DNA from: Methanobrevibacter smithii ATCC 35061 | GTDB lineage: Archaea; Methanobacteriota; Methanobacteria; Methanobacteriales; Methanobacteriaceae | Assembly: GCF_000016525.1 (NCBI RefSeq) | Contig: NC_009515.1 | Span: forward strand, 62,001 to 126,000 | DNA: 64,000 nt | Direction of reading: 5' to 3' | Shown here: piece after piece, positions 1 to 64,000 of the stretch | Layout: each line of letters starts with the position of its first letter | Numbering within the stretch: the stretch's first letter is position 1 | The notes under the pieces: model-generated | Seen by the model: only the letters and a program-made list of their open reading frames with translations | Told to the model about the DNA's origin: nothing | The model's database searches: none | Translations under genes and position numbers: made by a program

Positions 1-208
1 CATTTTTCTCATTTTTAGTTACTTCAGTACATTCCATATAATCTTCAGGATAGGGAATTTCCGGTTCTACCTTAAAAACATCCCCATTAGTTATCTCTTT
101 AATATAATCTGCAACTACTTCAGTGTTTCCTTTTTCAACTACTTTCAAATCACCTTCATAATAATTTTCACCTGCACGTGAAAAATATAAAATCAAATCT
201 CCAGACAT
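1..208 (-). CDS. Flavodoxin family protein (N-terminal part, cut by window edge)
   Basis: The reverse strand from 208 reads MSGDLILYFSRAGENYYEGD and continues open to base 1. The YFSRAGEN segment matches the phosphate-binding loop of the flavodoxin_4-type family, and the later IPYPEDYMECTEV is also typical of these proteins. An AAGGAGATAT ribosome binding site lies at 211-220, directly before the ATG. About 69 residues are visible, so most of the FMN-binding fold lies outside. Likely a small FMN electron carrier or NADPH-dependent reductase-like protein; its partner cannot be told from here. Confidence 0.75.
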   Translation of the reverse strand, partial: MSGDLILYFSRAGENYYEGDLKVVEKGNTEVVADYIKEITNGDVFKVEPEIPYPEDYMECTEVTKNEKN

Positions 209-351
209 AAATATCTCCTTATTATCTAAATATAATTTATATAAAAAACCGTTATTAAGTATATTCCATTTTAAAAAAAATAATGGGCAATATTTATTTA
301 TTATATTTGATATAACTCAATAATATAACAATTATACTGGGGAGAAAAACT

Positions 352-1017
352 TTGAATAAAAGAATAGATTTACATATGCACAGTTTATTTAGTGACGGAG
401 AATTATTGCCTTCAGAATTGGCCCGAAGAGCTGCTAATTTAAATCACGAAGTTATAGCTATTACCGACCATGTTGATTACTCCAATGTTGAGCAGATACC
501 TCAAATACAAAAAGCTATTGACGATATTAATGCCAATTGGAACATCAAGGTTGTTTTAGGTGCTGAAGTAACTCATGTACCTACAGAATCTATTGACGGA
601 GTAGCTAAAAAAGCAAAAGATTTAGGTGCACAAATTGTTGTTGTTCATGGTGAAACATTAAATGAACCTGTAATTGAAGGAACCAATTATGCGGCAGTCA
701 ACAGTGAATATGTAGACATTCTAGGCCATCCCGGTTTGATTACCTATGAAGAAGCTCAAATTGCAAAAGAAAATGGAATCTATCTGGAAATAAGTGCAAG
801 AAGTGGCCATTGTCTTGGAAACGGTCATGTAGCCAACATAGCCAGTGAAGTAGGTAATAAATTACTTGTAAATACAGATACCCATTCACCGGATAATCTA
901 ATTACCTTTGAAAAATCTTATGAAATAGCTCTTGGGGCAGGATTAAGTAAAAAAGAAGCTATGGCTGCTATTGTTGATAATCCTCGGGAATTACTTAAAT
1001 CTAAAGGGATTTTATGA
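352..1017 (+). CDS. PHP domain phosphoesterase, histidinol-phosphatase type
   Basis: A 221-residue protein starting at a TTG codon preceded by GGGGAG at 339-344. The N-terminal [12 protein letters not shown] gives the H-x-H metal pair of PHP phosphoesterases, followed by AITDHVD, VVHGE, DILGHPG and NTDTHSPDN, which supply the remaining metal ligands. The family hydrolyses phosphate esters with a trinuclear metal centre, and some members are histidinol phosphatases. The substrate here is not proven. The last four bases overlap the next gene's ATG (ATGA), so the two are translationally coupled. Confidence 0.8.
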
Positions 1018-1481
1018 AAGCATCAAAATTACTTAATGAAATAAGAGAAAACCTAAAGGATTATCCAATTGATTATCTGAAAAACAAGGTAACTGATGAT
1101 AGATACAAAGATCCCCTTACCAAATCACTGGCCAAATATAATTCTGGAGTTTATGATGAAATCTATGAAAAAGAGCTTGAAAATGATTTCAAAATAAACG
1201 ATGGAGTCGTTCAAAAAATAAAAGGAGACATTAACTTTTATTTTGACAAATATGCTCCAAACGACAATGAAACTAAAGAATTTACAAAATACATTTCACT
1301 GTATCTGGCACTAATAGTTAAAAAACCTCTGCATCCTTATGGAAATGACCCTAAAAAGGATGAGGTTTACATGAAAAATAACAGCTATTACTGTAAAGGA
1401 AGAGCAAAATTTATAAAAGACCAGAAATCTCTCTGCAGATATTGCATTTGCAAAAATCCGCCATTTGCATTTATGTTTTAA
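1014..1481 (+). CDS. UPF0305 / DUF2115 family protein
   Basis: A 155-residue protein overlapping the PHP gene by 4 bases. The pattern matches the methanogen family DUF2115 (UPF0305): a helical N-terminal half, a central HPYGN segment, and a C-terminal cluster of cysteines ([18 protein letters not shown]) that may bind a metal. Function is unknown. Coupling to the PHP phosphoesterase suggests shared expression but not a shared reaction. It ends at a hairpin shared with the converging reductase gene. Confidence 0.75.
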
Positions 1482-1490
1482 AAAAATAGC

Positions 1491-1512
1491 ATAAGTGAAA
1501 AAAATCACTTAT
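1491..1512. terminator. Hairpin between convergent genes
   Basis: Arms ATAAGTGA (1491-1498) and TCACTTAT (1505-1512) are perfect inverted repeats around an AAAAAA loop, between DUF2115 and the converging reductase. The symmetric A/T content would let it act on both strands. The right arm overlaps the last codons of the reductase gene. Confidence 0.45.
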
Positions 1513-2176
1513 TCAAAACTTTATACTGCAATATTAAGTCATCACCTAATTTAAATGAATCAAAAAGCTCCAGTCTTACCCCTTCATCCATTGTGTCAAA
1601 TCCTTCACCGTCAAATAATGTATGTGAATCCTTACCCCCAACAACAAAAGGAGCGACACAAATTCTTATTTCATCAATTAAACCCTCTTTAATCATTGAA
1701 AAGTTTAGAGTTGAACCACCCTCAAGCATCAGTGTTTTAATACCGCTTTCATAAAGATAATTCATTAAATCTTTTAGGTCAACTCTTTTATCCCCGCTGA
1801 AAAAGAAGTCAATTCCCCTTTTAGTAAAATTGGCATATCTGTCACTTACAATAAATTCAAGTTTATAGTCATTAGCTCCCGCTATTATGGTTTTTGCATC
1901 CTTATTTGTTATGCGTGCAGCTATTGGAGTTCTGCATTTGCTGTCTACCACCACACGAACAGGATTGTCTTCAGGATTTGCATCTATTTTATGAACCGTT
2001 AATCTGGGATTATCTGCAATAACCGTATTGATCCCAACCATTATTCCATCAACTTCACGTCTAAGTTCATGAACTCTTTTCAAATCTTTTTCACCTGAAA
2101 TATTGGAACTGCCAGTTTTAGTGGCTATTTTTCCGTCCAGTGTCATAGCTGCATTTAAAATAACATACGGTTTCAT
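1505..2176 (-). CDS. 2,5-diamino-6-(ribosylamino)-4(3H)-pyrimidinone 5'-phosphate reductase
   Basis: A 223-residue member of the RibD C-terminal (dihydrofolate-reductase-like) family. It has the opening MKPYVILNAAMTLDGKIAT, the block DGIMVGINTVIADNPRLTV, and the nucleotide-binding segment LMLEGGSTLNFSMI. In archaea this stand-alone reductase reduces the ribosylamino pyrimidine in riboflavin synthesis, and so also feeds F420 and FAD supply. AGGATGAT precedes the ATG. The gene follows the glycosyltransferase on the same strand with a 5-base gap, so the two probably share a transcript. Confidence 0.88.
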   Translation of the reverse strand: MKPYVILNAAMTLDGKIATKTGSSNISGEKDLKRVHELRREVDGIMVGINTVIADNPRLTVHKIDANPEDNPVRVVVDSKCRTPIAARITNKDAKTIIAGANDYKLEFIVSDRYANFTKRGIDFFFSGDKRVDLKDLMNYLYESGIKTLMLEGGSTLNFSMIKEGLIDEIRICVAPFVVGGKDSHTLFDGEGFDTMDEGVRLELFDSFKLGDDLILQYKVLNK

Positions 2177-2181
2177 TCAAA

Positions 2182-3198
2182 TCATCCTAACTGATAAAAG
2201 AATTCCTTAATCTGCATGAAATTAGCCAATGTCTGGTTTTGAAGCACATCAGGCATTACTATTGCAACAATTATACCGATTAATCCGCAAACAATTCCAA
2301 TAGCCCAAATTATTTTAACTGCCTGCTTTTCAGGAATCGGTTTTCGCAGTACAAGCCTGATTAAAGATTTGAATCCGACTTCAGGCCTTACCAGATTTCC
2401 ATTTTCATCTACCTGAGTCGGTTTGAACTGTTGCCTTTCCATAACTCCTGCACTGTAAAATTTAAGGGCTGCATCAATAATGTTAGGCAAAAGCACAATC
2501 AAAGCAATTAATTTTACACGACCTATAAAAGCTATTGAAACAATTGTTGCCCCTATAATTAAAGTTCCAGTATCTCCAGGGAAAATCTTTGCAGGATATT
2601 TGTTAAAGTACAGGAAAGCTATTAAAGCTCCAAGCATACTCATACTGATAATTGTAACATCATATTTTCCCAAAATAATACAGGATATTGTTAAAGAGGT
2701 AAGTGCAATTATTCCAAGCCCTGATTCAATTCCATTTAAACCTGCCAGCATATTGGTTAAATTGGATCCGATTGAAATAGCTATCGGAATACAAATAAGA
2801 TATACAATTCCAACATTTGGAGGTGCTGCCCATATTAAAGGAATACCTGCCAAAAACAATAGGAACAGCTTTTCTTTTGATGAAAGCACAAGCAAATCAT
2901 CAGCAATACCTATAATCCCTACAAGAAGAATTACAATTAAAACAATGCATAACGGAAATGTAAGAATGTCATGCATACATATTCCTGAAAAAATACCTAT
3001 TATAAATCCAAATAGGATACCAAATCCACCCATTTCAGCCACAATCGGCTTCCATGATTTATGCAGGTCCTTACCTACAATATCTGCCTTTTCTAATTTT
3101 CTAATAATTCTAGGCATTGATAATCTTGTTACTAAAAAAGATAAAATACCACAAATTATTGCTATTGCGTACAACGGAAGTTGTGGGAATAACATCAT
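2182..3198 (-). CDS. MraY/DPAGT1-type sugar-1-phosphate polyprenyl transferase
   Basis: A polytopic membrane protein of about 338 residues with roughly ten hydrophobic segments. Conserved blocks are HKSWKPIVAEMGG near residue 45, IADDLL, NLTNMLAGLNGIESGLG and FPGDTGTL. The NMLAGLNG form resembles the eukaryotic UDP-GlcNAc:dolichyl-phosphate GlcNAc-1-phosphate transferase more than bacterial MraY. It should place a sugar phosphate on a polyprenyl carrier, for N-glycan or pseudomurein precursors; which one cannot be decided. A GTG at 3207 lies in the AAGTGATT ribosome binding signal, so the ATG at 3198 is preferred. Confidence 0.82.
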   Translation of the reverse strand: MMLFPQLPLYAIAIICGILSFLVTRLSMPRIIRKLEKADIVGKDLHKSWKPIVAEMGGFGILFGFIIGIFSGICMHDILTFPLCIVLIVILLVGIIGIADDLLVLSSKEKLFLLFLAGIPLIWAAPPNVGIVYLICIPIAISIGSNLTNMLAGLNGIESGLGIIALTSLTISCIILGKYDVTIISMSMLGALIAFLYFNKYPAKIFPGDTGTLIIGATIVSIAFIGRVKLIALIVLLPNIIDAALKFYSAGVMERQQFKPTQVDENGNLVRPEVGFKSLIRLVLRKPIPEKQAVKIIWAIGIVCGLIGIIVAIVMPDVLQNQTLANFMQIKEFFYQLG

Positions 3199-3475
3199 AA
3201 TAATCACTTTATAAATATTTTTATCACTTATAGAATAATAAATTTATGATAAAACTAGCTAAAGTTCACTATTCCAACTAAATCTATTTAAAATAAATCA
3301 TATACATTTCCCAAAATAATTTAACATCACTATTTCCATATTACAATTATAATATTTATTTACCTTTAAAATTTTATATTAAGACCTAAAAATTGTTATT
3401 TTTAAAAACTAACTATTTTAAATACTAGATAGTTCATAATACGGGATATAACTAATAAAAATAAGAGGTGAAAAA

Positions 3476-4351
3476 ATGGTTCATCAAAGTGAAGATCAAT
3501 TATTCAAGTATGCTACAAAAGAAGATGGGTTTGGATTATTGAAACTTCTTAAAGAATCAAATGCAAATATAAAAGAAATAGACTTTAAATCCGAAAATTT
3601 AACATATAATCCTACAGAATTAGTAGAATTAGGTCCTAAAATATACAAAACAGACATGATACTGGAATTAGATCATTTAATTGTATTAACTGAATTCCAG
3701 TCAACAATTGTAAAAACAATAGATGAAAAACGATACAGGTTATACACTGCCCTTGTAGATTATGCAAAAAGAAACAATAAACCACTAATACTAATAGTCA
3801 TCAGTACTGCTGAGAAAACAAAAATAAAACAGTACAAAATAAATAAAGACTGTGTTTTTACAATTCCAATAGTATCACTAAAAGACTTTGATGGTGATAA
3901 AATTATAAATAATATAGAAAATAAAATAAAAAATAATCAAAAAATAACCCGACATGAAATGCTAAATTTAGCTTTAGCTCCATTTATGAGCTCAAAAAAA
4001 CCATTAGACAAACAAATAGAAAAAACCGTGAAAACACTAGATGAAGTAAGAAAATCAATGAAATGCAGCAGTGATTTTGTATTTGGAATAGAATTATTAA
4101 TAGTGGAAAAATTCATCAAAAATGAAAGACAGCACAAAAAATTAACAAACATACTGAGGGATACCATGAAAATAATAGATGAATGGAGACAAGAAGACTA
4201 CGAAAACGGAAAACAAGAAGGAAAAGAAGAAGAAAAAATAAATACCGCAAAAAATATGCTAAAAGAAAATTACACCATAAAACAAATAGCAACAATAACT
4301 CAATTAAACATTGAATCAATTAAACAAATAAAAGCAGAATTTGGAAAATAA
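3476..4351 (+). CDS. Rpn-family PD-(D/E)XK nuclease / transposase-like protein
   Basis: A 291-residue protein. It has an acidic active-site candidate KTDMILEL followed by TEFQST, the D...ExQ layout of the Rpn/YhgA-like PD-(D/E)XK proteins. The tail YENGKQEGKEEEKINTAKNM followed by a short HTH-like segment (YTIKQIATITQLNIESIKQI) is typical of this family, which is often multi-copy in Methanobrevibacter. Bacterial Rpn proteins promote recombination as Ca/Mg-dependent nucleases. GAGGTGA precedes the ATG. It stands alone with a 268-base upstream region and its own hairpin terminator. No transposon ends were seen. Confidence 0.72.
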   Translation: MVHQSEDQLFKYATKEDGFGLLKLLKESNANIKEIDFKSENLTYNPTELVELGPKIYKTDMILELDHLIVLTEFQSTIVKTIDEKRYRLYTALVDYAKRNNKPLILIVISTAEKTKIKQYKINKDCVFTIPIVSLKDFDGDKIINNIENKIKNNQKITRHEMLNLALAPFMSSKKPLDKQIEKTVKTLDEVRKSMKCSSDFVFGIELLIVEKFIKNERQHKKLTNILRDTMKIIDEWRQEDYENGKQEGKEEEKINTAKNMLKENYTIKQIATITQLNIESIKQIKAEFGK

Positions 4352-4400
4352 AATAAAAAACTTTTAAAACCAAAAAATAACACAACAAAACTAATTTAAA

Positions 4401-4430
4401 AGGAGATCTTATTCTCCTAAAACTTTTTTT
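4401..4430 (+). terminator. Hairpin plus T-tract after Rpn gene
   Basis: AGGAGA (4401-4406) pairs with TCTCCT (4413-4418) around a 6-base loop and is followed by a run of seven T at 4424-4430. It lies 50 bases after the Rpn stop codon on the same strand. Confidence 0.55.
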
Positions 4431-4513
4431 AATAACTAAAAAAAACCTATTAGTAATACTTTACCAAATTTACACCAGAAAATATTCGTTCACCAGACTT
4501 TCGCAGAATATTA

Positions 4514-4710
4514 TTAAATCAACAATTTTTCTTTAAATAAATCTATTAATTCGTTTAAATTTTTATATACTGATTTATATCTATAAACATTGTAATATTC
4601 TTTGTACTCATCAGTATTTATGCAATTTCAGAAAGACATAAATGTTTTTCAATTTTATTATTAAATTTCTCTATGAATTACTATATCTCATCATATTCAT
4701 CGCGAAAAAA
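4514..4710 (-). pseudogene. Decayed fragment of an unidentified gene
   Basis: On the reverse strand the stretch reads like coding sequence broken by stops. A piece RDEYDEI ends in two stops and FIEKFNNKIEKHLCLSEIA ends in another. A frame change then gives INTDEYKEYYNVYRYKSVYK and a further 15 residues to a stop at 4514-4516. No start codon or ribosome binding site is present. The charged, tyrosine-rich composition looks proteinaceous rather than random, but I do not recognise the family. The rest of 4352-4750 holds only the terminator and AT-rich sequence. Confidence 0.35.
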
Positions 4711-4750
4711 ATTCAGACTCTCAAAATAATTTTATATACTTATGAATCAC

Positions 4751-4882
4751 TTAATCAAAATCATCACTGTCATCAAAGTCATTCCCCCAATCCAGACTAT
4801 CTGATAAGTCAGATCCACATTCATCACATATTGCTCTTGATGAATCATTCAGATGGCCACAAACATTACATGTAATCATCAT
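4751..4882 (-). CDS. Small zinc-ribbon protein
   Basis: A 43-residue reading frame with an excellent TGGAGGTATT ribosome binding site (4883-4892) before ATG ATG. The product begins MMITCNVCGHLNDSSRAICD and then has ECGSD, so two CxxC pairs form a zinc ribbon. The tail is very acidic, rich in Asp and Ser. Proteins of this kind are common in methanogens, but their role is unknown. The second ATG (4879) is an equally possible start. Nothing else recognisable lies between this gene and 5139; that 256-base stretch is AT-rich and probably holds its promoter. Confidence 0.7.
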   Translation of the reverse strand: MMITCNVCGHLNDSSRAICDECGSDLSDSLDWGNDFDDSDDFD

Positions 4883-5138
4883 AATACCTCCATTAAATTA
4901 GTTTAAAAACTATTTCAGGATATTTATCTATTAAAATAACTGTGAACTAATCAATTAAATAACCTTTCATTTCCCCATAATTATCAAAATATAAAATAAT
5001 CATAACTGATATTTATAATATTATATATGGAAGAACAAGTTTATATTTATTAAGTTATTGTTGTCCTATTGATTTTAAGATAATTTAAACATTATTTATC
5101 TTCATCAAGTCCTTTCCGATTATTAAAAAATAAAATAG

Positions 5139-5609
5139 CTATTTATTATTTAAAATATAATAAACTGTTCTAAGAGGAATATCTAATTTTGAAGCTATAT
5201 CCTTTGGTTTTAAACCTTCTTCTTTTAAAGATTTGACTTCCTCATGATCATGTTTTTTAGAATAATTACTGAATTTAATTCCCTGTTTATTTTTTCTAAG
5301 GAGATAATAAACTTTATTTTGAGAAATATCCAATAAACCTGCAATCTCCTTTGCCTTTTTACCTTTTTTAACTAAATCCAATACATCTTTTTCCAATGAT
5401 GAGTATTTAGATTTAGCTCCCCAGTTATACTTTTTAGAAACAGTAATATCAAGCTGGTCCAAAGCATCAATATAATTCTTGGAAATCCTATTAAAAATAC
5501 TGGGACAACAGGTAATCTCTTCCAGATTGGGATATTCTTCAATTAAATCCAAAATAGTTGAAGAAGTTAATCCTTTTGTTATATGTACAGAAGTAACATC
5601 CTCATCCAT
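5139..5609 (-). CDS. DUF1699-like protein with two C-terminal HTH repeats
   Basis: A protein of about 156 residues. The N-terminal half (NLEEITCCPSIFNRISK, then ITVSKKYNWGAKSKYS) resembles the methanogen family DUF1699, which shares an IxxPPSxxxxISK and WGxRK layout. The C-terminal half carries two helix-turn-helix repeats, KAKEIAGLLDISQNKVYYLL and KPKDIASKLDIPLRTVYYIL, as in resolvase-type or sigma-like HTHs. A DNA-binding regulator is the likely role; the target is unknown. A GTG inside the AAGTGATG signal is the first possible start, but the ATG at 5609 fits the spacing better. It directly follows the DUF530 gene. Confidence 0.6.
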   Translation of the reverse strand: MDEDVTSVHITKGLTSSTILDLIEEYPNLEEITCCPSIFNRISKNYIDALDQLDITVSKKYNWGAKSKYSSLEKDVLDLVKKGKKAKEIAGLLDISQNKVYYLLRKNKQGIKFSNYSKKHDHEEVKSLKEEGLKPKDIASKLDIPLRTVYYILNNK

Positions 5610-5614
5610 AAACA

Positions 5615-7192
5615 TCACTTCTTAATTAAATCTAAAAATTTCTTGGATTTTGCACTTTTCGGTTTTCTGATATGATTAATATTTTTAAGTTCCTTTTTAA
5701 TTTTAGAATCATTAATATTTAATACATTTCCAATAGTTTCTATTTCTATATTACCATGTTCATGTATTAAACCAGCACCTAAAGCAGGATAGTTAAATAA
5801 AATATTTGAGTTTTTGGACTGTTTTTCAAACTTGAATTTTTCATATAAAATAAGATCCATATCTGGAATTGAAATTATTTTTAAGTCTGTAAACTCATTT
5901 AAAACCTTGATAACCTTTTTAAAAGTAGTCTGGAACACTTTACGTTGTTGACGATCAAGTTCTGCTCTAATATATGGAAATGGACCATTGCTAATCTTAC
6001 GGTTATTGTGTGATGTTGTTAAGTAATATCTGAAAATATCCCACATCATTAAAGTAGGAGCCATATTTTCAAATATGGTTTTTTCAATATTTTCCCTTAT
6101 TTTTAAATCTCTTTTTAAAGAACGGTTGTAATTACCGAATTTATCAATGAAATGAAGCTTTTCAAATTCTTCTGTAATCTTTGACTGTCTCCAGGATTCT
6201 AACTCTCCAATATCATATTCTTCGATAAATCCTGGAATTTCATTTTCATATTTATATCTGATAGCATCATATTTATTAATTCTTTTAAAATCAGACAGTT
6301 TCCTTTTTAAAATAGAATCTTTAATGCTGGAAATAATGTCTTCACTATATTTAACATAACTGATAGCCAGTGCATTTCTGACATATTTATCATCAATAAT
6401 AGCAGGTTTGGTTCTGTGGAATCTTAAAACTTCAATTCTGACATCTTTTCCGTATCTGTTTCTAACCTCTTCCTCATAATTACTGATATATTCTGAATCC
6501 AGAGTTACATTCTTACGAATCCAACGTCCATTTTCATCTCTAAAACGGATAACTAAAGAAATAGTTTTTACAAGACCTTTACGTTCTTGTTTAAGAATAT
6601 TTAATACTTTTTTAAATGAATTTCTTCCATAACCTGACAATTCACTCATCAACACCAAATAATTGCCGGACAAAGGCAAATATGGAATAATTTCCAATCT
6701 GTAGGTTGCATCCTTATTTATTTTAAAAGAGAAGTTTTCATGACCGCAGCTGCATTTTTCACCTTTAAGTCTGAACTCGCTGAGGGAATATTTTTTATAA
6801 CATGAATCACATTTAAGATAACCGCATTGTTCCAAATGTCCAATTGCAATTTTATGAGCATCAATAGCTGATTTTACTCTGTCCAGAACATTTTTTTTAG
6901 CATTAGCTTTCATTCTAAACATCTGATTATGTCTACTGTTTTCACTCATTTCCTCAAGTGAAACTTCAGCTATTGCTTTTGTACCATATTTATTTAAGGA
7001 TGTAAAAGGAGTGGTGTATCCCTGTGCATCCATACTCTCTTTTAATTCCTGTAAACTGTTTAATCTGTCATCTAGTTTATAGTATAATCTTTTGAAATTT
7101 TCAAACTCTTCAATATTATCCAATCTAATACTGTCATTTGAAATCTCTTTGAGATATTTTTCAGCCTTTGCAACTAGAGCAGATTCTTCCAT
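5615..7192 (-). CDS. DUF530 family methanogen protein with zinc ribbon
   Basis: About 525 residues. It has a helical N-terminus, a zinc-ribbon-like module near residues 125-155 (YLKCDSCYKKYSLSEF then KCSCGHENF), and a long basic C-terminal part. The order and length match the methanogen-restricted family DUF530, whose function is unknown. GTG at 7201 is part of the GTGATT ribosome binding signal, so ATG at 7192 is chosen. It sits 24 bases after metG and just before the HTH gene on the same strand, which suggests a metG-DUF530-HTH transcript and a possible link to translation or RNA, an inference from context only. Confidence 0.7.
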   Translation of the reverse strand: MEESALVAKAEKYLKEISNDSIRLDNIEEFENFKRLYYKLDDRLNSLQELKESMDAQGYTTPFTSLNKYGTKAIAEVSLEEMSENSRHNQMFRMKANAKKNVLDRVKSAIDAHKIAIGHLEQCGYLKCDSCYKKYSLSEFRLKGEKCSCGHENFSFKINKDATYRLEIIPYLPLSGNYLVLMSELSGYGRNSFKKVLNILKQERKGLVKTISLVIRFRDENGRWIRKNVTLDSEYISNYEEEVRNRYGKDVRIEVLRFHRTKPAIIDDKYVRNALAISYVKYSEDIISSIKDSILKRKLSDFKRINKYDAIRYKYENEIPGFIEEYDIGELESWRQSKITEEFEKLHFIDKFGNYNRSLKRDLKIRENIEKTIFENMAPTLMMWDIFRYYLTTSHNNRKISNGPFPYIRAELDRQQRKVFQTTFKKVIKVLNEFTDLKIISIPDMDLILYEKFKFEKQSKNSNILFNYPALGAGLIHEHGNIEIETIGNVLNINDSKIKKELKNINHIRKPKSAKSKKFLDLIKK

Positions 7193-7216
7193 TAAAATCA
7201 CTGAATTAAATTAAGA

Positions 7217-9199
<1,983 letters not shown>

Positions 9200-9463
9200 T
9201 AATTTTTCTCCTAACTTTTTTAAGCATTAATAATTATGTCATTCATATAATATAAAATTAATATATGCGAAGTTAATTAAGAAATATTTTAAAACAAAAT
9301 GATTTAAAAGATAATTTAAATCCAAATATTGAATTTCCAAATTAGCTATTTTAAAATAAATTCAAATATCCCAAAATCGTTAAAAATGAAAATAGAAAAA
9401 TGATAAATAACCTCAGGTCAGATATTAAAAATCAGTTATATCTGTTTAACAGTATCATTTTCT

Positions 9464-11020
9464 TTATTTTTTAAGCGTATCATCCAGAATAGCTACAGCT
9501 TTAGATTTGGCATATTTATCTGTTTTTTTAACACCAATCATTTTAGAAAATCCCGGAAAATCCAAATCGGCCTCATCACTAAACCAGACTTTTCTTAAAA
9601 AGTACCATGAATGACCTTCATCATCTACAAAACACCATTGATTCATAGTTTTGGGATTGATGTTTTTGAGATATTTAGTTAAAGCTTTTTTATTTGACAT
9701 ATAATCAAAAAACGGACATATTTTCATGGTTTTGGATAAATCCTTAAATTTGTCCCTAACTTTATCTTTATTGAATTTCCATATTCCGCTATCAGTAATT
9801 TGACCAAATCCATCATTTACATTAAAAATGGAACTGAAATATTCTTCAACATACTTACATGGGAATTCAGCAGGATTTGAATCTCCGTATCTGCAACAGT
9901 AATCCCTAGACAATCCGTTATTTTCTTTTTCCAGAGCACATGAAAATACGTCACAGACCTCATCAAGGATTACTTCTTCCCCGTCAAGCTTAATTAAGAT
10001 ATTTTCATTATTTAAATTGTCTATTTCATTTTTCAGATGTTCAAAATCATTAATCATTAATTTATCTGATTTAAAGTTCTCTTTACCATTTTCATCCAGG
10101 TTAAATAACTCCAGTTTAATTTTATTTTCTTTAAATCTGTTTACAAATCTGGACAATGAGTTATTGGATTTATTGAAAGCAAATATTTCAACATTAAAGC
10201 CTAAATTCAATAAAAAATCAATCCATAGCACTTCCAAATCATCAAAGTGTTTTTTAGATTCATTCCACATGAAAACAAAAAGTATATCTTCCCCATTGAA
10301 AGCTAAAAACGGATTAAAAGAGTTGAAACTTTCCTTATTTAAATTCATTCTGTTGATAATTGACAGCAGTTGGTCTTTGGAAAATTTGGAAAATATGGAG
10401 TTTACCACATCCATTGCAGAAAACTTTACCTTGATACCGTGTTTTTCCAATTCCTTATCAATGAATTTAAAAAACTTATTACCGAAATATCTCTCGAACA
10501 TGATAAAATAATCATACCTTTTTCTTTCATCATAATGGGCTTTAAGATATTTGAAACCGTGGGAATGCAGAAAAGATTTTCTAACCTTTTTATTTTGTTT
10601 ATCGAAAAAGACTTCCATAAAATTTTCAAACAGGCTCAACTCTTTTACATTTATCATATTGAACAAAGCATGCTCATTAAGATTTGATTGAACAGTGATT
10701 ATCTTAGAAAATGTGTCAATTCTTTCGGAAATATCTTTTATATCACATGACAGAGGAATCTTATCTTCATAAAACTGAGAAGGAATATTCTTAAAATCAC
10801 TTTTGGAAAATTCGCTGCCAGTTATATCCTCCCAAAAAATACAATCAAATAGACTTTTCCAAAAAGAACTATTTAAAAAAGTATAATAACCAGAATAAGT
10901 ATAATAATCAGTTAAAACCTGAACATCATTTTTAATGTCGCCATCAACATCATAAGCCTCATAAACTTCATTATAATCACATTCAAATGATTGAAATGTT
11001 ATATTTCCTTTACATACCAT
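9464..11020 (-). CDS. Hypothetical 518-residue protein, cysteine-containing C-terminus
   Basis: I do not recognise this family. No signal peptide or membrane segment is visible. Residues 1-250 are rich in Phe, Tyr and Lys and probably helical. A hydrophobic alpha/beta-like stretch occurs in the middle (GEDILFVFMWNE, VLWIDFLLNLGFNVEIFAFN), resembling a Rossmann-like or nuclease-like core. The C-terminal third contains CALEKENNGLSRDYCCRYGD, FPCKYVEEYF, MKICPFFDYM and NQWCFVDDEGHSWYF, enough cysteines for a metal or Fe-S site. It faces away from priL and is probably transcribed alone. GGGTAG precedes the ATG. Likely confined to Methanobrevibacter relatives. Confidence 0.6.
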   Translation of the reverse strand: MVCKGNITFQSFECDYNEVYEAYDVDGDIKNDVQVLTDYYTYSGYYTFLNSSFWKSLFDCIFWEDITGSEFSKSDFKNIPSQFYEDKIPLSCDIKDISERIDTFSKIITVQSNLNEHALFNMINVKELSLFENFMEVFFDKQNKKVRKSFLHSHGFKYLKAHYDERKRYDYFIMFERYFGNKFFKFIDKELEKHGIKVKFSAMDVVNSIFSKFSKDQLLSIINRMNLNKESFNSFNPFLAFNGEDILFVFMWNESKKHFDDLEVLWIDFLLNLGFNVEIFAFNKSNNSLSRFVNRFKENKIKLELFNLDENGKENFKSDKLMINDFEHLKNEIDNLNNENILIKLDGEEVILDEVCDVFSCALEKENNGLSRDYCCRYGDSNPAEFPCKYVEEYFSSIFNVNDGFGQITDSGIWKFNKDKVRDKFKDLSKTMKICPFFDYMSNKKALTKYLKNINPKTMNQWCFVDDEGHSWYFLRKVWFSDEADLDFPGFSKMIGVKKTDKYAKSKAVAILDDTLKK

Positions 11021-11149
11021 GTATACTACCCTTAAAAATCTTAATTATTATTTTAATAAACCGTAATATTAACAGTTTTCTATTAAAAAAGCAAAAATGA
11101 CCTTAAAAATAAGATAATTTTTTAAAACATGAAATAAAATATAAAAAAC

Positions 11150-12475
11150 ATGGTTGAAGTTTCATTTATTAATCCATTGTCCAATGAAGGAAGACAAATT
11201 GTTAAAGAGTACGGAGACTTAAATAAACTCTTTGATGAAGATGAAACACTTGTAAATGAAATAATGCATACTGCAAATCAGAAAATATCCGACGATTCCT
11301 TAATTCCTAAATCCTATAAAGATTTAGCTATAAAAAGAATACAATGGGCAATTGAGAAAAAAAATAATAAAAATTACACTCAAAGTGAATTTGAATACCT
11401 GTTAAATAGCAGTTTATACAGACAGGATGTTGTAACATTCCACATCCTATGTCAGGCTATAGCTATTCAGTTTAATGTAACTTCAAGAGAAACCCGACTT
11501 TTTATTGAATCCCAGGGAAAAATAATTGAAGAAAGACTGGCTAAAATTCCGCCAGGAAGCAGAAGCGAAATCATTGACGACATCTTAAGAGACATCAAAA
11601 CCGACGGATTCATTAAATGGAAAGCCCTGAAAGATGTAATAGCCTCTAAAAGATTATCATTAACTGATTTGTTAATCAATAATGGGAATATTATTTTAGA
11701 AGAAGATGAATTTTTGGAAGAGTATTCTGATGAGTTTACAGATAGAAACCCTGACAGAATGTATAATATACTGGTCGGAAATAATATTAAAGAACTGATT
11801 CTTTCCAGACTTATTATGCAAAAAACAGAAGAATACATTAAAAGAATCAAAGAAATGTCATCCAGAATTGAACTCCACCCTGCCATTACTGAAATCGGAG
11901 AGGAACTAAAAGAGTTCATTCCTGAAGAAATCAGCAAATACAATACTTTCTATGCAGGCAGCGGAGGTATTTACGGTACAGTTAAAGGTGGAAAATTACT
12001 TAGAGAAGCATTTCCACCATGTATTAGAAATACCATTGAAGGAGTCTCATCCGGTGGACGTAACGACGCTATTGTACTATTATTAACTTCATTTGCATCA
12101 TATGCAAGACTATATCCGAGAATCTTTGCAAGTGATGAAAGTGTTAAAGTATCAGATATGGATCCCGATTTATCAATAACAGAAAATGAAATCCTGCCTC
12201 TGATTTATGAAGCCGCAGATAACTGTTCACCACCGTTATTTGATGACCAGCCTCAAGAAAAAATCAATATCATATCAAAGTTGGGTTTTGGTATGCACAG
12301 TGAAGTTGACATCAATCATGAAGGAGAAACCAAATGGTATACTCCAATGAGCTGTGAAAAAATTAAAATTCATTTACCCCAGTTATGTAAACCTGACAGC
12401 TCATGTAAAGGAATTAATAACCCCCTATCATGTTACGGACGTAAAAAATATCAAATTGATAATAAAAAAGATTAA
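11150..12475 (+). CDS. priL: DNA primase large subunit PriL
   Basis: A 441-residue archaeal/eukaryotic-type primase large subunit, partner of PriS in RNA primer synthesis. The C-terminal domain carries EGVSSGGRNDAIVLLLTSFA and the four cysteines of the [4Fe-4S] cluster: CSPPLFDD, MSCEKIKIH, QLCKPDSSC and LSCYGRKK. The ATG has no clear Shine-Dalgarno sequence and the message may be almost leaderless. Its 3' end overlaps the opposing gene by 4 bases. Confidence 0.93.
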   Translation: MVEVSFINPLSNEGRQIVKEYGDLNKLFDEDETLVNEIMHTANQKISDDSLIPKSYKDLAIKRIQWAIEKKNNKNYTQSEFEYLLNSSLYRQDVVTFHILCQAIAIQFNVTSRETRLFIESQGKIIEERLAKIPPGSRSEIIDDILRDIKTDGFIKWKALKDVIASKRLSLTDLLINNGNIILEEDEFLEEYSDEFTDRNPDRMYNILVGNNIKELILSRLIMQKTEEYIKRIKEMSSRIELHPAITEIGEELKEFIPEEISKYNTFYAGSGGIYGTVKGGKLLREAFPPCIRNTIEGVSSGGRNDAIVLLLTSFASYARLYPRIFASDESVKVSDMDPDLSITENEILPLIYEAADNCSPPLFDDQPQEKINIISKLGFGMHSEVDINHEGETKWYTPMSCEKIKIHLPQLCKPDSSCKGINNPLSCYGRKKYQIDNKKD

Positions 12476-12990
12476 AAATCATTATCCATCTGTTTAAACG
12501 GATTATAATCATCCATAATAACATCATAATATTTATTTAAAATCTTTGATTCCCATTGATTGTAGTTGCTCTGTTCATTTTTTTCAAATTTATAAGCTAA
12601 AAGACCAATTTTACGTTCATTTTCATCAATACCCTTTTTTTGACAAAAATCAGAAACAATATCCGGAGTGTATTCACAGACTTCATCATCTTTAAATTCC
12701 AGGTATTCCTCATACTCCTGAGGTGAAAAAAGCTCTTCAACTTCAATCGGGTCTTCTTCCCAATCAATTGAATACAATTCTATATAAACAGTGTCAACAA
12801 GAGGTAACTGATTTAATTCTATCCCTAAACCATATATTTTCCCATTTTCAAGGTTTAAAATAGTATGTCCTGTTCTTTGGCAAGGATACCATTCTTTATA
12901 AGCATGTTTAACAATATCTTCAGGGGTTAAAGTAGATAAAACTGTTTTTAAGTGTTCAACACCAATTACTTCTCTTACTTCTTCATTCAT
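12472..12990 (-). CDS. Hypothetical acidic protein between the primase genes
   Basis: A 172-residue soluble acidic protein that I do not recognise. Features are a W-x-P-C segment (EWYPCQRTGHTILNLENG), a strand-rich middle (VDTVYIELYSIDWEEDP) and runs of Asp and Glu. It converges on priL with a 4-base overlap and is divergent from priS, 101 bases away. It therefore separates two genes that act as one enzyme and are often adjacent in archaea. Role unknown; no transfer signature such as a repeat or odd base composition was seen. Confidence 0.65.
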   Translation of the reverse strand: MNEEVREVIGVEHLKTVLSTLTPEDIVKHAYKEWYPCQRTGHTILNLENGKIYGLGIELNQLPLVDTVYIELYSIDWEEDPIEVEELFSPQEYEEYLEFKDDEVCEYTPDIVSDFCQKKGIDENERKIGLLAYKFEKNEQSNYNQWESKILNKYYDVIMDDYNPFKQMDNDF

Positions 12991-13091
12991 AATATGAATT
13001 ATAGTTAAATTTATTATATAATACTGTGCATTTGCACACCATAACTATTATTAAATACTTTAAAATAATAATCATAATATATCTGATTATT

Positions 13092-14066
13092 ATGTTTTCT
13101 AAAGCTACACTTAAAGAAAGAAGGCAGTATTACCGTGAGGAATGGTCCACTAAAGACATGCCTGACTTTATTCTTAAAGATTTAAAGAAAAGGGAATTCG
13201 GTTTTGACCATAATGGAAAGGGACCAAATGACCGGTATAAAGTATTTAGAGGAAGCGAGTCCTTAAAGAAATTTTTAAGATATAAAGCTCCTTTTGCAGC
13301 TTATATCTCTGTAGCTTTTTATAATAATCCAAGAAGACGAGAAGATTGGCAGAAAGCAGAATATATTTTTGATGTTGATGCTAAAGATATTCCAATTAGA
13401 AGTTGCCAGTGCGACGGTGTGTGTGAAGTTTGTTTAGGACAGGCTTTAGAAATTGTTAATTCATTAATTGATACACTGCAGGATGATTTAGGCTTAAATA
13501 ATATTCACTTAGTTTACTCAGGAAGAGGATATCATATCAGAATTCTTGATGAAGAAATGATGACCTCTGGAAGTGAATTAAGATCAGAAGTTTTAAAATA
13601 TGTGGCAGGTGCAGAAGTTCCAAAATCCAACTTTTTCAATCCAGACATATCAAATAAAAGCTTTAATTTTGAGCATTTCAGCATTCCTGTCGGATACTCC
13701 AAAATTTTTACTGATAAATTAAAATATAATATTCAACATTTAGTAGGAAATGAAGAATTAGATGAAATTAATCCTAAGCTAATGAAGGACATCATAAAAT
13801 ATAGGCATCATCTGGATAATGACAACTGGGGATATTTTAAAAGAGATATCGGTCCTAGAAGATATAAAAATTTAACAGAAGCTATGGCAAGAGTTAATTT
13901 GTCCACTATTGATGCTAAAGTATCTATCGATTTAAAAAGAATATTAAGGCTTCCGTCATCACTTCACTCCAAAGTAAGTATGAAATGTATGGAAGTTAAA
14001 AACAGAGAAACATTTGACCCTCTGCAGGAAGCTGTTCCCAAATTTGTTGAAGAAAGAGGAGAGTAA
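13092..14066 (+). CDS. priS: DNA primase catalytic subunit PriS
   Basis: About 324 residues of the archaeo-eukaryotic primase family. The catalytic acidic pair lies in YIFDVDAKDIP, followed by a zinc-binding CQCDGVCEVC insert and the HLVYSGRGYHIRI motif that positions the third acidic residue and the nucleotide. RRILRLPSSLHSK-type sequence (KRILRLPSSLHSK) is also diagnostic. An upstream in-frame ATG at 13026 would add a hydrophobic 22-residue extension foreign to the family, so MFSKATLKERRQYY at 13092 is taken as start. It pairs with PriL encoded just upstream. Confidence 0.93.
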   Translation: MFSKATLKERRQYYREEWSTKDMPDFILKDLKKREFGFDHNGKGPNDRYKVFRGSESLKKFLRYKAPFAAYISVAFYNNPRRREDWQKAEYIFDVDAKDIPIRSCQCDGVCEVCLGQALEIVNSLIDTLQDDLGLNNIHLVYSGRGYHIRILDEEMMTSGSELRSEVLKYVAGAEVPKSNFFNPDISNKSFNFEHFSIPVGYSKIFTDKLKYNIQHLVGNEELDEINPKLMKDIIKYRHHLDNDNWGYFKRDIGPRRYKNLTEAMARVNLSTIDAKVSIDLKRILRLPSSLHSKVSMKCMEVKNRETFDPLQEAVPKFVEERGE

Positions 14067-14071
14067 GTTTT

Positions 14072-14329
14072 ATGGACAATGTGTTAAAAGATATTTTTCG
14101 TAAAAATCCGTATTTTAAGGAAATGAATGAAAATAGTTTTATACCGCAATACAGCGAACTGATAATTAATGGAGTAGTACTTCATAAAGTAAATTGGATT
14201 ACATTTATAGACAAAGAGCTTTTATTTATGAATGAAGATGCTCAAAATATCCCAATCAGTTCAATTAACTTAGAAAACCTTAATTCCATAATGATTCACA
14301 CCAATGAAGGAATAAAAGAAGTTTTATAG
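14072..14329 (+). CDS. Small hypothetical protein downstream of priS
   Basis: An 85-residue protein 5 bases after priS on the same strand, so almost surely co-transcribed. AGGAGAGTAAG in the end of priS provides the ribosome binding site. The sequence contains NSFIPQYSELIINGVVLHKV and FIDKELLFMNEDAQNIPISS. No motif, signal peptide or membrane segment is evident, and I do not recognise it. It could be a small strand-rich (Sm- or SH3-like) domain. Its end overlaps tmk by 6 bases. Confidence 0.6.
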   Translation: MDNVLKDIFRKNPYFKEMNENSFIPQYSELIINGVVLHKVNWITFIDKELLFMNEDAQNIPISSINLENLNSIMIHTNEGIKEVL

Positions 14330-14884
14330 TTTTTCTTTTATTTCATCATTAACTTTAGCTATGCTGTTATCTGCATCTATAATATTCCAGTCGTAAGTAA
14401 CTTTTTTTGATTTGATTCTGGCTTTTTCAAGCTCTTCCATATTTTCAAACATTTCAGTTTCTTCGCTACGATTATCAATTCTTTTTAAAGATTCTTCAGG
14501 ACTTACATCCAGGAAAAACATATACTCTGATGTTGGAAGAACAAATGAAACAAATTTATAAATAATTATATTAATAACATTTGGAAGATAAACAACAGAC
14601 ATAATATATCTTGAAAAGATTAAAACATCAATATTATCATTATTATAATATTTTCTAATTGATCTGATTGCATCCAATCCAAAATAAACAGTAGCTTTTA
14701 AATGGTTAATTTTACCAGTTTTTAAAAGTGCCTCTTTTGATTTTATACCATATTTATTATCCATAGACGGATGTGAACGTACAACAACATTTTTTCCCTG
14801 TTTTTCATACATTTCAGCAAGCAGTTTAACCTGTGTGTCTTTTCCGGAACCATCCAAACCATCTATAACAATGAACTTGTCCAT
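14324..14884 (-). CDS. tmk: Thymidylate kinase family protein
   Basis: A 186-residue P-loop kinase that phosphorylates dTMP to dTDP. The N-terminal IVIDGLDGSGKDTQVKLLAE is the Walker A loop, FSRYIMSVVYLP corresponds to the DRY/nucleotide-binding segment, and MFFLDVSPEESLKRIDNR is the lid and base region. The D in the P-loop region (GSGKDTQ, not GSGKTTQ) is seen in some archaeal homologues. GTGTGATTT precedes the ATG. The gene directly follows the polyprenol-kinase-like gene, separated by 4 bases. Confidence 0.85.
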   Translation of the reverse strand: MDKFIVIDGLDGSGKDTQVKLLAEMYEKQGKNVVVRSHPSMDNKYGIKSKEALLKTGKINHLKATVYFGLDAIRSIRKYYNNDNIDVLIFSRYIMSVVYLPNVINIIIYKFVSFVLPTSEYMFFLDVSPEESLKRIDNRSEETEMFENMEELEKARIKSKKVTYDWNIIDADNSIAKVNDEIKEKL

Positions 14885-14888
14885 TAAA

Positions 14889-15557
14889 TCACACCATCAA
14901 AATATAATACAAAATCGCACTGACAGATGAAACACTTAAATTATCCAGACCTCTTGGAGTAACGGCTTCACAAACAGTAGCTATTAAACTTATAAATGCT
15001 ACAAATGCAAAATTATACTGTGGAATATCATATCCAATTGCACCGTAAACTAAAAATACCATACTGCACATTACACAAACCATTATGAACATGGTAAGTG
15101 AACCTTCAACGGATTTTACATCACCGGTTAAGTTAAAATGATGTCTTCCATATTTTTGACCTATTAAAGACGCAAATCCATCTCCGTAAACCATAGCTCC
15201 AACAGCTACTCCCACTATCCACAGTTTATCAGGAAGTAAAAATATTAAAAGTGTCCATATTCCGGCATAGTAAACTAAACCTAAAGCATGCCCAGCATCT
15301 GTAACTCCACTCTTAATTTTGATTGGAGAGTATTTAGTCAATAAAAATGCAGCTATTGTAATTGGAAGTGTTAAAAACCACACCATAGCATAAGGGTCAT
15401 TGAAAAACGGCATTACGAAAATACAGTTTCCCACCATAATATGAACAAAACGGCGGGAAAAAGACGGCAGGTCTTTTAAAAACTTCTCTGAAACAACAAA
15501 AATTGCGATAACATAAATATACACTAAAACTAATAAACCTATATCTGCCATATTCAT
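14889..15557 (-). CDS. Dolichol/phytol kinase-like (CTP-transferase family) membrane protein
   Basis: A 222-residue protein with about six or seven membrane segments. The motifs YGDGFASLIGQKYGRHHF, KSVEGSLTMF and CEAVTPRGLDNLSVS match the SEC59/VTE5 branch of CTP-dependent lipid kinases, related to CDP-diglyceride synthases. In archaea these are candidates for phosphorylating polyprenols or for lipid activation. A second ATG lies two codons in (15551) and could be the true start. It sits in a cofH - kinase - tmk transcription unit, a mixed set with no clear functional link. Confidence 0.75.
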   Translation of the reverse strand: MNMADIGLLVLVYIYVIAIFVVSEKFLKDLPSFSRRFVHIMVGNCIFVMPFFNDPYAMVWFLTLPITIAAFLLTKYSPIKIKSGVTDAGHALGLVYYAGIWTLLIFLLPDKLWIVGVAVGAMVYGDGFASLIGQKYGRHHFNLTGDVKSVEGSLTMFIMVCVMCSMVFLVYGAIGYDIPQYNFAFVAFISLIATVCEAVTPRGLDNLSVSSVSAILYYILMV

Positions 15558-15575
15558 GTTATCATCTTTAAAACT

Positions 15576-16727
15576 TTATTTTGATACTATTTTCACATCA
15601 GAACTTTTAGATTCAATCGGATAAAATTCTGTGTATTTTGAATTCCTCTCAATAGGGTTTCTACCTAAATCTCTAACCATATTACTTAAAGTATCAATAG
15701 ATGCCTCAACTCCATCAGGTGCTCCTGAAGCTTCAGACAATTCATCTCCACCTAAAGTTCCACCCAAATCATTTGCACCAGCTGTTAAAGATACCTGTGC
15801 AAATCTGAAACCCATTTTTACCCAGGATACTTGGATATTTGGAATCAAATCCTTAAGCATTAATCTAGCTACTGCATATAATTTTAAATCCTCAGTACCT
15901 GTAGCTCCCAAGTTTTGCTGACCTTCTAAAAAAATTGGAGAATACTCATGCATAAATGTCATCGGAATAAATTCTGTAAAACCGTGAGTTTCCTGCTGAA
16001 TTTTTCTGATAATATCAATGTGTTCTACACGTTCTTCAGGAGTTTCCACATGCCCGTACATAATAGTAGCTGAGCCTGGAATTCCAACTTCATGAGCTGT
16101 TTTTACAATATCAATCCATTCCTGTGTTGTTACCTTTTCCGGACAGATTATCTCTCTGGATCTGTCAGTCAATATTTCTGCAGCAGTTCCAGGCAATGTA
16201 TCTAAACCCGCACTTTTAAGCCTTTCAAATGCATCTTCAACACTTATGCCTGATACAACACTGGCATCTTTAATCATAGTTGGTGAAAAACCATGAATCA
16301 TAATATTGGGAAATTCCCCTTTTAACAATTGAAGCAAATGTTCATAATATTCAACATCTGCATCAGGTAAAACTCCCCCCATGACACAAAACTCATGAGC
16401 TCCTTTGTCAACAGCCCCCTGAGCTTTTTTTAAAATAGCTTCATCATCTAAAATATATGCTTCAGGGTCATCTGCATCCTTACCAAATGCACAAAAACCA
16501 CATCTTACAGTACAAATATTTGTGAAGTTAATATTACAATTATTAATAAATGTAACGTTGTTTCCAGCAATTTCTTGCCTGAGATAATCAGCAGTTGCAA
16601 GTAAGGGATACAAGTCAGACCCTTTAATATTTATTAAATAGTTTGCATCTTCAGCAGAAATTGGTTCATCAAGAGATTTAGTTAAAATTTTTTCTGTTTT
16701 AGAAGATATAGGTAGTTTATCAAACAT
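15576..16727 (-). CDS. cofH: FO synthase subunit 2 (CofH), radical SAM
   Basis: A 383-residue radical SAM enzyme. With CofG it joins tyrosine to 5-amino-6-ribitylaminouracil to make FO, the F420 chromophore. The cluster motif is CTVRCGFCAFGK (CxxxCxxC). Further conserved blocks are PGTAAEILTDRSREIICP, GIPGSATIMYGHVET and FIPMTFMHEYSPIF, the last distinguishing CofH from CofG. No Shine-Dalgarno is visible before the ATG, and an AT-rich TATA-like block lies about 25 bases upstream, so the message may be leaderless. It is divergent from comD. Confidence 0.93.
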   Translation of the reverse strand: MFDKLPISSKTEKILTKSLDEPISAEDANYLINIKGSDLYPLLATADYLRQEIAGNNVTFINNCNINFTNICTVRCGFCAFGKDADDPEAYILDDEAILKKAQGAVDKGAHEFCVMGGVLPDADVEYYEHLLQLLKGEFPNIMIHGFSPTMIKDASVVSGISVEDAFERLKSAGLDTLPGTAAEILTDRSREIICPEKVTTQEWIDIVKTAHEVGIPGSATIMYGHVETPEERVEHIDIIRKIQQETHGFTEFIPMTFMHEYSPIFLEGQQNLGATGTEDLKLYAVARLMLKDLIPNIQVSWVKMGFRFAQVSLTAGANDLGGTLGGDELSEASGAPDGVEASIDTLSNMVRDLGRNPIERNSKYTEFYPIESKSSDVKIVSK

Positions 16728-16891
16728 AAAATAATATAATAATTTAATTAAATAAATATCTTTCCATATAATTGAATCACTGCAAAGTTAACAAAATGAA
16801 AACATAGTAAATTCATTCAATATTTTATCCAAAATAATTATATAATTGAACAATACAACATTATATATTAAAAACTATGAAGAGGACAAAA

Positions 16892-17383
16892 ATGGATAGT
16901 ACTGAAGCTATTTATAATGGATTAAAAGATGCTGAAATTGATTTTGTTGTTAGTGTCCCTTGTGTTAACTTAAGTAAACTGTTAGAAATGGTTGACGAAG
17001 ACGAAGAAATTATGCATATTCCAGTTACAAGAGAAGAAGAAGGAATAGGCATTTGTGCAGGAGCATATATGGGCGGTCGCAAGCCTGCAATATTAATGCA
17101 AAATTCAGGACTTGGAAACTCCATCAATGCACTTAAATCATTAATGGAATTATATAAGTTCCCATTAGTAATAATAATAAGTCATAGGGGAACTGAAGGT
17201 GAAACTATCTGTGGACAAATTCCAATGGGAGAATCCACACCAAGACTGTTAAACGCTATGGATTTCCATTTCTTTGAACCGACTAATTCTGAAACCGCAT
17301 ATGAAGATGTTAAAAATGCATGGAAATTATCTGTTGAAGAAGGTAAACCCGTATCTGTATTATTAGAAATTAAATATTGGTGA
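16892..17383 (+). CDS. comD: Sulfopyruvate decarboxylase alpha subunit (ComD)
   Basis: About 163 residues, the pyrimidine-domain half of the ThDP-dependent enzyme that converts sulfopyruvate to sulfoacetaldehyde in coenzyme M synthesis. Motifs are FVVSVPCVNLSKLLEM, TREEEGIGICAGAYMGG (with the ThDP-activating Glu) and ILMQNSGLGNSINALKSL. An ATG at 16877 lies in ATGAAGAGGACA, where AGAGGA is the ribosome binding site for the ATG at 16892; the later start is preferred. It is followed by comE with a 4-base gap. Confidence 0.93.
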   Translation: MDSTEAIYNGLKDAEIDFVVSVPCVNLSKLLEMVDEDEEIMHIPVTREEEGIGICAGAYMGGRKPAILMQNSGLGNSINALKSLMELYKFPLVIIISHRGTEGETICGQIPMGESTPRLLNAMDFHFFEPTNSETAYEDVKNAWKLSVEEGKPVSVLLEIKYW

Positions 17384-17387
17384 TTTG

Positions 17388-17924
17388 ATGAAAAGAAGAG
17401 ATGCAATTGCAAAAATAATGAGTGCAATCGATGATGAACTGGTATTGTGCAATATAGGATTTCCTTCAAGAGAATTATACGACATAGATGATAGAAATGA
17501 AAACTTTTACATGATCGGTTCTATGGGACTTGTTTCCTCAATAGGCCTCGGTCTTGCACTGGCTAAACCTAATAAAAAAATTGTCATTATAGACGGTGAC
17601 GGATCATTTTTAATGAACTTAGGATCAGTAATCACCACTTTTGCTCAAAACCCATCTAATTTAACATGGATTGTTATCAATAACGAAGCATACGGTTCAA
17701 CAGGAAATCAGGAAACCTATGCAAAAAACTTAAACCTAAAAGAAATGGCTAAAAGTGTAGGTATTAAAAACTGTTACAATTACGAAGAAATAGACTTAAA
17801 TGAAATAATAAACAACAATGAGTGTAACTTTATCTGTTTCAATACAGAACCTGGAAACTCACCAGCACCAATTATCGATTTAACACCAATAGAAATTAAA
17901 AAAAGGTTTATAAAAAGTATATAA
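17388..17924 (+). CDS. comE: Sulfopyruvate decarboxylase beta subunit (ComE)
   Basis: About 178 residues, the ThDP pyrophosphate-binding half of sulfopyruvate decarboxylase. The ThDP motif runs from DGDGSFLMNLGS to VINNEAYGSTGNQ (GDGS...NN), and MIGSMGLVSSIGLGLAL is the glycine-rich stretch before it. GGTGAT at the end of comD serves as the ribosome binding site for ATG at 17388; a TTG at 17385 is an alternative. Its 3' end converges on the hdrA-like gene. Confidence 0.93.
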   Translation: MKRRDAIAKIMSAIDDELVLCNIGFPSRELYDIDDRNENFYMIGSMGLVSSIGLGLALAKPNKKIVIIDGDGSFLMNLGSVITTFAQNPSNLTWIVINNEAYGSTGNQETYAKNLNLKEMAKSVGIKNCYNYEEIDLNEIINNNECNFICFNTEPGNSPAPIIDLTPIEIKKRFIKSI

Positions 17925-17955
17925 ATTAAATGAATCTATTCAGACTCATTTAATT
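17924..17955. terminator. Inverted repeat between comE and hdrA-like gene
   Basis: AATTAAATGA (17924-17933) pairs perfectly with TCATTTAATT (17946-17955) around a 12-base loop. It covers the comE stop codon region and the last codons of the converging hdrA-like gene and is a plausible bidirectional end signal. Confidence 0.4.
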
Positions 17956-20242
17956 CCTTAATTTTCTTATCAAAATCATTTAACTTATTTGCCAATCCTG
18001 AATAATACGGGATGTAAACTTTTGAAAATGTTATCCTGTCAGGATTTTGATTAACTTCCCTAATCCTTTCTTTGACTTTTTCTATTTTCCTTTCAACTTC
18101 ATCATACATCAAATCTCCAGGGAATTCACCAATAAATATTCCATCAGCACCATTTTCAAGAGCATGTTTAATGTGGCGAGGCCTTACACGATTTACAGAA
18201 AGCACCCTAATGATATGGATGGATTCAGGATAAGACAATCTGTTAACTCCAATATTATCTGCTGCAGTATAACCAATATTATCAAGGAAAACTAAAATCA
18301 TACGTTCTCCAGGTTCTTTTTTAGCCAATACTCCATCAATTGTAGCTTTTATCTTTTCATCAATATTACCGTTAACTGTAATAGCAAACTGCTTACATCC
18401 AACTAAACATTTTCCACAACCTGTACAGCTCATCGGGTCAATGTAGATTTCATCATCCTGAATACTCATTGATTTGAATTTACAACGTTCAACACATTCA
18501 CCGCAAACAATACATTTTTCTTCATCAATTTCTGCAATGAATGGTTCAATTTCTATTCCGCCATAATTATATTCAGATACTTTGGAAGCAGCTGCAGTAG
18601 CCTGCATAATTGATTCTGTAATATCTTTCGGATCCTGTGCTGTTCCACAAACAAAAGTTCCCTGAATATCAGTGGTTACAGGTTTGATTTTTGGATGTGC
18701 CTCTTTAATGAATTCATCTTCAGTAGTTCCAACATTTAAGATTTCTGCAATTTCCTTGGTACCTTCAGAAGGTTCCATAGCTGTAGATAATACAACCATA
18801 TCTGCTTCAATTTCTGAAAATTCTCTTTTAAGAGTGTCTTCAACACGAACAATAAAGTTACCATTTCTTTTAACAACTTCACCAGGTCTTCCACGTATGA
18901 ATCTTACTCCATTAGCCTGTGTGTGTTTATAATACTTTTCATACATACTAGGAGTTCTCATATCAGTATAACAGATAACAACATCTGTTTCAGGGTGTTT
19001 GTGTTTTATAATGTTTGCATTTTTTAAAGCAACACTGCAGCATACTTTGGAACAGTACAAATGTCCGTCGGGTTTTTCATCTCTTGATCCAACACACTGT
19101 ATCATAACTACCCTTTTTGGAATTTCTCCGTTTGATTTTACCAGTTTACCTTTAGTCGGACCGTTTACTCCTGTAATACGGCCCAGTTCACTTTGAGTTA
19201 TAACATCATCATATCTGGAATATCCGTATTCCGGTCTTAAATCAGGATCAAAGAGTTTATGTCCTGTAGCTATAATAATAGAACCTACAGAAATCGGAAT
19301 CTTTTCTGGTTTTACTTTAAAACGGATAGCATTCATACTACATTGTCTTTTACAGTCCCCACACCTGTCACAATGTTCCATATCCACAACATATGCTTCA
19401 GGATAAGACTGACCAAAAGGACGATAAATAGCTTTTCTGTTAGATAGTCCGTCATTCCAATCATCGGGAACTTCCACTTCACAGACTTCCGCACACTTAC
19501 CGCAGGCTATACATTTTTCAGTATCTACATACCTTGGAGATTTTTCAACAATTAGATTATAGGTTCCTGCCCTTCTTTCTGATTCAATGACTTTTGCATT
19601 AGTTATAATCTCAATATTTTCATTCCAAACAACTTCATTCAATATTGGATTCAGTAAACACATTCCACACTCTTCAGCTATTTTTACAGGAGAGAAAACT
19701 TTTCCTATTTTAGCCATATGTCCGCCGATAGATGGGGAACTTTCTATAATAGTTACTTTAGTTCCCTGTTTAGCTAGTGACAATGCAGCATTCATACCTG
19801 CTATTCCACCACCAATTACTGCCACTTCATTTGGTGTTTGACAGTATATCGGATTAACAGCATCTGATTTTTTTACTTTTTCTATTGAAGCATTAATAAG
19901 AGTTATGGCTTTTTTGGTTGCCCCATCTTTATCATTATGAACCCATGAACACTGTTCACGAATATTTGCCATATCCATCAAATAAGGATTTAATGGCTGA
20001 ACATAATCCTGAAAAGTTTTTTCATGACTTATTGGAGAACATGCCGCAATTACAACACGGTCCAAATGATGATCAAAAATTGCATCCCTAATGATTTTTC
20101 TTCCATTTAAAGAACATAAATTTACAAATTGCTCTACAACTTCCACATTCAGTGAATCCTTAACTTTTTGAATATCAACAGTATCAGAGATATTTCCACC
20201 GCATTCACAGATGAAAACTCCCACTTTTAAATCTTCAGGCAT
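17936..20242 (-). CDS. hdrA: HdrA-like flavin/Fe-S protein fused to a cysteine-less MvhD/FlpD-like domain
   Basis: A 768-residue homologue of heterodisulfide reductase subunit A. Visible are ICECGGNISDTVD at the N-terminus, the FAD loop VIGGGIAGMNAAL (about 142-154), ECGMCLLNP near 191, and ferredoxin motifs at C244/247/250/254, C291/294/297/301, C577/580/583/587 and C606/609/612/616. Residues about 640-760 align with MvhD/FlpD (YPESIHIIRV, ALENGADGIFIGEFPGDLMY). The [2Fe-2S] cysteines are absent: DNIGYTAAD stands for CNWCSYAGAD and GEFPGDLMY for GCHPGDCHY. The start overlaps the hdrB stop by one base. It is co-transcribed with hdrC/hdrB and lies between coenzyme M genes, so it may be a biosynthetic paralogue rather than the energy-conserving HdrA. 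Confidence 0.85.
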   Translation of the reverse strand: MPEDLKVGVFICECGGNISDTVDIQKVKDSLNVEVVEQFVNLCSLNGRKIIRDAIFDHHLDRVVIAACSPISHEKTFQDYVQPLNPYLMDMANIREQCSWVHNDKDGATKKAITLINASIEKVKKSDAVNPIYCQTPNEVAVIGGGIAGMNAALSLAKQGTKVTIIESSPSIGGHMAKIGKVFSPVKIAEECGMCLLNPILNEVVWNENIEIITNAKVIESERRAGTYNLIVEKSPRYVDTEKCIACGKCAEVCEVEVPDDWNDGLSNRKAIYRPFGQSYPEAYVVDMEHCDRCGDCKRQCSMNAIRFKVKPEKIPISVGSIIIATGHKLFDPDLRPEYGYSRYDDVITQSELGRITGVNGPTKGKLVKSNGEIPKRVVMIQCVGSRDEKPDGHLYCSKVCCSVALKNANIIKHKHPETDVVICYTDMRTPSMYEKYYKHTQANGVRFIRGRPGEVVKRNGNFIVRVEDTLKREFSEIEADMVVLSTAMEPSEGTKEIAEILNVGTTEDEFIKEAHPKIKPVTTDIQGTFVCGTAQDPKDITESIMQATAAASKVSEYNYGGIEIEPFIAEIDEEKCIVCGECVERCKFKSMSIQDDEIYIDPMSCTGCGKCLVGCKQFAITVNGNIDEKIKATIDGVLAKKEPGERMILVFLDNIGYTAADNIGVNRLSYPESIHIIRVLSVNRVRPRHIKHALENGADGIFIGEFPGDLMYDEVERKIEKVKERIREVNQNPDRITFSKVYIPYYSGLANKLNDFDKKIKELNESE

Positions 20243-21183
20243 TAGTCAACCTCCCTTAAATCATTAATGACTGAATCTATTGGTACAGTATGTGCTTTTG
20301 CACCGATTACTTCATCAAAGTCACCACCCATTGCAATAGCTACAAATTGAGCTACATTTAAATGAATGGTGTTAAATTCTTCACCACATTTTTTAGATAT
20401 TAAATTCTGATATCTGTCAAATTGAACATGACAGTTAGGACATAAATGAACTAGAATTTCCACCCCGTCCTCTTTAATAGAGTATAATTTATCTTCAGTT
20501 ACCTCCATAGACATATCTTTATTAGAGTATCTTTGTCTAAATCCGCTTCCACAGGTTTGGCGTTTATGGTCATACCAGCCAACCGTTTTACATCCGCAGG
20601 CTTCTATTATATCATCAATGATATTGGGGTCTCTGACTCCCCCTATTGTATCATCATAATGAACTTTACAGTAATGACATCCGTGATGAGTAGCTATTTT
20701 ATAGCCGCTTAAGTCATATTTAATGTTTTTAGAGATTTCATCACGTTTATTGTATAAAATATCCACTACATGAAAAATATTTTCAGATGAATCAACATCT
20801 CCAGATTCATATTTCAAATAAGACAATTCTGATTTATCAAAAACTTCATTTACTTTATCTCGAACATCATCCTTTTTATTTAAAATATTTGCTACCTTTT
20901 TATTAATTGCATAACATGTTGCACACATCATTACCAAATTTGGCCTGTTCAAATTACTGGCTACTTTAAAGTTACGTGCTCCAATAGCTGTTGTTGTAAA
21001 CTGATCAAAAACATCAGAGTAATGTCCAAGACCTGTACAGCAGGTTTGCTTATCTGAAATATCATAATCAATACCAATTTTATCAAAAACAAACTTAGTG
21101 GATGATTCAATACCCGGATATTCCACACTTACAAGACAACTTTTAAACAAAAGAATATTTTCATCAGGAACTTGCTTCATCAT
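20242..21183 (-). CDS. hdrB: HdrB-like CCG-domain protein with an altered second cluster site
   Basis: A 313-residue protein of the heterodisulfide reductase B family. The first CCG motif is complete: C16, C48-C49, C87 and C90 (CCTGLGHY, CATC). The second has GCHYC (169/172), then T210-C211 (QTCGSGF) where a CC pair is normal, then CPNC (248/251). One ligand of the second noncubane [4Fe-4S] site is therefore missing. The N-terminal motif should still hold a cluster. AGGAGGGTA precedes ATG ATG; the start overlaps hdrC by 20 bases, indicating coupled translation. The pattern argues for a paralogue with changed chemistry. Confidence 0.85.
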   Translation of the reverse strand: MMKQVPDENILLFKSCLVSVEYPGIESSTKFVFDKIGIDYDISDKQTCCTGLGHYSDVFDQFTTTAIGARNFKVASNLNRPNLVMMCATCYAINKKVANILNKKDDVRDKVNEVFDKSELSYLKYESGDVDSSENIFHVVDILYNKRDEISKNIKYDLSGYKIATHHGCHYCKVHYDDTIGGVRDPNIIDDIIEACGCKTVGWYDHKRQTCGSGFRQRYSNKDMSMEVTEDKLYSIKEDGVEILVHLCPNCHVQFDRYQNLISKKCGEEFNTIHLNVAQFVAIAMGGDFDEVIGAKAHTVPIDSVINDLREVD

Positions 21184-21772
21184 TACCCTCCTTTGACTGT
21201 CTTATTTTATCCATTCTGTCTTTAAAACCAGTATTGGTTAAAATTAAAGAGACTTCATCAATAACTTCCTGAGGAGGTGAAACCGGACCTAAACCCAATT
21301 CTTCCCTGATTTCACTCAAGTGCTGTCTAAATTCCCACCATCCGTCTACATCTTCACTAATTTCCTCATAAAAATTAGATGGGATTGCACCGATAGCTGC
21401 ATTAAAGTAGCTATCTGCAAAGCCTAAATAATCATATAGCTGCTCATATGCAATTCCTTTTGATATGGCGAACTGTTTAATAATCTGATTAACTTCACAA
21501 ACACTGTTTCCAACAGGACATGTACTATGACATGTATAGCAATAAAAACAGTTCCATAAGTCTTCATCTTCAAGGAGTGTTTCATCTCCTTCAAAGACCC
21601 TCTCCATTATTTCACGAGGATTATAATTGGAATGACGTGCTGCAGGACATGTTGAAGTACACATTCCGCACTGAACACATTTTAAGACACCATCATATTT
21701 TGAACTTTTAATATCTTCTTTTATAGCCTCGGCAAAATCAAGAGGTGTTTCACTGATTTTCTGAGTATGCAT
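21164..21772 (-). CDS. hdrC: HdrC-like 2[4Fe-4S] protein
   Basis: A 202-residue homologue of heterodisulfide reductase subunit C. Two ferredoxin motifs are intact: CVQCGMCTSTCP (C32/35/38/42) and CFYCYTCHSTCP (C75/78/81/85). The helical tail after residue 95 (YEQLYDYLGFADSYFNAAIG) is as in the family. It passes electrons between HdrA and HdrB. It is the first gene of the C-B-A order and begins 14 bases after the DUF39 gene's stop, so the same transcript probably covers comA, DUF39-Fd and the Hdr-like trio. Confidence 0.87.
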   Translation of the reverse strand: MHTQKISETPLDFAEAIKEDIKSSKYDGVLKCVQCGMCTSTCPAARHSNYNPREIMERVFEGDETLLEDEDLWNCFYCYTCHSTCPVGNSVCEVNQIIKQFAISKGIAYEQLYDYLGFADSYFNAAIGAIPSNFYEEISEDVDGWWEFRQHLSEIREELGLGPVSPPQEVIDEVSLILTNTGFKDRMDKIRQSKEGNDEASS

Positions 21773-21786
21773 ATCAATAACCTCAA

Positions 21787-23034
21787 TTATAATTTAAATT
21801 CATGATTTTTAATCATTTTCTTTAATTTTAAAGATAATTTATTAGCTCTTAAGGCATCGGACTGCCTGCATATAATTGGAATATTATGTTTTTTACCGCC
21901 TATTTCCAGGTCAACATTGCCTGCATCCATTGTAAAGCTATTGTTTTTACAGTAATGCACACACATTCCGCAACCAAAACATTTAGATAAATCCAGTCTT
22001 TTATTTTTAAATGCATTTGTTGGACATACATCCTCAACTGTACAACTATCACAGCCGCAGTTATCTGAAACATATTTTGGCCTTAATTCATGATTATCCC
22101 ACATTGCACCATAATCAGTTTGTGTCAGTGGCAAATGACGGCCTTTAATATCAGCTACAGTTAATGGAATGTCACTATTTTTAATTAATAAATTATTATA
22201 TATTTCTTCATTTAAAACAGGAATTGGAATAGCCAATGTATCGTAGACTTCTCCGCCTTCACCGGTTTTAAATCCGCCAACATAATTTGCTTCCATATCT
22301 TTAAGATTTCCTGAAACCATTAAATTTGGTTTTTCAGGTGAACTTCTTGTTCCTTCCCCTAAAACAATAGCTTCAGCACCGTTTAATAAAACTTTAGTTC
22401 CGTTTCCAATTATTAAATTATTCGGATCATTTTGAAGAGGGTTTAAATCCCCACATCCTGAAAATGTCAGACCTTTTAAGTTTCCTTCCAGAGGAATAGC
22501 TGAAAATATTGATGAAACCTGTTCTGCAGATGGATTTACAAATGCTGTATAATTTTTAAATGCCATACGTGTTCCAATCATTTGTGCTCTTGTAATTTCG
22601 CCAATGTTTGTTGTTGATTCAATAATGTCTCCATTGATTGCTTCAACTTTAACGTCAATATCTTTTCCTTCAAGAATGTCTTTTAATAGGAATCCTCCAC
22701 CATATGATGAGTCTTCTACTGATTTAGAGGTTCCATGAAGAATTAAATCTACAGAACCCAACCATTCATTAGGACATGGGCCAATATTAGCTGGAACACC
22801 ATTTAAATATATATTTTTTGCCCTCATAAACACTCCTGGCTCTGATACTGTAAAGTTAAAGATAGCTGCAGTACCGCTCATAACTCCACAGGTTCCTGCA
22901 GTTACTACATCCACTTCTTCAAAGCTTGGAGCATTGTCTTCTTTTATAAGCTTTTTAAACTCTTCTGCTGTATATATTTTGGCTTCATTATTTTCAATCT
23001 TCTTATTAATTTGGCCAATTGTTCTCTCTTTCAA
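21787..23034 (-). CDS. DUF39-ferredoxin protein (methanogenesis marker 16; ComF or homocysteine-synthesis type)
   Basis: A 415-residue protein: a DUF39/COG1900 domain (VVTAGTCGVMSGTAAIFNF, GVPANIGPCPNEWLGSVDL, LTFSGCGDLNPLQND) plus a C-terminal ferredoxin-like part (CGCDSCTVEDVCP, CFGCGMCVHYC). Known relatives use active-site cysteines to carry sulfur. One acts with UPF0280 in making homocysteine from aspartate semialdehyde. As I recall, another (MJ1681, ComF) was reported to convert sulfoacetaldehyde to coenzyme M. Neighbours comA and comDE favour the ComF role, while the nearby UPF0280 gene fits homocysteine synthesis. The start is TTG after AAGGTATT. Confidence 0.8.
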   Translation of the reverse strand: MKERTIGQINKKIENNEAKIYTAEEFKKLIKEDNAPSFEEVDVVTAGTCGVMSGTAAIFNFTVSEPGVFMRAKNIYLNGVPANIGPCPNEWLGSVDLILHGTSKSVEDSSYGGGFLLKDILEGKDIDVKVEAINGDIIESTTNIGEITRAQMIGTRMAFKNYTAFVNPSAEQVSSIFSAIPLEGNLKGLTFSGCGDLNPLQNDPNNLIIGNGTKVLLNGAEAIVLGEGTRSSPEKPNLMVSGNLKDMEANYVGGFKTGEGGEVYDTLAIPIPVLNEEIYNNLLIKNSDIPLTVADIKGRHLPLTQTDYGAMWDNHELRPKYVSDNCGCDSCTVEDVCPTNAFKNKRLDLSKCFGCGMCVHYCKNNSFTMDAGNVDLEIGGKKHNIPIICRQSDALRANKLSLKLKKMIKNHEFKL

Positions 23035-23066
23035 ATTAAATACCTTCTTTTAAACTTTCTTACGGT

Positions 23067-23837
23067 TTAAATTTTTCCTACAGTATCTCCCCTTAAACCT
23101 CTTCTTAAGGTTTCAAGGGAAGTGATATCGTCAGTTGATACATTACCTAAATTAACATCATTTCCAAGTTTTAAAATGAAAAATACTTGCTGGTCTTTGT
23201 TTGGAGCTTCCCAAAGGATTTTATTTCCATCGAAATTATCTAAAATATAATCTATTTCATCTTCTTTTGCATTTCCTGCCTTGTCATAAATTCCAATGTT
23301 TTTTCCACCTTCTCTTGCTTCCACAATGATTAATGATGAACCTGCTTCCAATTCATTTTGCATATACTCTATTCTTTCATCTAAAGACAATTCTTTATCC
23401 AGTCCTGGATCTTTTTTACCTACTTCGGACAATACTTCGAATCCGTCTTTTTTAGCTGATTCTATGCATTCTAATTTTTTGTCATGAGATATTGTTGTTG
23501 ATCCGTCAGATACTTCAATAGCTTCAAAACCTAAGTCATGAGCTTCCTGGAAGAATTCTTCTAATTTATCATTCATATATGCCAGTTCAAAGAGAGTTCC
23601 ACCAGTATACGGAGTTATGTTGTGTGATTTATACATGGCAACTTTATCTTTGATTATATCCTGTTCATGTACAATTGATGTTCCCCATCCAAATTTTAAG
23701 TAATCTACATAATCTCCGGAAATATTCATTAAACTTTCAGCAGTTTCCAGTCCTAGACCTTTGTCCAGAACCATTGTTATACCTTTTTGTCTTGGTTTTT
23801 CTTCCCTTTCTTTAAGTAAAAAATTAAAAGATTTCAA
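23067..23837 (-). CDS. comA: Phosphosulfolactate synthase (ComA)
   Basis: A 256-residue TIM-barrel enzyme that adds sulfite to phosphoenolpyruvate, the first step of coenzyme M synthesis. Typical segments are KGITMVLDKGLGL, DYLKFGWGTSIV, YTGGTLFELAYM, AIEVSDGSTTIS and SEVGKKDPG. The start codon is TTG at 23837 with GTGATAT upstream. It leads the leftward unit comA - DUF39-Fd - hdrCBA. An insertion sequence sits 73 bases upstream of the start codon, just behind the TATA-like box. Confidence 0.93.
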   Translation of the reverse strand: MKSFNFLLKEREEKPRQKGITMVLDKGLGLETAESLMNISGDYVDYLKFGWGTSIVHEQDIIKDKVAMYKSHNITPYTGGTLFELAYMNDKLEEFFQEAHDLGFEAIEVSDGSTTISHDKKLECIESAKKDGFEVLSEVGKKDPGLDKELSLDERIEYMQNELEAGSSLIIVEAREGGKNIGIYDKAGNAKEDEIDYILDNFDGNKILWEAPNKDQQVFFILKLGNDVNLGNVSTDDITSLETLRRGLRGDTVGKI

Positions 23838-23890
23838 TTATATCACATCTGTTATAATTTCTATTTATTAGCTTAATTAGTATATTAACT

Positions 23891-23900
23891 TATATACTTT
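23891..23900 (-). promoter_or_regulatory. TATA-like box of comA
   Basis: On the reverse strand AAAGTATATA lies about 55-63 bases before the comA TTG. It is the only good box between the gene and the insertion sequence. The target duplication of that element begins at 23903, so the upstream recognition element next to the box may be altered. Confidence 0.4.
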
Positions 23901-23902
23901 TT

Positions 23903-23910
23903 AATTTATC
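23903..23910 (+). repeat. Target site duplication, left copy
   Basis: AATTTATC, identical to 25269-25276, directly abuts the left inverted repeat of the insertion sequence. Confidence 0.85.
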
Positions 23911-25268
23911 GTCACTTTCAAAAACTTGTGTGATTTGAATTTTCACTAGTTTTTGAGTCACGAATTTTTTTCGTTCTATTTTTTCTTTATTTTTAATTTA
24001 AAAGCAGTAAAATTAATATATTAAGTGGAGCTAATATATTAATATGTCTAGTATCAAAATAAAAGCTCCATATGAATTTATGGAGTCAAAACAATTTAAA
24101 CTTTTCGATTTTGTTCCTGAGTTTTCTGAATTCCGTCAATTTGATGATCTTTCTCGATTTGGTTGCGAAAATATTGAGAATAATCTTATCAGATTGGAAA
24201 AAAGAGGTAAAATACATTTTGAGAATAGAGTTGCAATTTGTCCATCTTGTAAATCACATAATGCTGTTAAAAATGGTACTTATGAACGTAAACTTATTTT
24301 TTTAAGAATTGGAGAACAAATTTGCACTATTCAAAAATATAAGTGCATAAAATGCGGTAAAGTCTTTTATACTGATTTATTATCTCTTGTTTATTCAAAT
24401 TCAAATATTACATTGCCTGTTATTGAATGTATTGAGAATTTATATCAAATTTATGGAGCAGGGCTCCATAAAATACGATTTGATTTAAAACAACAACATA
24501 ACATTGAAATCTCACATCAAAGCATTGAAAACATCTTATTGAACTCTAATTATCAATTTAACTATGATAATTGGACTTATTCTGGATATTACTTATTTGA
24601 TAGTCTTTGGGTTAAAATTAATGGTGAATGGAACTATATTTTAGCCTTATTCGACGTTAAATTGAATACTCTCGTTTCCGTTAAATTGGTCGAATCAGAA
24701 GATTCTAAGACCATTTATCAATTTTTAAACGAATCTCTAAGAAATCAGAAAAAAATATCAATAGGCACAGACTTAAAACACGAATATCGTGAAGCCATCG
24801 ATAAATTAAAAGTAAAACACCATTTCTGCAAATTTCACGTGAAACAAGCAGTAAACAAAAGATTTAAAGATTACTTTGACAAAAATCCATTATCTGAAGA
24901 CGAAAAAGACATATTAAATTGTTTAAAACAGGACATTTATAAAATATTGGATGCAAAAGACTTAAATACTGCTAAAGAACTTAGAAACGAATTAATAAAC
25001 AAAAAATATACAAAAAACAAGTTCACAAACAAAATTCTTTGGAAATTCATCATTCCTTACTTCAAAAAATTAACGACACACCTGGAAAACACGAACATCC
25101 CATCAACAAACAATAAAATCGAAAATATCTTCCAAAAAGTATTCCCAAAACACATAAAAAGAACAATGAAAATAGAACAAGGACTTCTAGCCAGATTCAT
25201 GCTAAAACTAAATTATTGGAATTTAAACAATGAAAAAGAAAAAAATCACACAAGTTTTTGAAAGAGCC
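23911..25268 (+). mobile_element. Complete insertion sequence, ISM1-like, with 8-bp target duplication
   Basis: A 1358-base element bounded by terminal inverted repeats of about 26 bases (23911-23936 and 25243-25268; 24 of 26 match, outer core CTTTCAAAAACTTGTGTGAT). It is flanked by an exact 8-base duplication AATTTATC. It holds one intact transposase whose stop codon lies inside the right repeat. The 8-base duplication matches what is known for ISM1 of M. smithii, although that element is shorter. A related copy lies at 41367-42709. The element separates comA from the UPF0280 gene. Confidence 0.88.
24044..25261 (+). CDS. DDE-type transposase with N-terminal zinc ribbon
   Basis: A 405-residue transposase. 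The N-terminal part has CPSCKSHNAVKNG and CIKCGKVFYTDLLS, a zinc ribbon for DNA binding. The likely catalytic acids are in SGYYLFDSLWVKINGEW, SIGTDLKHEYREAI and TNNKIENIFQKVFPKH (D, D, E). The same blocks occur in the second copy (GYYVFDVEWIKINGEW, TTDLDKKYASI, SNKIENAFQKTMPK). The reading frame is unbroken, so the element could be active. The ATG is at 24044 after an AT-rich leader. Confidence 0.88.
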   Translation: MSSIKIKAPYEFMESKQFKLFDFVPEFSEFRQFDDLSRFGCENIENNLIRLEKRGKIHFENRVAICPSCKSHNAVKNGTYERKLIFLRIGEQICTIQKYKCIKCGKVFYTDLLSLVYSNSNITLPVIECIENLYQIYGAGLHKIRFDLKQQHNIEISHQSIENILLNSNYQFNYDNWTYSGYYLFDSLWVKINGEWNYILALFDVKLNTLVSVKLVESEDSKTIYQFLNESLRNQKKISIGTDLKHEYREAIDKLKVKHHFCKFHVKQAVNKRFKDYFDKNPLSEDEKDILNCLKQDIYKILDAKDLNTAKELRNELINKKYTKNKFTNKILWKFIIPYFKKLTTHLENTNIPSTNNKIENIFQKVFPKHIKRTMKIEQGLLARFMLKLNYWNLNNEKEKNHTSF

Positions 25269-25276
25269 AATTTATC
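25269..25276 (+). repeat. Target site duplication, right copy
   Basis: AATTTATC, identical to 23903-23910, directly after the right inverted repeat. Confidence 0.85.
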
Positions 25277-25288
25277 CACTAACAATAG

Positions 25289-25296
25289 TTATAAAA
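25289..25296 (+). promoter_or_regulatory. TATA-like box of the UPF0280 gene
   Basis: TTATAAAA lies about 30 bases before the ATG at 25323, giving a predicted start of transcription close to the start codon. No Shine-Dalgarno is present, in keeping with a leaderless message. Confidence 0.4.
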
Positions 25297-25322
25297 GAAG
25301 ATAATTAAATAATAATAACATT

Positions 25323-26039
25323 ATGGAATTCCAACATATTGATTTAAATCAGACCCATATCAGACTAACAACAGACTTGAAAAATAACAATTTGGAAAAA
25401 TACATATTAAATCTAAGAAAAGAACTGGAACATTATATAACTAAAAATAAAGATTTTCAATTATCTCTGGAGCCTGTTAATCATGATGAAGAGGATTTGA
25501 GTGAAATAATAAAAAGAATGTATACAGCTTCCAGTTACTGTGATGTAGGTCCGATGGCTTGTGTTGCAGGATGCATATCTGAAATGTCTCTTGATTACCT
25601 AATTTCCAAAAAATCCGAATATTCCATTATTGAAAACGGAGGAGACATAGCTATTGTAAACAATAAAAAAGCAGTATGCGGAATTTACTCAAACAATCCC
25701 ATATTAGGAAATAAAATCGGGTTTGAATTAAAAGCAAGAAAAACACCGTTGGGAATCTGTACATCTTCAGGTAAAATAGGCCATTCAATAAGCTTCGGTT
25801 ATGCAGACAGCGTTACAGTGCTGAGTAAAAAAGCATCAGTAGCTGACGGGCTTGCTACCAAAATAGCCAATGAAGCTGTTGGGCAAAACAGTGAATATAA
25901 AGTATCAAATGCTCTTGAAGCTAGTGAAAACTATAAAGACCTGTTTGAGGGAGTTTTAATCATTTCCCAGGATAATGTTGGAAGCATTGGAAAACTTCCA
26001 AAAATTGTTGAAACTGAAGAATTTAATGTTAAGATGTGA
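25323..26039 (+). CDS. UPF0280 family protein (COG2122, ApbE-like fold)
   Basis: A 238-residue protein of the UPF0280 family. Characteristic segments are [50 protein letters not shown] and [15 protein letters not shown]. In Methanosarcina a COG2122 protein was found to act with DUF39 (COG1900) and a NIL-ferredoxin in sulfur assimilation to homocysteine. Here a DUF39-ferredoxin protein lies 2.3 kb away on the opposite strand, with the insertion sequence in between. Before that insertion the gene would have been directly divergent from comA. Confidence 0.85.
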
Positions 26040-26044
26040 AATAT

Positions 26045-26824
26045 ATGAACCTCGGAATTATTGGATATGGAAATATTGGAGAACTTCTCAGCCAAAATAT
26101 AATCAGTCATGATTTTTGTAATTTAAATAAACTCTACATTGCAAATAGAACACTATCTAAAATAAATCACTTAAAAGACATTGACCCGCGCATATCAATT
26201 ACAGATGATAACATAGAAGTTGCAAAAAACTGTGAAAAAATAATAATATCAGTAAAAACTCCCGATTTGGCAAATGTTTTAGACCCGCTAAAACCACATA
26301 TAACTAAAAATACACAAATCATACATACCTGTGCAGGAACAGACTTGGAATTTAAAGACTGTGGTTTAAGCTGCGTTATTCCAACAATATCTTCTACATA
26401 TGATGAAGACAATCCTAAAAAAGGTGTTTCCATTATTATGCATGATGAAAATGTTTCTGGCGAAAATAGAGAATTTGTCGAAAAGCTATTTTCAAAATTC
26501 AGCCAGATAAAAGTTGTTGACAGTCCCATGGATTTGGAGATAGCTACAATAGCTGCCAGCTGCATGCCTGCATTTATAGCTCTTGGTTTAGATCTTTTTG
26601 CTGGCGAACTTGAAGAGAAATGCAATCTTTCAAAAGAAGAAACCTTTAAAATACTTGCAGAAACATTAAACAGTACGGCATACATATTAAAAGAAGATAT
26701 TTACTCACCTGATGAACTGATTAATAAAGTTGCAACTAAAAACGGAATAACTCAAAAAGGATTAGATGTTTTAGACAAAGACCTGCCAGATATTTATAAA
26801 AGGTTAATATCTAAACTTCTGTAA
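26045..26824 (+). CDS. ProC-like NAD(P)-binding oxidoreductase
   Basis: About 259 residues beginning MNLGIIGYGNIGELLSQNII, a Rossmann GxGxxG motif at the very start, followed by IIISVKTPDL and VIPTISSTYDEDNPKKG as in the pyrroline-5-carboxylate reductase family. The C-terminal helical part has IAASCMPAFIALGLD. True ProC needs other residues, and methanogens often carry ProC-like proteins of unsettled substrate, so proline synthesis is not claimed. A GTG at 26036 would overlap UPF0280 by 4 bases; the ATG at 26045 places the Rossmann motif normally. Confidence 0.7.
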   Translation: MNLGIIGYGNIGELLSQNIISHDFCNLNKLYIANRTLSKINHLKDIDPRISITDDNIEVAKNCEKIIISVKTPDLANVLDPLKPHITKNTQIIHTCAGTDLEFKDCGLSCVIPTISSTYDEDNPKKGVSIIMHDENVSGENREFVEKLFSKFSQIKVVDSPMDLEIATIAASCMPAFIALGLDLFAGELEEKCNLSKEETFKILAETLNSTAYILKEDIYSPDELINKVATKNGITQKGLDVLDKDLPDIYKRLISKLL

Positions 26825-26950
26825 CCAATGCAATATTTAAATAAGATTAAAAATAATAATATTAATTAATATTAATAATTAAAACTAATTATTTATTTCA
26901 TTTAAATAATTTACTTAAACTCTTAATTATAGATACTAGGTCAGATACAC

Positions 26951-27238
26951 ATGTACAAAGATGAAATGATACAATTACATCAATTTTTAGTTTATATTTT
27001 AAAATATTTAGCAGAAAACGATCAGATAAAAAACGATTGCAGTGAATACATATCACTTAAAATAAGCCCACACCACATCCACAAAACAAAAGCAGAACAC
27101 AAACATGCTATTTTTGTTCTTTGTAAAATAATTGCACAGGTAATAAACGAAAAAGATGAAAATTCAATACCTGACAATGTGTGCAATTCATTAACCGACC
27201 TTGTTGAAAGGTCTCAAAACTATATAAAAATGGCTTAA
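26951..27238 (+). CDS. UPF0058 family protein
   Basis: A 95-residue helical protein with MYKDEMIQLHQFLVYILKYL at the start and SPHHIHKTKAEHKHAIFVLC in the middle, diagnostic of UPF0058, an archaeal family of unknown function. The conserved histidines and cysteine suggest a metal site. AGGTCAG precedes the ATG. It appears to be transcribed alone, with intergenic regions of 126 and 96 bases on either side. Confidence 0.8.
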   Translation: MYKDEMIQLHQFLVYILKYLAENDQIKNDCSEYISLKISPHHIHKTKAEHKHAIFVLCKIIAQVINEKDENSIPDNVCNSLTDLVERSQNYIKMA

Positions 27239-27334
27239 ATATTAGCCCATTTTCTTCTTTTTTATAAATTCAAATATTTTTAATACTATTACTTATCATA
27301 AATACTAATTGATTAAATTCTAATTGTGATTAAT

Positions 27335-28711
27335 ATGAAAAGTATTAGTAAAATGCTCTGTTTAGTTGACGGAGAACATTACCTTCCAGTCACCCAGGAA
27401 TCAATCGATGTTTTAAATAATTTAGAACATATCGACATAGTAGCTGCTGTTTTCATTGGAGGAACTGAAAAACTAAGAGATGACTCTGAAGAATCATATT
27501 CCAAGGTTTTAGGCGTTCCTGTACAGTTTGCAAAAAATGAAGACATTCCATATGACATTATTGTAGAAATGATTAACAGATATGATGTAGATACTGTGAT
27601 GGATTTAAGTGATGAACCTATCCTGGATTATCCTAAACGATTTAAAATAGCCTGTAAAACACTTGCACAAGGCGTAAGCTATCAGGGTCCTGATTTTAAA
27701 TTTGATCCAGTTACACAATATGAAATAATGGAAAAACCTTCAATAAAAATAATTGGAACTGGAAAAAGAATAGGAAAAACTGCTGTTTCAGGATTTGTAT
27801 CCAGACTAATTGATAAAAACGGATATGAACCATGTGTAATAGCTATGGGAAGAGGCGGACCTCAAGAACCGGAAATAGTTCATGGAGAACAGCTTGAAAT
27901 AACACCTGAATTTTTATTAGAACAGTCTGAAAAAGGAGTTCATGCAGCAAGTGACCATTGGGAAGATGCTCTAATGAGCAGAATCTTAACAATAGGCTGC
28001 AGACGTTGCGGAGGTGGAATGGCAGGTGAAGTCTTTTTAACCAATATGAAAAAAGGAGCAAAACTAGCTAATCAGGTAGATTCCAAATTTGCCATATTTG
28101 AAGGTAGCGGAGCTGCAATTCCTCCAATTAAAACAAATAAAAATATTGTACTTATTGGTGCAAATCAACCATTGAATAATATTATAGACTATTTCGGACC
28201 TTACAGGATTGGTCTTGGTGATTTAATTATTTTGACAATGTGCGAAGAACCAATGTGCAATGAAGAAAAAAGAGAATACATTGAAAAATTCATAAAAGAG
28301 ATAAATCCAAAAGCAAAAATAATTTCAACAGTATTCAGACCAAAACCATTAGCCGACATTTCCGGTAAAAAAGTGCTGTTTGCTACAACTGCTCCAAAAA
28401 GTATTGAACATGAATTAGTTGACTATCTGGAAACCAATTATAACTGTGAAATCGTTGGAACAACACCTCACCTATCCAATAGGCCTCTTTTGAAAAAGGA
28501 CATAGAAAAATATATGGATGAAGCAGATATAATGCTCACTGAACTTAAAGCTGCTGCTGTTGATGTAGCTACTAAAGACTCAATAAAAGCTGGTTTGGAT
28601 GTAGTATACTGTGACAATATACCTGTCCCAATAAATTATAAATATCCTGATTTATCCAAATCCGTTTTAGAAATAGTTGACGAAGCTATTGAAGATTTCA
28701 ATAAAGATTAA
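27335..28711 (+). CDS. cpgS: Cyclic 2,3-diphosphoglycerate synthetase
   Basis: About 458 residues. It cyclises 2,3-diphosphoglycerate with ATP to the osmolyte and phosphate store cyclic 2,3-diphosphoglycerate, known from Methanobacteriales. The P-loop is [16 protein letters not shown], preceded by an N-terminal domain beginning [15 protein letters not shown]. Further conserved blocks are [28 protein letters not shown] and [17 protein letters not shown] contains an upstream GTG; the ATG at 27335 is preferred. Methanobrevibacter grows at moderate temperature, so the compound is likelier a metabolite store than a thermoprotectant here. Confidence 0.9.
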
Positions 28712-28796
28712 TTTCTTTATTTTTTACTTTTTTTACAACAAAATTTATAACCTCTTTAATACAATATATTAATACTAAAATAATTGAGGAAATGAA

Positions 28797-29408
28797 ATGA
28801 AAAAAGATAAGAAGAAACTTATCGTCATGCTGTTAATAATTGTTGTTATCCTACTTTTAACACTAATAACATTAATGACTAATTTTGGAAAGGAATCCAG
28901 TGAAATAAATATTATAAGCAAGGATACTTTAAAAAATGGAGACACAATTTCAATTACACTAAAAGATTCAAATGGAAATCCCATAGCTGATCAAAAAGTA
29001 GATATAATAATTGAAAATGAAAAGAATCAACAAGTAACAACTGATGAAATGGGCAATGGTGTGCTGCAACTTAACAGAATCAGTGACGGACAATACACTG
29101 TAAAAGTCATTTACAACGGGAACGACAAATATTCCAAAAGTGAAACTACACAATCATTAACAATATCTGACCAAGCCACATCATTAAGTAATAATGAAAG
29201 TAGTTCCAGCGATAAAACTGAAAGCATAATGAGTGAAGACGGATATTCGTATAAAACTGGATATGGACCTGATTATGATTGTTTAGGAGTTAGTCGTGAA
29301 GAAGCAGCTGCTAAAGGATGGCACTATATTCCAGGTATGGATGATGAAGGAAATGATATGGGAGCATATGTTCCATATGATTATAATGCAGGATGTTACC
29401 ATACATAA
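28797..29408 (+). CDS. Membrane-anchored surface protein with Ig-like domain
   Basis: A 203-residue protein. Residues 8-28 form one membrane anchor (LIVMLLIIVVILLLTLITLM). Residues about 38-125 are a beta-sandwich of the bacterial Ig-like/adhesin kind (GDTISITLKDSNGNPIADQK, DGQYTVKVIYNGNDKYSKSE) as in Methanobrevibacter adhesin-like proteins. A Ser/Asn-rich linker leads to a C-terminal module rich in Tyr, Asp and Gly with two cysteines. The domain probably sits outside the membrane near the pseudomurein wall. GAGGAAAT precedes the ATG. Confidence 0.7.
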   Translation: MKKDKKKLIVMLLIIVVILLLTLITLMTNFGKESSEINIISKDTLKNGDTISITLKDSNGNPIADQKVDIIIENEKNQQVTTDEMGNGVLQLNRISDGQYTVKVIYNGNDKYSKSETTQSLTISDQATSLSNNESSSSDKTESIMSEDGYSYKTGYGPDYDCLGVSREEAAAKGWHYIPGMDDEGNDMGAYVPYDYNAGCYHT

Positions 29409-29436
29409 AAATTTAAGATTTAAAAAAAAAATAAAG

Positions 29437-29464
29437 CTCAGGAATTAGAATAATCCTGAGTCTT
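29437..29464 (+). terminator. Hairpin after the Ig-like protein gene
   Basis: CTCAGGA (29437-29443) pairs with TCCTGAG (29454-29460), followed by TCTTTT. It lies in the short space where the Ig-like gene and the YhgE/Pip gene converge and overlaps the end of the latter. Confidence 0.4.
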
Positions 29465-30710
29465 TTAATGCTTGTTCAAATTTATTAGCTACATTATCAA
29501 ATTTTTCTTTAATGATAATTGTTACAAGCAATGATGCAATAATCATAGCTATCATTGCATAAACACCAGTGAAAAATGTTGGCCAATAAACACCAAGTAA
29601 TGCATTTCTAAGTAAACCTATAGCATAAGTCATTGGTAAATATGGATTTAATGCTTGGAAAAAGTCATTCATCACATATACAGGATAAATACCATTTGTT
29701 GTAGATATTTGAAGTACCAACATAATAATAGCCAATGCTTTACCACCATTACCGAACAGAGATAATAATGAATAAATCAATACCATGAATGCAATGGTTA
29801 TTAAATAAACACAGCCGATGAACAGTCCGGGATCAGAAACCTCAATTCCTAACCAGAATGCACCAATTAGGGTTACTGTTGATTGCAATAATCCTATTAC
29901 TAAGAACAATCCCATTCTACCGAAGTAAAGTTCTAATGGTTTGTATAATGATTCACCTAAGTATCTTGCTTTAATCAATGCAACTGAAATTACACATCCA
30001 ACCCATATTGAAAGTACAATGTAAAATGGAGATACTTCTGAACCGTAATTATCTACAGGATTTATTTTTTCTTTTGTAACTTCAGTTGGAGAGTAGAAAT
30101 AGTTATCTACACCACTTGAATTCATGTAGGATAATTGTGATAAGCTTGATTGAGGTGTTGTTTGACCCATTACTGATAATTGGTTAAATGCTACACCGTT
30201 TACAGTTTGAATAACCTCATCATTTATTTTACTTTGTATCTGATTTACTGCATTGTTACTCATTCTTGAAGCAACAGGGTTTGTTTTCTCATTGATTAAA
30301 TATGTTAATTGTGCTTGTTTTGGGTTTTGATCATTGATTGATAATAAATTTGAGGAGAAATTCTCAGGTATTATTATAGCTGCATAATACGTTCCATTTT
30401 CCACCCCGTCCCGGGCATCATCCTCGTCTACAAAATCCCATGCAAAATCATCATTGTCTTCCAATTTATCAATTACCTTATCTCCAAAGTTATATGAAGC
30501 ATTGTTATATGTTGCGTTTTGGTCATTGTTTACTACTGCAAAATCCAAATTATCTGTATTTCCATAAGGATCCCAACATGCATCAATATTTAAAAGTGCA
30601 TATAAGGAAGGTAAAATAATAATTGCTATTATTGTAATAACAACAGCCGGATTTTTAAAGATTGCTTTTGAATCTTTTTTCATTATATGAAATATTTTAT
30701 CTATTGACAT
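29445..30710 (-). CDS. YhgE/Pip-type (ABC-2-like) membrane protein
   Basis: About 421 residues. One membrane segment near residue 25 (FKNPAVVITIIAIIILPSLYALLNI) is followed by an extracytoplasmic domain with DLDFAVVNNDQ-type start (LDFAVVNNDQNATYNN) and INEKTNPVASRM. Five or six C-terminal membrane helices complete the ABC-2/YhgE-Pip plan. Bacterial YhgE/Pip proteins are longer because of a large external insert. It may export lipid or toxic compounds. GTG at 30719 lies in the GGTGG ribosome binding signal; ATG at 30710 is chosen. It follows the TetR gene, its likely regulator, by 13 bases. Confidence 0.78.
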   Translation of the reverse strand: MSIDKIFHIMKKDSKAIFKNPAVVITIIAIIILPSLYALLNIDACWDPYGNTDNLDFAVVNNDQNATYNNASYNFGDKVIDKLEDNDDFAWDFVDEDDARDGVENGTYYAAIIIPENFSSNLLSINDQNPKQAQLTYLINEKTNPVASRMSNNAVNQIQSKINDEVIQTVNGVAFNQLSVMGQTTPQSSLSQLSYMNSSGVDNYFYSPTEVTKEKINPVDNYGSEVSPFYIVLSIWVGCVISVALIKARYLGESLYKPLELYFGRMGLFLVIGLLQSTVTLIGAFWLGIEVSDPGLFIGCVYLITIAFMVLIYSLLSLFGNGGKALAIIMLVLQISTTNGIYPVYVMNDFFQALNPYLPMTYAIGLLRNALLGVYWPTFFTGVYAMIAMIIASLLVTIIIKEKFDNVANKFEQALKDSGLF

Positions 30711-30723
30711 TAGTTCCACCGTT

Positions 30724-31314
30724 TTAGTTAGTTATACCGTTAATAAATATATCTAAAAAATCATCAAGATACTTATTAGTATCATCATTGGAAACTTTTG
30801 ATTCGAATTTCCAGAATATTATCCCTTCAACAATTACACTAAAGACAGTTAATGCAGCTGCGGAAGGATTGATTTTACGTATTTTTCCTTTATCAATCTG
30901 TTCTTGAAAAATATTGGTTAGATTTTTAAGAACTTCATCTGAAAATTTTGAAAATATTTTTTCCTCTTCAGGATTGGACATCAGCTCGTCTAAAGCTATT
31001 TTAATAATATCCAGATTGTTATCTAAAAAATTAACAAGTTTCCCCCATATATGCTTTAATAATGATTCCAAATCTGTATCTTCGTAATTAATGAAAATAT
31101 CACTTATTTTCTCCAGGAAATAATCTGAATAATAAATCTTAGCTATTTTTAAAAGATTATCTTTAGATTTAAACTTTCTAAAAACAGTAACTTCACTAAC
31201 TTCAGCTTTTTTAGCTATTTTTTTAGTTGTTGTGCCGTTCATTCCTTCTTTATCTAAAAGGAATATTGTTGCATCAACAATTTTCTGTTCTGTTTTATCT
31301 AGTTCAATTTCCAT
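30724..31314 (-). CDS. TetR/AcrR family transcriptional regulator
   Basis: A 196-residue repressor-type protein. The N-terminal HTH reads GTTTKKIAKKAEVSEVTVFR and is followed by KFKSKDNLLKIAKIYY, standard for TetR. The C-terminal ligand domain is variable. A perfect 24-base palindrome lies two bases upstream of the start codon, between a TATA-like box and the gene, so autorepression is expected. The downstream YhgE/Pip gene would be co-regulated, a common TetR-transporter arrangement. No ribosome binding site fits upstream of the ATG, so the message may be leaderless. Confidence 0.88.
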   Translation of the reverse strand: MEIELDKTEQKIVDATIFLLDKEGMNGTTTKKIAKKAEVSEVTVFRKFKSKDNLLKIAKIYYSDYFLEKISDIFINYEDTDLESLLKHIWGKLVNFLDNNLDIIKIALDELMSNPEEEKIFSKFSDEVLKNLTNIFQEQIDKGKIRKINPSAAALTVFSVIVEGIIFWKFESKVSNDDTNKYLDDFLDIFINGITN

Positions 31315-31315
31315 A

Positions 31316-31339
31316 ATGTAAGTAAGTACTTACTTACAT
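31316..31339. promoter_or_regulatory. Perfect 24-bp palindromic operator of the TetR gene
   Basis: The half-site ATGTAAGTAAGT is followed at once by its exact reverse complement ACTTACTTACAT. The palindrome occupies positions -2 to -25 relative to the regulator's start codon. A TATA-like TTTATATG (reverse strand, about 31338-31345) overlaps its distal edge. TetR dimers bind this size and symmetry of site, so binding would block transcription. Confidence 0.75.
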
Positions 31340-31406
31340 ATAAATGTTTAGTTTTTTCTTATTAAAAAATAGCTATAAATAACATTACAATAAATAATTA
31401 AAATTA

Positions 31407-32123
31407 ATGATAACTATAGCTGTTGGAGTTGGAGAAAATAAAAACATCTTAGAGGCTTGTGATATTTTTAAAACACAAAAACCAAATGTCAATATTGAAT
31501 TAATCGAAAATGACAAAAAACTTGCCAAAAGCATTTCAGACAAAAATATAGATGCAACAATACGGGGTTCACTAGCTGCATCCAATGTTTTAAAACAACT
31601 AAAAGAAAGTTATCCCAAAATATCAAGAGCAACATATATCCATGGGAAAGGTCATGAATTTATAATAAGCTCCGTCGGCATTGACGAAGGAAACACCCTA
31701 AAAGAAAAGCTCAATATAGCTGTTCACTGCATAGATTTTATGAAAAAACTTAAAAAAACTCCGAAAATAGCTACACTTTCATATGCAAGACCCGGAGATT
31801 ACGGCAGAAGCGAAGAAATCAACCAGTCACTGGATGATGCCAAAAAGCTCACCCAATTAATTGAAAAGCATACAAATCAGAAAATTGAAAACAGCTGCGT
31901 ATTAATTGACCAGGCTATAAAAAACAAATGCAACATATTAATAGCTCCAAACGGAATTGTAGGAAATACTATTTTTAGAACACTTGTTTTATTAAACTCA
32001 TGGCCAAGCTTTGGAGCAATAACCTTCGGCATTGATGACATATACATCGACACCAGCCGTGACCAAAGTAGAGAAGGTTATTTGCGCAGTTTAGAATTGG
32101 CATATAAATTGGCCAAACTTTAA
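31407..32123 (+). CDS. mtxX: Methanogenesis marker protein 4 (MtxX)
   Basis: A 238-residue protein related to phosphotransacetylase/phosphobutyryltransferase folds. Key parts are [50 protein letters not shown] and [16 protein letters not shown]. It is conserved in methanogens as marker protein 4 (MtxX); the reaction is not known. The ATG has no Shine-Dalgarno sequence. It is divergent from the TetR gene and 56 bases before uppS. Confidence 0.85.
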
Positions 32124-32179
32124 AAGCATCAAATAATATATATTTATTAATAGAGAATCATTTACTTCAGGTAGTTATT

Positions 32180-32944
32180 ATGGGTGAAAATTTTATTTAT
32201 AAAATATATGAATGGTATATTTCCAGAAATTTAGAAACCTCAAAAATGCCCAAACATGTAGCAATTATCATGGACGGCAACAGACGCTATTCTAAGATTC
32301 AGGGAAATATGGATGTTGTAAAAGGACATGAAATTGGAGTAGACACTCTGGAAAAAGTTTTAGACTGGACAATAGAACTTGGAATTGAAATAGTAACAGC
32401 ATATGCATTCTCAACAGAAAACTTTAACAGACCGGAACACGAAGTGGAAGGACTGATGAATTTATTCTTCAAAAACTTTAAAAGACTGGTTGATCATGAA
32501 AAAATCCATAAAAACGAAGTAAAAGTCAAAGTAGTGGGAAGAATCGATTTATTGCCTGACAATGTAAAAGAAGCTATTAACGATGCAGAAGAAGCAACTA
32601 AAAACTATAACAAAAGACAACTTAATTTAGCTATCGGATATGACGGCCGTTTAGAAATCGTAGATTCAGTTAAAAAAATCATCAGAGATATTGAAAAAGG
32701 ATTAATAACAGTTGACGATGTTGATGAAGATTTAATAAGTAAAAACCTTTATACTGCAGGATTGGACGACCCCAATTTAATTATCAGAACAAGCGGAGAA
32801 GAAAGATTAAGCGGATTCCTACTCTGGCAATCATCATACTCTGAATTATACTTCTGTGAAAGTTTATGGCCAGAACTTAGAAAAGTAGATTTCTTAAGAG
32901 CCATCAGATCATACCAAGAAAGAGAACGTAGATTTGGAGTATAA
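32180..32944 (+). CDS. uppS: Z-polyprenyl (undecaprenyl-type) diphosphate synthase
   Basis: A 254-residue cis-prenyltransferase that elongates farnesyl or geranylgeranyl diphosphate to the lipid carrier for glycan and pseudomurein precursors. Motifs in order are [12 protein letters not shown] (catalytic Asp), [28 protein letters not shown] and [20 protein letters not shown]. All conserved regions of the family are present. AGGTAG precedes the ATG. tatD follows 5 bases later. Confidence 0.93.
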
Positions 32945-32949
32945 AAAAT

Positions 32950-33711
32950 ATGATAGATACACACTGCCACATAGATTTTGAAGACTATAACAACGATAGA
33001 ACAGACGTAATTAAAAGAGCAAAAGAAAAGCTGGATGCAGTAATTAACTCCGGAACAAATCTTGAAGGAAATCAGACTGTTTTAAATTTATCAAAAGAAA
33101 ATGAAGGATTTATTTATCCGACTTTCGGATTCCACCCTGTAACTTCACAGGAATGTACCGCTGAAGAACTGCACGAAGCTCAAAAACATTTAATTGACAA
33201 TATCAATGATATTGTAGCTATTGGTGAAGTGGGAATGGACTTTTTTTACGTAAAAGACAAATCCCTAAGGGCAAGACAAAAAGAAATATTCACCAGCTTT
33301 ATTGAAATAGCCAATGATTATAAAGTTCCTTTGCTTATGCATGTTCGCGACTGCGAGAAAAAAGCATTGAATCTCATCAATGAATACGAAGACCTGCCAT
33401 ATGCAGTATTTCACTGCTTTAGCGGAAGCCTAAAAACAGCTAAAAGAATAATGGAGCATGACAACTATTACATGAGCTTTTCCACAATGCTTTGCTACTC
33501 ACAAAGACATCAGGAACTAATAAAAGACATTCCATTGGATCATGTTCTGACTGAAACAGACAGTCCCTATTTAGCCATGACAAAAGAAGAAAGAAATGAA
33601 CCTGCAAATGTTGTTAAGGCCTGTGAAAAAATAGCTGAAATTAAAGAAATGGATTTGAACACTGTTGATGAAATAACAACCAACAATGCGAAAAGAGTAT
33701 TTAACATCTAA
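32950..33711 (+). CDS. tatD: TatD family metal-dependent hydrolase
   Basis: A 253-residue TIM-barrel hydrolase. Metal ligands are in MIDTHCHIDFEDY, AIGEVGMDFFY, LLMHVRDCEK, VFHCFSGSLK and TETDSPYLAM. Family members are 3'-5' DNA exonucleases or deacylases that act on DNA repair or D-amino acids. It probably shares a transcript with uppS. Its end overlaps the opposing gene by 4 bases. Confidence 0.9.
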   Translation: MIDTHCHIDFEDYNNDRTDVIKRAKEKLDAVINSGTNLEGNQTVLNLSKENEGFIYPTFGFHPVTSQECTAEELHEAQKHLIDNINDIVAIGEVGMDFFYVKDKSLRARQKEIFTSFIEIANDYKVPLLMHVRDCEKKALNLINEYEDLPYAVFHCFSGSLKTAKRIMEHDNYYMSFSTMLCYSQRHQELIKDIPLDHVLTETDSPYLAMTKEERNEPANVVKACEKIAEIKEMDLNTVDEITTNNAKRVFNI

Positions 33712-34076
33712 TCTTTTAACAAGAGATTTAGATTCAATACACTAAATCCTTTATCTACTTCTGTATAAATAACCAATGTAAATTTATCCAAATCTTTTAA
33801 AAGAGCATCCAATTTTTCAAAAGGAATATCAACAGCATTTAAATAAACATTAAAATCTTTTTGAGCGAATCTTACCGGTTTTCTGCAAAACAATTTAAAT
33901 TCATAAAGATACAATTCAATTCTGTCTCCCAAATCTTCAGGATTTCCGTTTCCGTTTAACAGAAAGTCAATAATGTCTTCCTGCAGAATCTTACCTTCAT
34001 TATCCATATCTATCTGAAGACTTTCCATTTCCTTCAGCTCATTTAAAAGCTCATCTTTTTCATTCTGACTATACAT
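33708..34076 (-). CDS. Hypothetical small acidic helical protein
   Basis: A 122-residue protein that I do not recognise. It begins with a charged helix (NEKDELLNELKEMESLQIDM) and has DIIDFLLNGNGNPEDLGDRI and FCRKPVRFAQKDFNVYLNAV. No membrane segment or known motif is visible. It lies downstream of the two pilin-like genes on the same strand with a 25-base gap, so it could be part of that unit. The ribosome binding site is weak. Confidence 0.55.
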   Translation of the reverse strand: MYSQNEKDELLNELKEMESLQIDMDNEGKILQEDIIDFLLNGNGNPEDLGDRIELYLYEFKLFCRKPVRFAQKDFNVYLNAVDIPFEKLDALLKDLDKFTLVIYTEVDKGFSVLNLNLLLKD

Positions 34077-34101
34077 AAAGATTAATTATTTTTAATAATA
34101 T

Positions 34102-34596
34102 TTAAACCCATACTACATTAGCTGTTGTAAAGACATAATTATTGGAAAATACCGGATTGTACAGTTTATTTGTAGAATCTGCTGTATTAAAACTCATAGC
34201 TACTGATTTTCTCAAATTATAATTAATCCTATCTCCGATTGAATCCAGTTCTTTTTTATTATAATCAACACTTGCTTTTGCATAGACTTTAAACTGTATT
34301 TTTTGCTTTCCATAATTTTCATCTATTCCTGATGAATTATAACTAACATTCACAATACTTACACTGCAGGGGTGTTTTAAGCCTTCCCTGTCATCATATT
34401 CATTAAATGTTTCCTTCGGATATATTGCACTTGATGATGATGCAACACCTTCATCAGCACCTGATTTTGCAGCTGCCATTGCTATGTTAAGTTCATTTTC
34501 ATTAGCTATCATGAATATTGAAATCATTAAAACAACTATTAAAGACCCAACCAGCAACATATATTCTCCGCTGAGCTGGCCTTTTTCATCATTCAT
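34102..34596 (-). CDS. Class III signal peptide (type IV pilin-like) protein
   Basis: A 164-residue protein with the archaeal class III signal: KGQLSGEYMLLVGSLIVVLM. The Q-x-S-x-E motif right after the cleavage point is the mark of EppA-processed pilins in euryarchaeal methanogens. A single hydrophobic helix follows, then a strand-rich external domain. It could assemble into or cap a pilus-like filament at the cell surface. Its start overlaps the upstream pilin-like gene by 4 bases. Confidence 0.82.
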   Translation of the reverse strand: MNDEKGQLSGEYMLLVGSLIVVLMISIFMIANENELNIAMAAAKSGADEGVASSSSAIYPKETFNEYDDREGLKHPCSVSIVNVSYNSSGIDENYGKQKIQFKVYAKASVDYNKKELDSIGDRINYNLRKSVAMSFNTADSTNKLYNPVFSNNYVFTTANVVWV

Positions 34597-34985
34597 ATTA
34601 TCACAATCTCCCCATCTCGATTTTCGATTAAATAACTCCGTCCACCGTACAACTCATAATTTCTATTAATATCTGCCGGCAAAATAGACACTTCACCTTT
34701 TTTATTTGAGTATTCAATTGTTAATTTGCTTTTTTCAACTGTAATCTTATATGCATACTCTTTTTGAGGCAGCAAAACTTTTTTGGAAAACCCTTCACCA
34801 TTTGAGTTAACCTGATTTATACAGTTAGCCAGATTATCCAAAATCAACCTGTGGCTGAAACTTGATTCGATATTTTTATCTGATTCCAAATTTGACTGTA
34901 CATAAAAGAGTATTGATGCAACTATCAATAATATTATAAAAATAGAAAAAATGGCTTCTAGTGATATAACTCCTTTTTTATCCAT
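34593..34985 (-). CDS. Pilin-like protein with short prepilin signal
   Basis: A 130-residue protein beginning MDKKGVISLEAIFSIFIILL, a short charged leader, Gly, then a hydrophobic helix with Glu at position +5 as in type IV prepilins. It lacks the Q of the class III consensus. The external part has a CINQVNSNGEGFSKK segment and a strand-rich tail (YAYKITVEKSKLTIEYSNKK). Coupled by a 4-base overlap to the next pilin-like gene, it may be a minor subunit of the same filament. Confidence 0.72.
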   Translation of the reverse strand: MDKKGVISLEAIFSIFIILLIVASILFYVQSNLESDKNIESSFSHRLILDNLANCINQVNSNGEGFSKKVLLPQKEYAYKITVEKSKLTIEYSNKKGEVSILPADINRNYELYGGRSYLIENRDGEIVII

Positions 34986-35102
34986 ATTTTTTAATTATCC
35001 TGATAATTAATAAACTTTGTTTAAATTAAAGTGAAATATTGATGTTAAATTCTTTTTTACTTTCATAATTATTAAATAGAAGTTAAATCAAAAAATTGTA
35101 TT

Positions 35103-35855
35103 ATGAAAGGTAAAGTAATCTTTATTGGAGCAGGTCCCGGTGACCCGGATTTAGTAACTGTCAAAGGAAGAAATGTTATTGAAAAAGCAGATGTTATTGT
35201 TTATGCAGGATCTTTAGTTAATAAAGAAGTTTTAAATCCAAGAAAAGAAGATTGTGTTGTTTACAACAGCGCTGTATTGAATTTAGAGGAAACAACTGAA
35301 ATTTGCCGCGAAGCAACTTCCAAAGGACAGTTAGTAGCTAGAGTCCATACTGGAGACCCTTCCATTTATGGAGCTATCGGTGAGCAAATCAGAGAGTTGC
35401 AAAAATATGATATTGAATATGATATTATTCCGGGAGTAAGTTCATTATTTGGTACAGCCAGCGTACTTGAAACAGAATTGACATTACCTGAAATTTCACA
35501 AACAGTTATTATTACACGTCCCGAAGGCAGGACTCCCAAACCACGTAGTGAAAGCATTTCCAGCTTATCCAAACACCAGGCAACTATGTGTATCTTTTTG
35601 GGAATTGGTATGATTGATAAAGTTGTTGATGAATTGCTGGTCGGATATAGTGAGGATACTCCTATAGCAGTTGTAAAAAAAGCAACTTGGGATGACCAGG
35701 AAATAATTAGAGGAACCTTAAAGAATATTGCACAAAAAGTAAAAGATGCTAATATAACAAAGACTGCAATGATTGTAGTTGGAGATGTGTTAAACCCTGG
35801 AGATTTCACACCATCTAAGCTATATGATCCAAACTTTAAACATGAATATAGATAA
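35103..35855 (+). CDS. cbiF: Cobalt-precorrin-4 C11-methyltransferase
   Basis: A 250-residue SAM-dependent tetrapyrrole methylase that methylates C-11 in the anaerobic cobalamin route. The opening VIFIGAGPGDPDLVTVKGR and the later VIVYAGSLVNKEVL, RVHTGDPSIYGAIGEQI and PGVSSLFGTASVLETELTLP are characteristic of CbiF/CobM. Cobamides serve the methyltransferases of methanogenesis and the MetE-like enzyme encoded next door. No other cobalamin gene is nearby. It converges on the methionine synthase gene. Confidence 0.92.
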   Translation: MKGKVIFIGAGPGDPDLVTVKGRNVIEKADVIVYAGSLVNKEVLNPRKEDCVVYNSAVLNLEETTEICREATSKGQLVARVHTGDPSIYGAIGEQIRELQKYDIEYDIIPGVSSLFGTASVLETELTLPEISQTVIITRPEGRTPKPRSESISSLSKHQATMCIFLGIGMIDKVVDELLVGYSEDTPIAVVKKATWDDQEIIRGTLKNIAQKVKDANITKTAMIVVGDVLNPGDFTPSKLYDPNFKHEYR

Positions 35856-35858
35856 TTT

Positions 35859-36803
35859 TTAACTATATTCATCTTTTATACTGTTCATTAATTTAAGCTT
35901 ATTGAAAGCTACATCCTTAGTAGCTCTTCTTAACCCACAGTCAGGGTCTAAAATCATATTATCTTTTCCAAGAATTTCAACACCTTTAGCTATCAGGCCT
36001 TCAATTTTTTCTTTTGAATCAACTTCATTTATGGAAGTGTCAAGACAGCCAAAGCCTATTTTTTTATTCCTGATTAAAGATGAGTTTTCTTCTAAAATTT
36101 TAATGTTAATGTCGTTTCCTGCAAATTCACAGTCCAAAATATCAATATTGAATTTAATCAAATCTTTGAAAACATTATCCAAATTACCGCAAACATGCAT
36201 AGCTAATGGAACACTAAGATTTTCACCAATTATATCAATAGCTTTACTGGCTACTTTCAAATCAACCAGACCAGTAGATAAAAACGGTTCATCAACTTGA
36301 ATATAAACCGGATTAATCTTTTTTTCAATAGCTTCAACTTCATGTTTAAGACTTCTGGCCAAATCCAAAATTGCATCTTCCTTATGTTTATAGAAAGACT
36401 CAATTCTTGATGAATAAACAATTGTGGAAGGACCAGTTATGATTCCCTTAATTCCTTTACCTTCAGGAATATTTCCATTAAAATAATCATTCATGACTTT
36501 TTTAGCATATTTTAAATCATCAATGGAAATTTCTTTTGTAGGCTGTCTGATTTTAGAAGTGATAACAGTATTATTGTCTTCCAACTGCATTCCCGGAATA
36601 AAATTAGTAAAAGTAGAAACCATATCTCCACGAACCTGACCATCAGAAATAATGTCAACTCCAGCATCAAGTTGTGAGATTACAGTTTGTTTTATAGACT
36701 CCTTAAAAGGATCATAAGCTCCAAATACATTTAATATTTTATCTTTTGCAGTAGTTGGAGATTTTATTTCAGCAGGAAAACTGCCAACAACAGTAGAAAT
36801 CAT
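35859..36803 (-). CDS. metE: Archaeal core methionine synthase (MetE C-terminal type)
   Basis: A 314-residue protein equal to the catalytic half of MetE. Zinc ligands are expected in MHVCGNLDNV and LDPDCGLRRATKD. Substrate-site blocks are YIQVDEPFLSTGL and the N-terminal ISTVVGSFPAE. The archaeal short enzyme takes methyl groups from methylcobalamin or a corrinoid protein rather than folate. It follows DUF1894 and DUF1890 with gaps of 8 and 4 bases. This is the same order as MTH775-MTH777 in M. thermautotrophicus, as I recall it. Confidence 0.88.
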   Translation of the reverse strand: MISTVVGSFPAEIKSPTTAKDKILNVFGAYDPFKESIKQTVISQLDAGVDIISDGQVRGDMVSTFTNFIPGMQLEDNNTVITSKIRQPTKEISIDDLKYAKKVMNDYFNGNIPEGKGIKGIITGPSTIVYSSRIESFYKHKEDAILDLARSLKHEVEAIEKKINPVYIQVDEPFLSTGLVDLKVASKAIDIIGENLSVPLAMHVCGNLDNVFKDLIKFNIDILDCEFAGNDINIKILEENSSLIRNKKIGFGCLDTSINEVDSKEKIEGLIAKGVEILGKDNMILDPDCGLRRATKDVAFNKLKLMNSIKDEYS

Positions 36804-36811
36804 AAACTCAT

Positions 36812-37117
36812 CTATTTGATATTTAATGTTCTTATTTTTTCAATCTCGGCCATGTCAACCGGCAACTCTACAACTGCAGTACCATAACATGGTTTGGTAT
36901 ATGGAATAAGTACAGTTCCTTTTTTTGAATCAACACCAATAGGAATCGGAGTTATACCAATAACACGAGATCCTAAAATTTCTTCTCCAGCATTGACATA
37001 AACGATTTCTGGAGCTTTAAATCTGATAAGTCTGGCACAATCTTTAAAGCCTGCCTGTGATGCCAAAATTTCATAATTATCAGACTGCTGAAGATAAGTA
37101 TCTAAACAAAAAGACAT
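36812..37117 (-). CDS. DUF1894 family protein
   Basis: A 101-residue protein, MSFCLDTYLQQSDNYEILAS at the start and ILGSRVIGITPIPIGVDSKK in the middle, matching methanogen family DUF1894. Function unknown. Four cysteine residues include FKDCARLI and KPCYGTAV. Its ribosome binding site GGAGTT overlaps the end of DUF1890. The constant company of the methionine synthase suggests a role in methyl transfer or homocysteine supply, by inference only. Confidence 0.78.
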   Translation of the reverse strand: MSFCLDTYLQQSDNYEILASQAGFKDCARLIRFKAPEIVYVNAGEEILGSRVIGITPIPIGVDSKKGTVLIPYTKPCYGTAVVELPVDMAEIEKIRTLNIK

Positions 37118-37121
37118 TTTA

Positions 37122-37574
37122 TTATAACTCCTTCAATACTTTATCTAGGTTAACTTTAATTGGATTTGGATTATGAAATGCTCTTACAGAAATAACTTCT
37201 GCATCAGTATTTTCACTGACAATTTCAGTATATTCCTTTAACAACTCAGAATCCTTTTCAAATACAAGTGCAATAGATTTGGTTTGTAGAAGCTGATAGA
37301 AAGTTACAAAATAGGATGCTGCTGCATCTTTATGTACAAATCCTAACAACAAATCATATTCCCCTTCCTGAACATTAGCTAAGCAGTCGTCCAAGTCAAC
37401 CATTTCCTGAATATAATATTTTTCCGGATCAGAAACTTTAACTAATTTGGAAGCTGCAGGATTGGCAGCAATTGTCACATCATAACCTTTTTCAGATAAT
37501 TTATAAGACGCATAAATTGACATAGGTGTTTGTGATGGGGTTTCCGGACATCCCAATAATATTAATGCTTTCAT
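37122..37574 (-). CDS. DUF1890 family protein (MTH777-like)
   Basis: A 150-residue alpha/beta protein: MKALILLGCPETPSQTPMSI opens it, followed by KGYDVTIAANPAASKLVKVS and DLLLGFVHKDAAASYFVTFY. It resembles the structurally known MTH777 fold (DUF1890), a Rossmann-like domain with a conserved Cys-Pro turn. No reaction is known. GAGGTTGAAAAGAG precedes the ATG. First gene of a DUF1890-DUF1894-metE unit. Confidence 0.82.
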   Translation of the reverse strand: MKALILLGCPETPSQTPMSIYASYKLSEKGYDVTIAANPAASKLVKVSDPEKYYIQEMVDLDDCLANVQEGEYDLLLGFVHKDAAASYFVTFYQLLQTKSIALVFEKDSELLKEYTEIVSENTDAEVISVRAFHNPNPIKVNLDKVLKEL

Positions 37575-37589
37575 CTCTTTTCAACCTCT

Positions 37590-38684
37590 TTAAATATTCT
37601 TATTAGTTCTTGATTTAAGTGTAACAACATTAGCCAATATCAATGCTCCCAAAAAGATAAATGAAAGCAACGCTAATCCGTTAATAGATCTGTTAAATAT
37701 AAACATACCGATTAATGCCTGTGCAATAAATGCAGTTAATGCACCTGTCAATAACACTTCCCTACCTAAGTATTTCTTATTATTATTTTCTCTTTTTTCC
37801 CTATACATGGTCAATATTTTTAAACCAATTATGATAGTTCCTAAAACAAAAACTATTAAACCGACAAGACCTAAATAACCAAAGTCAAATCCATATCCGA
37901 AAATACCTGGAAGCATATAATCGATTGTATCTTTCTGATTTACAAGCACTCCGCAGAACAATGGGAATGGCAAACCAAAGAATATGATTAATTGCATCGG
38001 CAGGGTAATATATCCTTCAGCAAATGCTGTTCCTTCAGTACCCCAGAAAGAAGCAGCACCATTATGTCCGATTAGCTGGATGTTATTTAATACCATTTTA
38101 ATACTGGATGAAGAGTACTGTTCAATTCTTCCTAACCTTAACAATGGAGAGAAAATAGTCATTCCAGTTATTCTAGCTACTATTTCAAGTCCGAAAAAAC
38201 CTGCAAGAGCTGCTCCGAAAAACATTAAAATCCTTTTAAGTGTAAATACTGATTTTTCTCTGAAAGATTTGGAAATTATGATGTATCCAATAAACAAACC
38301 TAATATCCATAATATTAAGAAAGATCTGTGCATTAATCCACCGAAAATGGTAATACCTGCAAGGAACAATAAAACAACTTTTCTAAGAGGTCGTACATCC
38401 ACTCCCGAACTCTTCATCACCTTCAGCGATGCAAATGCAGAAACAATAGCCATTAAAGCAATTGGCCCAAATGGATGTGTAAATTCATTCTGACTAGATG
38501 AAATTATTAGTAAAAGAATATCTGCTCCAAAAAGAAGTGTGAACCCACCAGCTAAAAAGAGAGATAAAAACGTTACAACACTAAGTGACAATGGAATTAA
38601 ATTAAGACAAAAGACTAATGTAACAAATAACATTGCCCCTACTTCTAAGATTAGTTGTAAATGATTCTGAGCTATTAACATCAT
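37590..38684 (-). CDS. Polytopic membrane protein of unknown function
   Basis: A 364-residue protein with about nine to ten membrane helices. A long external loop follows helix six (GRIEQYSSSSIKMVLNNIQL, HNGAASFWGTEGTAFAEGYI), and SQNEFTHPFGPIALMAIVSA is also distinctive. The helix-loop plan recalls O-antigen ligase or flippase-like wall proteins, but no diagnostic motif was seen. It lies upstream of DUF1890 with a 15-base gap and just downstream of tRNA-Ala. GTGATTAAATT precedes ATG ATG. Confidence 0.65.
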   Translation of the reverse strand: MMLIAQNHLQLILEVGAMLFVTLVFCLNLIPLSLSVVTFLSLFLAGGFTLLFGADILLLIISSSQNEFTHPFGPIALMAIVSAFASLKVMKSSGVDVRPLRKVVLLFLAGITIFGGLMHRSFLILWILGLFIGYIIISKSFREKSVFTLKRILMFFGAALAGFFGLEIVARITGMTIFSPLLRLGRIEQYSSSSIKMVLNNIQLIGHNGAASFWGTEGTAFAEGYITLPMQLIIFFGLPFPLFCGVLVNQKDTIDYMLPGIFGYGFDFGYLGLVGLIVFVLGTIIIGLKILTMYREKRENNNKKYLGREVLLTGALTAFIAQALIGMFIFNRSINGLALLSFIFLGALILANVVTLKSRTNKNI

Positions 38685-38729
38685 AATTTAATCACAATTT
38701 TAAATTTTATTTTTTTGAAAATTTATAAA

Positions 38730-38802
<73 letters not shown>

Positions 38803-38813
38803 ATAATAATAAA

Positions 38814-38841
38814 AACTAAATATAATATATAATATTTAGTT
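38814..38841. promoter_or_regulatory. AT-rich inverted repeat with tRNA-Ala TATA box
   Basis: AACTAAATAT (38814-38823) and ATATTTAGTT (38832-38841) are perfect arms around AATATATA. The centre lies 20-30 bases before the tRNA's first base, where the TATA box is expected. The same repeat could end the upstream DUF354 transcript. Confidence 0.45.
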
Positions 38842-38856
38842 GTTTTTAATATAAAA

Positions 38857-39888
38857 CTATTTACCTTCATTACCCAAATCATAAATATTATCTATGATAA
38901 TTTGGAATAAATCATCAGTTTTGAAATCAATTTTTTCATGAGGATTAACAATAAAAGCCAAAGCTTTCTGTATAACTTCATCTATATCATTGGATCTAAA
39001 CATTAAACCCTGATCGATATAATACTGATCTACAGCTAATGTTTTACCTGGATAACATGAAATAACAGGAGTCTGCAATATGGCTGCTTCCCTATTCATA
39101 GTTCCCCCTGCTCCAATTACCAAATCCGCTTTTTTCATTAAGCTTGAAGTATCGACAGGAGGCTCTAAAATAGTAACATTATCAATGCCTTCAAAGATTT
39201 CTGCCTGTGCTTTGAATCTTGGCAATATCAATATATTAGCATATTCTTTTAATACATCAACAATTGGAGATAAAACTGATTTATGACAATCTGCATCTAA
39301 ATAAGATGCTAAAGATGGTTCAGGTCTCATCAAAATAGTTTTTGGATATTTCAATTTAAGGTCCAGATCATCAAAAATATTGTCGTTATATTCAAAGCTC
39401 TTAAAATGCATCAATTCAGAAGTTCCGTTATATGGAATGATACTGTTAGGGTCTGCTCCAAATTGCATTAATTTCCAGATATCAATTTTATTTGGTGTGA
39501 TAATTCTGTTACATAACGGGAGAGTTAATTTATTTGCAGCTAATGCATGTTCATTATCCAAAACATACAAACTTGGAATTCCCAAACCAAATGCTATTCT
39601 TGGAAGTTCAATAGAATGCTTGCTAAGTGCAACATCCACCTTTTCATCATTAATAACATCTACAAGTTCATAAACACGTGAAGTACTTTCTTTAAGCTTA
39701 TCATATAAACTTACTCCATGTTTTCCAACAGAAATAAAGTCTATATCATACATATTCATCAGTTTATGAATATCTCCAAAGTCTCTGGCTGTAATTATTA
39801 AATCTTCTCCTTCAGATTCCAAATATTTAATGACATCTTTAAAAAACCTTACATGAGGTGCATTTGAAATATCAATCCATATTTTCAA
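38857..39888 (-). CDS. DUF354 family protein (GT-B glycosyltransferase-like)
   Basis: A 343-residue protein beginning KIWIDISNAPHVRFFKDVI, the hallmark of archaeal DUF354, related to UDP-GlcNAc 2-epimerase and GT-B transferases. A C-terminal nucleotide-site-like block reads DLVIGAGGTMNREAAIL, followed by TPVISCYPGK. Role probably in surface glycan assembly. The start is TTG at 39888 with AAGGTGGTTTC upstream. A longer frame into hypB adds about 20 residues without homology and is not taken. hypB lies 10 bases upstream. Confidence 0.78.
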   Translation of the reverse strand: MKIWIDISNAPHVRFFKDVIKYLESEGEDLIITARDFGDIHKLMNMYDIDFISVGKHGVSLYDKLKESTSRVYELVDVINDEKVDVALSKHSIELPRIAFGLGIPSLYVLDNEHALAANKLTLPLCNRIITPNKIDIWKLMQFGADPNSIIPYNGTSELMHFKSFEYNDNIFDDLDLKLKYPKTILMRPEPSLASYLDADCHKSVLSPIVDVLKEYANILILPRFKAQAEIFEGIDNVTILEPPVDTSSLMKKADLVIGAGGTMNREAAILQTPVISCYPGKTLAVDQYYIDQGLMFRSNDIDEVIQKALAFIVNPHEKIDFKTDDLFQIIIDNIYDLGNEGK

Positions 39889-39898
39889 TGAAACCACC

Positions 39899-40552
39899 TT
39901 AACTATCTTTTTGTTTATTAATAGCTGAGATGATTTCTGATAAACCTTCACCCTGTTTTAAACTAGCTTTAATAACTTGAACATCTGGATTTAAACGTTT
40001 TGCATCATTAACCATCTTATCAGCATCTGCACCAACAGCATCAGCTAAATCCACTTTATTAATAACAACTAAATCAGAAGTTTGGAAAATCAATGGGTGT
40101 TTTTCTACAGTATCATCACCTTCAGTAACACTTACAACAACAATTCTCATGTGAGAACCTAAGTCAAAATCAACAGGACAGATTAAATTACCTACATTTT
40201 CAATAATAACCATGTCCAAATCGTCTAACGGTAAATCTCCAAGTCCATGACCTACCAAATGAGCATCTAAATGGCATTCTTTACCTGTGTTTAAACCAAC
40301 TACTGGAGCATTATGTTTTTCTATTCTGCCTGCGTCAAATTTACTAATTACATCTCCTGCAATTACACCTATTTTATCATCAGTATTTTCAATAATGTTT
40401 TCAATTAATGTAGTTTTACCGGAACCAATAGCTCCAACAAAATCAACACAGAAAATGTTTTTTTCTTCAAGATTTTCTTTATTTCTATTTGCTAATCTTT
40501 TATTAGCATCCATGATATTTTTTTGTACTTCTACATCAGCTACATTATGCAT
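39899..40552 (-). CDS. hypB: Hydrogenase nickel-incorporation GTPase HypB
   Basis: A 217-residue G3E-type GTPase that helps load Ni into [NiFe]-hydrogenases. P-loop VDFVGAIGSGKTTLIENII, then metal-site residues GKECHLDAHLV, the switch VIIENVGNLICPVDFDLG and the NKVDLAD base motif. A methanogen needs it for Frh, Mvh and Eha/Ehb hydrogenases. GGAGG sits 8 bases before ATG 40552; an in-frame TTG upstream is ignored. hypA lies 16 bases upstream. Confidence 0.95.
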   Translation of the reverse strand: MHNVADVEVQKNIMDANKRLANRNKENLEEKNIFCVDFVGAIGSGKTTLIENIIENTDDKIGVIAGDVISKFDAGRIEKHNAPVVGLNTGKECHLDAHLVGHGLGDLPLDDLDMVIIENVGNLICPVDFDLGSHMRIVVVSVTEGDDTVEKHPLIFQTSDLVVINKVDLADAVGADADKMVNDAKRLNPDVQVIKASLKQGEGLSEIISAINKQKDS

Positions 40553-40568
40553 AATCAATTCCTCCTAT

Positions 40569-40946
40569 CTAATCATCATCAGGTTTCTCAATAACAATAT
40601 TTTTAACAACACAATCTTTTCCGTTTAAAATAGATATTCTTTTATTTCCACATTTCGGACATTCTACAATTGGAGCATAGTGATCTTTATCATCCAGTTC
40701 TGCTACTCCTTTAAATCCGCATTCAGGACAATTAATTTCAACAGGTATCTCTTCAATTTTAATATCGGCATCTTCAACTATGGTATTTTCAACTAAAACG
40801 CTTAACATGAAACGTAACTGTTCAGGGTTTATCATAGCCAATCTGCCAATTTCAATACCAACTTCAGTAACTTCAGTTGCATTGTTACTTTCTGCAGTAT
40901 CTATTACTGCATTTATTATTCCTTGAGCCATAGATAATTCATGCAT
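40569..40946 (-). CDS. hypA: Hydrogenase nickel chaperone HypA
   Basis: A 125-residue Ni/Zn metallochaperone that works with HypB. The N-terminal MHELSMAQGIINAVIDTAES provides the nickel-binding His-2 and Glu-3. The zinc domain has CPECGFKG and CPKCGNKRI. Length and order are normal. TAGGAG precedes the ATG; transcription probably starts in 40947-41097. Confidence 0.95.
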   Translation of the reverse strand: MHELSMAQGIINAVIDTAESNNATEVTEVGIEIGRLAMINPEQLRFMLSVLVENTIVEDADIKIEEIPVEINCPECGFKGVAELDDKDHYAPIVECPKCGNKRISILNGKDCVVKNIVIEKPDDD

Positions 40947-41097
40947 TTTATTTCTCCTACATATTCAGAAAAAAATCTTAATATTATAATTATAGTTAGG
41001 ATGATTAATAAATATTGTTAATTAATGTGAAAATCAGCAAAATTTATGTTTTAAAAAAAATAAGTTTTATAAAAAAAAATAATGGATAAAAATTAAT

Positions 41098-41307
41098 TTA
41101 TCCCATATTATAAGCATCGTATGCAGCATATACAGCATATATTAAGTAAATAATATTACCAATGGTACCTAATGCGTAAGCTAAAATAATTGAAATAACA
41201 ATTGCTGCAACAAACATTATTATACCTTTCTGGGTTTCACCTTGTACTACTTGACCAATACCAGGGAAGAAGAAAGAAATAATAGCTGCTACTATTGGAC
41301 TAACCAT
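41098..41307 (-). CDS. Small TM2-like membrane protein
   Basis: A 69-residue protein with two hydrophobic segments. FFFPGIGQVVQGETQKGIIM at the turn and IYAVYAAYDAYNMG at the end match TM2/DUF5683-type small membrane proteins, whose role is unknown. GAGGGGT lies before the ATG. It is a stand-alone gene whose 5' side is now 59 bases from an insertion sequence. Confidence 0.75.
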   Translation of the reverse strand: MVSPIVAAIISFFFPGIGQVVQGETQKGIIMFVAAIVISIILAYALGTIGNIIYLIYAVYAAYDAYNMG

Positions 41308-41358
41308 TAATACCCCTCAATAATTCAATTAAAAAATCAATACAAAATATCGTATTAT

Positions 41359-41366
41359 GTTATATA
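41359..41366 (+). repeat. Target site duplication, left copy (second IS)
   Basis: GTTATATA, identical to 42710-42717, directly abuts the inverted repeat. Confidence 0.85.
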
Positions 41367-42709
41367 GACTCTTTCAAAAACTTTGTTGATTTTCAAAATC
41401 CTTTTTGCGATTGTCATTCCAAATTAGATCTCTGCGATATATTCGTTTTAAAACGCCCCGTTTGGTCTTGAATGTTCGTTTTCTGGATTTTGGCATTGTT
41501 TTTTGAAATGCATTTTCAATTTTGTTACTTGTTTTTTCAATTCGTTTATCTTTTAAGTGACGAATGAAGCTTTTATATCGTGGCCTGATTGATTTTTTGA
41601 TTATTTTATAAATAACTGGATGAAATTCTTCTTTGCGATGAATTAAAGATGTTACTTCTTTTTTGAATTCATCGTAATCATTTAAATCGAATAAATCTTT
41701 GATTATTTTCAGTTGTTTGTGACATTCTTGATATTCTTCATCAGAAATGCGATTTTTGTCTTTAAAAGTTTTTAATTGTTTATTTAAACTTTTTTTAGTA
41801 TGAAAAATACATAATTGATGTTTAAAACCTAGTTTTGGGATAATTGAAGCATATTTTTTATCTAAATCTGTGGTAATTGCAATTTTATTTTTATTTACCG
41901 TTGATTCTCTTAAAAACTTCTCAACAGTGTTTTCATCTTCAGTATCGTAAATTGCATCGGCTACGATACAATTTGAAATAGAATCAAGTAATATGTGTCG
42001 ATATTTCCATTCTCCGTTGATTTTTATCCATTCTACATCGAAGACATAATAACCCGAGCAACGTCCTAAATCAAATTCTAAAATGTTTTCATTAACAAAA
42101 AGCCAATTTTCAATTGTTTGATGTAAAACAGTGATTCCAAAGAATTTTTTAAAAGATTTACAAACATTTTTCAAGCTTCCCAAATAATCTGAAATCAAAT
42201 GTTCAGATTCACTTTTCAATTCATTTGTAAAATTACTGTTTTTATCAACAAGACTTGTTAAATCAGTTTGAAAGGTTTTACTGCATCGTTTACAAATATA
42301 ACGCTGAACCTTCACTTTAGTTTTACCAATTTCTTTAAATACCAATGTTCTTTTTGTAAAACCATATTTAACAACATGACGAGTTCCACAATGTGGACAT
42401 CAATCTAAACTCATTTTAAAATAAGGAACATCCTTCTTAAAACTTAAATCAAAAGATTTTAAAACTTTTTGACAGGATTTAAAAATTTTCACAAAACGAG
42501 GATCTGAAAGGACTAATCCATCATTTGAATCGCAAAATATATATTGTTTAACATCTAAAATACTATTTGGAGTAAATTTTTTTTGATTTGGCATGATAAA
42601 AACTTTTACTCCACCTATTTATTAAATTTAACTATTTTTAAGCAAAATCAAAAATTCACAACTAATTTTCATGAAAAAATTTCAAATCAACAAAGTTTTT
42701 GAAAGAGTC
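41367..42709 (-). mobile_element. Second ISM1-like insertion sequence, transposase broken
   Basis: A 1343-base element with exact 26-base terminal inverted repeats (41367-41392 and 42684-42709; outer part GACTCTTTCAAAAACTTTG) and an exact 8-base target duplication GTTATATA. It shares the outer repeat core CTTTCAAAAACTT and the transposase plan with the element at 23911-25268, but the proteins differ clearly, so they are two members of one family rather than recent copies. The perfect ends suggest a fairly recent insertion. Confidence 0.87.
41374..42594 (-). pseudogene. Transposase with one in-frame TGA stop
   Basis: Read from 42594 the frame gives MPNQKKFTPNSILDVKQYIF and runs to ...YFKMSLD, then TGA at 42400-42402, then continues in the same frame as CPHCGTRHVVKYGFTKRT to the normal end. 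Total length is 407 codons, as in the intact homologue (406). The stop falls just before the zinc ribbon and removes DNA binding and catalysis. Catalytic blocks VFDVEWIKINGEW, TTDLDKKYASI and SNKIENAFQKTMPK remain. A truncated product from an internal start is possible but unlikely to work. Confidence 0.85.
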
Positions 42710-42808
42710 GTTATATATTAACATTGAAAATATTTAAAGTTTCCTACTGTATTTCCATTTAATATTCAAAAAAAATGTAATAGGTTAAACGAAGAAAAAT
42801 AAAATAAA

Positions 42809-45409
42809 TTATTTTAATTCTAACCATAATTCATTAGCATCTTCGTTGGCAGAGTCAATTTTTAGAGCCCTTTTTGTAAACATTTTGGCTCCATTTCTGT
42901 CACCCTGTTCATATAATATTCTACCAAATAAAGCCCATGCATCAGCATATTCATCATCAATTTCAACCAGCTCATTTAATGATTCTTTTGAGTTGAAATA
43001 ATCTCCTTGTGAATATAAATCATAAGCTTCTTCATATAATGTTTCAAGAGTTATATCATTAGTAGAAATCTCTTCAATTTCATTTTCCTCAACTTTTTCA
43101 ATAGCTGTTTCTTCAGGATTTTGTGAAATCAGATTGCACATATAATTTAAAATATATTCAGTTGCTTTTTTGTGAAGTGGCTTATTATCATTTCCGCATT
43201 TCGGAGAATAAATACATGAAGGGCATCCGTCATGACAGCTACAATTTTTAAGCAAATCTCTTGTAGATTTTAACAAATCAACAAATACATCAACAGCTTT
43301 TTGTGTTATTCCAATTCCACCTTCATAAGCATCATAAATGAATATTGTAGCTTCCTGAGTGTCTTCATGATAATTTGTAGATAATCCTCCAATGTCAAAT
43401 CTGTCACACATTACATGAAGCGGAAACAAACCTATTAATGCATGTTCCGCACCGTGAAGTCCACCTTCAAAGACTTCCTCTTCACCTTTATATAAATCTT
43501 CAAGATTATTTTTAACTTCACGTGGAACTGTAAACCATAATCCTTTTGTTCTGAATTTTAAAGGTGGCAAATCTAAATTAAACTGTCCGATTACTTTTGA
43601 AAAATGCATTTTCTTATATCTGTAATAGTCTTCCTCTACAGTTAATTCACCGAAATGGATTTTTAAATTGCCGTATTTTGTTTTGGATAATTTTTTCTCA
43701 ATATTGATATGTACCTTATTTAAAACCATGGTATGATAATCTACAGTGTTTTTAGAAACATTTACAAAATGACTGGCTAAATTAACACTGTCTACCTGAT
43801 ATGTTTCACCTTTATTAATTAAAATAGCTCCTTCATGTGCTTCCCTATAAACCTGTGAGCGTTCCATAACCTCTAAAAGTTTACCATTATTCATTACTCT
43901 GAATTCATCATTGGATAACTGATCAAGAGAATGTGACATTGCAGGATTGTCATCATATGGGTAAATATAATCTCCACGGGGATTTTGATATAAATCCTTT
44001 TTAGAAACCAATTTGCCCAAGACTTCTTTATCCACTCCAAAATAATCCATAGCTTCATCTTTTTTAAGAGTTAATTCTTTAGCGGCACACAATAAATGGG
44101 CTTCCTGCAATATATGGTTTGACAAATCAATTATTACATTTTCATGAGGTTTATCAAAAAAGAAATCAGGATTATTCATAAAATACTGATCTAGCTGATT
44201 TTCAAAGGCAACCAAAATAGCTAATGATTTCTGATTGCTTCTGCCTGCCCTTCCGCTTTGCTGCCATGTGGAAATCATAGTTCCGGGATATCCTGAAATA
44301 ATAACTGCATCAAGTGAACCTATATTGATACCTAATTCCAAAGCATTTGTACATGTAACTCCAAGATATTTACGTGATTTCAATCCGTCCTCAATTTCAC
44401 GTCTTTCATCTGCCTGATAACCTGCCCTATATGCAGTTATTCTGTGGGTCAATTTTTTCTTAATATTATCCATGTCTTTTTTAGCCCACATAGCTATTAA
44501 TTCAGTTATTTTACGTGAAACAGTAAAACATAATGTTTGAATGTCTTTTAACATCAGGTAAACAAATATATTTTCTGTTTCAATGTGTACAGAAGGTGCC
44601 TCTTCACTGTTGTGTTTTTTTCTTCTGTAATTTCTGAATGGATTGTACAATATAAAATCTTTTTCTCCGCTTGGAGATGTATCATTATCCACTAATCTGA
44701 ACTTCTCACCTGTTAATCTGTTAGCCAGTTCCAATGGATTGGCCAATGTTGCAGAAGATAATATAAACTGAGGATTTGCTCCGTAGAAATTAGCTATTCT
44801 TTTTAGTCTTCGAATAAGATAAGCCACATTTGAGCCGAAAATACCCTTATAATAATGGGATTCATCAATGACAATGAATTTCAGATTGCTGTAAAAACGT
44901 TTCCACTGGTGATGCCAGGACAGAATAAGATGCAGCTGATAGGGATTTGTTAGAATAATCCTTGATTTTTGACGAATATCATATCTTTTGGATTTTGGAG
45001 TATCCCCGTCATATGTATTAGGATTAATTTTAATGTCCAGGGATTTTTCAAGATTTTCCAAAACATGGAGCTGATCGTTTGAGAGAGCCTTTGCAGGGTA
45101 AATATATAATGCTGTGGCATCTTCATCTTCAATCATTGTTTCCATAATCGGCAAATTGAAAGCCAATGTTTTACCTGAAGCTGTAGGTGTTGTAATGATT
45201 ACATTTTCATCATTTTGAATGGCCTCATAAGTTTCTGATTGATGTTTATATAATTTAGCATTTTTTGACTTTAAATAATCAACAATTTTAGGATTTAAAT
45301 TATCAACTTTTTTATAGCTAGCTTTTCTGGCAGGAATAGTTTCTACATGAGCTATTCTGTCCCTGTACCTCACATCATTTTTAAACATATCAATTGTTGA
45401 TTTGGTCAT
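42809..45409 (-). CDS. MrfA/YprA-type DEAD-box helicase with Cys cluster and TPR tail
   Basis: An 866-residue superfamily 2 helicase. Motifs are ITTPTASGKTLAFNLP (Walker A), VIDESHYYKG (DExH), LSSATLANPLELANRL and WQQSGRAGRSNQ (motif VI). The DUF1998-like C-terminal region holds a four-cysteine metal site, KNCSCHDGCPSCIYSPKCGN. The last ~75 residues look like two TPR units (AYDLYSQGDYFNSKESLNEL, ADAWALFGRILYEQGDRNGA), an addition not standard for bacterial MrfA. MrfA acts in repair of crosslinked DNA. It is divergent from the UvrD gene. Confidence 0.88.
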   Translation of the reverse strand: MTKSTIDMFKNDVRYRDRIAHVETIPARKASYKKVDNLNPKIVDYLKSKNAKLYKHQSETYEAIQNDENVIITTPTASGKTLAFNLPIMETMIEDEDATALYIYPAKALSNDQLHVLENLEKSLDIKINPNTYDGDTPKSKRYDIRQKSRIILTNPYQLHLILSWHHQWKRFYSNLKFIVIDESHYYKGIFGSNVAYLIRRLKRIANFYGANPQFILSSATLANPLELANRLTGEKFRLVDNDTSPSGEKDFILYNPFRNYRRKKHNSEEAPSVHIETENIFVYLMLKDIQTLCFTVSRKITELIAMWAKKDMDNIKKKLTHRITAYRAGYQADERREIEDGLKSRKYLGVTCTNALELGINIGSLDAVIISGYPGTMISTWQQSGRAGRSNQKSLAILVAFENQLDQYFMNNPDFFFDKPHENVIIDLSNHILQEAHLLCAAKELTLKKDEAMDYFGVDKEVLGKLVSKKDLYQNPRGDYIYPYDDNPAMSHSLDQLSNDEFRVMNNGKLLEVMERSQVYREAHEGAILINKGETYQVDSVNLASHFVNVSKNTVDYHTMVLNKVHINIEKKLSKTKYGNLKIHFGELTVEEDYYRYKKMHFSKVIGQFNLDLPPLKFRTKGLWFTVPREVKNNLEDLYKGEEEVFEGGLHGAEHALIGLFPLHVMCDRFDIGGLSTNYHEDTQEATIFIYDAYEGGIGITQKAVDVFVDLLKSTRDLLKNCSCHDGCPSCIYSPKCGNDNKPLHKKATEYILNYMCNLISQNPEETAIEKVEENEIEEISTNDITLETLYEEAYDLYSQGDYFNSKESLNELVEIDDEYADAWALFGRILYEQGDRNGAKMFTKRALKIDSANEDANELWLELK

Positions 45410-45565
45410 AATAATCTTGAAAAAAAGTTATCCATTAATAAATAATATATGAATAAATTAAATATTTAAATTATTCGTGTAAATGATACTTATCAAATGC
45501 TCTGTAGAGTATTTTATATAGTTAACATATATAAATAATAAATAATTAACAAAATGAGGACAACA

Positions 45566-48025
45566 ATGATTAGTTACGAAGAATTTGAAGATATTGTTGT
45601 AAACACACTGAAAAGGAACATTTCTTCAAATGAAGATCAAAAAAAAGCCATTTCATCTCATGCAAATGAATCTCTTTTCATAGTAGCAGGACCAGGATCC
45701 GGAAAAACTACTGTAATTGTACTTAAAATACTTAAATATATTTTTGTTGATGATATTGCTCCAGATGAAATTTTAGCAACTACTTTTACTAGAAAAGCAG
45801 CAAATGAACTGCATTCACGTATTTTAAGCTGGGGAGATCAAATTAAAAACTATCTTTTAGACAACATTGTTGAAGATGATCCTGTTAAAGAAATGGAATT
45901 AATGGATTTCATTGAAAAAAAGATAGATTTAAACAAAATCAATATTGGAACTACTGACAGTGTAGCTGAAGATTTACTGAGAATTCATAGAGAGCCTGGA
46001 ACGAATCAGCCATTGGTAATTGAAGATTTCGTTACAAAGTCTGCTATGACAAATATTCTTCTTAAAGACAATATATACTTAAATGAAAATTTAAAGGAAT
46101 ATCTTAAAAGCTTTACACCTAAAGAAAAACTGGAAGAACCTTCAAAAATGGCAGAAATCATTCTAAATATGAAAAACAGAATGTACTATGACCAGGTGAA
46201 TTTTGATGAAATCTATGATAAATTTGAAGAAGGCAGCGGAGCCAAATTAACTCTCAACTGTATAAAAGATTACGAAGATGAATTGAAAAAAAGAAATATT
46301 ATAGATTTCCCAATGCTTGAATTTAAATTTCTAAATAAACTTAAAAATCATAAATTGGACATTTTTTTAGACAACATAAAAATCATTTTAATTGATGAAT
46401 ATCAGGACACCAATCTGATTCAGGAAGATATCTATTTTACAATAGCCGAATACGGTCTAAAAAATAACGGCAGCATAACTGTTGTAGGTGACGATGACCA
46501 GTCCCTTTATCGTTTTAGAGGAGCTACTGTAGACTTATTTACAAATTTCAAAAAACGTGCACATGACAGGTTGGGAATTAATGTTGAAGAAATTAATTTA
46601 AAAACCAACTACAGATCCAGTGAAAATATTATCAATCACTGCAACCATTTTGTAGAACTGGATAAAGAATATCAAAAAGCCAGAGTAGATGAAAAACCTA
46701 AAATCATTGCTCCCGATTTTGACAAAGATAAAATGCCCGTTTTAGGAATGTTCAGAAATAACCCTCAAATGTTAGCCAGAGATTTAACCCTGTTAATTAA
46801 TAATCTCATAAACAATGGAGAAGCCTCTCTAAAAATCAGAAGAATATTGAATAAAGATTATTATGACACATTAAATGGCAATTCCAACTTACAATCCATT
46901 AATAAACAAAAACAGAATAATGCTAAAAAAAGCAAAAATTTAGAAAAAATTACATTAAAATTAGATGAAGAATACGGCTCTGCATCAGACATAGCTATTT
47001 TATCATATTCTCCTAAAGAAATGAAAGGAAGCAATCCCACATTTAATTTTTACTTAAGGAAAAATCTTAAAAAACTGAAAAAACCTATTGAAGTTTTTAA
47101 TCCAAAAGGAAGAGACCTGCAGGATGTAAAACAAGTTGAAATATTTTGCGGATTAATTCTAGAATGCATTGATCCTCAAGGAATAATCCAAAAATCCGAT
47201 AAGCAAATCCAGAATTTAGCTGACAGAAATATGAACCGTTGGAGATACCGGGCAATAGACCACATTAAATCAAAACCTGAACCAAACGAACCTGTTTCAT
47301 TATCTGAATTTGTGATTTCATGGCAAAACCGCCACCCTAAAAACCGTGACAAATGGCCAGAAAGTGCAAGTTTAATGGAATTAGCATATAAATTGATTAC
47401 ATGGATTGAAGAACTTCAGGATGATGTTGAAGGAATTGTATACTTAGAAGCTATTACAAGGTCAATTAAACAAACGGGATTTTTCAATAAATATTCTGGA
47501 AATATTGTATTTACCAATTCAAAAACCGAAAGGGAATCTGTTCTTGAAGCTATATGGAATATTTTCATTCCAATAGCTACCGGAGGGGTTGGAATTGATG
47601 AAGATCTTCTTGAAACACTGCCTGATGACAGAATAAACATAATGTCTATTCATCAATCTAAAGGATTGGAGTTTCCTTTAGTAATTGTTGATGTAGGCAG
47701 CAGATTTAAAAAGAACACAGTAAATACTCAAAATTTAAGATTTCCGAAACTGGAACCTAAAAACAGAAGCATAGAAGATAGTGTGCGTTGTTTCAGTTCT
47801 CTTGGAGAATCAGAAAGAAGTGAAAAGGACAGATCATTTGATGATTTAACAAGACTTTATTTCGTTGCATTTTCCAGAGCTGAAAATGTTTTACTTCTTA
47901 TTGGATTATTGCCGTCACTTGACGGATATGCAGTTAACAATAACCTTAAACAAATTCCTAATGTTGCCCTTGGCTGGAACAGAGATGAACAATTAGTCGG
48001 ATTTGATGAAATATATTTAATATGA
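45566..48025 (+). CDS. UvrD/Rep-family superfamily 1 helicase
   Basis: An 819-residue helicase with all motifs: FIVAGPGSGKTTVIVLKIL, ATTFTRKAANEL, IILIDEYQDTNLIQ, VVGDDDQSLYRFRGATVDL, NYRSSENIINHC, IMSIHQSKGLEFPLVIV and RLYFVAFSRAENVLLL. ATG at 45554 is part of AATGAGGACA, which serves as ribosome binding site for ATG 45566. A PD-(D/E)XK nuclease with an iron-staple motif follows 17 bases later, so the two likely form an AddAB/RecBCD-like end-processing enzyme. A TATA-like TTTATATA lies about 50 bases upstream. Confidence 0.9.
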   Translation: MISYEEFEDIVVNTLKRNISSNEDQKKAISSHANESLFIVAGPGSGKTTVIVLKILKYIFVDDIAPDEILATTFTRKAANELHSRILSWGDQIKNYLLDNIVEDDPVKEMELMDFIEKKIDLNKINIGTTDSVAEDLLRIHREPGTNQPLVIEDFVTKSAMTNILLKDNIYLNENLKEYLKSFTPKEKLEEPSKMAEIILNMKNRMYYDQVNFDEIYDKFEEGSGAKLTLNCIKDYEDELKKRNIIDFPMLEFKFLNKLKNHKLDIFLDNIKIILIDEYQDTNLIQEDIYFTIAEYGLKNNGSITVVGDDDQSLYRFRGATVDLFTNFKKRAHDRLGINVEEINLKTNYRSSENIINHCNHFVELDKEYQKARVDEKPKIIAPDFDKDKMPVLGMFRNNPQMLARDLTLLINNLINNGEASLKIRRILNKDYYDTLNGNSNLQSINKQKQNNAKKSKNLEKITLKLDEEYGSASDIAILSYSPKEMKGSNPTFNFYLRKNLKKLKKPIEVFNPKGRDLQDVKQVEIFCGLILECIDPQGIIQKSDKQIQNLADRNMNRWRYRAIDHIKSKPEPNEPVSLSEFVISWQNRHPKNRDKWPESASLMELAYKLITWIEELQDDVEGIVYLEAITRSIKQTGFFNKYSGNIVFTNSKTERESVLEAIWNIFIPIATGGVGIDEDLLETLPDDRINIMSIHQSKGLEFPLVIVDVGSRFKKNTVNTQNLRFPKLEPKNRSIEDSVRCFSSLGESERSEKDRSFDDLTRLYFVAFSRAENVLLLIGLLPSLDGYAVNNNLKQIPNVALGWNRDEQLVGFDEIYLI

Positions 48026-48042
48026 AAAAGGAGACTTAAAAA

Positions 48043-49269
48043 ATGAAATTATCTTCAAGATCTAAAGCATATATGATTCCGGAATATAGTTTAACTGGAG
48101 ATTTGCTCTCCTTTTTAACCTGTAATTTACAGTACAGATATCAAAATAAAGGTACTCTTCCTCCGTCAATGCCTATCCAATTATGGTTTGGAGAATTTAT
48201 ACACGGAGTAATGGAAGAAGCTTACCTGCAGTGGGAACTGAATAAAACACCGTTTCCATGGGACTGGAAAAAAGATATCAGACCTATTGAAAATATGATT
48301 GATGCAAGGCTGCAGGTAAGAGGGCTTTATCCTCCGAAAGAACATTTCTTTTCAACAAATCATCCAAGTAATGAAAATGTTGATGTCAATGAAAGAGACC
48401 ATAAAAAATTAGCCAGCGCAAGAGCCGAAAGAGCTATTAATTACTGGGGTCCTCATTTATTCCCGCTGATTGATTCTGCAGAATTGCTGATAAAAGGAAT
48501 CAGAAATATGCCCCATTACGATAAAAACACTAGCCGTTCCAATTATTATGGAATTAATGGTGTTATTGATGTTTTAAGCTCATTGAAAATTAATGAAACA
48601 ATTGAAAATACCAGACAAACCACATTGGATTCCTACAGAAATAAAATCATTGAATATTTAAAAAATGACAAAGAGTTCCAGGAACATATAAACAGCATTG
48701 ATGGTGATGAATACGAAGTAATCATTGATTATAAGGGAATGAGAAGACCTTCAAATCAAAAGGAAGATGATGAAACATGGATTCGCCACAAATGGCAAAT
48801 TTTAACATATGCCTGGCTTAGACGTCAGCAGGCAGATGCCAAACCAATTGTTGCAGGAATTATTTTCTATTTAAATGAACTTGTTCCGTCAAAAGAAGAT
48901 CTGATTGTTGTTCAGCAGGATATTCACAATAACCTGACGGACATTCCAAAAGAGGGTGAATTTAAAAAAGATGTTGCATTAATTGAAAACTGGGATGAAG
49001 ACGCCAAGGTTCCGGAATTAAGTTCAGAATTTAAAACAGCAAGATCAATCAGAATAATTAATATTAACAATGAGGAAATTGAAAAAGCTTTAAATGAATT
49101 CGACAATGTTGTGAATAATATTGAATCATCTTTAATTAAAGAAATCAAAGGCTGTAAAATTCAAGACGCATGGAAAGCACAGGGAGATGAAAGAACCTGT
49201 GATGCATGTGATTTCAAAACATTCTGTAAAAATAAAAAAACAAAACCAAAAGAATTTACTATTCCTTAA
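48043..49269 (+). CDS. PD-(D/E)XK nuclease with AddB/Cas4-type [4Fe-4S] staple
   Basis: A 408-residue nuclease. The N-terminal C27 (LLSFLTCNLQYRYQNKG) and C-terminal C386, C389 and C395 (TCDACDFKTFCKN) form the C...CxxCx5C staple of AddB, Cas4 and related enzymes. The active site is in YGINGVIDVLSS and YEVIIDYKGMRR (D...D-x-K). W-I-R-H-K-W-Q and LTYAWLRRQQ are typical of the QhxxY motif region. AAAGGAGACTT lies before the ATG. Encoded 17 bases after the UvrD helicase. No CRISPR genes lie nearby, so a Cas4 role is not supported. Confidence 0.85.
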   Translation: MKLSSRSKAYMIPEYSLTGDLLSFLTCNLQYRYQNKGTLPPSMPIQLWFGEFIHGVMEEAYLQWELNKTPFPWDWKKDIRPIENMIDARLQVRGLYPPKEHFFSTNHPSNENVDVNERDHKKLASARAERAINYWGPHLFPLIDSAELLIKGIRNMPHYDKNTSRSNYYGINGVIDVLSSLKINETIENTRQTTLDSYRNKIIEYLKNDKEFQEHINSIDGDEYEVIIDYKGMRRPSNQKEDDETWIRHKWQILTYAWLRRQQADAKPIVAGIIFYLNELVPSKEDLIVVQQDIHNNLTDIPKEGEFKKDVALIENWDEDAKVPELSSEFKTARSIRIININNEEIEKALNEFDNVVNNIESSLIKEIKGCKIQDAWKAQGDERTCDACDFKTFCKNKKTKPKEFTIP

Positions 49270-49293
49270 AATAATATATAAATAAGTGATATT

Positions 49294-49968
49294 ATGAGTA
49301 GTTTAGAAACCAATCAAGAGTATAGTAAGATACTTGAAGACAATGTTAAATTAACCTGTAAAGCTGTAGCTGTTAAATTATTAGCCAGTGAAGAAGAGCT
49401 TCCTGAAGGCTATGATTTAATAGATGAAAAAGTCAGACATTGTGAAATGATTAGAAAAGCATCATATGGAGAAAAATTTTACAGTACCATTGAACAGCAA
49501 TCCTGTTTAGGCGGAGCTGGAGCTATCGGTCTTAGAGATATGCCTCCTAAATTAGCTAGTGGAGAAAAATATTTTGAATTAGGAAGATTTAAAGATTTAA
49601 AAACAGCAAAAGCAGCTACTGAAAAACTTTCAATAATCAAAGAAAGATACTGGGGAATTGTTTATTCACCTTTAGATGAAGCTACTTTTAAACCTGATGT
49701 AGTTTTAATAATTACAGAACCTGTTGGTGGAATGAAATTAGCTCAAACTATTGTTTATTCTTCCGGAGATAAAGTAAGACCTAATTTTGCAGGTATCCAA
49801 TCCCTTTGTGGTGACGCTTTAGCTAATCCATTTATAACTGGAGGAGTTAATTTTACTTTAGGCTGTGACGGTTCCAGAAATGCTGCCGATATTAAAGATA
49901 ATGAAATGACCATTGGAATTAGTGGTGAAAAATTAGAAGAAGTTATTTCAAACCTACAAGCTATCTAA
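49294..49968 (+). CDS. DUF169 family protein
   Basis: A 224-residue protein with KLTCKAVAVKLLASEEELPE, RHCEMIRKASYGEKFYSTIE, QQSCLGGAGAIGLRD and LFTLGCDGSRN-like ending (VNFTLGCDGSRNAADI). This is the DUF169 family, frequent in methanogens and clostridia; no enzymatic role is known. Conserved cysteines point to metal or cofactor binding. AAGTGATATT precedes the ATG. It probably continues the helicase-nuclease transcript (24-base gap). Its 3' end overlaps the opposing transferase gene by 15 bases. Confidence 0.82.
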   Translation: MSSLETNQEYSKILEDNVKLTCKAVAVKLLASEEELPEGYDLIDEKVRHCEMIRKASYGEKFYSTIEQQSCLGGAGAIGLRDMPPKLASGEKYFELGRFKDLKTAKAATEKLSIIKERYWGIVYSPLDEATFKPDVVLIITEPVGGMKLAQTIVYSSGDKVRPNFAGIQSLCGDALANPFITGGVNFTLGCDGSRNAADIKDNEMTIGISGEKLEEVISNLQAI

Positions 49969-50613
49969 TAACTTTAAATAATCATCATAATGATTTATAT
50001 TTAATAATTCCAGCTCATTTTTTTCTTTTATTCCATAAAAAGTGTAACCATCACCAAATATTTTTCTTAAAATCGGATTTAAATTATCGTTTTCATTTTC
50101 TAAATATTTTATCATATTATCCTTAAATACTACAAAAGGCATTCCCAATCCTTCAGCAGTGTCTAGCAAACCTGTTTTTCTACGTCTTAAAACAGCTATT
50201 GTTTTTTCAGGATTATCTGAATTTTTACAAACATTAATCATTTCATTAAATGTTTCACTTGATACTGTCGGCTGGTCTCCAGTTATGCAAAGTGCAAAAT
50301 CAGAACTGATATTTTTTAAACCATTTAAAAGAGATACTGATAAACCTACATCAACAGGATTATTTTCTATAAACTTTACAGAATCTTTATAATTATCAAA
50401 AACAACCTCTTTTATTTCATCACTGTAATGACCTAATACAACAATACATTCATCTACATTTGAGGATAATGCATTATCAATAGTTGTCTCTAAAACACTT
50501 TTATTTTGAAACGGAAGAACAAGTTTGTTTTTTACTGAAATATTTCGGGAAATCTGATCCTTTCTCATACGGGAATTTTTACCTGCAGCGGTAATAATAG
50601 CTGAAACTGTCAT
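49954..50613 (-). CDS. MobA/MocA-like nucleotidyltransferase
   Basis: About 219 residues with the NTP-transferase signature SAIITAAGKNSRMRKDQ, then NKLVLPFQNKSVLETTI, VVLGHYSDEI and CITGDQPTVS. The family transfers CMP, GMP or similar groups, for instance to molybdopterin. The substrate here is unknown. GTG at 50622 lies in the AGTGTTT signal region; ATG 50613 gives the usual family start MTVSAIITAAG. Methanogens need molybdopterin for formylmethanofuran and formate dehydrogenases, so cofactor cytidylylation is one option. Confidence 0.8.
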   Translation of the reverse strand: MTVSAIITAAGKNSRMRKDQISRNISVKNKLVLPFQNKSVLETTIDNALSSNVDECIVVLGHYSDEIKEVVFDNYKDSVKFIENNPVDVGLSVSLLNGLKNISSDFALCITGDQPTVSSETFNEMINVCKNSDNPEKTIAVLRRRKTGLLDTAEGLGMPFVVFKDNMIKYLENENDNLNPILRKIFGDGYTFYGIKEKNELELLNINHYDDYLKLLDSL

Positions 50614-50658
50614 AATAAACACTAAAAAAAAAGTAAAGTAAAAGATAAATAATTATCT

Positions 50659-51843
50659 TCAACTTGGAATGAATCTTTCTATCTTACCATAAATTGCCAT
50701 GCCTGTACCTGAACCTTCAGTCCACATTACTATTTTGACTGGATAATCATGATTATTTGTAACTTTAATATCTTCAGAAGGATTAAATCCAAATAATACT
50801 GCATCATTATCTCCACACATACCTACCGGCAATCCAAATCCTTCAGCAAGAACAGCTGCTCTTAATACTCTAGCTGGTGGACATACACCATGAGAAGCAC
50901 TGCCTCCAGGAGCATTACTATCAGAAGCAGAACCAAAATCAATATATGCTTTTCCATTTCCACTTGAATTTGGTGGAATTACTGTATTATTCCATGCATC
51001 TACAAAAGATCTTGCATTAAATTCTCTTACTCCGTCTCCATATTCAGGGTGAGAACCTAAAGAAGTAGAATAAACTTCACCATCTTCTTCTGTAACATTA
51101 CCCATATACAATACAATAGGAGTGCCGTCAGGATATGCTGCCACATAATCGGACACATTATCACCAAATATGATGGACACATTACCCGCACTTATATTGT
51201 TTCTTCCGTCAGAAAAGTTAACAATTCCGCGTTCCAGTGTGAAGTTAGATTTGTCGGAATCATAATTATACCAATTTTGAATAGTTGTAGTATTGTAATA
51301 CTTGCCTCCAAAATCAGTATTTTTAATTTCTGAAGTAGGAATTGATTCAACAACAGTACCATTTTCCACAACATCAACACCATCAGATGTTTTGGTTAAA
51401 ATCTTATAAGGTGCACTGTAACCCCATACATAAGTATGCGGAGCTTTAACAGCTAATTGATTACCTTCATAAGTCAAATAACCAGGACCTTCAAATCCCT
51501 GTGCCTTACCATAAGAATCTATACCTTCAGTGGATATTGTAGTAAAGTCAAATGGAACAGTTCCAGTTGTTAAAGTTATTAGTATACCCTGCAAATCAAG
51601 ACTTTTAATCTGATGAGCCATAAAAGGCAAATTACCTAACAAAGGTAATTGAATTGATTGATTTTCACCTAAAATGGAATCCCCTTCAAACATAGACTGA
51701 CCAATAGGCAAATTATAATCCTTTGCAAAAGATTCACCAGTGTATGCAGTATGATTTACAAAAGAAAATGCGAATAAAAGTAAAGAAATAAAGAATAATG
51801 CCAATATTATCTTAATAGATGTACTTCTCCATTCATAACTCAT
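50659..51843 (-). CDS. Membrane-anchored VanW-like domain protein
   Basis: About 394 residues. An N-terminal hydrophobic segment (IILALFFISLLLFAFSFV) anchors or exports it. The middle is strand-rich with many Asn-x-Ser/Thr sites. The C-terminal ~75 residues (HGVCPPARVLRAAVLAEGF, DNDAVLFGFNPSEDIKVTNN, DYPVKIVMWTEG) match the layout of the bacterial VanW domain (GiCQvsStlynA...DAtv...DlkfkN...pi.i). VanW proteins are linked to peptidoglycan. The next gene upstream is a Mur ligase, which suggests a pseudomurein role. TTG 51861 lies before GAAGGTG; ATG 51843 is chosen. Confidence 0.65.
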   Translation of the reverse strand: MSYEWRSTSIKIILALFFISLLLFAFSFVNHTAYTGESFAKDYNLPIGQSMFEGDSILGENQSIQLPLLGNLPFMAHQIKSLDLQGILITLTTGTVPFDFTTISTEGIDSYGKAQGFEGPGYLTYEGNQLAVKAPHTYVWGYSAPYKILTKTSDGVDVVENGTVVESIPTSEIKNTDFGGKYYNTTTIQNWYNYDSDKSNFTLERGIVNFSDGRNNISAGNVSIIFGDNVSDYVAAYPDGTPIVLYMGNVTEEDGEVYSTSLGSHPEYGDGVREFNARSFVDAWNNTVIPPNSSGNGKAYIDFGSASDSNAPGGSASHGVCPPARVLRAAVLAEGFGLPVGMCGDNDAVLFGFNPSEDIKVTNNHDYPVKIVMWTEGSGTGMAIYGKIERFIPS

Positions 51844-51928
51844 ATTATTTAACACCTTCAATAATAATATAACAATAGTATATTTAGTTACTATTATATT
51901 TATATATTTTTATTCTAATGAATACAAA

Positions 51929-53209
51929 CTAAAGGTTTTCAGACAAGAGCCTTATTCTTTCTTGAATCTCAATAATAGCTTCCTGACCGTTGCCTCCAAT
52001 GAAAAGTGCATCTTCATGAGAAAATTCAGCGATAAGAGCAATTATTTCATCTAATGAGTTAGCTACCTCAATTCTACCCTCATAACCAAGTCTGTTTAAA
52101 CGATAAAGTCCCATATCAACAGTATCATCTAATCCCGGAAACAGAACAATAACTTCAGGATTATATTTAACCGCTTCATCCAAAATACTTAATCTATGTT
52201 CTTCATTAGCCCTTGGAGTACCTATAAATAAAGCATAGAAATCATTCTCATTTAAAACTGAAGTTAATGCATCTGAATTATCAGTTTTACCTACAAAAAT
52301 TGAAGCATTATTAATTTTATAAACATTCATTCTTCCTTCAACTGCTTTAAAATCAGCTAAAGATCCCATGATAATGTCCTTAGGTATTTTAAGCTCAGTA
52401 GCTATAGCTGCAACCAAACCAGCATTTAATGCATTGAATCTGCCCCAAACTTGCAATTTTTCATCATATTCAAAGAAAGGAATAGCTTTACTGGCCACTT
52501 CTTTAAAATCAGCATTGAAATCCTGATTAAAAGCTGTAAAAGCCGTTTTGCCTTCAAAGAATCTTACCAAAGTATTTTTATAATTGGCTATTGTCTTATG
52601 AACATCCATATGATCATTGCCAATATTGGTAAGGCCCACCATATCGAAATCAAAGCAATAATTGCAAAAATCAAGTGTCATATCACAAACTTCAACAAGT
52701 AAAATATCATAATCATCATTTGACGCTTCTAAAATTAAATCATAGTAACCTGAAAAGCCTCCACCACCATTTCCGCCAACTAAAACTTTTTTGCCCGCAT
52801 TTTCCAAAATACTTTTTAACATATGGACACTTGTAGTTTTACCGTTAGTTCCTGTAATGCCAATAGTAAAAATGTCTTTATGTTTAGTTACAACATTGCT
52901 TAACAGTTTGCCTTTTTCAAGCAATTTATCTGCAAAAGCTCCTCCGTACATACTGGGACTAATAGCTATTGCATCACATTCTTCAATTGCACTTGAATTT
53001 GAAAAACCTAAATCAACAGTTAAATTATCAGAAACAATGGAAACAGTTTCACCACCACTGACCAAATTCATTGAAATCATAGGCAATTCCAAATCTGATA
53101 AATCAACATTACTATTTAAATCAGTGGCATAAACCTCCCAACCATGACTTAAAAGAGAATTGACTGCCTTTTTTCCTTCCACACCTAAACCTATAACTGC
53201 TGCTTTCAT
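51929..53209 (-). CDS. Mur ligase family protein (pseudomurein peptide ligase)
   Basis: A 426-residue ATP-dependent ligase. It has an N-terminal Rossmann-like domain (AAVIGLGVEGKKAVNSLL), the ATP loop FTIGITGTNGKTTSVHMLK, the VGLTNIGNDHMDVHKT block with Mg-binding residues, WGRFNALNAGLVAAIA and EGRMNVYK. This is the MurC/D/E/F fold. Methanobacteriales make pseudomurein with such enzymes; the exact amino acid added cannot be read. AAGGTAT precedes the ATG. The VanW-like protein gene follows on the same strand after 85 bases. Confidence 0.88.
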   Translation of the reverse strand: MKAAVIGLGVEGKKAVNSLLSHGWEVYATDLNSNVDLSDLELPMISMNLVSGGETVSIVSDNLTVDLGFSNSSAIEECDAIAISPSMYGGAFADKLLEKGKLLSNVVTKHKDIFTIGITGTNGKTTSVHMLKSILENAGKKVLVGGNGGGGFSGYYDLILEASNDDYDILLVEVCDMTLDFCNYCFDFDMVGLTNIGNDHMDVHKTIANYKNTLVRFFEGKTAFTAFNQDFNADFKEVASKAIPFFEYDEKLQVWGRFNALNAGLVAAIATELKIPKDIIMGSLADFKAVEGRMNVYKINNASIFVGKTDNSDALTSVLNENDFYALFIGTPRANEEHRLSILDEAVKYNPEVIVLFPGLDDTVDMGLYRLNRLGYEGRIEVANSLDEIIALIAEFSHEDALFIGGNGQEAIIEIQERIRLLSENL

Positions 53210-53302
53210 AAAAAAAATACCTTTATATTTTATAACAGTATAAACTATTGTTATTCAAGTATAAATATTATAACATTCATAACTCATTTAAAAGGTGAAA
53301 TA

Positions 53303-53704
53303 ATGTTTGAAGAGGAAAATGACAATAAAATATATCGTCTTATCATCACTAACGGCTATGACAAAAACAGAGAATATGCAAAATTTACCGAGCAAATATA
53401 TTCTAAAACTGATTTTTTATGGAAAGAATCCATTTCCGGGTCTTATTCAACAGCCAATAAAGAATTTTTTGAAAAAATAGATGTTATAATCCTCTTAGCA
53501 GGTTTGTATAACAATAATAAGGAAAATTTTAATGATTTAATTGAAGCTAGTAAAAACTTTGATATTCCAATAGTTCTTGTAAGACCTCACGGACTTGAAG
53601 AAGTTCCTGAAAGTTTAGAAAAAGAAGCATCAACAATTGTAGGATGGAATGCAAACTGTATTGTAGATGCAATAAAAAATGCTGAGGAAATGGGCAGAAT
53701 CTAA
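53303..53704 (+). CDS. TIR-like (ThsB/MTH538-type) domain protein
   Basis: A 133-residue single-domain protein. The order YRLIITNGYDKNREYAKFTE, WKESISGSYSTANKEFFEKI, DVIILLAGLYNNNKENF, FDIPIVLVRPHGLEEVP and IVGWNANCIVDAIKNA matches the TIR-like family of ThsB and MTH538. ThsB proteins signal phage infection in Thoeris systems, but MTH538 is a lone methanogen protein of unknown role. No ThsA-like effector is encoded nearby. AAAAGGTGA precedes the ATG. It stands alone between the Mur ligase and rad50. Confidence 0.72.
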   Translation: MFEEENDNKIYRLIITNGYDKNREYAKFTEQIYSKTDFLWKESISGSYSTANKEFFEKIDVIILLAGLYNNNKENFNDLIEASKNFDIPIVLVRPHGLEEVPESLEKEASTIVGWNANCIVDAIKNAEEMGRI

Positions 53705-53734
53705 ATCCCAACATTAATCACTTAAAAAAAAATA

Positions 53735-53758
53735 AAAAGTATCTAATTAGATACTTTT
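53735..53758. terminator. Perfect palindrome between TIR-like gene and rad50
   Basis: The half AAAAGTATCTAA is followed directly by TTAGATACTTTT, a perfect 24-base palindrome between two converging genes, ending in T on either strand. It includes the rad50 stop codon. Suits a bidirectional terminator. Confidence 0.55.
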
Positions 53759-56496
53759 GAAATACCATTATTTTTTTCTACTTTAACCAAATTATCTGCA
53801 GCATTTTCAAGCTGGCTTTCATGAGTTACAATAATCATTTGCGGTAAAACAGTCATATCTTTTAACAAATTAATTAGCTCATGTCTTCTAAAGCTGTCTA
53901 AATGTATTGTAGGCTCGTCTAAAAGAATAGTTTCCAAATCACCTTTTGCCTTAGCCTTAGTAATACCTAATCTTAAAGCAAGAGCAATAGCTATTTTTTC
54001 ACCACCACTTACCATACTCATTGAAGCTTCACCTTCAGGACCGAATACAGTTACTTCATAGTCCTCATCCAATGTTAAATCAGAATAATTAAAGTTAAAT
54101 TCATCAAAGAAGTCTTTAGTGTATTTCTGAATTACCGGCCTTGAACGGTTCCTCAATTCTTTTTGTATACCATTTTTAGAATACAATGTTCTGATATGAT
54201 TTAATAAATCAATATAATCAGTAGTGTTTTTGTATTCCTGCTGGAATTTATAGTTAGTTAATATTTTTTCTGCCAAAACATTAACATTAGCTATTAATTC
54301 TTTAGCCTGACCTTTAATTTCTGAAAGCTCACCTGCAAATTCATCATATCTTCTTTCATAGACTTCATAGAAGTAGATTACTTTTTCGTATTTTTCTTTA
54401 TCATAAACAGAAGCTTCTATTTTATTTTTCAGGATTTCAATCTGATTTAATGAAACACCAATATCATCTTTTTTAGAGATTAATTGAGATTCAAGAGCCT
54501 TTTTATTTTGAACAAAACCTTTAAGCTGATTAAATTCTTCTTCTTTATTTTTTAAATCAGTAATACGTGCCTGCAAATCAGCAGTACTCATATCCCCACT
54601 TAAATGAGGGTCCTGATCAATAGCTAATTTAATGTTTTTAACATGGACATCAACTTCATTATTAACCTGATTTAACTTATATTGAAGTTCAGTTTTACTG
54701 CTTAAAACATCAAGAGCTCCTTTTGATTTTATGTATGCATCATAATCCTCTTTATTTTCTTCACGTCCAACTTTCTCTTTAGAGATATCCAATATAAGTT
54801 CGCCTAATTTAGTATTGGTGTACTCTTTAGATTCCAGTCCGTCATCAATTTCATTAAGCCTAACCAGATCTTTTTCTAAATTATCAAATTTGTTTTTATA
54901 TCCTATGATATCTTTAGATAATTCCTGGAGTCTGTTGTATTTTTCTTCAAAACTATCTTTATTTTTATTTAAAAGACGGATATTTTCCTTATTTTCCTCA
55001 ATAGATTTTTCATTAATCTTAATTTCATTATTATAAGAATCAATCAATTCATTTTTCTTTTGAGGATTGATATCCGACTGACAGACAGGACATTTATTTT
55101 CAACATCTCCCAATTCATCTAAAGGTTTTTGTGCTGTTTCAATAGCCTGTTTAAATTTGACAATTTCCTCATTTTTAGAAATAATCTCAAGACTTAAATC
55201 CTTAACTTTATTGGAAACTTCTTCACTAAAGTTGTCAGTAACCTCTTCCAACTGAGTGAAATTATCAACATCTGTCAGAATATCCTGAGACAAACCGTTA
55301 TCATACAGATTATCCTTAGTTACAGAAAAGAACCTTTCAATTTCATTTCTATTTCCTTCAATTGATTTGAGAAGTTGCTTTTTATCTTTTTCAAGCTGGG
55401 TAAGAGTAGCCAATTCTTTTTCCAGATTGATTTTTTGATTGTTTAATTTTTCAATCTGCTCATCAGCTGCTAAAAATTTATTATATCCCTCTTTTTTAGT
55501 TGCTAAAAGTTCTTCCTGTGTTGCAATTGAATCCAAATCTTTTTCAATTTTTTGTTTATCAAGCTCTAACTGTTGAATGCTTGTAACAGACTTTTCAAAG
55601 TCAAGATACAGGGGCAATTTCTTAACAAATTTTTCCAATCTTGCAATTTGCTCTTCAGCTTTTTTTATTTCATCCAAATTATCTTGAAGTGTTCTTTTAT
55701 CATTTTCAAGAGACTCCAATCTTTTTTTCTCAGCATCCAAATTGTTATTGAAGTTATCAAAGATTTCCTTTTCCCTTTCCATATTGGTTTTTTCATTTTG
55801 CTTTTCAGCTTTCATCTCTTTGACTTCTTCAATTTGTTTTTCTAAATCAAGTCCTTTTTCTTTAAGACTGCCTAACAATGCTTTTTTATGATCATATTCC
55901 TCTTTTAATTCTTCAGATGAAAATAACTTACCTTTAAGTTCTGACTGGGTTTTTTCATAGTTGCTGATAATTGGCTGCAAGTTTTTCCATGCTTTTTCAA
56001 GGGAATCCAAACCTAATAATTTTCCGATTAACTGCTTTTTCTCAGATGAGGTTTTATCAACTAGTTCTGCAATTTCCCCCTGTCTTATGTATATTGCATT
56101 TAAAAACAAATCAGAATCAATATCCAAAATAGATTGGATTTCATTAGCTACCTCTTTATCTCCAGCACATGATGGGATAAATTGGCCTTTAGAAGTAGTT
56201 TTTTTAAGAAGTGTTGATTTCAAACCTGATTTGGTTTTTTCACGATGAATTTTATATTCTTTACCATTGGAAACAAATTCCAAATCAACATACATATTTT
56301 CATCACTGCCATTTCTTACCAGATCATCAATTTTTTTAGCAGTATGCTGTTTAAATAATGCGAAACTAATAGCTTCTAAAATAGTAGATTTTCCAGCACC
56401 ATTTTCCCCTACAATAACTGTAATCCCATCACCAAACTTAATAACTTCATGACCATAGGATTTGAAATTGTTTAATGTTAATTTTGTAAAAATCAT
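53743..56496 (-). CDS. rad50: DNA double-strand break repair ATPase Rad50
   Basis: A 917-residue SMC-like ATPase that with Mre11 tethers and processes DNA ends. Walker A IVGENGAGKSTILEAISFAL near residue 35, Q-loop region IYIRQGEIAELVD, long coiled coils on each side of the zinc hook CPVCQSD (about residue 470), signature SMVSGGEKIAIALALRLG and Walker B ILLDEPTIHLD. The start overlaps mre11 by 4 bases (ATGA), so the subunits are translationally coupled. Confidence 0.96.
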   Translation of the reverse strand: MIFTKLTLNNFKSYGHEVIKFGDGITVIVGENGAGKSTILEAISFALFKQHTAKKIDDLVRNGSDENMYVDLEFVSNGKEYKIHREKTKSGLKSTLLKKTTSKGQFIPSCAGDKEVANEIQSILDIDSDLFLNAIYIRQGEIAELVDKTSSEKKQLIGKLLGLDSLEKAWKNLQPIISNYEKTQSELKGKLFSSEELKEEYDHKKALLGSLKEKGLDLEKQIEEVKEMKAEKQNEKTNMEREKEIFDNFNNNLDAEKKRLESLENDKRTLQDNLDEIKKAEEQIARLEKFVKKLPLYLDFEKSVTSIQQLELDKQKIEKDLDSIATQEELLATKKEGYNKFLAADEQIEKLNNQKINLEKELATLTQLEKDKKQLLKSIEGNRNEIERFFSVTKDNLYDNGLSQDILTDVDNFTQLEEVTDNFSEEVSNKVKDLSLEIISKNEEIVKFKQAIETAQKPLDELGDVENKCPVCQSDINPQKKNELIDSYNNEIKINEKSIEENKENIRLLNKNKDSFEEKYNRLQELSKDIIGYKNKFDNLEKDLVRLNEIDDGLESKEYTNTKLGELILDISKEKVGREENKEDYDAYIKSKGALDVLSSKTELQYKLNQVNNEVDVHVKNIKLAIDQDPHLSGDMSTADLQARITDLKNKEEEFNQLKGFVQNKKALESQLISKKDDIGVSLNQIEILKNKIEASVYDKEKYEKVIYFYEVYERRYDEFAGELSEIKGQAKELIANVNVLAEKILTNYKFQQEYKNTTDYIDLLNHIRTLYSKNGIQKELRNRSRPVIQKYTKDFFDEFNFNYSDLTLDEDYEVTVFGPEGEASMSMVSGGEKIAIALALRLGITKAKAKGDLETILLDEPTIHLDSFRRHELINLLKDMTVLPQMIIVTHESQLENAADNLVKVEKNNGISKVSN

Positions 56497-57716
56497 TGAA
56501 TAGCCCCACTAAATCTTACCTGACCGTCTTCAGCTTTGTTTTCAGTTATTTCCTCACCGGAATCATCACGTATAATATTGTATTTTTCATTGAAAAACTG
56601 CCTAATCAAGTCCTCAGATTCCTCTGTTTTATTTTTTGAAAGCAAATCATATAATTCAACAGCTAAATTATTAACGTCTTCACTGTCATATTCCTTTAAT
56701 TCATCGATTAAAAGCTCTTTAGGACGTAAAGCATTTTCATCATTAATTATGGCATCAACATCCACTTCCCTATCAAGTACATTGAATGTAGGTCTAATCA
56801 TTAATGCCAAATCACCAAGTTCCCTATTAATGAATTCATAGATTTCACCTAGGTTTGAATCTATATTGTTAATTTTAAGATTTAAAATAGGCCGTTTATC
56901 AAAATCTTTTATTGTATTTTTAATGGAATCTATTTCAGCGCCTAAATTTCTATAATCAATTGTTTTTACAATAAATTCACGGGGAATATCCATAGCAACT
57001 CTTTTAACATTCATTTTCGGTCCGTCTAAATCAACTACAATAAAACCTTTACCATTCTTTTTAAGGTCTATTAACTCACTAACATTCCAGGTTTCAGTTG
57101 AACCTGGATAAACGAGTTTTCCATTACCAAAATCATCACAGATATAATTATGAATGTGGCCTAATGCATAATAATCAAAATTATCGGGAATATCACCAAT
57201 TTCCAATTCATACTGTAGATTAAAATATTTGTCAATTCCCTGATGTAAAACAAGAATAGATTTTTCGTGATTTTCTGCTTTTTTAGATAATTCATCTAAT
57301 TTGCTTTTAAGATTTTTGTTTTGGGAAGCAGGATAAAAAGGCAGTCCTGCAATAAAAACATCATCATGCATATAATTTGTATTAATAGGGCTTATTAACT
57401 TTAAACCAAATTTTTTAAATAAAACTTGAGGAGGTATAGCTCCGTTACGGTTTACAATATCATGATTTCCTGCAATTGCATACATTGGTATTCCTGCACC
57501 TTTCAGTTTAAGCAAACCTTTTTGAAAAGCTAAAAGAGCACTTGGTGACGGTCTTGCTGAATCAAATAAATCTCCACTATGTATTACAAAATCGACCTTT
57601 TCTTCGATTATTTTATCTATAATTTTATCAAATACTTCATAAAAGTCTTTTTCCCGTTCAAGCAATCCGAACTGTCTATAACCTAAATGAGTATCTGCCA
57701 AATGTGCAAATTTCAT
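56493..57716 (-). CDS. mre11: DNA double-strand break repair nuclease Mre11
   Basis: A 407-residue metallophosphoesterase nuclease. Motifs are KFAHLADTHLGYRQFG (D-x-H), VIHSGDLFDSARPS, YAIAGNHDIVNR and YYALGHIHNYI. The C-terminal part after residue 320 is the Rad50-binding region. A longer frame would add 13 residues before the conserved MKFAHLADTH; AAAGGTAAT supports ATG 57716. A 129-base gap to herA may hold its own promoter. Confidence 0.95.
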   Translation of the reverse strand: MKFAHLADTHLGYRQFGLLEREKDFYEVFDKIIDKIIEEKVDFVIHSGDLFDSARPSPSALLAFQKGLLKLKGAGIPMYAIAGNHDIVNRNGAIPPQVLFKKFGLKLISPINTNYMHDDVFIAGLPFYPASQNKNLKSKLDELSKKAENHEKSILVLHQGIDKYFNLQYELEIGDIPDNFDYYALGHIHNYICDDFGNGKLVYPGSTETWNVSELIDLKKNGKGFIVVDLDGPKMNVKRVAMDIPREFIVKTIDYRNLGAEIDSIKNTIKDFDKRPILNLKINNIDSNLGEIYEFINRELGDLALMIRPTFNVLDREVDVDAIINDENALRPKELLIDELKEYDSEDVNNLAVELYDLLSKNKTEESEDLIRQFFNEKYNIIRDDSGEEITENKAEDGQVRFSGAIQ

Positions 57717-57845
57717 TATATTACCTTTTAAAATTTTTATATAACCAATAAACACTCTAAAATTAAAGCATTTAACAATTAATTATATAGTTAATAATAT
57801 ATTTAATACTATGGTAGCATTAGAAAAGTAATATGGAAAAAGGAA

Positions 57846-59357
57846 TCAATAGTCATAACCTAAATTAAAACTGTCTTCTTCCTGTTTTTTGATTTCTTCA
57901 GCTTCATCTTCTTTAAAATTAGCTAATATAGACACAACATCCAAGTCTCCACCATGTCTGCGGCCTTTAAATTCATCAATTTTAACCAGTGTTGGAACAT
58001 TTGTCATAAGTCCTGTTAAAATAGCTTCACCGACATTTAGAGAAGGTAACTGCTTTACCAAATCTCCAGACAGGCTTTCACTAGCTGACTGTACATGTCT
58101 TTGGTCTTCAGGTTCCACCAATCTTAAAATAATCATGTTATTCATCTGGGACAATGCGTCATGGTCCACTGTCTTTGGAGATTGACTTACCAAACATAAC
58201 CCTAAACCAAATTTACGTCCTTCCCTGGCTACTCTTTGAATCCAGAATTTAGAGTTTGAATCCCTTTTGTTAGGAGCTAAAATATGTGCTTCTTCAAGAA
58301 TATAAAATACCGGAAAATCAAGTGTTTTATTGCTTGTCTTATGAACTGCGTTTTTCCTATACTGAAGGGAATTTCTCATAATGTGACTTACAAGAACTTC
58401 AGCAATTGATTCATCAGCCTGACTTAAATCCAAAACATTAGCTTTGCCTATCTGAATAGTTCCTAAAATATTACCCTTATTTATATTGAAAAGATTATCA
58501 TATTTTTCCCTTAAATCTTCAACCTTATTCATAACATCCATAATTTTATTTTTCTCGTTGGAGCTGCGTGTTTCATCATTGTACCATCCTTCTAAAATTA
58601 CAAATATAATTTCTAAAAAGTCTCTGGAGCTAGATCCGCCACTGCTTATAACCTCACGGGCTTCCTTAAATGCTTTTCTGAAGTATCTTTCCTGAATGTG
58701 GGCTGAACCTTTAATATTAGCTAAATTTTTAATTTCTGAAAAGGACATATATATTGGATTTATTACAGGTTCAATAACGTTTACTTCACCATTTGTAAAT
58801 GTGGCATCCACATATTCCCCATGCATATCAAAAACAAAAACAGGAGCATTATATTTTAATAATCCGTCAATTAAAACAGATACTGTATTTGATTTACCTG
58901 CTCCAGTCATAGCTAAAATAGCTAAATGCCTGTTCATAATAGAGTTTACATCAACATTAACTTCAACATCACTCTGGTTAACTAATGTTCCTAATTTAAG
59001 GGGATTTTTTAAATTAAAGACTTTTTTTAGAATTTCATCATCGGCTTTTGTTATAGGTGTTCCAGGAGGTGCTGGGATTCTTGGCAGCTTTAAATTATCC
59101 TCTACATCACCAAGTAAACGAACTTTTCCTTTAACATACAAATCATTTCCGCTGACCTGAGTTATTGTTTCAATGTCATCCACATCATATATTTCACTAT
59201 TTAATGCTACATTACCTCTAACCAAGTTTTCAATCATTCCCAATACATTTTTTCCATCATATCTAATAGAAACATATTCTCCAACCTGAGGCATTGAATT
59301 TGAAATAAAATCTACTTCCAATAATGAAATTTCCCCTATACATCTTCCTATAATCAT
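57846..59357 (-). CDS. herA: HerA DNA-translocating helicase
   Basis: A 503-residue hexameric FtsK/HerA ATPase. The N-terminal HAS-barrel (GRCIGEISLLEVDFISNS) is followed by Walker A LAILAMTGAGKSNTVSVLI, VFVFDMHGEYVD (Walker B region), FPVFYILEEAHILAPNKRD and RVAREGRKFGLGLCLVSQSP (arginine finger). It pumps DNA for NurA resection. GTG 59366 belongs to the GATGTGAT signal; ATG 59357 is preferred. nurA lies just upstream on the same strand. Confidence 0.94.
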   Translation of the reverse strand: MIIGRCIGEISLLEVDFISNSMPQVGEYVSIRYDGKNVLGMIENLVRGNVALNSEIYDVDDIETITQVSGNDLYVKGKVRLLGDVEDNLKLPRIPAPPGTPITKADDEILKKVFNLKNPLKLGTLVNQSDVEVNVDVNSIMNRHLAILAMTGAGKSNTVSVLIDGLLKYNAPVFVFDMHGEYVDATFTNGEVNVIEPVINPIYMSFSEIKNLANIKGSAHIQERYFRKAFKEAREVISSGGSSSRDFLEIIFVILEGWYNDETRSSNEKNKIMDVMNKVEDLREKYDNLFNINKGNILGTIQIGKANVLDLSQADESIAEVLVSHIMRNSLQYRKNAVHKTSNKTLDFPVFYILEEAHILAPNKRDSNSKFWIQRVAREGRKFGLGLCLVSQSPKTVDHDALSQMNNMIILRLVEPEDQRHVQSASESLSGDLVKQLPSLNVGEAILTGLMTNVPTLVKIDEFKGRRHGGDLDVVSILANFKEDEAEEIKKQEEDSFNLGYDY

Positions 59358-59375
59358 AAATATCACATCTTTAAT

Positions 59376-60434
59376 TTATAACATTTCCCTGCCGGATTTT
59401 TCACGAACTTTAGCTATATTAATAAGCTCTTTTATGTTTTTATCTGAAATAACCACATCATTATGTGCTTTTTTAAGCAGATATGGATATCCATTTGTTG
59501 AAAACTTTTTAAGTTTGGTGGCAATTTCCTCAATTTCTGCCATAGAAGCCTCATAAGGCAGTTCCACTTTCAATACATTTTTATAATCAGCTAATCTTAA
59601 ATAAAAAATTGTAAATTTCAAATCTTTAAAAAATTCATCAAAAACCGGAAAAGTGGTGTTGATGTCTTTTGATACTTTTTTACGAATTACCTTTGAAATA
59701 CCTTCCTTTTGAGTGTATTTATCAAAAATAGCTATATCCGGCATATTACTATGAAAAATATCATTATTTGAAGAACTTTTAGAAATAGCTATCATTTTTC
59801 TGGAATTTTTTAAAATTTCTTTCAAGACCACCAATCTTTCGATAGTTGTTAAATACAAAGTGTAGGGATATTTATGCTCCTGATAAATTTTAAAATATTT
59901 ATTGAATAACTTTGGAGAATAAACACTTTTATCAGACGGATTTTTAACCATTTCTTCAAAATCATTTAATGTAGCAGATATTAAATCTTTTTTGGCTTTG
60001 GCAGATGTTTCAACACCTTTTGGAAACGGATTTTGCAAATCACCATAAATAGATCCGTCAATCAAATAATAATCTACATTATATTCTTCAAGAGAGCTTA
60101 AACAGCATTTAAGCTCAAAAATAGACATGTAATTACTTAAAAATTCATCCAAATATGGCAAATACGGAAATCTGTCAATGTCGCTTTGCTCAATTGTTTT
60201 AAGCTGTCCGTCAAAAATTAATGATTCTGCAGCTACTGCATAAAAGTTGAATCCTAAAAATTTCTTTTTATTGAAACTGCCATCACCTGCACCTATTGAA
60301 AACTCATCATCACTGCTTGTAATGTTTTTTTCGCTCCAGTTATCTGAAACAATGGAATTTCCTTCAAGTTCAGGTATGATTTCCTTAATGGATCCCCTTT
60401 TACTGGCTGCTTTAATATACAATGAATTTAACAT
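59376..60434 (-). CDS. nurA: 5'-3' nuclease NurA
   Basis: A 352-residue RNase H-like nuclease that forms a complex with HerA. The first catalytic block is FSIGAGDGSFNKKKFLGFNF (key Asp in DGS). The second is YYLIDGSIYGDLQNPFP, and late MPDIAIFDKYTQKEGIS fits the third metal site. AGAGATT lies before ATG. First gene of nurA-herA-mre11-rad50, the standard archaeal end-resection set. Confidence 0.9.
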   Translation of the reverse strand: MLNSLYIKAASKRGSIKEIIPELEGNSIVSDNWSEKNITSSDDEFSIGAGDGSFNKKKFLGFNFYAVAAESLIFDGQLKTIEQSDIDRFPYLPYLDEFLSNYMSIFELKCCLSSLEEYNVDYYLIDGSIYGDLQNPFPKGVETSAKAKKDLISATLNDFEEMVKNPSDKSVYSPKLFNKYFKIYQEHKYPYTLYLTTIERLVVLKEILKNSRKMIAISKSSSNNDIFHSNMPDIAIFDKYTQKEGISKVIRKKVSKDINTTFPVFDEFFKDLKFTIFYLRLADYKNVLKVELPYEASMAEIEEIATKLKKFSTNGYPYLLKKAHNDVVISDKNIKELINIAKVREKSGREML

Positions 60435-60495
60435 AATCTCTAATAAAAAATAAGTTAGTTAAATAATAAAAAAATTAGCTAAGAGTATTTGAAAA

Positions 60496-61248
60496 CTATT
60501 CTATTGAAGCTTTTCTAATAGCTGCTGTAATTTCTTCAATTTTACCCCTAACATCATTGGTTTCTTCTACAACTGTTCCGGTAACAATTATATCCCCGCC
60601 AGCTTTTGCTGCTGTATATGCAGCTTCACCATCACGGATACCTCCACCAACAATAATTACCATATCTTCAGTAGCTTTTTTAGTATATCCTACCATTTCT
60701 GGTGGAATCGGTTTATCTGCTCCGGAACCTGCTTCAATGTAGAAAAATCTCATTCCTAAAAGTTCAGCAGACATCGCATAAGCTGCAGGTATTTTTGGTT
60801 TGTTTCTAGGTACTAATTTGGCATCTCCCACCCATCCAACAGTTCCTCCAGGCTGAACAACCATATAGCCCATTGGTAAAACTTCAATTCCAGCTTGCCT
60901 TACAATTGGTGCAGCTAATGCCTGAGCACCATAAATCCAATAAGGATTGGTAGAATTTAAATAGCTCATAAAGAAAATTGCATCTGCATATTTACTTACA
61001 CTATTAATATTTCCAGGGAATAAAATAATTGGAACTTCTATATTCTCAGATAATATTTTACAAGTTTCATCAACTTCATCATTATTAACAGTTGACCCTC
61101 CAATCATAATTCCGTCAGTTCCACCAAGAATAGCTTCTTCAGCTATTTCTAAAGCTTCCTGTGGTGTTTGTTCATCAGGATCAATTAAAGTAAAATGAAT
61201 TTTCCTATTTTTTAATATACCTTTAATATGTTCTTCGACCATTTCCAT
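60496..61248 (-). CDS. Geranylgeranylglyceryl phosphate synthase
   Basis: A 250-residue TIM-barrel enzyme joining sn-glycerol-1-phosphate to geranylgeranyl diphosphate, the first committed step of archaeal lipids. Typical blocks are IHFTLIDPDEQTPQEALEIA, GGTDGIMIGGSTVNNDEVDE, IILFPGNINSVSKYADAIFF, RFFYIEAGSGADKPIP and IIVGGGIRDGEAAYTAAKAG. AGGGATTT precedes the ATG. Transcribed separately from nurA, with a 61-base gap. Confidence 0.95.
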   Translation of the reverse strand: MEMVEEHIKGILKNRKIHFTLIDPDEQTPQEALEIAEEAILGGTDGIMIGGSTVNNDEVDETCKILSENIEVPIILFPGNINSVSKYADAIFFMSYLNSTNPYWIYGAQALAAPIVRQAGIEVLPMGYMVVQPGGTVGWVGDAKLVPRNKPKIPAAYAMSAELLGMRFFYIEAGSGADKPIPPEMVGYTKKATEDMVIIVGGGIRDGEAAYTAAKAGGDIIVTGTVVEETNDVRGKIEEITAAIRKASIE

Positions 61249-61445
61249 AAAAATCCCTATATAAATATCTTAATACAGTTATTTGTGTAAACAATATTAT
61301 ATTAAATTAATGTTTATAGAACTCTTAAATTTAATGTAAAAACAATGAAAACAGATTAAAAATCAAATTAAAATAATAAAATAGCTTATTAAAAAGTACT
61401 GAAATAAATTTTATAAAAAAAGAAATTGAAGTAAAGAGAATAAGA

Positions 61446-61592
61446 TTATCCTCTTGGTTCTTTTGCTTTGAACCTTAAACCTGTGTAACCACATTTTCTA
61501 CAAGTGGTTGCAGCAGCAGGGTTACGAGCATTACATTTTAAACAGATTTTAACATTAAACATTCTGTTTTCTGCTTCTTCAAATCTTGCCAT
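61446..61592 (-). CDS. rpl40e: Ribosomal protein eL40
   Basis: A 48-residue zinc-ribbon ribosomal protein of the large subunit. The frame begins [20 protein letters not shown] and ends [11 protein letters not shown]. Two CxxC pairs (CLKC and CRKC) hold zinc. AAGGAGGAG lies just before the ATG. Length and ending match archaeal eL40. Confidence 0.93.
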
Positions 61593-61735
61593 TGATAACT
61601 CCTCCTTATAATCATGAAAAACGTAATTTTAATTAAAGAAAATATGTTATGAAACAAAATAAGAATTTTAATTATCATAACTATTAATAAATTATTTTGT
61701 TTTAATAGTATTTAAATGTTTAGTTAAAACCCTTT

Positions 61736-61845
61736 TTATTTCCGGAATTTATAACTCCCATATAAAATCAAACCTACAACAGCAATAACAAAAATCAAAT
61801 CATGAATATGGAAATAATCAGTAAGAATAAAGCGATTTTACACCT
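61736..61845 (-). pseudogene. Possible remnant of a membrane protein C-terminus
   Basis: On the reverse strand an open stretch following a stop reads LTDYFHIHDLIFVIAVVGLI and then LYGSYKFRK before a stop at 61736-61738. It forms one clean membrane helix with a basic end, but has no start codon or ribosome binding site. It may be a decayed gene or chance. The rest of 61593-61876 is AT-rich with nothing else seen. Confidence 0.25.
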
Positions 61846-61876
61846 AAATAAATAATAAAAAGAAAGAATCCAAAAA

Positions 61877-62392
61877 TTATTCTTTAGATTCTAAAAATTC
61901 ATTTTGAACCCTGACAACATCCTTACTAGTATCAGCTTCACTGTAAGCTTCTAAAAGATCATGATTTAATTCCAAAAATGTATGACCCCATTTAAAACCA
62001 TCCAAAATATCTTTTGCCTCATCTTTAAAACGGGTGATATATAAAGTAGCTGAAACAGCTTCAACTGTAGATAAAATACATGGCTTTCCGTAATTAACAG
62101 GATTGGTGGCTATTAAAAAGGGAAGGGATCTGTGATATTTGGATAAAGAGAAGAATTTTTTAGAACTTGACACTTCGTTCCAGGAACAGTCAAGCCCTAC
62201 AACTCCCCTTCTGTGAACATATCTGTAATCCTCATATGAAACAGCTTTTTGGGCAAACGGGTTTAACACAACAGCTCCACTAGGTATTTTATTAATATTA
62301 TATACCAATTTACATTTACCTAATTTTTCCATTTTGATAGAAGTGCACTTCTTTCTATCACATTCATTTGCATGAAAAACTGTAACTTTCAT
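61877..62392 (-). CDS. tsr3: Tsr3-type rRNA aminocarboxypropyltransferase (DUF367)
   Basis: A 171-residue protein of the Tsr3 family, which adds the acp group from SAM to a hypermodified base of 16S/18S rRNA. Blocks are FHANECDRKKCTSIKM, GAVVLNPFAQKAVSYED, GVVGLDCSWNEV, RSLPFLIATNPVNYGKP and LSTVEAVSATLYI. The RLI-N-like domain and DUF367 core are complete. Its ATG directly follows the stop of the membrane-anchored gene upstream. Confidence 0.9.
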   Translation of the reverse strand: MKVTVFHANECDRKKCTSIKMEKLGKCKLVYNINKIPSGAVVLNPFAQKAVSYEDYRYVHRRGVVGLDCSWNEVSSSKKFFSLSKYHRSLPFLIATNPVNYGKPCILSTVEAVSATLYITRFKDEAKDILDGFKWGHTFLELNHDLLEAYSEADTSKDVVRVQNEFLESKE

Positions 62393-63067
62393 TTAAACAC
62401 TGCCTTCCAATACAGAAGTATTTCCTGCTTCATATTGACGTATCAAATCAATTTGATGGTTAAATTCATCCTGAGACAAACCGAACTGTTCAGCTACAGA
62501 TGGAACATCCTTACTTTCTTTTAAACTAATAGTTTTGAGCAACGGTTCTACATAATTAATATATGAATCACCATAAGTGTTTTTAGTAAAGTTAACATCT
62601 GAATTATTTCCAAAGATTATATTGATTACATAACCCTGGTTTTCTTTTTGAACTTCACAGATGATAATTCCCATTGTACTTTTAGAGTTAGTAGAATTAT
62701 TATTATCTCCATTATTGGGAACAGCTTCACCAAAGTAAATATTCCATTCCTGACCGTTGAAAGTTCTTTTTTCAGGACCTTCAATACCCTGGAATTCATA
62801 AATTTCCATTAATGCAGATGCATTGTCCATTGTAGTAATATTATATTCTATATCATGAGCCTTATCTTTATAAGAATGAACATACTCCAGAGAATCATTT
62901 TCCAAAGAAACATTACCTACAAAACTACCTGCCATAAAAGGAGTAGAAAATGAGGTTGATTCTTTGGATGAATCATCAAAGCTACCAGAAATAAAAATAA
63001 AACCTGCAACAACTACAACAGCTAAAATAACAACTGCAGCTATTATTATCATATTCTTTTTTTCCAT
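62393..63067 (-). CDS. Membrane-anchored extracytoplasmic protein, unknown
   Basis: About 224 residues. A single N-terminal membrane helix (MIIIAAVVILAVVVVAGFIF) precedes an external domain with several Asn-x-Ser/Thr sites. PFMAGSFVGNVSLENDSLEY and WNIYFGEAVPNNGDNN fall in the middle. I recognise no family, but Methanobrevibacter carries many such small wall-facing proteins. A frame extended to 63088 would start in TTAATG...; TGGAG supports ATG at 63067. Shares a transcript with tsr3. Confidence 0.6.
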   Translation of the reverse strand: MEKKNMIIIAAVVILAVVVVAGFIFISGSFDDSSKESTSFSTPFMAGSFVGNVSLENDSLEYVHSYKDKAHDIEYNITTMDNASALMEIYEFQGIEGPEKRTFNGQEWNIYFGEAVPNNGDNNNSTNSKSTMGIIICEVQKENQGYVINIIFGNNSDVNFTKNTYGDSYINYVEPLLKTISLKESKDVPSVAEQFGLSQDEFNHQIDLIRQYEAGNTSVLEGSV

Positions 63068-63198
63068 TATGAAAACTCCATTAATCAAGTTTACTATACT
63101 TTAATTATTAATCAACCTGTTTTATATAATTTTACAAAAACTTTTATTATACTAAAAATAAAATAAATAACTGAACAAATAATTTTAAGTTGTTAATT

Positions 63199-63915
63199 AT
63201 GAATAAAAAAGCAAAGTACGAATTAATTCTAATCATTCTAATAGGTGTTGTGCTGATAAACACTGCAATTGTTATCAGTCACCCTGAAAAGAAGAGTGAT
63301 AGTGAAAACTGCTATAATATGACAACTGTTGGAAGTAATGAAAACGGGACTGTTTATAAAATTATAGCCGGGAACAATTCTTCCAATGATACTGTCGGGG
63401 TAATCCTTGGAGTTCATCCTAGAGAACATGAAATCCACGAAGAAGTAAATAAAACGATTGCCAATATTACAGGAGAAAACGGAACCAATAACTTAACTAA
63501 AAAATTCGTAATTTACTATGTTGTTACAAATGATAATTTAACTTCACGTGACGACACAAGACCTGCAGGTGAAAATCTGGCACATGACTTTATTGTCCCT
63601 AATATAAAAGCAGACAATCCATTTGTTGTAATTGATGTTCATGAAATTGATCCGAAGTATGAATATTCCAATTTTATTTACTCAATATCAAACAATAGTG
63701 CAAAAACAAATGGATATGCCCAAATAATAGCGGATAATTTAAGTATTGAGAATTTTAACTTTACAGAAGGTACAAGCCCCCATAAAGTTACAGAGCCAAT
63801 AGCTGCTCAGGGAATAAACACCTTATTAATGGAAACATGTATTACAAATTCCATACAAGAAAAGCATGATACTGCAGAAAAATTAATTTACACACTAGAC
63901 AATTTGAAAAAGTGA
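63199..63915 (+). CDS. Secreted M14-like zinc peptidase/deacylase candidate
   Basis: About 238 residues. An N-terminal hydrophobic anchor (LILIILIGVVLINTAIVI) exports the protein. The domain has VGVILGVHPREHEIHEEVNK, giving an H-x-x-E zinc pair, and FVVIDVHEIDPKYEY, giving a third His, as in M14 carboxypeptidases and aspartoacylase-type enzymes. NTLLMETCI near the end may supply the catalytic Glu. A wall peptide substrate is an inference. TTG at 63190 is ignored in favour of ATG 63199. nadM follows after 5 bases. Confidence 0.6.
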   Translation: MNKKAKYELILIILIGVVLINTAIVISHPEKKSDSENCYNMTTVGSNENGTVYKIIAGNNSSNDTVGVILGVHPREHEIHEEVNKTIANITGENGTNNLTKKFVIYYVVTNDNLTSRDDTRPAGENLAHDFIVPNIKADNPFVVIDVHEIDPKYEYSNFIYSISNNSAKTNGYAQIIADNLSIENFNFTEGTSPHKVTEPIAAQGINTLLMETCITNSIQEKHDTAEKLIYTLDNLKK

Positions 63916-63920
63916 TTAAT

Positions 63921-64000
63921 ATGGAAAAAGTTCGTGGAATATTAATTGGTAGAATGCAGCCAGTCCATAATGGCCATATTGAAGTCATTAAAAAAACGCT
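63921..64000 (+). CDS. nadM: Nicotinamide-nucleotide adenylyltransferase (start only)
   Basis: The last 80 bases encode MEKVRGILIGRMQPVHNGHI and six further residues before the window ends. GRMQPVHNGH is the nucleotidyltransferase HxGH motif of archaeal NMN adenylyltransferase, which makes NAD from NMN and ATP. AAGTGATTAAT is the ribosome binding site and overlaps the stop of the preceding gene. Confidence 0.85.
   Translation, partial: MEKVRGILIGRMQPVHNGHIEVIKKT

What the first reader, a model, noticed from the sequence alone, without database searches (positions are those of the whole stretch)
50659..53209. VanW-like domain protein next to a pseudomurein Mur ligase
The C-terminal 75 residues follow the VanW pattern (GVCPPARVLRAAVLAEG ... 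DNDAVLFGF ... VTNNHDYPVKIV). VanW is a bacterial peptidoglycan-linked domain of unclear action. Its presence in an exported protein of a pseudomurein-walled archaeon, in line with a Mur ligase, suggests a role in wall assembly that does not depend on murein itself.
Basis: partly seen in the sequence, partly recalled or inferred. Interest (0 to 1): 0.6.

Follow-up and report, generated by a model that had tools for sequence, protein, structure and literature searches.

The report
Archaeal wall protein with VanW domain
A gene in the pseudomurein wall operon of a gut methanogen, filed as unknown or as a possible glutamate kinase, encodes a membrane-anchored surface protein distantly related to the bacterial VanW enzymes that stitch cell walls together, which makes it a testable candidate for the missing enzyme that cross-links the archaeal wall.

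Summary
ORF 50662-51843(-) is NCBIfam PmurA, in a pMurD2-PmurA-PmurB operon of a genome of Methanobrevibacter smithii size. Pfam VanW gives no hit, but profile-profile comparison finds VanW homology over the last ~130 residues (hhalign 95.9%, E 6e-9, score 70-73; shuffled or reversed controls at most 22). Predicted secondary structure agrees: the invariant Cys caps the same helix as the VanW catalytic Cys. All 111 distinct PmurA proteins keep H-G-x-C-P. The VanW downstream His is deleted, and an invariant His sits three residues before the Cys.

A transmembrane anchor and sequon enrichment put the domain outside the cell, contradicting published guesses (cytoplasmic; glutamate kinase). PmurA is confined here to pseudomurein archaea, but is absent from two genera and broken in one genome whose Mur ligases and PmurB persist, so it probably acts late, not in precursor synthesis.

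Best explanation (about 0.5): PmurA is the unidentified pseudomurein transpeptidase, using Cys321 to cross-link all-L peptides as VanW LD-transpeptidases do in murein. Rivals: exported transglutaminases cross-link and PmurA has another wall role; PmurA is non-catalytic. Activity is untested; lineages lacking PmurA are the main caution. New variant of a known kind.

The parts
50662..51843 (-). PmurA (NCBIfam NF053640 Mfer335 family), 394 aa, membrane-anchored VanW-like protein; stop codon at 50659-50661, alternative TTG start at 51861
   Evidence: (541.4 bits, cut-off 400)
51757..51837 (-). N-terminal transmembrane helix, residues 3-29, positive side first (N-in, C-out)
   Evidence: model helix 3-29; hydropathy maximum 2.59 and charge bias
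51058..51756 (-). ectodomain residues 30-262, no known relative; no detectable PG_binding_4 homology
50662..51057 (-). VanW-like domain, residues 263-394
   Evidence: hhalign with controls; matching secondary structure
51016..51027 (-). R273-x-x-N276, counterpart of the VanW R-x-x-N-I helix
   Evidence: invariant in 111 distinct PmurA; aligned
50878..50892 (-). H318-G-V-C321-P322: proposed nucleophile Cys321 (aligned with the Cys of VanW GGG-x-C-Q) and the only invariant His
   Evidence: H-G-x-C-P in 111 of 111 distinct PmurA; alignment
50755..50757 (-). N363, counterpart of the VanW invariant Asn in D-x-x-F-x-N
51929..53209 (-). pMurD2, pseudomurein peptide ligase, directly upstream in the operon
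   Evidence: 629.6 bits, cut-off 550
49954..50622 (-). PmurB, nucleotidyltransferase-type pseudomurein protein, directly downstream
   Evidence: 330.2 bits, cut-off 260

Best explanation
PmurA is a membrane-anchored, outward-facing cysteine acyltransferase derived from (or sister to) the bacterial VanW domain, and is most likely the pseudomurein transpeptidase. Proposed mechanism: Cys321, at the N-terminus of the domain's central helix, attacks the carbonyl of the residue before the terminal residue of a donor stem peptide, the terminal residue leaves, and the acyl-enzyme is resolved by the lysine side-chain amine of a neighbouring stem, giving the Glu-to-Lys cross-link. Shown here: VanW homology, invariant Cys/His, predicted membrane anchor with outward body, operon linkage with pseudomurein ligases, lineage restriction. 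Inferred: that it is catalytic, that the substrate is the pseudomurein stem, that His318 replaces the lost VanW His, and that the product is the cross-link.
For: VanW homology with controls and matching secondary structure with Cys at the same helix start; VanW domains of LdtCd4/5 are cross-linking transpeptidases with a Cys-His-small residue triad (PMC12729407). H-G-x-C-P in 111/111 distinct PmurA; H318 is the only invariant His and C321 the only invariant Cys. Outward location: TM helix and 12 N-x-S/T sequons, 11 of them after residue 30 against 3.8 expected by shuffling (0 of 2000 shuffles as high), with no enrichment in nine neighbouring proteins. Operon: PmurB directly downstream in 93 of 97 loci, a pseudomurein Mur ligase directly upstream in 79 of 89. 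[quoted passage not shown] YkuD-type transpeptidases are found in only 1 of 151 genomes of the order. PmurA is lost or broken alone while the ligases and PmurB stay intact, so it is needed at a step that is not precursor synthesis.
Against: No activity has been shown. The conserved VanW His (invariant in 16 of 16) has no counterpart; whether His318 can reach Cys321 could not be measured (no coordinates available). Some VanW proteins show no transpeptidase activity (PMC12729407). Two genera, g6 and g13, keep pMurC, pMurD2 and (nine of ten genomes) PmurB without PmurA, so either their walls are cross-linked by something else or not at all; g6 may be the M. wolinii clade, and strain AbM4 of that clade is inhibited by a pseudomurein endopeptidase (PMC6189367), which suggests a functional pseudomurein wall there. 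Exported transglutaminases are a published rival. A recombinant PMurA of M. ruminantium was reported to hydrolyse ATP (PMC12996149).
Confidence: 0.5

Rival explanations
1. Exported transglutaminase-type proteins make the Glu-Lys cross-link, and PmurA is an accessory wall enzyme (trimming the terminal residue as a carboxypeptidase, remodelling, or attaching surface proteins).
For: Proposed in PMC2812497 and PMC11915815; Transglut_core genes in 11 of 12 genomes tested, including all four g6 genomes without PmurA. A VanW-like Cys enzyme could equally do carboxypeptidase or attachment reactions.
Against: Transglutaminase copy number swings from 0 to 14 between genomes, and none was found in G134 (92% complete); Lupo et al. 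found them outside the wall clusters (PMC11915815). PmurA is normally single-copy and tied to the ligase operon.
Confidence: 0.27
2. PmurA is a non-catalytic VanW-fold protein that binds pseudomurein or precursor stems and scaffolds the wall machinery.
For: The VanW His is lost and the active-site loop is shortened; some VanW relatives in the alignments carry Ser instead of Cys, and some VanW proteins have no transpeptidase activity (PMC12729407).
Against: Cys321 and His318 are invariant in 111 of 111 distinct proteins, which is unexpected if neither is used.
Confidence: 0.15
3. PmurA is a cytoplasmic glutamate kinase starting the pentapeptide (published hypothesis).
For: Recombinant PMurA degraded ATP (PMC12996149).
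Against: The same paper found no glutamyl phosphate. No Pfam hit, no P-loop (1 match in 111), no significant fold match to any ATP-using enzyme, TM helix plus sequons, VanW homology. PmurA is missing or broken in lineages that keep the later ligases, which is hard to reconcile with a first-step enzyme.
Confidence: 0.03

Closest known systems
VanW-domain L,D-transpeptidases LdtCd4 and LdtCd5 of Clostridioides difficile (VanW, PF04294)
   Same: single N-terminal membrane anchor, extracytoplasmic body, C-terminal domain; in the VanW proteins aligned here: R-x-x-N helix, G-x-C at the start of the central helix, [D]A[TV] and N-x-x-x-P-x-x-I strands
   Different: no Pfam VanW hit; GGG-x-C-Q is HG-x-C-P; the loop with the conserved His after the Cys is missing; N-terminal domain not detectably PG_binding_4; substrate would be all-L with isopeptide bonds
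PmurA / Mfer335 family (NCBIfam NF053640; probably OG0001147 of cluster B in Lupo et al. 2025)
   Same: this protein is a full-length member
   Different: published annotation has no domain, no signal peptide, 0 TM, or 'NTPase/glutamate kinase'; this report assigns VanW homology and surface location
YkuD L,D-transpeptidases
   Same: superficially similar S-H-G-C type motif
   Different: no fold match to a YkuD structure; YkuD absent from the order apart from one MAG
Exported archaeal transglutaminases (OG0000044 of Lupo et al. 2025)
   Same: published candidates for the same cross-link, also Cys enzymes
   Different: unrelated sequence; copy number 0 to 14, outside the wall clusters

Membership tests
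VanW (Pfam PF04294) | score above the Pfam gathering cut-off | tested here: not met
   no hit at E<=10, none in the genome
VanW (Pfam PF04294) | statistically secure homology over the whole domain | tested here: met
   hhalign prob 95.9, E 6.3e-9; controls
VanW (Pfam PF04294) | conserved Cys at the start of the central helix | tested here: met
   C321 invariant, helix 321-333 matching VanW helix 321-334 after GGG-x-C
VanW (Pfam PF04294) | conserved His downstream of the Cys (ER-x-x-HS loop) | tested here: not met
   no conserved His after C321 in 111 proteins; VanW H345 invariant
VanW (Pfam PF04294) | three-dimensional VanW fold | tested here: inconclusive
   secondary-structure order agrees; no coordinates to superpose and no VanW in the PDB by sequence
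L,D-transpeptidase (functional class) | thioester acyl-enzyme and cross-link formation | not testable with these tools
   needs an enzyme assay
L,D-transpeptidase (functional class) | extracytoplasmic location | tested here: met
   TM helix and sequon enrichment; prediction only
PmurA / Mfer335 (NCBIfam NF053640) | score above curated cut-off 400 over the full model | tested here: met
   541.4 bits, model 1-378
PmurA / Mfer335 (NCBIfam NF053640) | restricted to pseudomurein-walled archaea | tested here: met
Glutamate kinase / P-loop NTPase | nucleotide-binding motif or fold | tested here: not met
   no Pfam hit, no P-loop, no fold match
YkuD L,D-transpeptidase | YkuD fold | tested here: not met
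   no YkuD among the listed Foldseek PDB matches

The most novel reading that the evidence does not exclude
PmurA is the dedicated pseudomurein cross-linking enzyme: an 'L,L-transpeptidase' of VanW descent whose catalytic His has moved to the position three residues before the nucleophilic Cys, so that Archaea and Bacteria cross-link chemically different walls with related domains, and lineages living inside protist cells can drop it.
Probability: 0.4. Interest if true: 0.9.

Novelty: new variant of a known kind. Interest (0 to 1): 0.72.

Why it matters
The enzyme that cross-links pseudomurein is unknown; the papers read here offer only transglutaminases as candidates. A VanW-derived enzyme in the ligase operon would give a single, testable gene for that step, would add a wall-assembly domain to the parts that archaeal and bacterial walls share, would correct a published functional guess, and would offer a specific target in methane-producing gut archaea that lack penicillin-binding proteins.

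Tried and rejected
Pfam search for VanW in PmurA and PDB sequence searches: nothing. Foldseek against PDB and BFVD: nothing significant; not counted against VanW because the bacterial VanW model also found no relative for its VanW domain, its best matches being G5-type domains. PG_binding_4 homology of the N-terminal domain: tested by hhalign, score below shuffled controls, rejected. A hidden divergent PmurA in g6/g13 was sought with the full and the domain profiles up to E 10: none. VanW hits in two MAGs, G030 and G005, look like bacterial contamination and were not used. Absence in G059, G025 and G140 is probably an assembly gap (PmurB and pMurD2, or part of them, missing too). Methanopyrus could not be reached with the collections at hand.

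Full report
The thing itself. The finding covers two genes on the minus strand of a window that lies at 62001-126000 of a 1,853,160-base genome (the size equals that of the M. smithii type strain, from memory). The first is a 394-residue ORF at 50662-51843 (ATG start preceded by AAGGTG). NCBIfam calls it 'Mfer335 family protein PmurA' at 541 bits over the whole model; the upstream gene 51929-53209 is pMurD2 (630 bits) and the downstream gene 49954-50622 is PmurB (330 bits). In related genomes PmurB follows PmurA directly in 93 of 97 loci and a pseudomurein Mur ligase precedes it directly in 79 of 89.

Is the VanW likeness real? Pfam VanW does not hit the protein at any E up to 10. I aligned 39 PmurA proteins (A1) and, independently, 14 VanW proteins from plasmids (A2) and 16 from viral contigs (A3). 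hhalign gives E 2.1e-5 and 6.3e-9 with probability 95.9%. The alignment runs from the R-x-x-N helix through the Cys motif to the final strands (PmurA N-N-H-D-Y-P-V-K-I-V-M-W against VanW N-T-S-G-H-P-I-Y-I-V-M-W in L168). Scores of 70-73 stand against at most 22 for 120 column-shuffled profiles and at most 14 for reversed ones. A ColabFold model of PmurA is confident (pLDDT 90.1, pTM 0.81). In the C-terminal domain its elements H270-284, E287-289, E293-295, H321-333, E360-363, E369-376, E383-393 match those of the VanW protein model, H263-276, E279-281, E286-288, H321-334, E368-370, E377-384, E387-394. In both, the Cys stands at the start of the long helix. No solved VanW exists by sequence, so the empty PDB fold search does not count against it; it does count against YkuD, transglutaminase, kinase and other well-solved folds.

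What is kept and what is lost. In 111 distinct PmurA proteins the motif H-G-x-C-P is present in every one; H318 is the only invariant His and C321 the only invariant Cys. VanW has GGG-x-C-Q and an invariant His about 23 residues after the Cys. PmurA has a shorter stretch there and no conserved His, but has an invariant His three residues before the Cys.

Where it sits. Residues 3-29 form one transmembrane helix with the positive charges before it. The body has 12 N-x-S/T sequons; 11 lie after residue 30 where 3.8 are expected, never reached in 2000 shuffles, while nine neighbouring proteins show no enrichment. The protein therefore very likely faces outward. Lupo et al. 2025 (PMC11915815) list what is probably this family (cluster B, OG0001147) with no domain, no signal peptide and 0 TM; a 2026 paper (PMC12996149) took PMurA for a glutamate kinase, found ATP breakdown but no glutamyl phosphate.

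Who has it. PmurA is found in 134 of 151 Methanobacteriales genomes, in all three families, and in G151, whose 1,243,342 bases are those of M. fervidus from memory. None of 14 control genomes rings, including archaea without pseudomurein. A scan of the 84,980-species collection returned 89 relatives; the 80 listed carry titles of Methanobacteriaceae or are archaeal MAGs without a finer name. Absences are informative. Genus g6 (4 of 4 genomes) and genus g13 (6 of 6) have no PmurA by full or domain profile, although pMurC and pMurD2 are present in all ten and PmurB in nine. In g6 the order is pMurD2-pMurC-PmurB with PmurA simply missing. On a pMurD2 tree the two genera are separate clades inside PmurA-bearing lineages, so at least two losses. 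In G018 PmurA is broken by frameshifts and a stop while pMurD2, a 1119-residue fused ligase ORF and PmurB around it are open. g13 lacks FdhA, as do only Methanovirga and Methanorudis (PMC13135261), and g11 is Methanorudis by contig match, so g13 is probably Methanovirga, whose members live inside termite-gut flagellates. G018 matches in size and contig number the ciliate endosymbiont NOE (PMC11287868). g6 is not known to be intracellular and may be the M. wolinii clade.

How it most likely works. VanW domains of C. difficile LdtCd4 and LdtCd5 are cross-linking transpeptidases (PMC12729407). Pseudomurein methanogens have no genes like penicillin-binding proteins, and their cross-linking needs removal of a terminal residue and linkage of a glutamate to a neighbouring lysine (PMC2812497). 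An outward, membrane-anchored VanW-type Cys protein in the ligase operon fits that step: Cys321 forms the acyl-enzyme, the terminal residue leaves, the lysine amine resolves it. That precursor ligases survive where PmurA is lost argues that PmurA is not the first step of precursor synthesis, against the kinase hypothesis. It would be expected of a late, wall-strengthening step that becomes dispensable inside a host cell, which is an inference. The same losses are also the main caution: g6 suggests that a pseudomurein wall can be made without PmurA, so another enzyme, for instance one of the transglutaminases, may cross-link too.

Novelty. The family has a name but no established function. No paper in the library searched was found to link VanW and pseudomurein: of the three papers holding both words, one matched only an author's name, one could be searched in part and the held part had neither word, and the third, on ancestral methanogenesis with one mention of each, was not read. 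I rate it a new variant of a known kind: VanW ancestry is secure, family membership in the Pfam sense is not met, catalysis is untested.

Noticed in passing
   Followed up: partly
L145-L148 (genus g6) and L149-L154 (genus g13): Pseudomurein ligases and mostly PmurB retained without PmurA in two separate clades; what cross-links these walls is unexplained.
   Followed up: partly
L159:5710-9189, L186:4195-7551, L155:5918-9118, L156:7135-10320: Two Mur ligases fused into one ORF of about 1060-1160 residues (pMurC plus a second ligase half) in several lineages, arthropod-associated ones among them.
   Followed up: no
L160, L161: Canonical bacterial VanW genes in two Methanobacteriaceae MAGs (G030, G005); L161 lies beside a penicillin-binding-protein-like ORF, so probably contamination.
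   Followed up: partly
L185 (G035:C23:26768-27238): The only YkuD-type transpeptidase hit in 151 Methanobacteriales genomes; origin (transfer or contamination) not examined.
   Followed up: no
L187:101-1336: PmurA of G065 reads with ten stops in one internal stretch flanked by open frame, consistent with two compensating indels (assembly error or decay).
   Followed up: partly
window 53303-53704 (+): Small ORF of 133 aa upstream of pMurD2 on the opposite strand, no family hit, but an ORF beginning MFEE is found next to pMurD2 in several related loci (L145, L146, L147, L148, L159).
   Followed up: no
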